Source: Patescibacteria group bacterium (GTDB lineage: Bacteria > Patescibacteriota > WWE3 > UBA101185 > UBA10185). From it: a stretch of 36,315 nt of DNA. Under the pieces are notes generated by a model. That model made no database searches and was not told the DNA's origin. It saw only the letters and a list, made by a program, of their open reading frames with translations. The stretch is taken from assembly GCA_019428825.1 (NCBI GenBank), contig JAHYJU010000006.1, positions 1 through 36,315 on the forward strand. The letters are read 5' to 3'. Position numbers and translations under genes: made by a program. Every line of letters starts with the position of its first letter. Within the stretch, counting starts at the first letter, position 1. Shown here one piece after another: positions 1-36,315 of this stretch.

Positions 1-124
1 GTCCTACGATTCCTATTGATAGCGATGGCATACGAGTATTGTAGCAGTGAAGAAGAAAAATGGAAGTGATTCACGAATACCTAACGATAGAAAAAAGGCA
101 AAAATTACATAAAGCTCAAGATTT

Positions 125-754
125 TTAAACATTAGCCTCTTTATAGAATATTGATTTCTCACCGTATTTTTCAATCTGACTTTTCTTCTCTTCTTCAGGA
201 ACCCTATCCAAAATAAATTTAACCGTTTTCGAATATATATCAAATCTATCATCTCCAACTTCAGCTAAATTCACCATGTAATCAAAAACCTCCTCTGCTT
301 CTTCTCTTCCACTACCAGCGTTTAAAATCCAAAAAACCGGGATCCCGGGAAACCCCTCCTCTTGAAAACCCAGCAAATCCAACTTATCGGATAAAACATC
401 TATATCCATAAAATCTTTACTACATAACAAACCAGGAACACAAATAACGTAAGGTTTATCTAACCATAACTCATCTGGTTTCATTGGATCAGAATCACTA
501 TACACAAGTATATTTTTTTCTAAGCCTAGGTAATAATCTATGCCATTTACATTTATTACTTGTAGCCACTTACTATCATCTATCTCTTTTTCCATCTCCT
601 CCAGAGCACTTTCGTACTGTTTCCTTGTAATCTCCAACCTACCATCTTTTTTTATTTCTGCACCACCTTTTATTAAATCTGCATCAGAAATAATTCTACT
701 TTCTGTTTCCTTTATTTGTTCCTCAGTAAACTCTGGTAGTTCATTATTTTTCAT
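125..754 (-). CDS. hypothetical protein, acidic, 209 aa
   Basis: Long ORF on the same strand as its neighbours; no family recognised. Confidence 0.6.
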   Translation of the reverse strand: MKNNELPEFTEEQIKETESRIISDADLIKGGAEIKKDGRLEITRKQYESALEEMEKEIDDSKWLQVINVNGIDYYLGLEKNILVYSDSDPMKPDELWLDKPYVICVPGLLCSKDFMDIDVLSDKLDLLGFQEEGFPGIPVFWILNAGSGREEAEEVFDYMVNLAEVGDDRFDIYSKTVKFILDRVPEEEKKSQIEKYGEKSIFYKEANV

Positions 755-796
755 AATATTTTCTCCTATAAAAATTTACTTAGTAAATTATACTAG

Positions 797-1867
797 TTAC
801 TTATTGTTAATTCCAAAATTTTGATTTTCCTCTCCTTCTTTACCTAAATCTTCGTCAAGCTCAGTACGGTCCTCCTGACCTTCCCTACCTTCTAAAATTT
901 CTTGGATTATTTCAGTAATTTCTTCATTCTTGTAATAGTTACCTTCACTACCTTCTAGAGATAATTTGATTGCATTGTTTATCTCCCTTGGTCTTTCAAT
1001 ATTTGCAAAATGCCCCGCTCCTTCAACAATCAGTCCCATTGAACCCTCAATCTCTTGGTGAATACGAAGTGCGTTTTCAAGTCCCTCTTTATCCTCTTCA
1101 CCAACAATCACCCTTACAGGACATTTGATTCCCTTATCCTCAGTATAGTCCTTCCATAAGTCTCTTTGCCATCTATAGATATCTCCCTCTCTCTTTAAAA
1201 CTGTGCCTTTATTATTTTCTAGCATCTCGGAAACTAATTCATAAGCACTGTTATTTCTATCTCTCAATTGTTTCAAAGGTTCAGACTCCAACCAATACTT
1301 TCTAATACCTTCCCACCACTCGTCGTCTCTTACTTGTATTTCACTTTTATGTTCTCTTTTTTGGCTGTGATCACTAACACGTTCCTGAACAAAGGTATTC
1401 TCGCCCTCTTGTGCAAGCTCCCTAAGCTCTGTTTTTCTGCGAATGTAATAGCCGGTAGATGGATCCAAAAGAGTTATACCCTCTATATTAACTTTCCTTC
1501 TTGCTGCAGCATCCAAAGCAATACCTCCTCCTGAAGAATGACCAATCAAAAATACTTCTCTTTCCCCAAAAACCTCACCAATTAATTCTTCCATATCCTC
1601 AACATCAGTATATTTATATTCATCATTAATCTCTTTGTCTAAAGGGTCATCAGACTCACCATGACCACGTCTATCGTAAATAAGAACAGGATGGCCATCT
1701 TCTACTAGCTGGTTTATCAACTCTTCTTGAGAATTCCATGATTTTCTGTTAAGGAGTTGTCCGTGAATAAAAACGGCTGGAGCTTTTATTCCTTCCGAAT
1801 TACGTACCTCGTAGTTTATTTTTCCTCCGTTATAGTTTAATTCTTTATTTTGAATACTATTGGCCAT
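797..1867 (-). CDS. alpha/beta hydrolase fold protein with acidic C-terminal extension
   Basis: FIHGQLLNRKSW...YDRRGHGESD...LIGHSSGGGIALDAA (GHSxGG nucleophile elbow) and C-terminal EGAGHFANIERP. Confidence 0.9.
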   Translation of the reverse strand: MANSIQNKELNYNGGKINYEVRNSEGIKAPAVFIHGQLLNRKSWNSQEELINQLVEDGHPVLIYDRRGHGESDDPLDKEINDEYKYTDVEDMEELIGEVFGEREVFLIGHSSGGGIALDAAARRKVNIEGITLLDPSTGYYIRRKTELRELAQEGENTFVQERVSDHSQKREHKSEIQVRDDEWWEGIRKYWLESEPLKQLRDRNNSAYELVSEMLENNKGTVLKREGDIYRWQRDLWKDYTEDKGIKCPVRVIVGEEDKEGLENALRIHQEIEGSMGLIVEGAGHFANIERPREINNAIKLSLEGSEGNYYKNEEITEIIQEILEGREGQEDRTELDEDLGKEGEENQNFGINNK

Positions 1868-2087
1868 TTACGCAAATTATACTAGCTAATATATCTCTTT
1901 TCTATTCTTAATTTATACAACCAACCATAATTAATCTGTTCCTTAAACTACATTTAACTGGGAAATGGAATATGGAACTATAGAACTAACTATCCTTTCC
2001 TTCCCTTCCCACCCCTTTCAACAATCACCCTTTCCTTCATAGGTTTTGGTAATTCGATTGTGAAATGAAATGGAACTTTCTTAACTC

Positions 2088-2114
2088 CCCTGCCTGCCGG
2101 CAAGCAGGCCTGCC
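2088..2114. repeat. GC-rich imperfect palindrome (CCCTGCCTGCCGGCAAGCAGGCCTGCC)
   Basis: Intergenic inverted repeat standing out in AT-rich surroundings. Confidence 0.6.
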
Positions 2115-2159
2115 CTCTTGTGAAAATAGTGTACGGATTATACTCAATCTGTCCCTAAG

Positions 2160-2639
2160 CTAAAACTCATTTTTAACCCTCAATCTTTCGATACCATACT
2201 TTTCAAACTCCTTTTGATATTTTTCATAATATTTGTGCACCTTTTCAGGAAGCCAAAAATTTTTCCTTAAATCCTTCATTTCTTCCGATGATAGAGATTC
2301 AAAAAAATCCCGTTTTCCCAAACGAATCTCTAAGTTTTCCCAGAATTCTATATCATTATATTCCGCTATTATTAACTCTTCTTTTTTGCATAAATCGCTG
2401 GAAGGAAGCTTTGAGTTATTAAAATCCTGAACCAGGTCATCAAAACCCATCTCTTCAGCTTTTTCTAATACGAAATCTAGCTGTTTCTCAAACCTTTTAT
2501 AATCTTTTCCATTGTATACAGCTACTGCCTCCCTTACTGAATTTCCCACCATAAAAGAAAACAATAAATCTGCGAGATCTTTTTTTGACAACTTAGATAA
2601 AGTTTTAATTTCTTTCTTTTTATTTTTCATTGTAGTCAT
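2160..2639 (-). CDS. hypothetical protein overlapping the AbiEii toxin gene (possible third component)
   Basis: 159 aa ORF whose start overlaps the end of the AbiEii ORF (2636-2639). Confidence 0.75.
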   Translation of the reverse strand: MTTMKNKKKEIKTLSKLSKKDLADLLFSFMVGNSVREAVAVYNGKDYKRFEKQLDFVLEKAEEMGFDDLVQDFNNSKLPSSDLCKKEELIIAEYNDIEFWENLEIRLGKRDFFESLSSEEMKDLRKNFWLPEKVHKYYEKYQKEFEKYGIERLRVKNEF

Positions 2640-3349
2640 CTTATCCTCTCATAAGAATCGATATAAAATCTAATTCTATTGACAGAATCATCTATTAACT
2701 TGTTTTTAACAAAATCTCTTTGGGCTTGATCTTCCAACAGCTCACCTAAACCCAGGTGTATCGTTCTTTTGTTAAAGTTTGTTAGAATGTAGTCAGGTAG
2801 ACTTTTAAGATAATCCATGAGAGTCATTCCTGTGACTTTTTCAATTATATACCCATTGATATCCCAGCTTTTTTTAAAAAAGAAATTAATATCATATAAA
2901 TCTCTTGAGGTGGCGGCGTGACGATACTTTAAAGCAAGCAGTTTGTTTGCAAAAATATCCTCCTCTTTCATTACTAATATCGATGTACCATAAAATTCAA
3001 GGAGATCATAACTATTTATCTTCTCTATCTTTCGAGTAGAAATCTCAATTTTTATTCCGTGTTTTTGAGCAGTGTGAACAAGGTAAAAAAAGATGGTATT
3101 AGTTTTTATATGTCTATCCTTTACCTCCCCATATTTGCCGAGAATACTTGGTAATAAGTCGTAAACTTTATCTTTGACGTTCATATTTAAAAGATTAAAA
3201 TCCAAATCAACAGAAAAACGAGGTAACCCATGAAAAAAGTAACATGCGGTGCCTCCTTTAAAACCCAGTGCGCTGGAGAGCGAGCTAGTGGAGTAAACAT
3301 CATCCAAAATACTGCGCATTGTAGTTTCGTGTTTAATACGATCTAGCAT
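2636..3349 (-). CDS. AbiEii-type nucleotidyltransferase toxin (module 1)
   Basis: GFKGGTACYFFHGLPRFSVDLDFNLL (GG...R.S.DLDF nucleotidyltransferase motif) and FANKLLALKYRHAATSRDLYDI. Confidence 0.9.
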   Translation of the reverse strand: MLDRIKHETTMRSILDDVYSTSSLSSALGFKGGTACYFFHGLPRFSVDLDFNLLNMNVKDKVYDLLPSILGKYGEVKDRHIKTNTIFFYLVHTAQKHGIKIEISTRKIEKINSYDLLEFYGTSILVMKEEDIFANKLLALKYRHAATSRDLYDINFFFKKSWDINGYIIEKVTGMTLMDYLKSLPDYILTNFNKRTIHLGLGELLEDQAQRDFVKNKLIDDSVNRIRFYIDSYERIR

Positions 3350-3923
3350 ATTCCTCCAAGCTTGTTATTATACTGAAAGTTTCTTTCCTATCATAAATAA
3401 AGGCTAATTCCCTTAACTTTTCAAAATTTATATCTCTCAAATTATCGAATACAAAATCTTTTTTGATATAGATCATATCTAATAAAGCTCTCTCTTTTGA
3501 AGCAATAAAATATTTTTCATTAGCAACAATTCCTTGACTGCTAAATAAAATGCTACTTTTCACTTGTCGAAAAATCATATTCACGCCACCTACCGTCATT
3601 TTAATAGATTCCTTGCTGGCCAGTGTTATTCTACCATCCCATTGGAATATTATACCCTCCTTAAAAAGTACGGTCTCAAAAGTAATATACGAGGGTGTTC
3701 GAAGCTTGTTAGCGAGCTCCATATTATTTACAGAGCGTCCTTTAATAGCATACAACCCTCTTTTTAGTTGAATAATCTTACCAGAATTTTTTAGATAATT
3801 AATTCGTCGTACTAGGGACCTGTAATTATCGTATTTCCACAACTTATTAAAGTCCTGTGTTGAAAACACAGTCTTTGAGGTAGTATTTAAGATATCTATT
3901 AAACCTCTTGCATTATCAGTCAT
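3333..3923 (-). CDS. AbiEi-type winged-helix antitoxin (module 1)
   Basis: N-terminal winged helix (VFSTQDFNKLW...RRINYLKNSGKIIQLKRGLYAI), LRTPSYITFETVL, IASKERALLDMIYI; overlaps the AbiEii ORF. Confidence 0.88.
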   Translation of the reverse strand: MTDNARGLIDILNTTSKTVFSTQDFNKLWKYDNYRSLVRRINYLKNSGKIIQLKRGLYAIKGRSVNNMELANKLRTPSYITFETVLFKEGIIFQWDGRITLASKESIKMTVGGVNMIFRQVKSSILFSSQGIVANEKYFIASKERALLDMIYIKKDFVFDNLRDINFEKLRELAFIYDRKETFSIITSLEEYARSY

Positions 3924-4061
3924 AGGTTGACAATACTGTATAACTATAAAGGATGATAGTCAATAACTAAAAGCTTGTACCTATAAAATTAACATTTACA
4001 CTTTGATCTTTTATATAAGTTCATTTTAGCAGTGAAAGGTGAAAATGGAAGTGATAACCAA

Positions 4062-5096
4062 CTACTCATAAGTATAATAAGTAGCTCTACCCTTCCCTTT
4101 TCTTTTTATTAATCCTAATTTTCTTAATTTATAAAAATCCAAAGCTCGGGTAGATTTGGCTCTATCGGTTAATTTTGAGTACTCGCTATCAGTTATATAA
4201 CCGTACTCCTCAATGTGTTTTAAAACTTTACGATCGTGGTCTCTTAGAGAAGTACCGGGATCCGTCCCGAATTTTTCAAGCTCTTTTGACACTCTTATCA
4301 ACTCATCAATTATCCCGTCAGTAAAATATTCTAACCATTTAGTAAAATCTACATTTTTTTCAATTTCGTAATAATTTCCCTGTACCCCAACATTTTGAAA
4401 GTATTTTGTGACATTTTTATTGTAGTAATTTTCAAAACTAAACAAATTAAATGTATCTAGGCCCATATTTGCCAACAATAACTTTGTTAATAACCTCACT
4501 GTTCTTCCATTACCATCAACAAAGGGATGGATTATGACAAATTGTTTATGAAATAAACCTGCGATTATGATTGGGTCTATTTCCTCCTTATTTTTATTTA
4601 CATAATCAATTAAAGCTTTCATTAAATCATTAACATCTTTTGCATCCGGTGGAAGGTAGATAATCTCCCCATTCCTTGGATTGTTTACAACAACAGGAGC
4701 ATTCCTATAATCTCCAAAATTCCCATTTTGTAATAAACCTTTCATAACTTTTTTGTGTACATCTAGAACTAACTTTTTATTAAACGTTTTGCTTTTTCCC
4801 ATAATCTTTCGAAGATAAATTAATGCATCATTATAGTTAATAATTTCTTTTTCGCTATCTCTTGCATGTTCAGGCTTGTTTTTGAGGATCTTTTTTACCT
4901 CAGTTAAAGGCAAAATATTCCCTTCAATACTGGTTGATGAATAAACTGACATACTAACTGCAGTTTTTTCCAAATTCATTTTTATTGTTTCAGGAAATCT
5001 TCTATTATTTAACTCTGTTGTTATCCTTGTTATATCCTTTATATTGAAGAGTAATTTTGGGGTTATTGTATATTTGGGATCAAATTCCATAGACAT
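4062..5096 (-). CDS. Fic/DOC family protein (putative AMPylase), class II with C-terminal winged helix
   Basis: Fic motif HPFVDGNGRTVRLL; N-terminal inhibitory-helix motif SSTSIEGN (S/T-x-x-x-E-G/N); C-terminal wHTH-like LKHIEEYGYITDSEYSKL...LGLIKRKGKGRATYY. Confidence 0.93.
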   Translation of the reverse strand: MSMEFDPKYTITPKLLFNIKDITRITTELNNRRFPETIKMNLEKTAVSMSVYSSTSIEGNILPLTEVKKILKNKPEHARDSEKEIINYNDALIYLRKIMGKSKTFNKKLVLDVHKKVMKGLLQNGNFGDYRNAPVVVNNPRNGEIIYLPPDAKDVNDLMKALIDYVNKNKEEIDPIIIAGLFHKQFVIIHPFVDGNGRTVRLLTKLLLANMGLDTFNLFSFENYYNKNVTKYFQNVGVQGNYYEIEKNVDFTKWLEYFTDGIIDELIRVSKELEKFGTDPGTSLRDHDRKVLKHIEEYGYITDSEYSKLTDRAKSTRALDFYKLRKLGLIKRKGKGRATYYTYE

Positions 5097-5099
5097 ATT

Positions 5100-5121
5100 T
5101 TAGACGATTATTAGACGATTG
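5100..5121. promoter_or_regulatory. tandem 11-bp direct repeat TTAGACGATTA/TTAGACGATTG at the fic promoter
   Basis: Two near-identical adjacent 11-mers just upstream of the fic start. Confidence 0.45.
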
Positions 5122-5186
5122 TCAAAGAGAACTTCTAAACTAGTTACACTTTAAGTTAATAAAAACATAATAGCCGGGACTTTTAT

Positions 5187-6011
5187 TTATTTACTCTTTT
5201 TATCCAACTCTTCAAGAACATCTCCAAACAAATCAAGTTTTCTTAAATCCACAGAATCAAACAGGAACGGGTTAATTTTGGTACCAAATGTCCTTGGAAT
5301 ACCTTCGTCTTTAAATTTTTTCAGCGCTTCCTTTATCACATTTTGAACCTTATTCTTTTTCGCGAAAGATGAATCAAAACCAACACCCTGAGAATACAAC
5401 CAAACAATGTCATAGATATCCCTTGGCTGAGTCTTTTTTCTTTTAACATAAGCGGTTAACTTCTGTACCATTGTTTGATCTAATTTATTTGCCACTACAT
5501 TTTCAATAAAACCGTATTTATTGAAAAGAACTAATTCCGTTACTTGGCCTACCCAGTTATTTGTATAATCAAACTTTATCATCAGCTTTTCTCTGGGATC
5601 GGTTGAAATCTTTAAATCTTTTAGTAAATTCGGGAATCTTAAATCAAAATATGTCTTTCCCTCTGTTATCTGCTCTCTTAATTCAAGATTAAAGCCCTCT
5701 TTATGAAATCTATTAACTACATCTGTGACCAAAGATATTACTTCTTTATTTGATAACCCTAGGTTATCAAAATCAAGGTCTTCGGAAAAACGATTTAAGT
5801 TTCTGAGAAGTCTTAGACTTGAACCACCAACAAAAGACATTTTTTCTGAACCTGATAAGGAGTAAAAAATAGATATAAATTTTGATTGCAGGTACTCCCT
5901 AATTACACCTCTTTTTCTATCTACAGGAATACTGTTTTGCTTGGCGAATTGAAGTATTTGGTCGAAATTTGAAATAATATTGTTCATAATCTTAACACCT
6001 TCCCAACCCAC
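5187..6011 (-). CDS. AbiEii-type nucleotidyltransferase toxin (module 2)
   Basis: MSFVGGSSLRLLRNLNRFSEDLDFDNLG; KLTAYVKRKKTQPRDIYDIVWL. The likely true start is the internal MNNIISNF. Confidence 0.88.
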   Translation of the reverse strand: MGWEGVKIMNNIISNFDQILQFAKQNSIPVDRKRGVIREYLQSKFISIFYSLSGSEKMSFVGGSSLRLLRNLNRFSEDLDFDNLGLSNKEVISLVTDVVNRFHKEGFNLELREQITEGKTYFDLRFPNLLKDLKISTDPREKLMIKFDYTNNWVGQVTELVLFNKYGFIENVVANKLDQTMVQKLTAYVKRKKTQPRDIYDIVWLYSQGVGFDSSFAKKNKVQNVIKEALKKFKDEGIPRTFGTKINPFLFDSVDLRKLDLFGDVLEELDKKSK

Positions 6012-6556
6012 TCGGGAAAATGGGAAATATATTTTCTTAGTATATTATTGTCATTATTTGACATATATATTCTACTGCCCGATATATCTTTTATACGCCT
6101 AACATAGATGTAATCCAATAGAGCTTTTTCTATTGATGCAATGTTGTAGTAGATATTACTCTGTTCGTCCAATACACTTTTGTAACCAAAAAAAAGATTC
6201 GAATTAACTTTACTGTAAGAGAATTTTCCTATCTCAGTATCGAATTTTTTTGACGTTACTGTAGTTATACTAGTTATTGTAGACGGTATGTCAGGAATTA
6301 CTCCGTAAATATTTAACGCGTACTCTAAACTTACATAAGAGGGTGAGTAGAGTTTGTTGGCAATTACCAACTCATCTATTTTGGAATCCGGAAACATAAA
6401 TAATTCTCTTTTTATACCAATTACCTCACCTCTATTTCTAAATCTATATAACTGGGTGTTTATTTGTTCTTTTGATTCATGAGAAAATGCTTTGGATATA
6501 TCGGTTCTTGTGAATATTGGGGTTTTAATTTTTTCTTTTAGTTCTTTTAGTGTCAT
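5984..6556 (-). CDS. AbiEi-type winged-helix antitoxin (module 2)
   Basis: PIFTRTDISKAF...YRFRNRGEVIGIKRELFMFP, LYSPSYVSLEYAL, IASIEKALLDYIYV; overlaps the downstream toxin. Confidence 0.85.
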   Translation of the reverse strand: MTLKELKEKIKTPIFTRTDISKAFSHESKEQINTQLYRFRNRGEVIGIKRELFMFPDSKIDELVIANKLYSPSYVSLEYALNIYGVIPDIPSTITSITTVTSKKFDTEIGKFSYSKVNSNLFFGYKSVLDEQSNIYYNIASIEKALLDYIYVRRIKDISGSRIYMSNNDNNILRKYISHFPEWVGKVLRL

Positions 6557-6564
6557 TAATAGTT

Positions 6565-6584
6565 AATATACAATAGTGTATATT
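6565..6584. promoter_or_regulatory. palindromic putative operator of AbiE module 2 (AATATACA-ATAG-TGTATATT)
   Basis: Perfect 8-bp arms with a 4-bp spacer, ~9 bp upstream of the antitoxin start. Confidence 0.6.
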
Positions 6585-6673
6585 ATCTGTCAATAGTAAT
6601 TTCGAATAAAACGTGAAAAAGCGAATATAATTTTGTAGTATTTCTAAATTAAAGTATCTTCATAAATGAAAAC

Positions 6674-6934
6674 TCATCTGTATGCGTCTTTTCTATGATC
6701 AAGGGTATATATTTTTATCTCTTTTTTGTCCGGGTTAAAGATAAAAAGTACTCTGTAATCACCTACTCTTAGTCTATATCCATGAAGAGGTTTTTTTAAC
6801 TTTTTAACGTTTGCTGTCTTACCACTAAAATTTTCTAATGTTTTAATTTTGGATATAATGTTTTTTCTATTCTTTGGAGAAAGTAATTTTAGCTTCTGTT
6901 GAATTTTTTTCTCAACATATACTGTGTATTTCAT
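6674..6934 (-). CDS. RelE/ParE-superfamily toxin
   Basis: 86 aa; KKIQQKLKLLSPKNRKNIISKIKTLENF...KPLHGYRLRVGDYRVLFIFNPDKKEIKIYTLDHRKDAYR is typical of RelE. Confidence 0.92.
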   Translation of the reverse strand: MKYTVYVEKKIQQKLKLLSPKNRKNIISKIKTLENFSGKTANVKKLKKPLHGYRLRVGDYRVLFIFNPDKKEIKIYTLDHRKDAYR

Positions 6935-7203
6935 TCATCCATATCCTCAAGAAGATTGTCCAAAGTAATAAAAGAGTTGTCTTTTAAACTAATTGCTTTC
7001 TCCAGGTCTCTGGAATCTACATAATCTTCATAGGATTTAACAAATTCATCGTATGCTTTTGGACTTAAAAATACACCTACTTTTTTATCCCTGTTCATAA
7101 CTAACACAGGTTCTTTACTCTCTGATATTACATCAAAGGTTGGTTTGGTTTTTCTTTGAAAATCACTAACTGAAATTATTTTTTTTGGTAATGGATTTAA
7201 CAT
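6931..7203 (-). CDS. Phd/YefM-type antitoxin
   Basis: SVSDFQRKTKPTFDVISESKEPVLVMNRDKKVGVFLSPKAYDEF; overlaps the RelE-like gene. Confidence 0.88.
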   Translation of the reverse strand: MLNPLPKKIISVSDFQRKTKPTFDVISESKEPVLVMNRDKKVGVFLSPKAYDEFVKSYEDYVDSRDLEKAISLKDNSFITLDNLLEDMDE

Positions 7204-7204
7204 G

Positions 7205-7228
7205 ATTTACAGTATATATGCTGTAAAT
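7205..7228. promoter_or_regulatory. palindromic putative operator (ATTTACAG-tatatatg-CTGTAAAT)
   Basis: Perfect 8-bp arms immediately upstream of the antitoxin start. Confidence 0.65.
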
Positions 7229-7253
7229 TAAATGTCAATGAAAAGTATTATCG

Positions 7254-7979
7254 CTAATGTATTTCTTTCTCCAACATCAACAAAAGCTCATCTTTAAGAT
7301 GGGGTAACACAGTGTTTAATTTCCCGGAATCAACTAATGGGTTTAAATCCTCATTTAACAAACGGGTATCAACGTTATCTTTGATAAATTTAAATAGACT
7401 TTCTATGTACTCCTTGTAGGACATTTTTGATAAATCTTCTACAACTTTTTTATTTATTTCCAATCCTTGTGTAAAAAAATTGTGAATATCGTAAAAATCT
7501 CTCCCTGAAATTTTTCCGGTTTTGTCGAAACGACTCTTGGCAGCAATTAACTTGTTGGCAAACATTGTGTCTAATGTGTGGCCACGACAGTACGTATTTA
7601 ACTCAAGTAAACTAACCGATTCGTATTCATTGAATTTACTGGGTCTATCATTTATCTCTAATTTAAGTGTGTTTCTTTGAACTTGAGGTGTATCGTATTT
7701 TAAGAAAAATTGAAGGTGGTTTTTACTTTCATCTTTAATTAATAAACCAAGATCATTAAATATCTCATATAGAGAGTCTCTTATCTCAGACTTAAATGTG
7801 TCGTCAGGAAGATCAAAATCCAAATCAGTCGAAAAACGGTCCAAAACACCTCTTAAGGAAGCGTAAGTACCTCCTTTAAACATCAGATTGTTTGACAGTA
7901 AGTTATTAGAAAGAATTGATCTTAACAATCTTAAAAGTTGAATTTTGTGATTTATATCTTCTTTTTTTGGTGTAAACAT
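7254..7979 (-). CDS. AbiEii-type nucleotidyltransferase toxin (module 3)
   Basis: MFKGGTYASLRGVLDRFSTDLDFDLPD; FANKLIAAKSRFDKTGKISGRDFYDIHNF. Confidence 0.9.
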   Translation of the reverse strand: MFTPKKEDINHKIQLLRLLRSILSNNLLSNNLMFKGGTYASLRGVLDRFSTDLDFDLPDDTFKSEIRDSLYEIFNDLGLLIKDESKNHLQFFLKYDTPQVQRNTLKLEINDRPSKFNEYESVSLLELNTYCRGHTLDTMFANKLIAAKSRFDKTGKISGRDFYDIHNFFTQGLEINKKVVEDLSKMSYKEYIESLFKFIKDNVDTRLLNEDLNPLVDSGKLNTVLPHLKDELLLMLEKEIH

Positions 7980-7981
7980 AT

Positions 7982-8548
7982 TTAGTAACCTACAAGTTCT
8001 TTAATTTCAGATACGCTACCCCAGGTAATAGGTGATTCGTTATCAAAAAAATACTTTGGATTGTAATACTGAATATCAACTACTGCACGCTCCAAAGAAG
8101 CAATTGAGTACTTTTTTTCATCTTTTATTCCAACACGATTAAAAAGAAATTCGGAATTCATCTTTCTGACTAAAAAAGATATATTTTCATATTTAAAATC
8201 CATTTCTCTATCTCCTACTAATGTAATTTTTTTTACGTTTTGCATAATAACTCCGTTCTGACTTAATACTGTTTCTAAAGATACATAAGAAAAGGGTCCT
8301 GATAGAGCACAACCTATTTCAAAAGGATCAAGTTTTGAAGGCTCGATTTTTGAAAACATTCCTTTTTTTATTCTGTGTAGTGTTTTGTTTTGAACGTATC
8401 TTTTTAATGTAGTCCAAAGAGTATTTTTATTTGTTATACCCCAGATAGTTGCTATATCAGAACTTGAAAAGATGTTTTTGTCAGCGTTTATCAGCATTTT
8501 TAATTTATCTTTTTGGTCTATCCTGTACATATATGTACAGGATAACAT
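7982..8548 (-). CDS. AbiEi-type winged-helix antitoxin (module 3)
   Basis: IFSSSDIATIWGITNKNTLWTTLKRYVQNKTLHRIKKGMFS, GPFSYVSLETVL, IASLERAVVDIQYY. The real start may be internal (MYRIDQKDK, about 8530). Confidence 0.85.
   Translation of the reverse strand: MLSCTYMYRIDQKDKLKMLINADKNIFSSSDIATIWGITNKNTLWTTLKRYVQNKTLHRIKKGMFSKIEPSKLDPFEIGCALSGPFSYVSLETVLSQNGVIMQNVKKITLVGDREMDFKYENISFLVRKMNSEFLFNRVGIKDEKKYSIASLERAVVDIQYYNPKYFFDNESPITWGSVSEIKELVGY
8519..8544. promoter_or_regulatory. perfect 26-bp palindrome TATCCTGTACATATATGTACAGGATA at the start of AbiEi module 3
   Basis: The sequence equals its own reverse complement; it overlaps the proposed start codon. Confidence 0.75.
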
Positions 8549-8617
8549 TAGAGATATTTAAGTCAATATTTTTGTCTTAAGCTAATTTTAAACGAAGAAT
8601 ATTAATTTTTGATTAAA

Positions 8618-8938
8618 TTACAACTTATTTTTTTTCTTTGAAACATCTCTTTTACCTACATCATAATCACTTCTATACTCATCCCTTAACCTGTCTGATA
8701 AATACATTTTAATTAAAGATTGGTAAGGAACATCCTGAGCATTTGCTTTTTCTTTTATCCTTGAAAGCAAGTGATTTGGCAATCTTATGGATATAGATGT
8801 GGTAGAAGGTTTTAGATTTGGAAATGTAACCGGAACAAAATCCTCCGGTTCATAATATTCGTTTAGATCTATCTTGCTCCAAAATTCAAACTCTTCGTCT
8901 TCGCTTTTAAATTTAGGTATTTTTAGTTCTTTTTTCAT
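8618..8938 (-). CDS. BrnA/CopG-like ribbon-helix-helix antitoxin (apparently without a toxin)
   Basis: KIPKFKSEDEEFEFWSKIDLNEYYEPEDF...STTSISIRLPNHLLSRIKEKANAQDVPYQSLIKMYLSDRL. Confidence 0.85.
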   Translation of the reverse strand: MKKELKIPKFKSEDEEFEFWSKIDLNEYYEPEDFVPVTFPNLKPSTTSISIRLPNHLLSRIKEKANAQDVPYQSLIKMYLSDRLRDEYRSDYDVGKRDVSKKKNKL

Positions 8939-8962
8939 AAAGAGGATACTCCTTTTTAATTA

Positions 8963-8985
8963 ATGTATATAACGTATATATACAT
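8963..8985. promoter_or_regulatory. palindromic putative operator of the CopG-like gene (ATGTATATA-acgta-TATATACAT)
   Basis: 9-bp inverted arms upstream of the ORF. Confidence 0.55.
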
Positions 8986-9027
8986 AGTCAAGATTTATTT
9001 TGATTAGAAAGAAGTGGTTTATAAAAA

Positions 9028-9108
9028 CAAAAAAGCCCGGACATCTTGTGTTAAAAGAAAAGAGTCCTACCTACTCTTTAGTTTTTCACTTGATATCCGG
9101 GCTTTTTT
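9028..9108. terminator. bidirectional intrinsic terminator with internal hairpin
   Basis: AAAAAAGCCCGGA...TCCGGGCTTTTTT with nested AGAGTCCTACCTACTCT. Confidence 0.75.
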
Positions 9109-9178
9109 AAAATTTAATTTTCTTCTAATTAAATTCTTCTAATTCTTTAAATATTTCTTTTAAAAAATTGGAAGAACT

Positions 9179-9229
9179 TGGGAGGTAAGTGGTAAGAATA
9201 TAGTTGTAACAGATATACTTACCTCCCAT
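9179..9229. other. 12-bp stem-loop after the stop of the 9234-9539 ORF
   Basis: TGGGAGGTAAGT...ACTTACCTCCCA inverted repeat. Confidence 0.6.
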
Positions 9230-9233
9230 AGAA

Positions 9234-9539
9234 TTACATTTGTTTTAGAGCCTTTTCCAAGCCCTCTTCGAGTAATAAATACAAGAAGAAAGGCCAAATT
9301 ACGATGGCTCTGATACTTTGGATTTTTTTCCTTGGGTATGAAAAATATTCAAAAATAAATCCGAATATGATATACCCCAGAACAATGGAAATATCCAAAG
9401 TTTTGATGTTATGACCAAAAAAGAGTGAATCAGCAATTGAAATCACTCCATATCCGGTTAGTCCAAATACTATGGCTAACAAAATAGCCATCAGTAAGGA
9501 CATAAAAATACATAAAACAAACATCAAACTTTTTTTCAC
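9234..9539 (-). CDS. small membrane protein, hypothetical
   Basis: 101 aa with several hydrophobic segments; follows the CSD gene with the same orientation. Confidence 0.65.
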   Translation of the reverse strand: MKKSLMFVLCIFMSLLMAILLAIVFGLTGYGVISIADSLFFGHNIKTLDISIVLGYIIFGFIFEYFSYPRKKIQSIRAIVIWPFFLYLLLEEGLEKALKQM

Positions 9540-9556
9540 TTTAGCCTCCTTTGGCT

Positions 9557-10309
9557 TTACACTCTTTTCGCATCTTCTTTTTCTAAATCCTCATTCCTTT
9601 TTTCAAAAGATGAGCGGTCACCAATAAGACGATGCTTGGTACGACCATGGCCATGATGATTAGGTACTGAGAAATCAAGTACCCAATCGTTGTCTGTGAC
9701 TTTAAACAGTGCGGCCCATTTCATACCGTGCCCATCCCCATACTCAAATATTTTTTCCAAACCTTCCGCCTTGTCAATAAAAACAGAAGACATGGCATTG
9801 TAGGAGATGTGCATAACAATGTAGGTCTCACCAGGAGTTAATTTAAAAACTCCCTTTGCTAAAGAACTCATTCGTGCCCTTGAAGGTAATTCAAATTTCA
9901 CATAATCACCATGAATAATACCTTTTTCGAAGGAATTATTATCAACATATACATGGCGGCCATAGTAATTTGAAGCCACAGGCACCAATATTGTTGCAGG
10001 GCCAAGCTTTCGACGGAGCTCTTCTTCAGCTTCTTTAGCTGTTTCTAAATCAGCTAATTTTTGGGCAAGTATTTCCTCCTCTTTTTGTACAGCATTTTTT
10101 TCTTCAGCTGTAAGAGACAAACTTGCCGATGTTACCTTCAGTCCTTTATCGTTCTCCATGAGGTCTTTTACTACAACCTCACGGTTCGATAGATCTACCC
10201 CATAAGGCTGTCTTGAATCAAGGGCGGTTACATGCATAAAAACATCATGCCCTTGAAAATTAACAAATCCAAATCCACGATCTTTATACCAACGTACAAT
10301 TTTAGCCAC
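9557..10309 (-). CDS. cold-shock-domain protein with coiled coil and C-terminal domain of unknown function
   Basis: N-terminus AKIVRWYKDRGFGFVNFQGHDVFMHVTAL matches CSD RNP motifs; then a Glu/Lys-rich helix and an unrecognised ~140 aa domain. Confidence 0.85.
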   Translation of the reverse strand: MAKIVRWYKDRGFGFVNFQGHDVFMHVTALDSRQPYGVDLSNREVVVKDLMENDKGLKVTSASLSLTAEEKNAVQKEEEILAQKLADLETAKEAEEELRRKLGPATILVPVASNYYGRHVYVDNNSFEKGIIHGDYVKFELPSRARMSSLAKGVFKLTPGETYIVMHISYNAMSSVFIDKAEGLEKIFEYGDGHGMKWAALFKVTDNDWVLDFSVPNHHGHGRTKHRLIGDRSSFEKRNEDLEKEDAKRV

Positions 10310-10461
10310 TTTAACCTCCTTTTTAGGTTTAATAGGGATAGCTTCCCTTTTTTCTTTTTTGTGCTTTAGGCAAATGCCTCGGCTACACTCAAAACCGCCT
10401 CTAAATTAAGAGGAATTAAATTACATATGTATATAATCTAATTTCTCCATTTTAGATTTTT

Positions 10462-10553
10462 AAAAAAGGTGTTGAGGAGAGGTCACATAATTAATCACAT
10501 CTAAAATTTTGATGTAAAAACGTACGTGAAACCCCTCCTTTGATTGCTTTTTT
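10462..10553 (-). ncRNA. structured RNA element, copy 1
   Basis: Shares AAAAAAGGTGTTGAGGAGAGGT and GTACGTGAAACC[CT]CTCC[CT][CT]TGATTGCTTTTTT ends with copy 2; apical hairpin ACATC...GATGT. Confidence 0.6.
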
Positions 10554-10773
10554 GCCCTATGGTCTCGCCCACACAGTACTTATTCCACCTACCATCCGGT
10601 AGAAATAGGAAAAGTTCCATCTGTATGGATCCGCATTTACGTTTTGGACACTACTTCGCTTAATTTTTGTAAAGCAGTATGTAGTGAGAGGTTCATCACC
10701 TCAGCCAAACGCCACACGTCTATCAGCATGAACTGACACTTTAGCATGTGGTTTGTATTGAAGAAGCCAGTGC

Positions 10774-11112
10774 TTACAAACGCACTGTCTGGACCTCAAC
10801 CTTTTTAACTTTCTCATAATGCGAGAAACTAAAAGTTGCGGTGCCATCTTCCTTCAACTCCCTATCCATTACGGCCCGAATAACCGGGCTAACTTTCTGA
10901 GAGTTAATAACCTCAGACAGGATGGGAAGAGGAAGTACGGCTTCCAGCACAGTCGCACTGTGCTCCTCCACCAGCTCGAGAACACGATCGGCATCTGGTA
11001 CTGTTTCCGAGATCTGTAATATCTCGGCGTTAGAACCAAAAATCCGCTTTAGCTCTGCAAGCTGTTCCTCACTTGCCGGGTGGCGCGTGAGGCGAAGGAT
11101 CACTTCCTTCAC
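10774..11112 (-). CDS. hypothetical protein, 112 aa
   Basis: Coherent ORF (MKEVILRLTRHPASEEQLAELKRIFG...); no family recognised. Confidence 0.7.
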   Translation of the reverse strand: MKEVILRLTRHPASEEQLAELKRIFGSNAEILQISETVPDADRVLELVEEHSATVLEAVLPLPILSEVINSQKVSPVIRAVMDRELKEDGTATFSFSHYEKVKKVEVQTVRL

Positions 11113-11254
11113 TTTTTTCTCCTTTCCTTTTTTATTCCCTGCAGGATTGCAGGGTAAGATTGGCTTGACCTTTAAAGGAAGTCATCTCCTTACCGATTGT
11201 TCGGTAATAAAAAACAAAATTAAATAAATTTAATTTGATCTTTTACCACAAAAC

Positions 11255-11350
11255 AAAAAAAGGTGTTGAGGAGAGGTTCGCGTTCACATAGTTGCATTGA
11301 AATTTTCAATGTTAATATGTACGTGAAACCTCTCCCCTGATTGCTTTTTT
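11255..11350 (-). ncRNA. structured RNA element, copy 2
   Basis: Same ends as copy 1 with an apical hairpin of different sequence (CATTG...CAATG) in the same position. Confidence 0.6.
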
Positions 11351-11411
11351 TAGCTCAGCTGTTTAAAACTTTTTAAATGATAAGCGAGCTTGTACTTACC
11401 AAAACCTTTTT

Positions 11412-11498
11412 GGCTGCAGAACATTAGATCCTGATTATAGGATTTACGGTGCCAACCGTTGTTCTAAGTGAGCCGAGGAAAGGTGATTCCTCTTTTTT
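11412..11498. other. three-way-junction-like fold followed by a plus-oriented terminator-like hairpin
   Basis: AGAACA(11418-11423)/TGTTCT(11460-11465) enclosing ATCCTgattatAGGAT and ACGGTgccaACCGT, then GAGGAAaggtgaTTCCTCTTTTTTT. Confidence 0.5.
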
Positions 11499-11500
11499 TA

Positions 11501-11884
11501 CTAACTCCAGCGATTAAGAACCGCTGAAATTATTCCTTCTCCTGGGATCTTAACTTCCAACCATTCCTGGTCGGAAAAAAATCCCTTGATGCCCATCAAG
11601 GCATATACCTTGATGGAAGCGCCCAAAAAGTCCACTACCTCCTCGAAGGAGGTAGTTTTTCGTACTTCCCCCAAATTCCTTACCATTCCCCCCAACTGGT
11701 AAGTTTCCCCCTTTTTCTCGACTATCGTGTAATAACCTCCAGGGAGGTTAATACACATGTACCCACCCTCTCGGATGGATACGCTATTTATTCCCTCAAT
11801 GCCTTCTATGGCATTGAGGGTTTCTAATATCCACTGGGGGATTTCATTGGGGAAAATCCCCAGTTCAAGAATAAACTCTGCCAT
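11501..11884 (-). CDS. hypothetical protein, 127 aa
   Basis: MAEFILELGIFPNEIPQWILETLNAIEGIEG...; preceded by an AGGAGG ribosome-binding site (AAAAAGGAGGAAAAAATGG on the minus strand). Confidence 0.75.
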   Translation of the reverse strand: MAEFILELGIFPNEIPQWILETLNAIEGIEGINSVSIREGGYMCINLPGGYYTIVEKKGETYQLGGMVRNLGEVRKTTSFEEVVDFLGASIKVYALMGIKGFFSDQEWLEVKIPGEGIISAVLNRWS

Positions 11885-12864
11885 TTTTTCCTCCTTTTTC
11901 AGGTCTGTTGGGGATGGCTCCCCATTTTGGATTTTCCTATCAAGCGTTTTTGCTCAATAGCTAGTACAGGCATTCTTGGTAGGCAGGAATAAATACCTGT
12001 ACATAGTTATTGAACAAATAATTACAACAATTTTTGAATTTTCATTGATTTAACTTAAATTTTCAAAGTACTCTTTCCTTAACTTTTTCCTAATCTCAAC
12101 TCTCATTTTTAAAAAATTAAGAGCTGAGTTAGGAGACCATCTTGTTAAAAAAACAAAATGATAAACTCTCTCCTTTTTAGGTAGTATCCATAAACCTATT
12201 TGGTAGGATACTTTAGGCAGGAAGTAAACAGATTAATATTCACTACCTTTTAAGTTCTTTAATTTTGAACTTTTTCTAATTCTTCTTAGATCTTTTAATT
12301 TCAAATCTCTAAGAGCAAAATTTTAAAGCAATCATATATTGGGCCACTCTTCTCGGCAAAGCTTTAGCGTAGCCGGACAGATTCCCTATTTGTTAAGGTT
12401 TTTACCTTAACTTCTGAATAATTTTATTCAGATTTTAAAGTCTTCCTAATCTTTCGTATTAAAGGGATATACCCAGTAATAACCAATTTGGTAGGAAAAG
12501 ATTGTAGGCGACTATGTAATTTAATGTTTAAAAGATTAAAATTTTTATCTTCTAAACAAAAATCTGTCTAAGATATCGGTGGGTCTAACTTAGTACTCTC
12601 CCCGGTTTATTTAAAATAGAATATATTTCTATGAATATGGGATGATAGGTTATTGTCCCGTGTATCTTAGGCAAGTTTCTGTTTAGAATTAAAAAAAGCC
12701 AAGAACTGAAAAGAATATTTTTATTCTTACCAAATCCCGGCTTTGTTTATTTAAAAGAAAATCTTTTTTGGTAGGCCTTAAAGATCTGGTAGGTTCTTTT
12801 GCTTCTTTCTATGTAGTTTTAAAAGTACTCTCCTTCTTTCTTTTTTTAATTTCTAACTTTGAAC
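11885..12864 (-). ncRNA. candidate ~1 kb structured leader RNA
   Basis: No credible ORF; many perfect hairpins, long-range helices and a four-fold recurring CCUACCAA motif; preceded by a consensus-like promoter. Confidence 0.5.
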
Positions 12865-12870
12865 AACTGA

Positions 12871-12899
12871 ATTATATCTTATAGTTTTATATTTGTCAA
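12871..12899 (-). promoter_or_regulatory. sigma70-type promoter P1: TTGACA-N17-TATAAT
   Basis: Reverse complement of 12871-12899 gives consensus -35 and -10 with 17-bp spacing. Confidence 0.75.
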
Positions 12900-12913
12900 G
12901 TACTTGTTAACAA
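12893..12913. promoter_or_regulatory. putative operator 1: TTGTCAAGTACTTGTTAACAA
   Basis: Imperfect palindrome, repeated at 12981-13001. Confidence 0.6.
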
Positions 12914-12958
12914 CTAGTTAAATCTCTTAATCTGTTCTTTCTATTGATTAACAAGCAT

Positions 12959-12987
12959 ATATTACTACAGGATATAATATTTGTCAA
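12959..12987 (-). promoter_or_regulatory. second sigma70-type promoter P2: TTGACA-N17-TAATAT
   Basis: -35 lies within operator 2; same geometry as P1. Confidence 0.5.
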
Positions 12988-13001
12988 GTACTTATTGACA
13001 A
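12981..13001. promoter_or_regulatory. putative operator 2: TTGTCAAGTACTTATTGACAA
   Basis: TTGTCAA/TTGACAA perfect inverted arms; 19/21 identical to operator 1. Confidence 0.65.
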
Positions 13002-13029
13002 GTGTATTTATCTTATATAACATATAAGC

Positions 13030-13779
13030 ATGTACAAAAAAGTTCTTGAAGATTCAGGCTTAAAATCAGGTGAAGCAGAAATATATGATCTTCTATTACA
13101 ATACGGCGACTCCCCCGCTTCCGATATAACTTCCAAAACAAAATTTAAAAGGGGAATGGTATATAAGTTTTTAGATGATTTAGAAAAAAGAGGTTTAGTT
13201 TCTACTTATAGAAAAAATAAGAAAACATATTTCAAACCCGAGCACCCTTACAAACTTCTAGAATCTATAGAAAAAACAATACAAGAATCTAAAACTCAGG
13301 AAACAATGCTTCAGAGTACACTTTCTCAAATAGTTAATACCTTTAATACATTACAGAACAAACCGGGAGTAAGAGTTTATGAAGGAATTGATGGAATAAA
13401 AGAAGTTTATATGGATACTTTGAGGGAAAGTAAAGAAATATGGGCTATACTTCAAACTTCTGATGTTGACCCAAAACTATATAAATGGCTAACAGAAGAG
13501 TATACTCCAATGAGGGCTAAATCTGGAATAAAAGCAAAAGTTATTGCCGCTCAGGATTCAAAATTAAAAAAGTATATTGAAAAAAACAAAGAGGAAAACA
13601 GAGAAACAAAAACAGTTCAAACAGGAAAATTCCCTATAGCCATTGAGATGAACATTTATGGAAACAAAGTAGCCTTTATGAACTTCAAAAAAGGGGAGAG
13701 TAATATCGGAATTATTATTAACAACAAACTCATTGCTGACACTATGAGGGCACTATTTTCTTTAGCATGGGAAGAATAA
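13030..13779 (+). CDS. TrmB-family transcriptional regulator
   Basis: N-terminal wHTH (LKSGEAEIYDLLLQYGDSPASDITSKTKFKRGMVYKFLDDLEKRGLVSTYRKNKKTYFKPEHP), linker coiled coil, C-terminal sensor-like region. Confidence 0.85.
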   Translation: MYKKVLEDSGLKSGEAEIYDLLLQYGDSPASDITSKTKFKRGMVYKFLDDLEKRGLVSTYRKNKKTYFKPEHPYKLLESIEKTIQESKTQETMLQSTLSQIVNTFNTLQNKPGVRVYEGIDGIKEVYMDTLRESKEIWAILQTSDVDPKLYKWLTEEYTPMRAKSGIKAKVIAAQDSKLKKYIEKNKEENRETKTVQTGKFPIAIEMNIYGNKVAFMNFKKGESNIGIIINNKLIADTMRALFSLAWEE

Positions 13780-13824
13780 GATAATTGATAAACTATATAA
13801 TCACAATACAATTATCTGCTGTCT

Positions 13825-15612
13825 CTACATCCTAAATACCAAACGACCGTTGTGAATCTCTAATCTTATGGGAGACATTTCTCCTCTTTTGACCTGTTCT
13901 CGTAGATCCTCTATTGAACCTTTAAGCCAAGAAGAGTAAACGAAGGGTACTCCCAAAGGGACTCCCCAAGCGTCGACATTCCTATTGTAATCAACACTTG
14001 GGTGATATAAACCAATACCGTAAAGCATTTGGAACAGTTCACTTGTTGGAATACTAGAAATATCAAAATCAGGATCTTTTTCTATTTTGTAGTATGAATT
14101 ATCAAATAATCCTTCTTTTCCAATCGGAACTGTATCTAATTTTTGAACCTTGAATCCGAATAATTTTGCATAAGACTCAAACTGAAATCGAGTCATTGCC
14201 ATTCTGTTATATTTATGTAATTCATCAGGACCGTCGTAGATATTCCTTGCTCTCTGGGGTAAAACACCTAAAGATTCAAGATGAGCTGAATAATCTCTAG
14301 TATTGCTACTGTACTCATCGTCGCTACTCTCTGCTATCTCGGGAATTTCAGGAATGTCAATGATCATTTCGCCACCCTTCTGCAAGATTCTGTGCATTTC
14401 ATCAAAGAACCTTGCCATTTTCTCAGGAGTATTGTTGTGAAGTATTGTCCTACCTAAACAAAACATAATTTCAGGATTATCAAAACTTTTTTCGGTAGCC
14501 TTAGGTAAAGGCATATTATGCCAATCTACCTGCACAACCTTCAAATTTGGAGCATCTTCTTTTATTTGGTGGACATGTTTTTCTTCATATTCATATGCTG
14601 TCACGTCTAAACCTTGTTCATGTAACAAAATCGAATGCCTGCCCGTTCCCGCACCAATATCAGCTATTTTAACTTTCTCAGGGGGTATACCTTTTTTACT
14701 TGCATAATCTTCTACTATAAGTCTAATCCTTTCTACCTCCGCTTTCGTCTGCTTCTCATTATTTAATGCGTATTTACGAAACTCCACAGCTTGATAAACC
14801 GCTGATAAAGTGGTCATTACTTTTGCACCACTTTCTCCCTGAATAGTCCTCACAGTTTCTAAAACATCTGGATTATTCTCAGCATTAAGAAGCAAACCTT
14901 CGATTGTTGAAACGACTCCAAATACATTCATCGTCTCTACAGCTATTTTTAGTCTCGCTTCAGAATCTAAATCTTCTTGTGTTAGAAATCGAAAAACAGT
15001 GCCTCTCTCCTTTGCAGATGCCAAATATTCTAATGATTCTCTTAAAGCTATTAAATCCTCTTGCTCGCTAGTCATAGCTAAAGTCGTCATAGAGTCTTCT
15101 AAAAATGGTATTATTTTATCTCTATACTCTACGTATTTGGGATTTTTTAAGCCATCCTTATTAAATGAACGACCTGTTGTATTGCTTGCAAAGCATAATC
15201 TACATGCTAAAAACTTTGTGAGTTCTTTTCTAGCTTCAAAATTTTTATCTTGCGCTAAACGGGATAACAACAAAACACTCTCCGTTATATCTTCTTCCAT
15301 ATCTATAATACCAAGTGTATTTTCAACTTCGACCGCAATCATTGTGGCTTGTCTATCAATCGAATCAAATCGAATCTTCGTATCGTAATTCTCATAGGTT
15401 TCTCTATCGTATTCCAACTCCCTGTAGGCTGAATTTATCTTATCCCAAGATTTTAATATAGATGCGGCTTTACCCTTATATATTTCGTAATGCGAGGTTT
15501 CTAAATTTTCAGAAATATTGTTGAGACTACCACTCATCGAGTGGTCAGTATTTTCCGGAGATATACTCCTAACTACCTCAAAATCATTAACTATAGAGAT
15601 TCCCTCAGACAT
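13825..15612 (-). CDS. SAM-dependent methyltransferase with long N-terminal extension
   Basis: VKIADIGAGTGRHSILLHEQGLDVTAYEYEEKHVHQI...VDWHNMPLP...FFDEMHRILQKGGEMIIDIPE (class I MTase motifs). Confidence 0.88.
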   Translation of the reverse strand: MSEGISIVNDFEVVRSISPENTDHSMSGSLNNISENLETSHYEIYKGKAASILKSWDKINSAYRELEYDRETYENYDTKIRFDSIDRQATMIAVEVENTLGIIDMEEDITESVLLLSRLAQDKNFEARKELTKFLACRLCFASNTTGRSFNKDGLKNPKYVEYRDKIIPFLEDSMTTLAMTSEQEDLIALRESLEYLASAKERGTVFRFLTQEDLDSEARLKIAVETMNVFGVVSTIEGLLLNAENNPDVLETVRTIQGESGAKVMTTLSAVYQAVEFRKYALNNEKQTKAEVERIRLIVEDYASKKGIPPEKVKIADIGAGTGRHSILLHEQGLDVTAYEYEEKHVHQIKEDAPNLKVVQVDWHNMPLPKATEKSFDNPEIMFCLGRTILHNNTPEKMARFFDEMHRILQKGGEMIIDIPEIPEIAESSDDEYSSNTRDYSAHLESLGVLPQRARNIYDGPDELHKYNRMAMTRFQFESYAKLFGFKVQKLDTVPIGKEGLFDNSYYKIEKDPDFDISSIPTSELFQMLYGIGLYHPSVDYNRNVDAWGVPLGVPFVYSSWLKGSIEDLREQVKRGEMSPIRLEIHNGRLVFRM

Positions 15613-15680
15613 ACCCCAATTCTAAATCAAAAATAACCACAGGACAATCAATAGGAAATTAAAATTAAAAAAAAGAAAAC

Positions 15681-16049
15681 CTACTCTAAAATACTCATAA
15701 TCCTAACCTTCCCAAAATAACCCATCTTCAATAAATCTTTATCCTTAGTTAAAAAAACATCACAACCGGAGTCAGATGCAGAATGAAGCTGAATATTGTC
15801 TTCAAGATCAGTTGTAGGACCGGTTAAAGATCTTGCAACTATATCCCCGCTAGTATCTACCACATTAAAGGTCTTAAATAACTTCTCTGCATCCGGATTT
15901 GGAACACTGTGTTTATAAACGTAAAACCACACGGGAATAGAAGATGCTGATAAAAATAGTGAATTTGAAGAAAGTTGGTTTAACAGTCCTACATCTCTCT
16001 TCTCTACAATATCTATAAAAGCGTTGGTATCAAGAAATATTTTTGCCAT
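15681..16049 (-). CDS. PIN-domain (VapC-like) toxin
   Basis: MAKIFLDTNAFIDIVEKR...D...LEDNIQLHSASDSGCDVFLTKDKDLLK. Confidence 0.88.
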   Translation of the reverse strand: MAKIFLDTNAFIDIVEKRDVGLLNQLSSNSLFLSASSIPVWFYVYKHSVPNPDAEKLFKTFNVVDTSGDIVARSLTGPTTDLEDNIQLHSASDSGCDVFLTKDKDLLKMGYFGKVRIMSILE

Positions 16050-16296
16050 ATTTTTCCTCTAAATGCTTTTGAAAAATTTCTTTTCTTTTTTTATATGAGT
16101 AGTTAGTACCGGTATGAAATGCTTCAATAAAATTCTTCAAATTCTTTTCACTAGAAATAACTTCTTTTTCATCATAAGGCTCTACAACTCCAATAACTTT
16201 AGACCTGTGTAACAGAAATGTCTTTTGTCCTTTTCTCAAAGAATCCCTTAATTTTGCTGATTTTGTACGTAATTCCGTAGTTGATAAATAATTCAT
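16030..16296 (-). CDS. antitoxin, Phd/YefM-like, partner of the PIN toxin
   Basis: MNYLSTTELRTKSAKLRDSLRKGQKTFLLHRSKVIGVVEPYDE; start reassigned from 16386 to the internal Met at 16296, just downstream of a palindrome. Confidence 0.8.
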   Translation of the reverse strand: MNYLSTTELRTKSAKLRDSLRKGQKTFLLHRSKVIGVVEPYDEKEVISSEKNLKNFIEAFHTGTNYSYKKRKEIFQKHLEEKYGKNIS

Positions 16297-16308
16297 GAGG
16301 TAATTATA

Positions 16309-16326
16309 TATACATTTAAATGTATA
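16309..16326. promoter_or_regulatory. perfect 18-bp palindrome TATACATTTAAATGTATA (putative operator)
   Basis: Self-complementary, 13 bp upstream of the reassigned antitoxin start. Confidence 0.65.
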
Positions 16327-16399
16327 GTAAAGTGTATATTTTAAAAAATGGCAAAGCCAATAGATTTCTCTATGTGACCTTGCCAACGAGAAAAGTTAT

Positions 16400-16771
16400 T
16401 CAATTTAGGCACCGATAAGCACCTATAACTACTCCATATTCATCATCACTTTCTAAGCCAAATTCATGAGCGGATCTGTTAATATCATCGGACACCTCGC
16501 GAGCAACTTTTACAACTTCACTAGGATTGTTTGCTATATAAACCTTTCCCATATAGTGAACAGGCCTACCTTCTTTTAGTGCCCTGGAAATTCTAGTCCC
16601 TACATCGTAACCCCACCAAAGATCCTCCTCATCCTCTGTGGCTTCAAAATATTCTATTTCCCAACCCCATCCAAATTTCAAAATCTTGTGAAAAATAATC
16701 TCAGGATCAACCTTTGTAACATTTCTCTTCCTACCCTTGTGGGGCCCGGATAAATACGTAAGGTAAACCAT
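16400..16771 (-). CDS. hypothetical protein, 123 aa
   Basis: MVYLTYLSGPHKGRKRNVTKVDPE...; coherent ORF, no family recognised. Confidence 0.7.
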   Translation of the reverse strand: MVYLTYLSGPHKGRKRNVTKVDPEIIFHKILKFGWGWEIEYFEATEDEEDLWWGYDVGTRISRALKEGRPVHYMGKVYIANNPSEVVKVAREVSDDINRSAHEFGLESDDEYGVVIGAYRCLN

Positions 16772-16846
16772 TTTCTCTCCTTAGTTTTTTAATTGATATA
16801 AAGGATAATACCAAAATTTCTATATAAAGAAAGGTGAATAAAAACC

Positions 16847-17974
16847 CTAACTTTTCAATTCCTCCCCCAACCTCTCCATCAACAAACTATAGAACCTTAA
16901 ATTATGAATAGTGGCTAATCTCAAAGAAGTAGTTTCATCATTTTTAAAAAGATGGTGAAGATAAGAGCGGGTGTATCTTGTACAAAGCAGGCAATCACAA
17001 GCTTTACTCACAGGTTCGGTATCATGGTAATACTTTTGCTTACTTGGATCAAAAAATGAGTAAAAATTGTCATCACGAACATTTATGTCCGAAATACTGT
17101 TAGCATTATACACATATAATCTGCTATGACGTGCATCTCTAGTTGGTAGAACGCAGTCAAAGATATAATACCCCATATCAAAACATTTAACGATTTCATC
17201 CGGCTTCCCTATTCCCAATCCGTATAATAAATAATCTGCAGGCGAATTCTCAGCTATAACTCTTGCCACATCATAATTAAAATCTCCGTTGTCTTTAATG
17301 GGCCATCCTCCGTACCCAAAACCATCAAAACCTATTTTTACAAGTTCTTTTGCACAATACTCTCTTAGATCAAGGTATTCCCCACCCTGAACCACACCCA
17401 GTAAATAAGGTCTATCTTCTTCTTTTATCTTTTCTTTTTCACAAATTTTTAAAAACTCTTCCTTAGACTTCTTAGCCCAAAGAATAGTCCTATCAACCGT
17501 ATCCTTAGCTTCCTCATAACCTACCCCGGGCTCTGTAAAATCATCCAAAACAACAACCATATCGGGCTTTAAAACCATTTGAAATTGAATTGATTTTTCG
17601 GGAGTTAGGGTAATTTTTTCCTTCCCCTGGAGTTTAAAAGTAACACCATCGTCATTTATAGTACCTCGTTTATCACTCCTTTTTGCTAAACTCATAACCT
17701 GAAACCCACCTGAATCAGATATCAAAGCACCACTCCATGACATAAATTGTCTTATTCCTTCATGTTCTTCTACTACTTTTTTACCCAAATCCTTGTACAA
17801 ATGATATGTATTAACCAAAATCCCGGGCGTCTTTGTTCCTTCAATATCAGATGAATCCAATGTTCTTATCACAGCTCTTGTAGCATCAGGAAAAAAGACG
17901 GGAAGAGGTACATCCCCATTTCTACTTTTAAATTTTTTTATGGTTCTTTTAGAGATCACAGATGAATGATACAC
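16847..17974 (-). CDS. tgt: tRNA-guanine transglycosylase family protein (divergent)
   Basis: LISDSGGFQVMSL, LGVVQGGEYLDLREYCAKEL, DCVLPTRDARHSRLY, zinc-site-like CDCLLCTRYTRSYLHHL. Confidence 0.88.
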   Translation of the reverse strand: MYHSSVISKRTIKKFKSRNGDVPLPVFFPDATRAVIRTLDSSDIEGTKTPGILVNTYHLYKDLGKKVVEEHEGIRQFMSWSGALISDSGGFQVMSLAKRSDKRGTINDDGVTFKLQGKEKITLTPEKSIQFQMVLKPDMVVVLDDFTEPGVGYEEAKDTVDRTILWAKKSKEEFLKICEKEKIKEEDRPYLLGVVQGGEYLDLREYCAKELVKIGFDGFGYGGWPIKDNGDFNYDVARVIAENSPADYLLYGLGIGKPDEIVKCFDMGYYIFDCVLPTRDARHSRLYVYNANSISDINVRDDNFYSFFDPSKQKYYHDTEPVSKACDCLLCTRYTRSYLHHLFKNDETTSLRLATIHNLRFYSLLMERLGEELKS

Positions 17975-18003
17975 ATTGGAAAATATTAAGCAAATAGATC
18001 GTT

Positions 18004-18615
18004 CTAACTTGATTTTTCTTCAAGTAATTTTTGTATAAAAGATGTGATTTCTGGTTTTCTAGATTCTTGGGGAATATTTTTTAAATAAACACTCCAACTT
18101 TTTATATGATTTTCAAGTAAAGAAAATAGTTTTGAAGAAGAATTTCTTTTATTTACAATAACTTCTCTACTATCCTCACTTCTTGAAAAAATTCCGGTTA
18201 GAAGGTGTTTTGCCATAACTGCGGTACTCGTTTTGTTAACATTCTGACCTCCGGGACCTGAAGACCTGGATTGAATGTATTTAATTTCTTCATCTAAATT
18301 ATTAAAAACAGGATATTTTGAAGGTAATGAGTCAAGAACCCATTCTGAGTATTTTTCAATAATTTTAAGATTTTCATCTTCATTGGATAATTCAAAAGGA
18401 AAGTGTTTAAGATCATTTTTAAGATAAATCTTTGATTCTTCTATTCTTTTTCTTTCTGCGTTTTCTTTTTGAGAAGAACTTATTGCTTTGGAAGTTTTAG
18501 GGCCTTTATGACCACTCTTACCTCCTCCCCCTATCTTCTTACCAACATCAGATAAATCGTCCTCTATCTTCCACATTTCATCTTCAGTTAAGGATGTTAT
18601 TTCTTGAGGATCCAT
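18004..18615 (-). CDS. RF-1 (GGQ) domain, peptidyl-tRNA hydrolase/ribosome-rescue-like protein
   Basis: IKYIQSRSSGPGGQNVNKTSTAVMAKHL with basic C-terminal region; no full-length release factor architecture. Confidence 0.85.
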   Translation of the reverse strand: MDPQEITSLTEDEMWKIEDDLSDVGKKIGGGGKSGHKGPKTSKAISSSQKENAERKRIEESKIYLKNDLKHFPFELSNEDENLKIIEKYSEWVLDSLPSKYPVFNNLDEEIKYIQSRSSGPGGQNVNKTSTAVMAKHLLTGIFSRSEDSREVIVNKRNSSSKLFSLLENHIKSWSVYLKNIPQESRKPEITSFIQKLLEEKSS

Positions 18616-18685
18616 GTTTTTATTATACGAGAATGACAGATAAATACCAAAAGAAAAACAAACTTCAGTGATTTTAATATTTACA

Positions 18686-19309
18686 TCAATGCTCGGGATG
18701 TACCCAATAAGCCCGAGCTAGTTTTTTGTCTTCGTCAGTAAGTATACTAATAACATATTCCTTTTCTTTCTTTTCTTCAGAGGTTTTTCCGAACTCTTGT
18801 AAAAATTTCTTCCAATTAAGCTCATTGTCTCTCATATCTTCGTTTTGCCACAATTGTTCGGAAACCGACCTTACCCCACTATTATCTCCAATCTCTTCAA
18901 TCCTATCTTTGGTATGCAAATCTAATATTTTCTTTTTTCTTTCAGCTAACATAAATTTTCCATAGGGATCATAGTCGGAACGTTTAGGACCATGCTCAGT
19001 ACCAGGCTTATTAGAAGGCTTTTTTCTAATATGTTCTTGTTTGCCATGCAAAAATTCAAATCTATTTGTAAGTGCTTGGGGCGATTTTCCACCCCCATCA
19101 TCATATTTTCTATCAGGACTTATTTCAGAAGGAATGGGAATTGGTTCAAAAACCTCAGAGAGAGAGGATATTTCATCGTCTCCCATAGGTTCAATATCTT
19201 CAGCAGGAACTTCCGCATCATCGGGTTCATCATAAAGCGAAAATAACTGGTCACCGTCAGGCACTCCAACTTCTAAATCATATTCAGCAAATTTTTGTGA
19301 AACTTCCAT
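18686..19309 (-). CDS. hypothetical acidic protein
   Basis: 207 aa low-complexity acidic ORF; same strand as its neighbours. Confidence 0.55.
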   Translation of the reverse strand: MEVSQKFAEYDLEVGVPDGDQLFSLYDEPDDAEVPAEDIEPMGDDEISSLSEVFEPIPIPSEISPDRKYDDGGGKSPQALTNRFEFLHGKQEHIRKKPSNKPGTEHGPKRSDYDPYGKFMLAERKKKILDLHTKDRIEEIGDNSGVRSVSEQLWQNEDMRDNELNWKKFLQEFGKTSEEKKEKEYVISILTDEDKKLARAYWVHPEH

Positions 19310-19406
19310 ATGAAAATTGTATCAGAAAAAATATGATTATTAATTTACATTATGCTAAATTTTTTATCTAACCAAGCATTCAGATAAAAATGCTATTATT
19401 AAAACT

Positions 19407-20273
19407 ATGATAGAATCTCTAACATCCATCGCACAAGGAGAAATACCTATATCAGAAATCTATTCTGAAATTAATACCCTCAAATCAGTAGACCCATCAG
19501 AAATTACATTAAAAAAAATATCAGAAAAAGTAACAGGTTTTTATGAATATAATAAGAGTAAAGCGTATGTAAGATCGAGTGGTTGTGGTTCATTCCTGGC
19601 AGCCCAGATAATTGCCCTAAACTTAGAAGAAGAAAATAATCCTTCCGATGAAGACATACCCCTTGCAGATAAAGTTAAAAAGGTTGAATCTGCAATAAGA
19701 CATGCACACAAAGCAACTGGGTATAAGTGGGAGGATATAAAAAATGGCTTTTACGCTGAGGCAGCAATGGCATTAACCCTAAATAATTTAGGGTTCCAAG
19801 TAAATATACCTGATCCAGTTGATGACCCTGAAGGAAAAATTGACCTCTTGGTTACAGACCCAGAAGAAAAAGAAAATCCATTTCTAATCACTCTACAAGT
19901 TAAAAACTCCGTAAACTTAAAAGAGGGAGTAATAATAGAAAATGCAAACAATCTAGGTGCTCTTATACATAGAATAGAAGATAATTGGGATTATTCAGGA
20001 AATTATGAAGCTGCCTCAGATAGGTTAGAACATTTGATTAATTCACTAGATATATCTACAGAACAGATGTTGCAATACCTACCTTCAAGTGATAATTTCC
20101 ACATGAAAATTATTCCAATAATTGCTATAATATCAGGTGGAGAGGGATCAAAAAACTCAATGTATAACGTTAGAACCGGAAGTCCTATGGGAGGTACTTT
20201 TGAAGAAGGGAGCATGGCTACTAAGGTATACGAAGAATTATCTAAAATAATATATACAAAAGAAAGGACGTAA
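19407..20273 (+). CDS. hypothetical protein, possible PD-(D/E)XK nuclease fold
   Basis: GFYAEAAMALTLNNLGFQV...GKIDLLVTDPEEKENPFLITLQVKNS resembles E...D-x(n)-(E/Q)xK. Confidence 0.6.
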   Translation: MIESLTSIAQGEIPISEIYSEINTLKSVDPSEITLKKISEKVTGFYEYNKSKAYVRSSGCGSFLAAQIIALNLEEENNPSDEDIPLADKVKKVESAIRHAHKATGYKWEDIKNGFYAEAAMALTLNNLGFQVNIPDPVDDPEGKIDLLVTDPEEKENPFLITLQVKNSVNLKEGVIIENANNLGALIHRIEDNWDYSGNYEAASDRLEHLINSLDISTEQMLQYLPSSDNFHMKIIPIIAIISGGEGSKNSMYNVRTGSPMGGTFEEGSMATKVYEELSKIIYTKERT

Positions 20274-20275
20274 AA

Positions 20276-20461
20276 ATGTTGAAAGGAACACCTATTGGAA
20301 AAACATCAGTAGATTGTGAAACTGCGCAGAAGGTAAATAAAGAAATCTCTGAGGGTATTCATCCTGAGAGCGAAAGTCTAGAAGCTGCAGTTATAGCACA
20401 CACCCTACTGTGCGCGAAATGCCAAAAAGTATTATTCGAACAAGAAGACGCAAAAAATTAA
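20276..20461 (+). CDS. mini zinc-binding protein, zf-HC2/anti-sigma (ZAS)-like
   Basis: SVDCETAQKVNKEISEG...EAAVIAHTLLCAKCQK matches C-x(n)-H-x3-C-x2-C; 2 bp after the upstream gene. Confidence 0.65.
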   Translation: MLKGTPIGKTSVDCETAQKVNKEISEGIHPESESLEAAVIAHTLLCAKCQKVLFEQEDAKN

Positions 20462-20480
20462 CAATTTTATGCGTCTTCTT
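20442..20480 (+). terminator. stem-loop spanning the stop codon of the ZAS-like gene (possible terminator)
   Basis: AAGAAGACGCA...TGCGTCTTCTT, 11-bp perfect stem; weak U tract. Confidence 0.5.
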
Positions 20481-20522
20481 ATACACTTTTATTCAAAACA
20501 AAAATCCTCTATTATATAACCA

Positions 20523-22514
20523 ATGCCCAAAACAAAAATATCTCTTCTTGAAAAAATCTTAAAAACACTCTTCATACTAAGTACGATATTCTATTTCTCA
20601 ATATCAGCATTAGCAGGTACCGACCCACCTGCTACAGAAATACAACTAGAACCTTTCGAACCTGATGGAAACAACGGTTGGTATCTTCAGCCTGTTAAAG
20701 TAACTTTAACAGGAACAGACCTTGATAGCGGAGTTACAGAAATAAACTATCGTGTAGACGATGGGAGTTGGGTAAAAAAAGTTTTTTCAAACTCACTAAA
20801 TCTTGCACCAAACCCATCATTCGAAACATCATGGGTAAGGCCCCCTCTTAACACTCAAGATTGGAACGTAAGCAACTCAAATCCCGGAGGAAGTTATTCG
20901 AGAGATAATTTAATATACAAGTCTGATTTTCCAAATACCTCTATAAAAATAGGCTCAACAGATGATAGCTGGCATTCAATAGATCACTATGATATGTTTG
21001 CAGCTGCTACCCCATTTACCAACATGTCTGCTTACGCATGGATTAAAACATCAAATGTAACGGGGACAGCATATTTTAATATATATTCAATTTCTCAAGA
21101 TGAATTTGGTCAAAAAACTACAACATTTATAAAATCAAGCCCGACTCTAACGGGTACTAATGATTGGAAAAGGCTAGCTACGAACTTTACACCTACTGCT
21201 GAAAACACAATTGGGGTTTATCTTGAAATTGGCTTTACCGGTACCGGAACCATCTGGATAGATGCAGTAAATGTAAACAGATCACTTGTTCCCGTTACTT
21301 CATTTTATGTAAGCACAGATGGGCTTCACACCGTTGAATACTACAGCGTAGATAAAAGGGGAAATATCGAAGAAACTAAATCAGTAAATTTTAAAATAGA
21401 CCAGACACCTCCGGGCAACTGGGGAAACGCCGGGGCTGTGAGAGAATTATCGGGAGATCTTGGGTCAGACCATAGAGTATATGTTTGGATAGAAGTAACT
21501 GATGAAACATCAGGAATATCTCCATCATCAGATAAATTTCAATACACGACCAACCATCAAGACGTGACAACATTCGGTTATTTTTCAGACCTTCTAGCAT
21601 GTAACAGCGATTGGATTGATATACCACCAAATAACTGGCTTGATACAATCACCATTCAACCCCTAGGCGGAAATTCGGTAAAACTTCTTACTCCAAAAAT
21701 AGATTTTTGTAATAACAATTGGAAAATTTGTAAATGGACCAGATTTTACGCAGAGGATAACGCTGGCAACTCAATATCCAAGGACATTTGTCTTAACGGA
21801 CCTTGGATTAGAGTCAGAGGAGGAGGTGTTGTAAGAGCAAATCAAAACATTGACATGGTGGCAGAGGCACCTATAGATGAGGAAAATACAGACGGACTGA
21901 TTGAAATCGGAGGAAACTCGATAAACTTTTTTAGCTCCTCAGAAAATTTATACTACGCAAATGTAAATCCCCCGCCTGAATATAACTACGACAAAATTTT
22001 CAACAGCACTCAACAAACAAAAACTGAAATATCAACATCAGGGGACTTACCAACAACTTCAGGAGTTTATGTAATAGGGTCAGGTTCAGGAGTAACTTAC
22101 GAAATCACAAAACAAAAAATCCCAAGTACTTACAACACCGCTACATTTAATCAAGTTGTTTTTATAAATGGCAATCTGATAATATCCGACGACATTGAAG
22201 TTTCAAACGCCTCAACAGCTCTTTTTGTAGTATCAGGAAATGTGCAAATAGATAAAAAGGTTGAAAATGTAAAAGTAGGTATTGTGTCCGATGGGGATAT
22301 ACACACTGCATATAACCTTGGCGAAGGAGAAACATGTAAAACCCTCAACATGAGCGGAATATTCATGGCAGATGAAATTACATTTGTTAGAACACTATTA
22401 GGTCAAAATAATGAAAAGAATCCGGCGGAAGATGTAATTTATGAACCAAAATATGTCATAAAAATGGCAGAATATATAGGAAGTAACTCTACAAGGTGGT
22501 TGTATTCGGATTAG
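20523..22514 (+). CDS. secreted/surface protein with OmpL47-like domain
   Basis: Signal peptide-like N-terminus (KILKTLFILSTIFYFSISALAG); QPVKVTLTGTDLDSGVTEINYRVDDGSWVK and FYVSTDGLHTVEYYSVDKRGNIEETKSVNFKIDQTPP. Confidence 0.85.
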   Translation: MPKTKISLLEKILKTLFILSTIFYFSISALAGTDPPATEIQLEPFEPDGNNGWYLQPVKVTLTGTDLDSGVTEINYRVDDGSWVKKVFSNSLNLAPNPSFETSWVRPPLNTQDWNVSNSNPGGSYSRDNLIYKSDFPNTSIKIGSTDDSWHSIDHYDMFAAATPFTNMSAYAWIKTSNVTGTAYFNIYSISQDEFGQKTTTFIKSSPTLTGTNDWKRLATNFTPTAENTIGVYLEIGFTGTGTIWIDAVNVNRSLVPVTSFYVSTDGLHTVEYYSVDKRGNIEETKSVNFKIDQTPPGNWGNAGAVRELSGDLGSDHRVYVWIEVTDETSGISPSSDKFQYTTNHQDVTTFGYFSDLLACNSDWIDIPPNNWLDTITIQPLGGNSVKLLTPKIDFCNNNWKICKWTRFYAEDNAGNSISKDICLNGPWIRVRGGGVVRANQNIDMVAEAPIDEENTDGLIEIGGNSINFFSSSENLYYANVNPPPEYNYDKIFNSTQQTKTEISTSGDLPTTSGVYVIGSGSGVTYEITKQKIPSTYNTATFNQVVFINGNLIISDDIEVSNASTALFVVSGNVQIDKKVENVKVGIVSDGDIHTAYNLGEGETCKTLNMSGIFMADEITFVRTLLGQNNEKNPAEDVIYEPKYVIKMAEYIGSNSTRWLYSD

Positions 22515-23896
22515 AATTTTTTCTTAACCTTATACTCCCCTGTTGGTAAATCCTCGACGATATAACCAAGCTCAAGCATCTGTCTTCTAACAACATCGGC
22601 TTTATCCCAAATCCCGTTCTTTCGGTATTCTCCCCTCATTTTTGCTAGATCCAAAACATTTTTAGGAATCTCCACACCAATATGCTCCTGTAGCTTCAAT
22701 CCAAGAAATTCATCCATTTTTAATATTGTATTTAATTTAGAAGCTTCGGAAACAGGGCTTTTTATAAGCTCCCAAAATACTGCCAACGCTTCGGGAATAT
22801 TCAAATCATCACTTATCTTCTCATTAAATCTATTCACATACTTTTCGGATATCTGAGCTTTGGGATCGTGCTCATAGGTTGAAATTATTTCATATATTTT
22901 TTTCAAAGAATTTTTTGCATTCTGTATAGCTTCCCATGTGAAATTCAAGGGTCCCATATAATGAGCCGTCATGAACAAATACCTCATGTCCAAAGGACTA
23001 AAACCCCTCTGCTTGACATCATCAAGAGTATAAAAATTTCCTAGACTTTTACTCATCTTACCTCCGTCAACGGTTAAGAAAGCCCCATGAACCCAATAAT
23101 TAACAAATTTTTGACCTGTTGCACACTCACTTTGAGCTATCTCATTTTGATGATGAATCATTTTCAAGTCTTCCCCGCCCACATGAATATCTATGGTGTC
23201 ACCAAGCTCTGTTAAAACCATTGAGGAACATTCTAAGTGCCATCCGGGAAAACCCATTCCCCAAGGAGATTGCCACTCCTGTTGTCTTTTTTTATCCGAA
23301 GGAGAAAACTTCCAAAGAGCAAAATCCGTCGGATTTTTCTTTTCAGGATTAGGATCTACCCTAGCTCCCTCCCTAATATTTTCAACAGTCAATCCTGAAA
23401 GTTCTCCGTATTTTTCAAATTTGGATGTATCAAAATAAACACCATCGGAAGTTTCATAAGTGTAACCTTTATCTTCAAGTGTAGCTATCAAATCAATCTG
23501 GTCATCAATATATTCCGTAGCTTTTGTAAATTTCTGAGGTTCTAAAAGATTCATCTCCTTGTATTCCTGCAAAAATCTTTTTGTATAAAAATCAACGATA
23601 TCTTTTGCAGACCTTCCCTCTTCCGAGGATTGTTTCTCTATCTTATCTTCCCCGCCTTCAGGGTCACCTTCTGATTCAAACAAATGACCAACATCAGTCA
23701 TATTCATTATGAAATCAACCTTGTACCCGTTCATTTTCAATGCTCTATGCAAAAAATCAGAAAGACAAAATGTTCTCCAGTTCCCTATCTGCTGATCTCT
23801 GTAAACAGTAGGACCACAGCAGTACATCTTAACTAAATCAGGTTCGATTGGTTTAAATTCTTCTATCTGTTTTGTTAGTGAATTATAAATCTTCAT
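22511..23896 (-). CDS. cysS: cysteinyl-tRNA synthetase
   Basis: MYCCGPTVYRDQQIGNWRTF, GWHLECSSM, HHQNEIAQSE, GGKMSKSLGNF. Confidence 0.97.
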   Translation of the reverse strand: MKIYNSLTKQIEEFKPIEPDLVKMYCCGPTVYRDQQIGNWRTFCLSDFLHRALKMNGYKVDFIMNMTDVGHLFESEGDPEGGEDKIEKQSSEEGRSAKDIVDFYTKRFLQEYKEMNLLEPQKFTKATEYIDDQIDLIATLEDKGYTYETSDGVYFDTSKFEKYGELSGLTVENIREGARVDPNPEKKNPTDFALWKFSPSDKKRQQEWQSPWGMGFPGWHLECSSMVLTELGDTIDIHVGGEDLKMIHHQNEIAQSECATGQKFVNYWVHGAFLTVDGGKMSKSLGNFYTLDDVKQRGFSPLDMRYLFMTAHYMGPLNFTWEAIQNAKNSLKKIYEIISTYEHDPKAQISEKYVNRFNEKISDDLNIPEALAVFWELIKSPVSEASKLNTILKMDEFLGLKLQEHIGVEIPKNVLDLAKMRGEYRKNGIWDKADVVRRQMLELGYIVEDLPTGEYKVKKKF

Positions 23897-23919
23897 AATT
23901 TGAGTACAATTTTACCACA

Positions 23920-24564
23920 CTACAATCCCGAGCGTCCTTCCAACGCCCTTGTCAAAGTAATATCATCAGCGTATTCAATGTCTCCACCTACGGGAAGACC
24001 TCTTGCAATTCTGGTTATTTTCATTTTGGATTTATCAAAGTCACTTTCTAGGATCAATTTTGAAATATACATAGCAGTTGACTCCCCCTCCATACTTGTG
24101 TTGGTTGCTAAAATTATTTCGATACCAAGTTGGTCATCAAGATTATCAAAGGAACTTTCATTTACCAAACCCTCAATTCTGTCTATCAGCTCTTTAACAA
24201 AAATTTCATCGGGACCAATATTGTTCAGAGGATCTATTATTCCATGTAAAACATGGTAAACACCTTTGTAATTTGTTTTTTCCAGAGCAAAAGAATCCAA
24301 AGGACTTGATACTACTGCAATAGTTCTTTTATCTCTTATTGGGTCATCACAAACAGAACATATGTCATTCTCTGTTACATTTTTACATACTTTACAGAGT
24401 TTTGTTCCTTTTTTTAACTCAACCAAAGAATCGGAAAATCTTTCTAATTCTTCTTGAGGAAAATTTAAAAGTGAAAATGTTAATCTTTGTGCGGTTTTAG
24501 GACCAATGCCCGGAAGTCTTTCGAAGTAGTCTATTAAGTTTGATATCGGCTTAGGTAGTTTCAC
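23920..24564 (-). CDS. recR: recombination protein RecR
   Basis: LIDYFERLPGIGPKTAQRLTF, C4 zinc finger CKVCKNVTENDICSVC, Toprim domain, IARGLPVGGDIEYADDITL. Confidence 0.97.
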   Translation of the reverse strand: MKLPKPISNLIDYFERLPGIGPKTAQRLTFSLLNFPQEELERFSDSLVELKKGTKLCKVCKNVTENDICSVCDDPIRDKRTIAVVSSPLDSFALEKTNYKGVYHVLHGIIDPLNNIGPDEIFVKELIDRIEGLVNESSFDNLDDQLGIEIILATNTSMEGESTAMYISKLILESDFDKSKMKITRIARGLPVGGDIEYADDITLTRALEGRSGL

Positions 24565-24603
24565 TAGAGTATTTTAGCATGTATAAGGTATAGAGGTAAT
24601 AAT

Positions 24604-26241
24604 TTAACCAACTATCGGTAAACCACCGTCAAAAGCTTCTATTATCGACTTACCATCTACCCCCGAAGGTACAATAACATTCAAATCAGTCAATGCTTCT
24701 AATTCACTTTTTTTCAATTTCTTTGGCTTTTCATCACTCAACACACACTTAAAACTTAAAGGCTGTCCAAAAACAGAATCACTTAAACCCTCTATCAATT
24801 TCCTTGTTCTTGCACTTTCGAGTCTTTCTTTATGAAAAGGATAAAAAACCTCAACAACAACAAACTTTCCTTCAACATCTACGGGTTTACACAAATTTAA
24901 AAGAGCTGTCAGAGAATGATTAAGTTCTTTACTATCCTTTACAAATTTTTCCCATTTACTTTTTACATCTTTAAAAGGAACCAACGGTTTATCATTTTTA
25001 ACAGATTTAACCGAGACTTCACTTTTAACCACCTTTTTAACCCCAGAAACAATTCCCTTTTTAGTTTTTGTAAACTCGACAGTAGTTTCTTCTTCTTTGC
25101 TCAGAGTGATTCCCTTACCTCTTGAGCCGATTGAAGTGGGAGAATCTTCAGGTGTTTTATCTTTTTTAAAATCCTCGGAACCACTGTCCTTGGAACAGAT
25201 TTCAACTACGGCTATTTCCACCGGAAGCTGGGGAATAAAAGAACTTCTTATGTTTTTATGAGCTTCCAATAAAATATTCGTAGCCCTAACCAACCATTTC
25301 GTATTTACTTTTTTGGCCTGCTCCTCAACTTCTTCTAAAACTTCCGCCGTTACATCAGTCATAGCATCCGATACACCTGATTTTATAAAAAGCATTGTCC
25401 TTAAATATTTTAATAACTCCCCCACCCAAACATAAAGGTCTATACCCTCGTGATAAACCTCTGAAACAATGTCTAAAGCATTTGAAACTTTTGAATCTAA
25501 AAGATATCCTACACATTCAACATATTTTTTCTTTGAGCTTAAGCTTAAAAGAGTATCAACATTCACATCCCCTTCGTGAACCTGCTCTAATAAAACACTT
25601 GCTCCTCTGTAATCTCCCATAGAAGCTTCTGCAATTTTTGTCAAATCATCCTCAGATATTTTTATATCCTCTCCTTGAGCTACTTCTTTTAAAACAGCAA
25701 CTATTTGTTTAATTGTAGGTCTTTTGAATTTAAAGGTCTGACACCTTGATTTTATTGTTGCGGGAACTTTATGTTCTTCGGTTGTACAGAGAATAAATGT
25801 TGTTTTACTTGGGGGCTCTTCTAAAGTTTTTAAAAGGGCGTTGAAAGCTTCTGTGGTTAACATGTGAACTTCATCAATAATGTAAACTTTGTTTTTACCC
25901 ATGGTAGGAGCAAGACGAATTTTATCTTTTAGGTCCCTAATGTCATCTATACCACGATTGCTGGCGGCATCAATTTCTATCAAATCTATGAAGGAACCTT
26001 CTTTTATGGAAACGCAGTTTGAACATTTGTCACAGGGGTCTCCGTTAGCTTTTAATTTTGAACAGTTTAATGACTTGGCTAAAATTCTAGCGACAGTGGT
26101 TTTACCTGTTCCTCTTGGGCCAACCAAAAGATAGGCATGGGCTGTTTTTCCTGACTGTACCTGCTTCGCCATCAACTCAGCATACTCATTAGTATGCTTC
26201 ATTTCACTGAATTTTTGCGGGCGATATTTTGTGTAATACAT
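24604..26241 (-). CDS. dnaX: DNA polymerase III subunit gamma/tau
   Basis: KYRPQKFSEM...AYLLVGPRGTGKTTVARILAKSLNC, C4 zinc, YIIDEVHMLTTEAFNALLKTLEEPP. Confidence 0.97.
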   Translation of the reverse strand: MYYTKYRPQKFSEMKHTNEYAELMAKQVQSGKTAHAYLLVGPRGTGKTTVARILAKSLNCSKLKANGDPCDKCSNCVSIKEGSFIDLIEIDAASNRGIDDIRDLKDKIRLAPTMGKNKVYIIDEVHMLTTEAFNALLKTLEEPPSKTTFILCTTEEHKVPATIKSRCQTFKFKRPTIKQIVAVLKEVAQGEDIKISEDDLTKIAEASMGDYRGASVLLEQVHEGDVNVDTLLSLSSKKKYVECVGYLLDSKVSNALDIVSEVYHEGIDLYVWVGELLKYLRTMLFIKSGVSDAMTDVTAEVLEEVEEQAKKVNTKWLVRATNILLEAHKNIRSSFIPQLPVEIAVVEICSKDSGSEDFKKDKTPEDSPTSIGSRGKGITLSKEEETTVEFTKTKKGIVSGVKKVVKSEVSVKSVKNDKPLVPFKDVKSKWEKFVKDSKELNHSLTALLNLCKPVDVEGKFVVVEVFYPFHKERLESARTRKLIEGLSDSVFGQPLSFKCVLSDEKPKKLKKSELEALTDLNVIVPSGVDGKSIIEAFDGGLPIVG

Positions 26242-26316
26242 AACTTACTGCCTCTAAGATTTTAGTATAAATGTTGGGGGGAGGTAAACCACTAACTGGT
26301 GTTGGAGTATGCTCCG

Positions 26317-26516
26317 GACTGAGTCCGGGACTGAGTTTAGGACCAATTTAAGTATGAAAAAACACGGAAATTTAGAAAAGGGTAGATTTTCTAGACTGAG
26401 TCCGGGACTGAGTCTAGAAAAAAATTTATCGAAAATATATGACAGGAAACCTCTTTAACACCTAAGTTTCCTGGTTTATCAACCTTCGCTAGACTGAGTC
26501 CGGGACTGAGTCTAGC
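26317..26516. repeat. three hairpin repeats with identical 20-bp core GACTGAGTCCGGGACTGAGT
   Basis: Cores at 26317-26336, 26394-26413 and 26492-26511 in the dnaX-pth intergenic region. Confidence 0.85.
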
Positions 26517-26580
26517 AGAGGGCTAAGCCCTTACTTAAATTTAACTACGGAATATAAAATAATTATCTAGATATCAGTAT

Positions 26581-27078
26581 TTAAAGCTCAATTTCAGAGC
26601 TGAGCCTGGAAATCTTTTCTAATTCTTCCTCACTAAAATCCTGCAAAACCCACTTATCAACAGGAATATTCACATTCTCAGGCTTTCCTATCCCCACCCT
26701 AACTCTCCAAAAATCCTTAGTCCCGAGCTTTTCCATGATATCCTCTACTCCATGATGCCCAGCTGCATTTTTTCCTTTTTGCTTTTTCACACTTCCAAAA
26801 GAAAGATCTACATCGTCATGGATAACAATCAAATCATCGGGGGATAATTTATAAAAATTTACTAATTTTGAAACCGCATCTCCGGAATTATTCATAAAAG
26901 TCTGGGGTTTTACTAAAACATCTTCTTGAAACTCCGCTATCTCAGATTCAAATTTAGAAGCTTTTTTCCATTTTAAACCCTTTTCTTCAGCTAACTTATC
27001 CAGCAAAATAAAACCTGCATTATGCCTACACTTTTCATATTCTTTTCCGGGGTTACCTAATCCAACAATCAATCTCAT
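26581..27078 (-). CDS. pth: peptidyl-tRNA hydrolase
   Basis: MRLIVGLGNPGKEYEKCRHNAGFILLD, KPQTFMNNSGDAV, VIHDDVDL, GHHGVEDI. Confidence 0.97.
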   Translation of the reverse strand: MRLIVGLGNPGKEYEKCRHNAGFILLDKLAEEKGLKWKKASKFESEIAEFQEDVLVKPQTFMNNSGDAVSKLVNFYKLSPDDLIVIHDDVDLSFGSVKKQKGKNAAGHHGVEDIMEKLGTKDFWRVRVGIGKPENVNIPVDKWVLQDFSEEELEKISRLSSEIEL

Positions 27079-27449
27079 TTCTTTTTTCCTTTTTTCCTTA
27101 CTAACTTCTTCCCCACTTCTTTTATTTCTTTCTTACTTTCAACGGGCATACCATCTCCCTCATGATGAATTCCCAAAAGATGCAAAACCCCATGCCCCAC
27201 AAGCTCGGAAATCTCCTCCTCCAAATCATTATCATAATCCTTCGCCTGTCTTTTTGCCTGATCTTTATTAACAACAATATCACCAAGATACAACGTACCA
27301 TCATCCTGCTTTTCCTTTATTTCAAAGGATAAAACATCAGTCGTATAATCTCTGTCCAAATACTCTTTATTTAATTTTTTCATTTCCTTATCATCAGTAA
27401 TGTAAACAGAAATGAATGTTTTTTTATCAAGGATTTTTTCCAGATTCAT
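27075..27449 (-). CDS. ybeY: endoribonuclease YbeY
   Basis: LNKEYLDRDYTTDVLSFE, GDIVVN, LVGHGVLHLLGIHHEGD. Confidence 0.95.
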   Translation of the reverse strand: MNLEKILDKKTFISVYITDDKEMKKLNKEYLDRDYTTDVLSFEIKEKQDDGTLYLGDIVVNKDQAKRQAKDYDNDLEEEISELVGHGVLHLLGIHHEGDGMPVESKKEIKEVGKKLVRKKGKKK

Positions 27450-27490
27450 AATCGTTTTAAAGGTAAAATATAATATTCTCCATCTTTAGA

Positions 27491-27832
27491 TTATTTTTCC
27501 ACCCTGTTAGCATTGGCCATAGGATGCGGAGCGTCCAAGTCAAAAGGGAAAAATTTTGCAAATTCAAGATAAACCTCTAATTCAGTTTTTTCCTTCTCCA
27601 ATAAATCATTTCTGCCAACCCTCTCATAAAGTTCAATGTTTTCTTTCCTATTTTTCACTTCTTTTTTTAGCACTCTAAATGCGTCCTCGTCGGTCATTTC
27701 CTTATGCTGGGATCTAAACTCAATCTCTATGTTTTTGACCTGCGAAAGATAAAACCTCAACACACCAACCCTTAAAGCATCGCTGGCTTTTTGATATTCA
27801 AATAGTTTGGACTTCATCTCATCTACTATCAC
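27491..27832 (-). CDS. yqeY: GatB/YqeY domain protein (short)
   Basis: KASDALRVGVLRFYLSQVKNIEIE...LKKEVKNRKENIELYERVGRNDLLEKEKTELEVYLEF. Confidence 0.85.
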   Translation of the reverse strand: MIVDEMKSKLFEYQKASDALRVGVLRFYLSQVKNIEIEFRSQHKEMTDEDAFRVLKKEVKNRKENIELYERVGRNDLLEKEKTELEVYLEFAKFFPFDLDAPHPMANANRVEK

Positions 27833-28020
27833 GATTTTTTCCTTTCAAAATACATTTTTCTTTTCAATTCCTTGTTCTTTTTTCTTTTAACCTCACTGGG
27901 TTTAACATAATGTTCCCTATCTTTTGCTTCTTGAATAACTCCTGACTTTAAAACTTCTTTGTTAAATCGCCTTAATGCTTGATCCAAACTTTCACCGTGT
28001 CTAACTTTAATTTTTGTCAT
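27829..28020 (-). CDS. rpsU: 30S ribosomal protein bS21
   Basis: IKVRHGESLDQALRRFNKEVLKSGVIQEAKDREHYVKPSEVKRKK. Confidence 0.95.
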   Translation of the reverse strand: MTKIKVRHGESLDQALRRFNKEVLKSGVIQEAKDREHYVKPSEVKRKKNKELKRKMYFERKKS

Positions 28021-28193
28021 ATTATTTCATCAAATAGTGTATGTGAGTTATCACTCACTATACTTTTTTGATACAGCCGCAATTTTATCGGCTGGAGAAA
28101 ACACCCCCAAACTCTTACTTTTAACTATATATACAGCATTTATAGACAAAATAATTGTAAATATTTACAGTACTTTTGTCATATATTTATTTA

Positions 28194-28264
28194 TCAGATG
28201 ATTACTATGTTTGATAGTGCTCATTTTCAGATAAAATACTTTTAATCTATTTTTAATCATCTGA
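28194..28264. other. long-range 11-bp helix in the rpsU upstream region
   Basis: TCAGATGATTA (28194-28204) / TAATCATCTGA (28254-28264) in a ~400-bp ORF-free gap. Confidence 0.5.
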
Positions 28265-28419
28265 GTAAATTATTTCTTAGTTTTCAATGAATTCCAATTA
28301 CTTTAGTATACACACACAAATAAACGGAATGCAAAGTTTATACCACAAGACAGAAGCTACAACAATGAGTAAAAATCAAGTTCTTTTTTTCTATTGAAAT
28401 AACAAGAAATAAAGTATAT

Positions 28420-29577
28420 TTACCAAACTCTTATATCTCTAAAGGTTATTAAGACAACTAATAAAAGTAGAGCTATCATTCCGGCTCTGTGAACACTTGC
28501 CTCAAATTTCGGATTAACCTTTCTTTTGGTAACACCTTCAAAAAACTTAAACGCTATTCTTCCACCATCTAAAGCAGGTATGGGAAGCAGGTTTGTAAAT
28601 GCAAAACCTAATGAAACAATTGCAACTGTATCTATTAGTACTAAAAATTTCTCACTACCCTTGCTTTGAACGATACTTCCCAAAATATTAAAAATTCCGA
28701 CCGGACCTGTCATACTACTGGAAACAGGTTCAATATCTCTGGTCTCAACTGAAATTCCAATGATTTTACCTAAAGCAGAGGTTGAGTAAGATAACATGTT
28801 GTAAGTATGTAAAGGAGCTGAGAATATCTTTTCAAAAGGTGTTTCGTAAGATATTGCCTTAGCATCTCCCAAATACACTCCGATAATTGCGTCCCCCTCA
28901 TCTTCATTTTGAGGAACGTAAGATTCGGGGACGACGGTATAAGTATTTCTTCTCTCGTAGGATCTATCAGAAATATCAAGTGTTTCAATTTGTACTTCGT
29001 TTCCCGCTTTTCCTGATAAATTATTCCTAAGATCCTGAATATTTGAAATGTCCTGACCATCAACCTTTAGTACCACTTCGCCCAAACCCATACCCGACAA
29101 CATTGAAGGCGAATCCTCTCCCATATCAAATATCATAGTGGTGTAAACAATTTCATTTCCAAATCTGAAATCGTGATCAAATATCATTGGGATATAAAAA
29201 CTTCTAAAATTATTGGCAAAAAAGAAAATATAATAAAGTAAAAAAGCTGTCATAAAATTCATAAAAACGCCGGCACCTAAAATCATAATTTTTTGCCACG
29301 CACTCTTGTTAGCAAAACTCCTGGGATCATTTTTCGTTTTTCCCTCATCCTCTTCTTCATCCTCACCTGTAATTTTGACAAAACCACCAAAGGGAATTAG
29401 GTTAATAGAATAAAAAGTTTCTCCAAATTGCTTTCCGAATATCTTAGGCGGGTAACCTATACCGAACTCTTCAACCCTAACACCGTTTTTCTTTGCTGCC
29501 CAAAAATGCCCTAACTCATGTATGACAACAAGAAAAGAGATTATTAATAAAACTATTATTATAGTGATAATATTCAT
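28420..29577 (-). CDS. rseP: RIP metalloprotease RseP (site-2 protease)
   Basis: LVVIHELGHFWAAKKNGVRVEEFGIGYPPKIFG, PDZ domain, LLPIPALDGGRIAF. Confidence 0.95.
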   Translation of the reverse strand: MNIITIIIVLLIISFLVVIHELGHFWAAKKNGVRVEEFGIGYPPKIFGKQFGETFYSINLIPFGGFVKITGEDEEEDEGKTKNDPRSFANKSAWQKIMILGAGVFMNFMTAFLLYYIFFFANNFRSFYIPMIFDHDFRFGNEIVYTTMIFDMGEDSPSMLSGMGLGEVVLKVDGQDISNIQDLRNNLSGKAGNEVQIETLDISDRSYERRNTYTVVPESYVPQNEDEGDAIIGVYLGDAKAISYETPFEKIFSAPLHTYNMLSYSTSALGKIIGISVETRDIEPVSSSMTGPVGIFNILGSIVQSKGSEKFLVLIDTVAIVSLGFAFTNLLPIPALDGGRIAFKFFEGVTKRKVNPKFEASVHRAGMIALLLLVVLITFRDIRVW

Positions 29578-29586
29578 AGAAAAACC

Positions 29587-30138
29587 CTAAACCGTCATTA
29601 TTTCCTTTTTCTTATCTTCTCCAATGTTTTCCGCTTCTTCAGTAAATTCCTTTATAATGTCCTCAACATCGTCTTTTTGTTTAAATTTTTCATCCTCAGT
29701 AATAGACTTATCAGAAAAATCCTTTTCGATATCTTTCATAACTTCCTGCCTAATATTTCTGATAGCATTTTTACAACTCTCCACCTTCTCTGAAACATCC
29801 TTGGCAAATTCAATTCTTCTTTCTTCAGTCAAAGAAGGGACGCTTACCCTTACCCTATCTGCTTCTTTTATAGCACTAAGACCAAGGTCACTATTTTTTA
29901 TACCATTTACAATAGAATCTAAAACACTCTTATCCCATGGAATAACGGCAAGATTGTTGGAGTCCATTACTGTAATTGAACCTAGCTCCTTTACAGTCAT
30001 AAAAGAACCTTCATACGCCTCAACTGAAATATCCGAGATTAAAGCCGGGGAAACCCTACCTGTCCTAATTTGATTTAATTCAGACATTAAAAAATCTATG
30101 GATTTTCCAAGTCTGCTTTTTAGTTCTGATGTATTCAT
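29587..30138 (-). CDS. frr: ribosome recycling factor
   Basis: MNTSELKSRLGKSIDFLMSELNQIRTGRVSPALI...VSVPSLTEERRIEFAKDVSEKVE; start reassigned to the internal Met at 30138. Confidence 0.95.
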   Translation of the reverse strand: MNTSELKSRLGKSIDFLMSELNQIRTGRVSPALISDISVEAYEGSFMTVKELGSITVMDSNNLAVIPWDKSVLDSIVNGIKNSDLGLSAIKEADRVRVSVPSLTEERRIEFAKDVSEKVESCKNAIRNIRQEVMKDIEKDFSDKSITEDEKFKQKDDVEDIIKEFTEEAENIGEDKKKEIMTV

Positions 30139-30163
30139 ATGTAGAATAATATCAAATAGAGAT

Positions 30164-30622
30164 TTATTCTCCAACAGCAAACTTAGTGAATTTCCTTATC
30201 TCTATCTTCTCACCGACCTTTGCTGTAGCTTCATTCACAAGGTCCAGTATCTTTTTTGACGGGTCTCTTATATATTCGGATTCTAATAAACCCTCAACGT
30301 CTTCGTAATCTTCCGTACAAACTTGCATTGCCACTTCTTTACAAAGATTTTGAAAATCTTCGGTCTTTGCTACAAAATCCGTTTCGCAACTTAAAAGAAC
30401 CAAGCTTCCAACTTTACCGCTGTTATGTATATACGAAAAAACTAACCCGTCTTCGGCTACTCTATCTGATTTTTTTGCAGCTTTCGATGCTGCTTTTTTT
30501 AATAACTCCTCTTTTGCCTTATCAAAATCATCCCCTACTTCCTCTAATAAACTCTTTATTTCTAGTATTCCCGCTCCCGTCTCATCTCTTAATTTTTTAA
30601 TTTTCTCCATGTTAATTGACAT
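30164..30622 (-). CDS. tsf: translation elongation factor Ts (short form)
   Basis: KIKKLRDETGAGILEIKSLLEEVGDDFDKAKEELLKKAASKAAKKSDRVAEDGLV...LSCETDFVAKTEDF. Confidence 0.95.
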   Translation of the reverse strand: MSINMEKIKKLRDETGAGILEIKSLLEEVGDDFDKAKEELLKKAASKAAKKSDRVAEDGLVFSYIHNSGKVGSLVLLSCETDFVAKTEDFQNLCKEVAMQVCTEDYEDVEGLLESEYIRDPSKKILDLVNEATAKVGEKIEIRKFTKFAVGE

Positions 30623-30638
30623 ATATTTTCCTATTCTT

Positions 30639-30668
30639 CAGGGCTCAGCCCTGGAAGGGCTCAGCCCT
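30639..30668. repeat. tandem small palindromes between rpsB and tsf
   Basis: CAGGGCTCAGCCCTG-ga-AGGGCTCAGCCCT. Confidence 0.75.
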
Positions 30669-30684
30669 GATAAACCTAATAAAT

Positions 30685-31569
30685 TTATTCCTTCTCTTCT
30701 TCTTCAGCAGAAGATTCTTTAATAGCAATTTCTTGTTCTTCTTTTACAACTTCTTCTACCAACTTTTCTTCAACAGCCACAGCAACTTCCTCCGGCACAA
30801 CTTCAACTTTCTCTTCTTCTTTAGCTTCTTTTTCAGCATTTTCCTGTGCTTCTTTCTTTTCTTTTTCAGACTTTCCAAATTCCTTGTAGCCCTCTTCTAC
30901 TGCATCTGCGATTGCCCTGACTAATAAAGCAACTGATTTTAATGCATCGTCATTTCCGGGTATAGGATAATCAATATCCGAAGGATCACAATTGGTATCA
31001 ACAACCGAAACTACGGGGGCGTCTGATCTTTTTGCTTCTCTAATAGCTGTTTTTTCTCTTTTAGGATCTAAAACAAAAAGAACTTCGGGAGCTTTTTTAA
31101 GAGAGGAAATACCTCCGTAAGTAGCTTCTAATTTTTCAATTTCTCTGTCTATCATTAGACGTTCTTTTTTTGTGTAAATTGAAAACTTACCTTCTTCTCT
31201 TCCTTTTATGTAATCCAGGAGTTTATCAATATTCTTTTTTATAGTCTCAAAATTAGTAATTGTACCTCCAACCCATCTTTCACTTACAAACAGCGCTCCT
31301 GACCTTCTGGCCTCATTCTCAATAATTTCTTTAGACTGTCTTTTTGTTCCTACAAAAACTATTACTTTACCTTGAGAGGCTTGTTCATAAAGAAAATCAC
31401 AAGCTTTCTGAAGCATTTCTTCTGTTTTTTCAAGGTCAATTATATGTACGTTTTTATTTACAGTGTAAATGTAAGGCTCCATCTTTGGGTGCCATTTTCT
31501 AGCTTGATGTCCAAAATGAACGCCCGAATCTATCATCTCCTGTATTTTAGGTAGTTTATATTTTGCCAT
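30685..31569 (-). CDS. rpsB: 30S ribosomal protein uS2 with acidic C-terminal tail
   Basis: IQEMIDSGVHFGHQARKWHPKMEPYIYTVNKNVHIIDLEKT...FVGTKRQSKEII...RWVGGTITNF; Glu/Ala/Val-rich C-terminus. Confidence 0.97.
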   Translation of the reverse strand: MAKYKLPKIQEMIDSGVHFGHQARKWHPKMEPYIYTVNKNVHIIDLEKTEEMLQKACDFLYEQASQGKVIVFVGTKRQSKEIIENEARRSGALFVSERWVGGTITNFETIKKNIDKLLDYIKGREEGKFSIYTKKERLMIDREIEKLEATYGGISSLKKAPEVLFVLDPKREKTAIREAKRSDAPVVSVVDTNCDPSDIDYPIPGNDDALKSVALLVRAIADAVEEGYKEFGKSEKEKKEAQENAEKEAKEEEKVEVVPEEVAVAVEEKLVEEVVKEEQEIAIKESSAEEEEKE

Positions 31570-31596
31570 TTATATTTTCTTTCTTTTAATTTTTAT

Positions 31597-31830
31597 GAGG
31601 GAATTTAAAAAAAGAGTAAGTGTCTTTTAAAATTTCCCTCTTTTACTTTTGAAATTAATTAACTTAGTAATTTCTCACCTGAGCCCCCGCCTACGCTAAA
31701 GTCTTTACCTGCCGTAGCCTTTTATAGGCGAAGGTAGGGATTCGGCGGGTAAAACCGCCCAAGACATCTGCGTTCTAAAATCTCCTGGGGGAGAGAGTTT
31801 CAGGACATGGGTAAATTATCACGTGGTGGG
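31597..31830 (-). promoter_or_regulatory. candidate structured rpsB leader with GC-rich palindromes
   Basis: GAGGGAA/TTTCCCTC stem, GGCGGgtaaaaCCGCC hairpin, CTAAAATCTCCtgggGGAGAGAGTTTCAG hairpin, ORF-free. Confidence 0.45.
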
Positions 31831-31891
31831 TGTTTTGGCAATAGGGTTTTATTGGTATTGAAATTACTATTAATTGATAATAACCTATAGA

Positions 31892-31921
31892 TTGATATGA
31901 GACTTGCGATTGATGTATAAT
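31892..31921 (+). promoter_or_regulatory. sigma70-type promoter TTGATA-N18-TATAAT
   Basis: -35 31892-31897, -10 31916-31921, just upstream of the candidate ncRNA. Confidence 0.65.
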
Positions 31922-31927
31922 AAGATT

Positions 31928-32165
31928 ACAAAACTGGAGGCGGGATCAAGTAGAAAGGGAAAAAATGAAACACCTTGTTTTTAAATCTATTGCTGCCAAT
32001 TTTATTAGCAAGATTTGAAAGGAGGTGATCAAAGGGCCGGCAAGTGGCAAGGTTAAATCCTTAATACTTACCATATAAGCCCTGTCTCTACTTGTTCAAA
32101 TTTAGGGAAAGGAGAAAAGGAAAAAATTTGATTTTTTAAAAATTAATCCAACCCGCCTCTTTTCT
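31928..32165 (+). ncRNA. candidate novel structured RNA with 16S 3'-end complementarity
   Basis: Nested helices GAGGCGGG/CCCGCCTC, CAAGTAGA/TCTACTTG, AAATCT/AGATTT, GGGC/GCCC, AAGG/CCTT, TCAAATTT/AAATTTGA; promoter upstream and T-rich 3' end. Confidence 0.6.
31965..32018 (+). CDS. possible 17-aa ORF inside the candidate ncRNA (MKHLVFKSIAANFISKI)
   Basis: ATG with AAAGGG 5 nt upstream; stop TGA overlaps GAAAGGAGGTGATC. Confidence 0.3.
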   Translation: MKHLVFKSIAANFISKI

Positions 32166-32217
32166 TTCCATATAGAGATTATTTAGTCAAAATATATACT
32201 ATTAACAACACTCTAAA

Positions 32218-33954
32218 CTATTTTAACTCATAAACCCAAGTATCATTTGGGATATCAGCAAAGTAAAGGTCACCATAATCATTAACAAAATCCTTAAGTC
32301 TTGATTGGTGTCTCTCAGGACATCCAAAAAACACAATTCTTTCATCAAGTCTATCAAGAAGTATTAAGTATCTTATATTATTCTCTTTCAATTCAGCATA
32401 CATACCCTCATTGCTTCTTTTAGAATATCCGAAATACAAACTGTCCCTTACAACCCTTTTATCGTAATCATTTAAAAAGGTTAGAAAAACTTGCTGAGGG
32501 AAAGGACTACTATCTAATATTAAACCCTCGGTGTTACTTAACATTGTTGATATATATTCATTACCTAATAAAAATTTGCTTTTTTTAGGATTATTTATAG
32601 GATTTCGTAGCAAAAACATTAAAAATGTCGATGCACCTAAAATTAAAAATATAAATCTTAAATACCTTTCTTGATTTCCATCAAAAAAATACTCATAAAG
32701 CGGCACTACGTAAATTGGAAACAAAAAGAATAAATACCAGTATACAGTCCTTATTGAAATAAAATAGTAAATGGTATAGAAAAAGGTAGCTAGAAATAAA
32801 AAGTTGTCATATTTTTCTCTTCTTTTAATTATAAGGGGTATAAATATTATTATCGAAATGTACAAGTACGGTCCGGGGTCTCTGAGCCTCACACGAATAA
32901 ATCCACTGTTAATATTATAAAAATAGTTTATTGGTTGACTAAGAAAATCCCAAATACTTCTGTCATTAATAATATGGGAGAAATCTACTGTCTTCTGCTC
33001 CCTAAGACACTCCCCATAAACACTGTCAATTTTTTCAAAAACAACAGTAGGATTTTTATCTTTCGGATATATATTTATATTAGTCCAAGGAATCGCCAAA
33101 CCGAAATTTACAATCCAAAATAATAAAAGTAGAGAGATTATCAGAGGAGATATAAATGAAACCAATAGCTCTTTATATAGTCGATGTTTAAATAGGCTAA
33201 AAACATGCAATCCTGTAAGGATGAGATAGAAAGGCAAAACAGAAATCTTAGTCAGTATTGCCAACCCGGAGAAAATACCAAATAATAAATACCTGATCAG
33301 GTTACCACTGTTTTTTATGTCTACGTAAATAATGAAAGATAGCAAACTAAACATCAGAAGAAATTGGTCAATTTTAAACTCGTATAGAGCTAAATCAAGA
33401 TAAACAGGAGTCGTAGCAACAATAAAGATTAGAAAACTATACTTATACTTAGAAAAACCAAGTTTTTTATAAAAAACTTTCAAAAGAAATATATTAATCA
33501 AAGACACTACAATAAAGCTGGTATAAACATAGCTTTTTGACATATACCTCCATATAGCAGCCAACATTAATTCTATTAAATAAGGGGGGTGTGCAGAATT
33601 AGTAAAGTTTAAGAAAAAATTATCTTTTAACAACAAGACTCTTTTTAGATACCATAATTGACCATCCCAGCTATTATAACGAAGATAACTACTGGAGCTC
33701 AGAACTAACATAAGGGTAATTGAAATTAAGAATACATTGAATAGTAAATTTACTATTATTAATTCTTTATTGGAAAGGATTTTTATTGTGAATACAATCA
33801 ATACCGCAAAAAAAAATGCGACTAAATACCACCAAAGAAGTATAGGCCTACTAATCAAATATATCAGAATCAAAACCGGAATTATTAAATATTTTTTTCT
33901 TAATAAATTTACTTCTGAAGAGAGCGTTTTAAAAAGTTTTTTGTAATAATCCAT
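32218..33954 (-). CDS. polytopic membrane glycosyltransferase (PMT/ArnT-like, GT-C fold)
   Basis: Many transmembrane segments; RYNSWDGQLWYLKRV and FTNSAHPPYLIELMLA luminal-loop patterns. Confidence 0.75.
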   Translation of the reverse strand: MDYYKKLFKTLSSEVNLLRKKYLIIPVLILIYLISRPILLWWYLVAFFFAVLIVFTIKILSNKELIIVNLLFNVFLISITLMLVLSSSSYLRYNSWDGQLWYLKRVLLLKDNFFLNFTNSAHPPYLIELMLAAIWRYMSKSYVYTSFIVVSLINIFLLKVFYKKLGFSKYKYSFLIFIVATTPVYLDLALYEFKIDQFLLMFSLLSFIIYVDIKNSGNLIRYLLFGIFSGLAILTKISVLPFYLILTGLHVFSLFKHRLYKELLVSFISPLIISLLLLFWIVNFGLAIPWTNINIYPKDKNPTVVFEKIDSVYGECLREQKTVDFSHIINDRSIWDFLSQPINYFYNINSGFIRVRLRDPGPYLYISIIIFIPLIIKRREKYDNFLFLATFFYTIYYFISIRTVYWYLFFLFPIYVVPLYEYFFDGNQERYLRFIFLILGASTFLMFLLRNPINNPKKSKFLLGNEYISTMLSNTEGLILDSSPFPQQVFLTFLNDYDKRVVRDSLYFGYSKRSNEGMYAELKENNIRYLILLDRLDERIVFFGCPERHQSRLKDFVNDYGDLYFADIPNDTWVYELK

Positions 33955-34613
33955 ATAAATTTCAAACCGTCTATAGGTCTTATACTTTTTCCCTCCTTAA
34001 TAGATCTAGGTTTGTAGGATATCGGAAATTCTACTATCTTTATACCTCTATTATTAAGTATACATGTTAGTTGTGCACAGAAACCGAATTTTTTCTCAGT
34101 TATCATTTTAGGTTCCACAATATCTCTCCTAAAAACCTTATAGCAAGTTGAAATATCTGTAATATTATCCCTAAAAAGCAGGTTGTAGTATCTGGTTATA
34201 AAAATATTTCCCCAAAGAAAAAGGCGGTGTTTGTACGGATTTTTTTTTAATAATCTAGATCCATAAACTGCACTATAACTATTATCTATCGCCAAACTAT
34301 ACAAATAGAATAATTCTGAAGGATTATACTCTAAATCTGCATCCTGTATTGCTAAATAATCTCCCCTAGCTACCTCCATACCACTCCTTACTGCATCTGT
34401 TTTACCCCGATTTTTATCTAATCTTAAAGCAACCATACTGTCATATTTTTCTGATAATATTTTTAAATATTCCTCAGTTTTATCAGTCGAACCATCATCA
34501 ACCACTATTAGCTCAAAATCATTATAATTAGAAGAGTTATTGTAAACATTCTCTATTACCTCTCTGATTGTCTTATCTTCATTATAGACTGGTATTATTA
34601 TGCTTAGACTCAT
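33909..34613 (-). CDS. GT2 family glycosyltransferase (DPM1-like)
   Basis: MSLSIIIPVYNEDKTIREVIENVY...IVVDDGSTDKTEEYL...IQDADLEYNPSEL. Confidence 0.95.
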   Translation of the reverse strand: MSLSIIIPVYNEDKTIREVIENVYNNSSNYNDFELIVVDDGSTDKTEEYLKILSEKYDSMVALRLDKNRGKTDAVRSGMEVARGDYLAIQDADLEYNPSELFYLYSLAIDNSYSAVYGSRLLKKNPYKHRLFLWGNIFITRYYNLLFRDNITDISTCYKVFRRDIVEPKMITEKKFGFCAQLTCILNNRGIKIVEFPISYKPRSIKEGKSIRPIDGLKFIWIITKNFLKRSLQK

Positions 34614-34692
34614 TTCCTAATTTTACCCTATTTAATAAATATCTAAATGCGAGGAAATTAGAAACTTTTTCATGAAATCCTTGATTTTTATC

Positions 34693-36315
34693 TCAAACCA
34701 ACGTACTCAAACTCTCCCTCTTCTTCTCCTCTTTAGGAATAGGATTAGTCCAACTACTCCAGTCACAATCCGGGTATCTGCTGCAACCATAAAACACTTT
34801 TCTTTTAGCTTTTTTAACAACCACATCCCCTTCTCCGCATTCCGGACACTTAATTCCGATTTTATCCATATAATTTTTTGTCGTTTTGCACTTTGGATAA
34901 TTACTGCAAGCTAAAAACTTACCAAACCTACCCTGCCTTAATATAAAAACACCATCTTCGCAATTTGGACACTTTCCATAATCAACTTTTTCTTCCTCTT
35001 CTTTTGAACCATTTTCCCCGGCTAAAGGTTTAGCATATTTACACTCAGGATAACCAGAGCAACTTAAAAATTTCCCATATTTTCCAAGTTTAAAAACCAA
35101 CGTCTTACCACAATCAGGACATTTTTCATCACTCTCACCAAGGTTTGTCACTTCTCTTTTGCTAAGAACCTTTTCTTTTTCAATCAATTCTTTTTCAAAA
35201 GGTTCGTAAAAATTCCTGATTACAGGCACCCATTCCTTATTACCAAGAGCAATCTCGTCTAAATCCTCCTCCAAACCTGCAGTAAAACCATAGTCAACTA
35301 TCTCGGGAAAGTGTTCCACCAACAAATCAGTAACTACATTGGCAACATCCCTGGGACTAAAATATTTCCCATCTTTTTCAACATAACCACGGGCTTGAAT
35401 TGTTGTTATTGTGGGAGCGTATGTTGAAGGTCTTCCTACACCTAATTCTTCCATCTTTTTAATTAAAGTAGCATCGCTGTATCTGGCAGGAGGTTGAGTA
35501 AAATGCTGGTCAGAAGTAAGTTCCTTGAGTTCAACTTTATCATTTTCTTTTAGATCAGGAATTAAAGAAAGATCCCCATTACCATTTGAACTTTCCGAAT
35601 CACTTGAACCATTTTGTGAAATACCTAAAAATCTGGAAATTCCCAACCATCCTTCAAATTTTATTTGGGAACCGGTAGCTCTAAAAGTATATTTTTTATC
35701 AGATTGAACTAATACATTAGTCTGATCGTATACTGCAGGATTCATCTGACATTCAAGGGACCTTTTCCAAATTATTGAGTAAACTTTTAACTCATCAGCA
35801 TTAAGTTTTTTACTGCTTTTTCCCGGTATAAAAAGAACATCAGTAGGTCTTATCGCTTCATGCGCTTCCTGTGCATTTTTTGATTTTGTCTTATAAAAAA
35901 TAGGTTTAGAAGGGATATATGACGAGCCGAATTCTTTTTTGATGAAGTTACGGGCGGCGCTGACAAATGAAGGAGATAAATTTAAGGAATCTGTTCTGTG
36001 ATAAGTTATGTAACCCTTCTCAAATAATCCCTGCGCCGCCGACATTGTCCTTTTCGCTGTAAAACCGAATACATTGGACATTGTTTGTTGTAATGTGGAA
36101 GTACTTAAAGGAGCGTAAGGTCTACTGTTCCTTTCGGATTTTTTAATTGATGAAATAATGAAGTCATCGTCTTTAAGGTCATTTTCAATTTTCTTTGCGC
36201 TTTCTTTATCGGAAATGTTAATTTTTACACCTTCTTTTTCAACTAGCTGTGCTTCAAAGCTGTTACTACGAAGATCCTGAAAAAGACCTTTCATGGACCA
36301 ATATTCTTCTGATTT
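34693..36315 (-). CDS. topA: DNA topoisomerase I, C-terminal part (gene truncated by window end)
   Basis: GLFEKGYITYHRTDSLNLS, QEAHEAIRPTDV, QPPARYSDATLIKKMEELGVGRPSTYAPTI, three C-terminal C4 zinc ribbons; ORF reads into the window edge. Confidence 0.95.
   Translation of the reverse strand, partial: KSEEYWSMKGLFQDLRSNSFEAQLVEKEGVKINISDKESAKKIENDLKDDDFIISSIKKSERNSRPYAPLSTSTLQQTMSNVFGFTAKRTMSAAQGLFEKGYITYHRTDSLNLSPSFVSAARNFIKKEFGSSYIPSKPIFYKTKSKNAQEAHEAIRPTDVLFIPGKSSKKLNADELKVYSIIWKRSLECQMNPAVYDQTNVLVQSDKKYTFRATGSQIKFEGWLGISRFLGISQNGSSDSESSNGNGDLSLIPDLKENDKVELKELTSDQHFTQPPARYSDATLIKKMEELGVGRPSTYAPTITTIQARGYVEKDGKYFSPRDVANVVTDLLVEHFPEIVDYGFTAGLEEDLDEIALGNKEWVPVIRNFYEPFEKELIEKEKVLSKREVTNLGESDEKCPDCGKTLVFKLGKYGKFLSCSGYPECKYAKPLAGENGSKEEEEKVDYGKCPNCEDGVFILRQGRFGKFLACSNYPKCKTTKNYMDKIGIKCPECGEGDVVVKKAKRKVFYGCSRYPDCDWSSWTNPIPKEEKKRESLSTLV

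Follow-up and report, generated by a model that had tools for sequence, protein, structure and literature searches.

Two copies of a 92–96-nt hairpin element lie in successive gaps of a predicted minus-strand operon in the window, i.e. the whole 36,315-nt stretch of DNA that was analyzed. The interpretation that we favor, at a probability of roughly 0.4, is that they are inter-cistronic processing or boundary hairpins in a polycistronic minus-strand RNA of the antitermination type. Taken alone, the hairpins are a modest find; the hyper-structured operon around them is more unusual, in that the codon order of its four genes lets the RNA fold on itself, and homologues of its genes are found in or beside RNA scaffolds that bear a hammerhead-like motif. 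If the boundary role is true, the locus would point to a way in which reduced bacterial genomes package or process their small genes at the RNA level.

Two copies of a single hairpin module

Copy 2 (11255–11350, minus strand) lies in the gap between genes A and B, and copy 1 (10462–10553, minus strand) in the gap between genes B and C; both were defined by sequence, fold z-score and cmsearch score (117.3 and 112.2 bits, respectively). The copies are 76% identical (E 1.7e-14 when a 131-base query containing copy 1 retrieves copy 2), a similarity far above chance, and they constitute one module with unrelated flanks and sharp boundaries at A/T tracts. The coordinates and terminal blocks given by the first-pass annotation agree with the sequence, as do its apical stems (CATTG/CAATG and ACATC/GATGT) and its basal stem, which is plain in copy 2 and contains in copy 1 a pair that reads G–U on the minus strand and A–C on the plus strand.

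In copy 2, the outer helix (A-tract-G / C-U-tract) is followed by an internal loop, CAAUCAGG / UCAACAC, a stem, GGGGAGAGGU/ACCUCUCCU(C), and an inner hairpin, CAUUG..CAAUG, with an additional CGCGAA on the 3' side. Copy 1 has the outer helix A6-G / C-U6, the internal loop CAAUCAAA / UCAACAC, the stems GGAGGGG/CCUCUCC (with one G–U pair) and UCACGUA/UAUGUGA, and the apical stem ACAUC/GAUGU. The differences between the copies cluster apically (20 of 41 columns, versus 3 of 54 in the basal part; Fisher p 1.3e-6), so that the conserved part of the element comprises its basal helices together with the internal loop, CAAUCA / UCAACAC.

Compared with dinucleotide shuffles, both copies fold stably on the minus strand (z −5.3 for copy 1 and −7.5 for copy 2) as well as on the plus strand (−3.2 and −7.8, respectively). 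The earlier argument that the G–U pair favors minus-strand RNA holds for copy 1, which is more stable on the minus strand (−29.0 versus −23.4 kcal/mol), and is offset by copy 2, because there the wobble in CGCGT/ACGTG falls on the plus strand, which has the more stable fold (−39.9 versus −35.7 kcal/mol). Taken alone, the two copies leave the strand unsettled. Their differences had also been described as compensatory: there is indeed one two-sided change among 19 pairs (C–G to U–A), but 238 of 500 shuffles match it, which, with two sequences only, makes for thin evidence. Note that the minimum-energy fold pairs the U-tract flank of copy 2 with the A-tract of copy 1 into a closing helix, to which we gave no weight because near-palindromic copies pair with each other anyway.

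The copies lie in promoter-free gaps of a predicted operon

From 8618 to 11884, every likely gene is on the minus strand. Gene A (11501–11884) codes for a 127-aa protein of no known family, and no homologue of it was found in the genome sample; gene B (10774–11112, GTG start) codes for 112 aa, gene C (9557–10309) for 250 aa with a sub-threshold match to a cold-shock-like domain at the N-terminus, and gene D (9234–9539) for a small hydrophobic protein of 101 aa. Copy 2 begins 151 nt past the gene A stop codon, its far end being 142 nt short of gene B, while copy 1 begins 221 nt past the stop codon of gene B and ends 152 nt before gene C. The GTG starts do lie where had been noted, at 10309 (152 nt from the nearer end of its element) and 11112 (142 nt), and have good Shine-Dalgarno sites. 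The distances behind the description 'upstream of two genes' are thus right, but the copies are inter-cistronic and could equally be called downstream of two genes.

A sigma-70-type promoter, TTGACA-17-TATAAT, that matches the consensus at 12 of 12 positions precedes the operon (12871–12899, minus strand), and the promoter-like sites that were listed include none in the element-bearing gaps; we infer that A, B, C and D are co-transcribed from this promoter. At the other end stands the operon terminator, AAAAAAGCCCGGATATC..GATGTCCGGGCTTTTTT (9029–9108, minus strand, ending at 9034; −30.2 kcal/mol), whose stem is separated from the U-tract by a spacer of 0 nt, whose symmetry gives the same pattern on the plus strand, and whose outer helix, AAAAAAG/CUUUUUU, is the same as in the element copies. 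A boxA-like site, GTACTTTTAAAA (12817–12828, minus strand), comes directly after the promoter, and a second one, GTACTTTGAAAA (12060–12071, minus strand), lies in the leader of gene A; they are the only boxA-like matches in the window and both are on the operon strand, two matches being also what 33 of 100 shuffles give. The gene A leader itself (11885–12870, minus strand, about 985 nt) is structured (fold z −9.6) and contains five CCTACC motifs and a terminator-like hairpin that ends at 12697 with a spacer of 0 nt.

Several other features of the window were recorded. CCTACC occurs 20 times (8.4 expected; none of 100 shuffles reaches 20), the five occurrences in the gene A leader being on the minus strand. 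A perfect 12-bp inverted repeat, TGGGAGGTAAGT / ACTTACCTCCCA (9179–9228), lies between gene D and the operon terminator. AbiE-like genes are clustered at 5187–6556 and 7254–8548 (AbiEi-like antitoxins at 5984–6556 and 7982–8548, AbiEii at 7254–7979), near a CopG antitoxin (8618–8938) and a Fic protein (4062–5096). Finally, GACTGAGTCCGGGACTGAGTC is repeated four times (spacing 12, 77 and 98) in intergenic DNA at 26305–26524.

The predicted operon transcript is hyper-structured

The 891-nt stretch that runs from copy 2 to copy 1 has a fold z-score of −14 in one test and −17 in another, whereas seven of eight controls of the same length gave values from +1.8 to −0.6 and the eighth gave −3.9. The coding sequences share this property: in synonymous shuffles, which retain the protein and the codon usage, A, B, D and C were the four most structured of the 36 genes of the window (z −8.5, −5.4, −5.1 and −4.1, respectively; −2.5 for the next gene), a ranking with a chance probability of 1 in 58,905 for a test that was made after the locus had already been seen as structured.

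When stems are counted by a rule that is neutral between the strands, those of the operon contain 33 G–U pairs versus 13 A–C on the minus strand (p 0.007 relative to composition and p 0.02 relative to the remainder of the window). This excess favors selection on the minus-strand RNA; the reverse strand folds strongly as well, so that a DNA-level contribution is possible. Folding, transcript direction, promoter-free gaps and the operon-wide G–U excess together uphold the proposal of the first-pass annotation that the locus holds a duplicated structured RNA of the minus strand.

The element is confined to two copies in the genomes searched

Further copies, for which a covariance search had been proposed, were not found: the 842-kb genome (71 contigs) holds these two alone, as judged by a sequence query and by a covariance model built on the two copies. 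The model also matches both copies on the opposite strand, because they are near-palindromic. It gave no match in three genomes of the G094 family (see below), nor in 44 further genomes of the class and 378 other genomes of a phylum-wide sample, the latter two sets being searched under strict filters that weak relatives might escape. The small size of the genome (0.84 Mb; 0.4–1.2 Mb in relatives) suggests a bacterium of the candidate-phyla-radiation type. A short-pattern scan of the genome contigs returned scattered 16-nt matches, and none of the first 80 was supported by the covariance model. Phage and plasmid searches were negative, and viral contigs gave no hit either to exact patterns of the element and the scaffold or to proteins B and C. 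Rfam has no match anywhere in the window, the best sub-threshold match at the copies being RsaE (31.5 versus 79 bits), and we found no description of such units in the literature. A conserved tie to one class of downstream gene is absent from the genomes searched: none has a copy, and the loci homologous to B and C are without the element.

A scaffold with exchangeable genes in relatives

Homologues of gene B occur in three further genomes of the phylum (G094, G369 and G130), and gene C has one, 57–58% identical, in G007 (same family). These homologues lead to a conserved RNA scaffold that carries an exchangeable small gene, found at L133:2870–3698 in G094 and at L139:6127–5362 (minus strand) in G007, the two being 92% identical over 197 bp and 84% identical over 283 bp. 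A further locus, L146:2626–3620 in G012, has the same order and another gene, and parts of the scaffold occur at L147:2640–3300 in G009. The order is a strong promoter, a boxA-like site, the closing arms AACAAGATACGCATCY / GGATGCGTATCTTGTT, a hairpin in the leader, the gene, a conserved 3' domain and a hammerhead-like motif. The G094 scaffold holds the gene B homologue; the G007 scaffold holds a different gene, of 98 aa, that directly precedes the gene C homologue. Six such loci contain ten matches to the boxA-like pattern GNWCTTTDAAAA, all on the gene strand, and GCACTTTGAAAA and GTTCTTTGAAAA stand directly before the structured unit in L133, L139, L146 and L147. The motif in L133 and L139 resembles a type III hammerhead (RF00008), at 29 bits under an Rfam threshold of 48.5, and in G012 it was recognized by eye only; the whole scaffold unit has no Rfam match.

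In G094, the hammerhead-like motif begins 227 nt past the stop codon of gene B, and copy 1 begins 221 nt past that of its own gene B. Copy 1 thus appears to occupy the place of the scaffold's 3' arm and hammerhead motif, in a purely positional correspondence: the window and the scaffold loci show no significant sequence similarity beyond the coding region of gene C. Our hypothesis is that the operon and the scaffold may be linked through genes B and C. Coding hyper-structure is a trait of the window operon, since the scaffold genes of relatives are not hyper-structured (shuffle z −0.9 for gene B of G094 and −1.4 for the 98-aa gene of G007); the gene B copies of G130 and G369 have it too, in weaker form.

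The neighborhoods and products of these genes provided additional observations. The G094 unit lies between a tRNA gene and a degenerate copy of the end of that same tRNA (82% over 34 nt; L133:2571–2604 and 3716–3793), which gives the impression that a unit of some 1.15 kb was inserted beside the tRNA. G130 has a cluster of tiny genes with two gene B homologues and with repeated inter-cistronic hairpins of its own, different from ours (L135:8353–8420, 9149–9216 and near 3440–3500; 2594–2618 and 4178–4202). One gene B homologue in G130 (L135:9257–9676) weakly matches a CARF model (E 0.001), and the small gene of the G009 unit (L147:2791–3135) weakly matches STIV_B116-like proteins (E 0.005); both families are tied to cyclic oligonucleotide signalling. 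The predicted structure of the gene B product, of low confidence (pLDDT 66), has no significant fold match.

Boundary hairpins and competing interpretations

We favor boundary hairpins because the copies sit in promoter-free gaps of the predicted operon and a proper terminator is present at its end alone. One long minus-strand transcript would start at the 12899–12871 promoter, pass a boxA-like antitermination site, whose use is presumed, and carry A, B, C and D. Each copy would then mark the border of two cistrons, its stem acting as a double-stranded stalk for putative processing or protection, either by stopping exonucleases at the 3' terminus of the preceding cistron or by offering a cut site to a double-strand-specific RNase, so that every cistron would become a separate RNA with a stability of its own. 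The U6–7 and A6–7 tracts count against this scheme: they resemble parts of a terminator, and a processing stalk requires neither.

That two different start codons lie at similar distances from the copies (142 and 152 nt) would also suit a cis-regulatory leader of the riboswitch or attenuator type, which would sense a ligand or a protein and control genes B and C, with the internal loop CAAUCA / UCAACAC as putative binding site and the U-tract as output. Identical internal loops with variable tips are what a binding site would show, and the U-tract is terminal. However, the copies are just as near to where genes A and B end, their 3' strand has no standout alternative partner, the upstream AAAAAGG segments being outside the ten best targets in the window, and, unlike most riboswitches, they have neither an Rfam match nor a copy in the other genomes searched. 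We consider such a leader unlikely. A long-range antiterminator pairing between the 3' strand of the element and the upstream AAAAAGG was rejected, as it is not among the best window targets. Of the structured leader RNA originally proposed, the structured RNA is supported; the leader function does not follow, since each copy can as well be taken for a 3' element of the gene before it.

The A6/U6 symmetry, the stable stem and the outer AAAAAAG/CUUUUUU shared with the real terminator of the operon raise the question of whether the copies are conditional or weak intrinsic terminators, possibly active on both strands, that set polarity and are read through by an antitermination-modified polymerase. 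The boxA-like sites, given the role of boxA in antitermination (PMC7862264), would accord with such read-through. Intrinsic terminators, however, combine a G+C-rich stem with a U-tract within 0–2 nt. The copies are not canonical terminators because their stems lie 7 nt (minus strand, copy 2) or 10 nt (plus strand) from the U-tracts, as compared to 0 nt at 9034 and 12697. Moreover, the A–U outer helix contributes just 2.6–3.9 kcal/mol and neither copy is listed by the terminator pattern scan. A simple bidirectional terminator, the alternative raised by the first-pass annotation, fits poorly, with 7–8 unpaired bases between stem and U-tract in both copies. We consider the conditional variant as unlikely as the leader, and the copies are more likely to serve in processing or as boundaries than to be ordinary terminators.

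Inverted ends, sharp A/T-tract boundaries and unrelated flanks are also features of a MITE-like small mobile inverted-repeat element inserted twice, but only two copies exist in 842 kb, in the same orientation and both in the gaps of one operon, and their flanks have no target-site duplication, which makes this origin improbable. A self-cleaving ribozyme of undescribed type, acting to cut the polycistronic RNA, would have in its favor a large conserved internal loop and the location of copy 1 where G094 and G007 (and G012 by eye) have the hammerhead-like motif, yet it too is improbable, with two sequences only, no match to the Rfam ribozyme families even at E 10, hammerhead included, and a simple rod with one internal loop that is not in itself ribozyme-like.

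Some known classes were rejected. The type III hammerhead, defined by a CUGANGA and GAAA core with three helices, has no match among the copies even at E 10, and no known class of self-cleaving ribozyme matches them in Rfam. The RYYYAAC / GTTRRRY core sites of an integron attC are absent, the element ending in AAAAAAGCAATCA and CTCAACACCTTTTTT. A kink-turn or box C/D motif on the plus strand, seen by eye, fits copy 2 better than copy 1 and was dropped.

Beyond the hairpins, the operon might belong to an undescribed class of hyper-structured RNA gene units of small-genome bacteria. In it, exchangeable small genes in large folded scaffolds would be transcribed with antitermination of the boxA type, and dedicated boundary elements would release them (a hammerhead-type ribozyme in some lineages, the hairpin pair here), synonymous codons being tuned to keep the whole RNA folded. 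We put this forward as a speculative proposal, with the odds against it.

Comparison with known systems

The copies share with A-tract/stem/T-tract intrinsic terminators the outer AAAAAAG/CTTTTTT helix and a stable stem, and differ from them by the 7–8 nt left unpaired before the U-tract, identical in both copies. The scaffold units of G094 and G007 (and of G012 by eye) are comparable in gene families (B inside, C adjoining), place, strong promoter and boxA-like site; they differ in that there is no sequence similarity and that the copies have no hammerhead core.

Leaders with boxA/Nus-dependent antitermination are found upstream of rRNA and CRISPR arrays (PMC7862264). The operon resembles them in having a strong promoter, then the boxA-like GTACTTTTAAAA and structured RNA downstream, its boxA being judged from sequence alone. 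A search of this genome for 16S rRNA found none, and hence no boxA of its own 16S leader for comparison.

The closest parallel to the preferred boundary hairpins is with the RNase III processing stalks and inter-cistronic stabilizing hairpins of bacterial operons, of which the stems of pre-rRNA are an example. Unlike pre-rRNA, the window transcript is protein-coding and its coding parts are hyper-structured, and processing is here a prediction. The likeness lies in the stable hairpins, which stand between the cistrons of what is predicted to be one polycistronic transcript and follow a boxA-like site.

Follow-up and report, generated by a model that had tools for sequence, protein, structure and literature searches.

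The stretch between rpsB and the next gene on contig C67 of an 842-kb draft genome (G000) of an uncultured Patescibacteria species raises the question whether it encodes an RNA of a new kind. Throughout, the window denotes the whole piece of DNA that was analysed, i.e., 36,315 nt of this contig. An earlier note on it had proposed a novel structured non-coding RNA with a multi-branched fold, preceded by a promoter and resembling none of tmRNA, RNase P, SRP or 6S RNA. The candidate is located on the plus strand outside genes, next to the following genes.

30685-31569, minus strand: rpsB, adjoining the intergenic stretch
32218-33954, minus strand: membrane-type protein without Pfam match, past the intergenic stretch
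33909-34613, minus strand: GT2 glycosyltransferase
34693-36294, minus strand: topA

Elsewhere in the window, a toxin-antitoxin-like gene cluster is found on the minus strand (2160-8548), comprising three nucleotidyltransferases of the AbiEii type, preceded by AbiEi-like partners of which one matches Pfam below threshold, together with a Fic protein; by eye, positions 6674-7203 look like a RelE-type toxin-antitoxin pair.

Known RNA classes and relatives of the element

We scanned the window together with 16 rpsB loci against Rfam and obtained no match at the gathering threshold, while the best sub-threshold matches under relaxed thresholds are noise (E 1.2 and 3.1). The tmRNA of the genome (RF00023) is encoded at G000:C4:5955-6340 (89 bits) and has no match in the window. 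The 6S model (RF00013), which may miss divergent 6S RNAs, matches neither the window nor any of 30 family genomes. A ribosomal-protein leader was rejected given that the candidate is on the plus strand while rpsB is on the minus strand. With CsrB/RsmZ-type sponge RNAs the stretch shares several GGA/AGGA-rich sites, but CsrA (PF02599) was detected neither in the window genome nor in any of the 30 family members (controls positive), such that a CsrA-sequestering sRNA was dismissed as well.

Among the rpsB-upstream stretches, only that of genome G002 is similar to the candidate, with a local alignment score of 138 vs 69±8 for shuffles (maximum 91 in 300); the other rpsB junctions examined score like shuffles. 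The G002 contig is identical to JAKLGS010000082.1 ('Patescibacteria group bacterium RA.bin45', same genus as the window genome), and in a comparison of the relatives' rpsB loci its RpsB is 80-81% identical. On this short contig, topA directly follows the element, i.e., the window's two genes of the glycosyltransferase region are missing. In the congeneric G003, rpsB lies beside topA and the element is absent; overall, it is present in 2/4 genus genomes.

For more distant relatives, we used two profiles covering the element from the promoter to the 16S-pairing site described below (R1) and from this site to the 3' end (R2). Both profiles find only G000 and G002 significant among the 30 family genomes, and R1 likewise identifies only these two among 48 class genomes (none detected in the 46 others). 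The next-best R1 matches (E 0.003-0.03) look like chance, with L084 reading as FtsH-like coding sequence, and the other sub-best R1 matches that were read hold no element. A BLAST-type DNA search of 38 relatives returned the query itself and short low-complexity or 16S-tail matches only. Scanning 85,488 species genomes for the pattern AAAGGNNNAAAATG-N35-65-AGGAGGNGATC yielded one true homologue, which is the same G002 contig. Ten further matches of the pattern appear to be chance, mostly within coding-like sequence, and nine near-identical ones in viral contigs look, by eye, like plastid-type antisense 16S; the 3'-end pattern has no match in viral contigs. Judging from these searches of draft assemblies, in which the element is known from two sequences only (window and G002), the unit is most likely confined to a sub-lineage within one Patescibacteria genus, where two known species share it.

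Two observations on other relatives are added here. A different short plus-oriented unit of about 200 nt with a TTGACA promoter is seen at the rpsB-topA junction of G001 (L023:2605-2870) and G004 (L027, reverse strand, ~2560-2800); the G001 unit shows z -4.2, a long hairpin and a TTTTTT tail. Both units are weakly similar to each other (12/200 shuffles), while homology with the window RNA is not supported. Furthermore, G003 has an Rfam group I intron match (L116:1208-1462) at or inside its 16S gene near the 3' end.

Conserved blocks, small ORF and 16S-tail complement

The alignment of both copies concentrates identity in an RBS-ATG block, an SD-like block and a 3' block, while the middle part of the element is not conserved and the flanking spacer is barely alignable. 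The features of the window copy are as follows.

31892-31921, plus strand: sigma-70-type promoter TTGATA-N18-TATAAT (hexamers at 31892-31897 and 31916-31921), 11/12 consensus positions
31937-31967, plus strand: 5' block GAGGCGGGATC..GAAAGGG-AAAAA-ATG, including the RBS AAAGGG (31954-31959) and ATG, ~78% identical to L022:2183-2213 (anchored alignment)
31965-32018, plus strand: candidate small ORF of 17 codons from the ORF list, MKHLVFKSIAANFISKI, stop TGA
31971-32027, plus strand: predicted small-ORF hairpin, CACCTT 31971-31976 with GAGGTG 32022-32027 and upper stem 31979-31988/32011-32020, in both MFE and centroid structure
32017-32030, plus strand: GAAAGGAGGTGATC, extended complement of the 16S tail directly at the ORF stop, perfect over 14 nt against the 16S 3' end of the genus
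32107-32120, plus strand: purine 5' arm GAAAGGAGAAAAGG of an alternative 3' hairpin, conserved in the homologue
32148-32168, plus strand: pyrimidine-rich candidate 3' end CAACCCGCCTCTTTTCTTTC, forming the 3' arm of the alternative hairpin, ~85% identical to CAACCCACCTCTTTCCTTTT of the homologue

Both copies show on the plus strand a -10-like hexamer 14-15 nt ahead of GAG(G/A)CGGG. In the homologue it reads TAGAAT, and the promoter scan did not call the -35 there, which is weak. The polarity of the 5' block fits plus strand transcription, and at L022, i.e., the homologous locus of G002, the block reads GAAAGGAG-AAAA-ATG; in both copies the ribosome-binding site is plausibly spaced. A small ORF of 16 codons (MVNLRILISINEANQE) is found at the same position, although the peptide sequence is not conserved. 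Despite the indel-driven difference in ORF length, the stop (TGA in the window, TAG in the homologue) abuts AGGAGGYGATC in both. The 3' block GAAAGGAGRAAAG...CAACCCRCCTCTTTYCTTT is present in both copies as well, and the consensus of the two sequences predicts a 3' hairpin of 9-10 bp with one compensatory pair; its 3' arm region includes the CCCGCCTC arm of the earlier note, which had mentioned neither the small ORF nor the 16S-tail complement. In both species an imperfect direct repeat of the RBS-ATG sequence, lacking the ATG, is seen close to the element's 3' end (window 31948-31966 and 32109-32127; L022 2198-2219 and 2382-2403).

With regard to the 16S tail (…GGATCACCTCCTTTCTA), we read it in three congeners and infer that of the window genome from them, because its own 16S gene is missing from the assembly. 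The predicted duplex with this tail has an energy of -26.1 kcal/mol, which is the strongest in the 36-kb window on both strands (next -19.7), and the homologous site reaches -22.0 kcal/mol with one mismatch. In its exact form, the 13-mer occurs in the four genomes of the genus here and otherwise only as the complement of 16S. Extended SD sites normally initiate the following gene, with rpsU as a precedent (PMC9976891). Here, no start codon is found at normal spacing 3' of the site in either species. The small-ORF hairpin would hide the site according to the predicted fold: its 63-nt stretch shows z -4.4 in the window, while the analogous CTCC/GGAG hairpin of the homologue is not more stable than shuffles.

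We tentatively favour the reading that 31916-32168 (plus strand) is a lineage-specific transcript of ~235 nt that would combine a small ORF with a functional 16S-tail-pairing site, at a confidence that stays below even. Transcription, translation, 16S binding and any regulatory outcome are what we infer from the sequence. Against this reading speak the unconserved peptides and, in the homologue, the shuffle-like hairpin, the mismatch within the site and the lack of a good -35. Such a unit would most likely act on the ribosome, while the way in which it might do so is less certain than the unit itself. Quite improbably, but conceivably, it is a small RNA that pairs with the 16S 3' tail once its own 17-codon ORF is translated, i.e., a translation-gated decoy or sensor of ribosomes in a minimal-genome bacterium. 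As long as the RNA rests, the small-ORF hairpin would sequester the 16S-pairing site. Translating the ORF would open this hairpin and free the site, which could then capture a 30S subunit by its 16S tail. Since no start codon follows the site, such a capture is proposed to occur without normal initiation. As a model, this mechanism would fit the window hairpin and would fit the homologue only weakly.

Some traits of the proposed unit are found in known systems. The closest precedent for regulation by very strong pairing with the 16S tail is the rpsU mRNA of Flavobacteriales, where bS21 autoregulates through extended SD pairing (PMC9976891); it likewise shows exceptionally strong pairing close to a ribosomal protein gene; the threshold used there (< -13 kcal/mol vs about -26 here) stems from a different energy calculation. 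In contrast to rpsU, where the site initiates the ribosomal protein gene, no cistron follows here and rpsB is on the opposite strand. Dual-function sRNAs, i.e., RNAs with both a peptide and an RNA activity, are among the subjects of PMC5521070. The predicted ~235-nt unit with own promoter and small ORF would resemble them, while its proposed partner is 16S rRNA.

The main rival, which we consider unlikely, is a leader-type attenuator mRNA that has lost its downstream cistron or carries a micro-ORF, its SD being an ordinary leftover. A promoter followed by an RBS, a short ORF and a stop that overlaps a sequestered SD is the textbook layout of an attenuator, and the order of elements matches it. 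As in leaders of the erm/cat type, a short leader ORF precedes an SD that a predicted hairpin would hide, traits that the window shows by sequence and predicted fold, while the hairpin of the homologue is shuffle-like. Extended SDs are moreover known as regulatory initiation sites (PMC9976891). However, erm/cat leaders differ from the element in that neither genome holds a downstream gene and the peptide is not conserved. That is, no plus strand ORF of useful length follows 32030 and the next genes are on the minus strand in both genomes, such that an attenuator with a regulated downstream cistron was rejected; the lack of a start at normal spacing also speaks against a relic. Furthermore, both species have kept the 3' end, for which a relic would have no need.

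Predicted fold, strand and the case for no function

Compared to our preferred reading of a short ORF-bearing transcript, an independent structured RNA that adopts the multi-branched fold of the earlier note is improbable, although all twelve arms of its helices and both promoter hexamers are indeed found at the positions it had given. The plus strand fold of 31925-32170 has an energy of -64.4 kcal/mol (z -2.84, 0/200 dinucleotide shuffles), and 31928-32165 reaches z -3.46. This stability alone is unremarkable, because the minus strand of the stretch folds no less stably (z -3.7 to -4.4) and 21/182 sampled 240-nt stretches of the window show z < -2.8 (small shuffle sets). When the 3' end is set to 32168, the model ensemble assigns pairing probabilities of 0.87-1.0 to the closing helix, 0.83-0.96 to the second helix (CAAGTAGA) and 0.72-1.0 to the AAATCT hairpin, while the GGGC/GCCC helix obtains 0.57 and the TCAAATTT/AAATTTGA helix just 0.03. 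A few bases added at the 3' end already switch the MFE fold to the different, purine/pyrimidine 3' hairpin. A U-rich stretch past the closing helix is in favour of the fold; the terminator scan of the window called none at the candidate 3' end.

The comparison with the sole homologue is less favourable. Its closing helix (GAGACGGG/CCCACCTC) contains two adjacent, uncompensated A.C mismatches, and the CAAGTAGA/TCTACTTG helix is lost. The homologue folds only slightly more stably than its shuffles (z -1.2 to -1.5), and for both sequences together the consensus structure collapses to about -9 kcal/mol. Compensatory changes, on which the earlier note had staked its proposal, are thus largely absent for the drawn helices in this one homologue. 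Since the fold-defining closing helix loses two pairs, the drawn architecture is unsupported. What survives of the proposed novel structured ncRNA is an undescribed conserved plus strand unit, which is plausible given the lack of an Rfam match, the intergenic location, the near-consensus promoter and one homologue at the same junction; beside the fold, the term 'non-coding' has become doubtful due to the small ORF with RBS and ATG in both copies.

The higher stability of the minus strand, on which both neighbours are transcribed, might suggest that the functional strand is the minus one, as a far-upstream element within the transcript of rpsB or as the 3' UTR of the glycosyltransferase gene. 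Its mimic of the 16S 3' end (GATCACCTCCTTTC) could then pair with SDs. We regard this as slightly less probable still, as it is on the plus strand that the conserved blocks resemble a -10 box, an RBS and an ATG, rpsB is preceded at a much shorter distance by a conserved promoter-like site and leader of its own, and the homologue sits between other neighbours (topA). Least probable is no function at all, i.e., intergenic DNA inherited from a common ancestor, with an SD-like stretch that is a relic or arose by chance: overall identity is low and the element, found in half of the genus genomes, is missing from the G003 junction and undetected elsewhere, but identity clusters in the RBS-ATG, SD-like and 3' blocks with barely aligning flanks, and chance is unlikely to have put a near-complete match to the 16S tail at the same position of both copies.

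The likely leader of rpsB and meaning of the locus

Beside the stretch of the earlier note, the region holds a better-supported structured RNA within the 5' UTR of rpsB.

31674-31804, minus strand: rpsB leader hairpin (CCTGA..CTCTCTCCC..GGG.TCAGGTGAG), with homologues in L022-L041

In 14 relatives, two helices of this leader show 97.3% standard pairs and two-sided changes in 7/8 pairs. The covariation score of 0.659 compares to 0.241±0.041 for shuffled data (0/500), where the shuffles overstate the significance somewhat because the sequences are related. The window copy was omitted from this set given a large insertion (~100 nt) in its apical loop. A one-column slide destroys the covariation; this control is partly biased, since the hairpin segments were selected, and their structure assigned by eye, in a MAFFT alignment, while the two-sided changes are not produced by such a choice. 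No Rfam match to the leader was found in the window and the 16 rpsB loci. It is a candidate S2 autoregulatory leader. In a brief search of open-access full texts, one paper on new ribosomal leaders (PMC7247131) names rpsB a single time, within the operon of an L13 candidate in Bacteroidia, and does not refer to Patescibacteria. A further hairpin, GAGGGAAA...TTTCCCTC (about 31592-31645, minus strand), is situated between this leader and the start of rpsB; by eye it recurs in relatives, and it is a possible attenuator.

If the plus strand unit is not real, the locus is still instructive, as a fold that convinces in one sequence fails when compared to the sole homologue, right beside an rpsB leader hairpin that clearly passes a covariation test. 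If it is real, it would add to the few small RNAs that have been described in Patescibacteria, with an extended 16S-tail-pairing site used without a following gene.

Follow-up and report, generated by a model that had tools for sequence, protein, structure and literature searches.

A start-less extended Shine-Dalgarno sequence in a putative small RNA divergent from rpsB in a Patescibacteria genome

Introduction

Why would a bacterium carry an exceptionally long complement of the 16S rRNA 3' tail at a place where no start codon follows it? The question is raised by a 14-nt stretch, GAAAGGAGGTGATC, at positions 32017-32030 (plus strand) of a 36,315-nt window, that is, the whole stretch of DNA analysed here (contig JAHYJU010000006.1 of assembly GCA_019428825.1, from a Patescibacteria group bacterium). 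The assembly, hereafter G000, comprises 842 kb in 71 contigs, is 92% complete and, by its size and its relatives, suggests a reduced-genome (CPR-like) lineage. The 14-nt stretch lies on the plus strand between rpsB (31569-30685, minus strand, as are tsf and frr), from which its locus diverges, and a membrane protein gene (33954-32218, minus strand) convergent with it; no plus-strand gene lies downstream.

Results

Because the 16S rRNA gene of G000 is itself absent from the assembly, the 3' tails of three same-genus genomes (G001, G002 and G003) were used instead. All three end in GGCTGGATCACCTCCTTTCTA, the tails read from other family members match this as far as CCTCCTTTCT, and every one of these tails either is or begins with GGATCACCTCCTTTCTA. 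The stretch therefore pairs at 14 of 14 positions, as a sequence-only reading of this DNA had claimed, and we refer to it as SD2. It occurs once in the whole assembly. In G001 and G003 (1.5 Mb together), exact matches outside the 16S gene reach 12 nt at most; there are a few 12-mer matches per genome, with similar results for a reversed control string, and from the decay of the match counts we estimate ~0.1 chance 14-mers per genome, so that the length of the motif alone is only mildly improbable and not decisive. Of the two marks of an ordinary Shine-Dalgarno sequence, SD2 has the complementarity to 16S rRNA and lacks the start codon 4-11 nt downstream: in G000 and in its closest available relative, G002, no ATG, GTG, TTG or CTG is found 4-11 nt after AGGAGG, and the nearest non-overlapping start-type codon in G000 is a GTG 18 nt past it. 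On this point too the sequence-only reading was correct.

The predicted pairing of SD2 with the 16S tail (here and below, energies are for strands treated in isolation) amounts to -24.7 to -26.4 kcal/mol, and that of its G002 counterpart, AGGAGGCGATCCA, to -24.1 kcal/mol (with a 16S tail two bases longer). Both exceed every one of the ~1,190 gene starts measured in two sister genomes, where the strongest reach -21.4 and -20.0 kcal/mol; the comparison is conservative, since each gene start was automatically taken to be the one with the best Shine-Dalgarno sequence among the first 80 codons, a choice that works in favour of the genes. The sister genomes use Shine-Dalgarno sequences weakly, with a median best pairing of -6.0 and -5.8 kcal/mol at gene starts versus -5.4 and -5.2 kcal/mol at internal controls, and for this lineage the complementarity of the motif is exceptional. 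When the entire putative RNA (see below) is paired with the 16S tail, G000 reaches -30.7 kcal/mol against a shuffle mean of -16.4 kcal/mol, a value attained by 0 of 2000 dinucleotide shuffles, and the homologous RNA of G002 reaches -24.3 kcal/mol (attained by 0.3% of shuffles). The pairing is extended on the 5' side (GAAA) in G000 and on the 3' side (CA) in G002, and extension on opposite sides fits selection for total pairing.

The motif appears to belong to a short transcript. A predicted sigma-70 promoter, TTGATA-18-TATAAT (31892..31921, plus strand; 11/12 consensus matches), has a counterpart, TTCAAC...TAGAAT, at the equivalent place in G002, and it would give rise to a putative small RNA of ~240 nt (31928..32166, plus strand) with both ends inferred. 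Near its 5' end, the segment GGAGGCGGG (31936..31944, plus strand) may form an end-closing helix with 32152-32160 (pairing probability ~0.8 in G000); the helix is mismatched, with no pairing predicted, in G002. There follows a first Shine-Dalgarno sequence, SD1 (AGAAAGG; 31952..31958, plus strand; -10.6 kcal/mol with the 16S tail), whose G002 counterpart, GAAAGGAG, pairs at -12.7 kcal/mol, and then a putative 17-codon ORF (31965..32018, plus strand), absent from the sequence-only reading, that would encode MKHLVFKSIAANFISKI. Its ATG, at 31965, comes 37 nt after the inferred RNA start at ~31928, and its TGA stop (32016-32018) overlaps SD2. Beyond SD2 lie a conserved block ending in CTTACCATATAAGCCC (32067..32082, plus strand; ATTACTATAAAAGCCT at the corresponding place in G002), a purine tract (32104..32121, plus strand) and a conserved pyrimidine-rich 3' tail, CAACCCGCCTCTTTTCTTTCC (32149..32170, plus strand; CAACCCACCTCTTTCCTTTTC in G002), at which no standard terminator was called.

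The predicted short RNA is undescribed: it has no Rfam match at the gathering threshold, and relaxing the cut-off to E<=10 adds only BsrC and MOSES4, chance matches that score far under the threshold. It is not tmRNA, since RF00023 has no match here and the tmRNA of the genome lies elsewhere (contig C4, 5955-6340). It is probably not 6S RNA either, given that RF00013 has no match and the predicted fold is branched rather than a single long hairpin with a central bubble. The Rfam model finds 6S RNA in 0 of 29 family genomes (G000-G028), versus tmRNA above the cut-off in 26 of the 29, and its lack of a match therefore speaks less firmly against a diverged 6S RNA. A CsrB-type sponge was likewise rejected, no match to CsrA (PF02599) being found in G000-G004.

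In G002, a homologous stretch lies between topA and rpsB (alignment z ~8 versus shuffles). G002 is a fragmented bin with 7% contamination, though on the contig concerned the order of topA and rpsB is as expected. In that genome topA directly adjoins the small RNA, whereas in G000 two genes (32218-34613, minus strand), encoding the membrane protein and a protein resembling family 2 glycosyltransferases, come between them. The G002 layout comprises SD1, an ATG whose offset equals that in G000, 16 codons (MVNLRILISINEANQE) and a TAG stop touching AGGAGG; its SD2 reads AGGAGG-C-GATCCA, in which GATCCA resumes the match after one mismatch. The SD2 core is thus kept at 10 of 11 positions while most of the spacer between the species is unalignable, and such a core match arises anywhere in the region in 0.12% of shuffles.

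Might SD2 simply be a very strong ribosome-binding site that serves a second small ORF whose start has escaped recognition, or that served a downstream gene since lost, the whole being a small operon or its remnant? The layout invites this explanation, as a stop codon overlapping the Shine-Dalgarno sequence of the next gene is the usual operon arrangement, and AGGAGGTGATC sits 3-4 nt before the ATG of ordinary genes in three family genomes (G009, G015 and G026). Against it, neither species has a start-type codon at a usable distance or a conserved reading frame downstream of SD2, and in a remnant SD2 would be expected to have decayed, given how far G000 and G002 have diverged. We regard the operon explanation as rather unlikely, if the most serious of the alternatives. 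Since the sister species keeps the start-less layout, the motif may instead serve to retain ribosomes and not to initiate a protein.

It is also unlikely, in our judgement, that SD2 is a Shine-Dalgarno-like string arisen by chance in an AT-rich, purine-rich intergenic stretch and passed down, functionless, to two related species. The expected number of chance 14-mers leaves room for such an origin, as does the restriction of the motif to two species. A pattern search for the SD1-ATG-SD2 layout in 48 genomes of the class and 389 of the phylum returned only G000 and G002. An nhmmer search with a G000 plus G002 profile found no copy in G001 or G003, both of them nearly complete (best E 1.9). When the sequences from G000 and G002 were compared with other genera by BLAST, all hits apart from the rpsB leader were short, AT-rich and attributable to chance, and no relatives were found in a scan of viral contigs. 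The function is accordingly dispensable or young, given that there is no copy in G001, G003 or the phylum sample, and the conservation of the motif relative to its flanks, to which the sequence-only reading had looked, is partial: the core persists in G002 with a different extension, and no copy is present in G001 or G003. What chance inheritance does not readily accommodate is a core preserved at the homologous place amid diverged spacers, a pairing with 16S rRNA that is extreme in both species, and an ATG, an ORF length and a contact between stop codon and SD2 that are common to both. Sites matching TAGAAAGGAG that G001 and G003 have in common are intergenic, lie beside a terminator-like hairpin and are unrelated to the small RNA.

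A third explanation holds that the short peptide is itself the functional product, a leader or type I toxin-like peptide regulated by the structured 3' part of the RNA. Both species have a good SD1 and an ATG at an unchanged offset, and in G000 the predicted peptide is short and basic, with some hydrophobic parts; the two peptides, however, share almost nothing except length, and no promoter for an antisense antitoxin was recognised, the peptide itself being shorter than family searches accept. We consider a functional peptide improbable. One longer peptide made by stop read-through was rejected, as the stops differ (TGA and TAG) and the frames are not open in parallel.

The putative RNA folds better than its shuffles (z -2.6) into a predicted branched structure. 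In it, SD2 is paired with pyrimidine-rich codons just past the ATG (31971..31981, plus strand), through CACCTT in G000 (pairing probability up to 1.0) and TCTCC in G002 (~0.9), and would thereby be masked. Masking is a lead only, because 23-30% of shuffles mask SD2 equally. When the start region of the ORF is held open in the prediction, SD2 of G000 takes another pairing, so that its exposure by translation is not secure. The purine tract at 32104-32121 had been singled out earlier as a second purine-rich loop; the tract is there, and it is better explained as part of a hairpin near the 3' end, most likely its 5' arm. In G002 it is 98% paired with the pyrimidine tail; G000 is predicted to fold differently, with the helix between the 5' and 3' ends favoured.

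The sequence-only reading had suggested that the RNA might bind or sequester 30S subunits or respond to the level of free ones, ideas that are conjectural, and had taken the position beside rpsB-tsf-frr to fit them. We find this link weak, because these genes are on the opposite strand, rpsB is served by a promoter of its own and a leader found across the family, and conservation of the neighbourhood ends with G000 and G002. In G003 the small RNA is absent beside rpsB, with topA directly upstream of rpsB, and in G001 and G004 it is not recognisable there, other sequences being present. In the latter two genomes, its place upstream of rpsB is occupied by different divergent promoter-plus-hairpin sequences that adjoin a gene reading as thymidine kinase, have no Rfam match and cannot be aligned with the G000 RNA. 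Pairing in trans between the small RNA and the rpsB leader is no better than in shuffles (43% and 59%).

The rpsB leader (31570-31811, minus strand) is an observation in its own right. Conserved across the family and seen in ~24 genomes, it is preceded by a conserved promoter, TTGCCA...GATAAT. Its first hairpin, CCTGAA-CTCTCTCCC-loop-GGG-TTCAGGTGAG, is followed by another that is variable; next comes CAAAANTAAAAGGGRRR, and one more hairpin stands ahead of the start codon. Its CTCYCT strand can pair with a downstream AGRGRG in a pseudoknot; when 5' elements were dealt among the sequences, 43 of 2000 shuffles reached the observed level. In G000 the first hairpin contains a GC-rich stretch of ~100 nt (31687-31788, minus strand) that relatives lack. 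No Rfam match was found in the loci scanned, and the element is probably an S2 autoregulatory leader.

The proximity of rpsB bears on a last alternative, in which the minus strand is the functional one and a region ahead of rpsB mimics the 16S tail (GATCACCTCCTTTC). In its favour, rpsB does lie downstream on that strand, and pyrimidine-rich blocks are conserved in the minus-strand reading. We regard it as highly improbable: on the minus strand the conserved promoter and leader of rpsB begin ~200 nt past the motif, no other conserved promoter is found there, and the conserved AAAGG(G/A)...AAAAATG block can be understood only as plus-strand sequence.

Discussion

The reading we tentatively prefer, at less than even confidence, is that of a lineage-specific small RNA in which a translated leader ORF is followed by an extended Shine-Dalgarno sequence that holds 30S subunits. 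The RNA would be transcribed divergently from rpsB, and ribosomes translating the leader ORF would open the hairpin that masks SD2. Upon termination at the adjacent stop, the exposed SD2 could pair with the 16S tail, such that a 30S subunit, either the one that has just terminated or a new one, stays on the RNA and a second protein is not started. The result would be a ribosome-bound RNA, the folding or stability of which depends on ribosome engagement, much like a translation-attenuation leader minus its downstream gene. A bolder version, in which the RNA exists specifically to capture 30S subunits, or ribosomes after termination, by means of a start-less extended Shine-Dalgarno sequence loaded through the ORF, and in which its fate reports ribosome availability, strikes us as doubtful.

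Parts of this arrangement are familiar. Translation-attenuation leaders of the ermC or cat type have a first Shine-Dalgarno sequence and a short leader ORF, followed by a masked second Shine-Dalgarno sequence. The small RNA resembles them in placing SD1 and a putative short ORF (17 codons in G000, 16 in G002) before SD2. Masking of SD2 by the leader ORF is predicted in both species, at a level that 23-30% of shuffles equal and that is therefore not significant. The small RNA differs in having no gene downstream of SD2, and it is not known to have a ligand or a stalling sequence. Sponge RNAs of the CsrB/RsmZ type are GGA-rich, and the small RNA shares with them repeated GGA-containing purine tracts; the difference is that no CsrA is found in G000 and four relatives.

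The closest precedent is rpsU in Flavobacteriales, a lineage in which Shine-Dalgarno sequences are hardly used: its single, exceptionally strong extended Shine-Dalgarno sequence has a pairing energy below -13 kcal/mol, pairs far along the 16S tail and senses ribosomes with a free anti-Shine-Dalgarno sequence (PMC9976891). SD2 is likewise an exceptional Shine-Dalgarno sequence in a lineage with weak usage; the rpsU sequence, however, drives initiation at the rpsU start codon (PMC9976891), whereas SD2 has no start codon and its RNA contains only a 16-17 codon ORF. SD2 does not precede the start codon of a ribosomal protein gene, rpsB being on the other strand. In Staphylococcus aureus, extended Shine-Dalgarno motifs have long complementarity to the 16S tail and serve initiation at start codons (PMC13009471); SD2 resembles these motifs in its long complementarity and differs from them in being start-less.

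If the RNA is expressed, SD2 would be a Shine-Dalgarno sequence stronger than the sampled gene starts of the sister genomes and yet serving no start codon, and Shine-Dalgarno pairing would be usable, beyond initiation, to hold or sense ribosomes. Reduced-genome lineages with weak Shine-Dalgarno usage, such as this one, may offer a clean setting in which to test the holding of ribosomes by such pairing.
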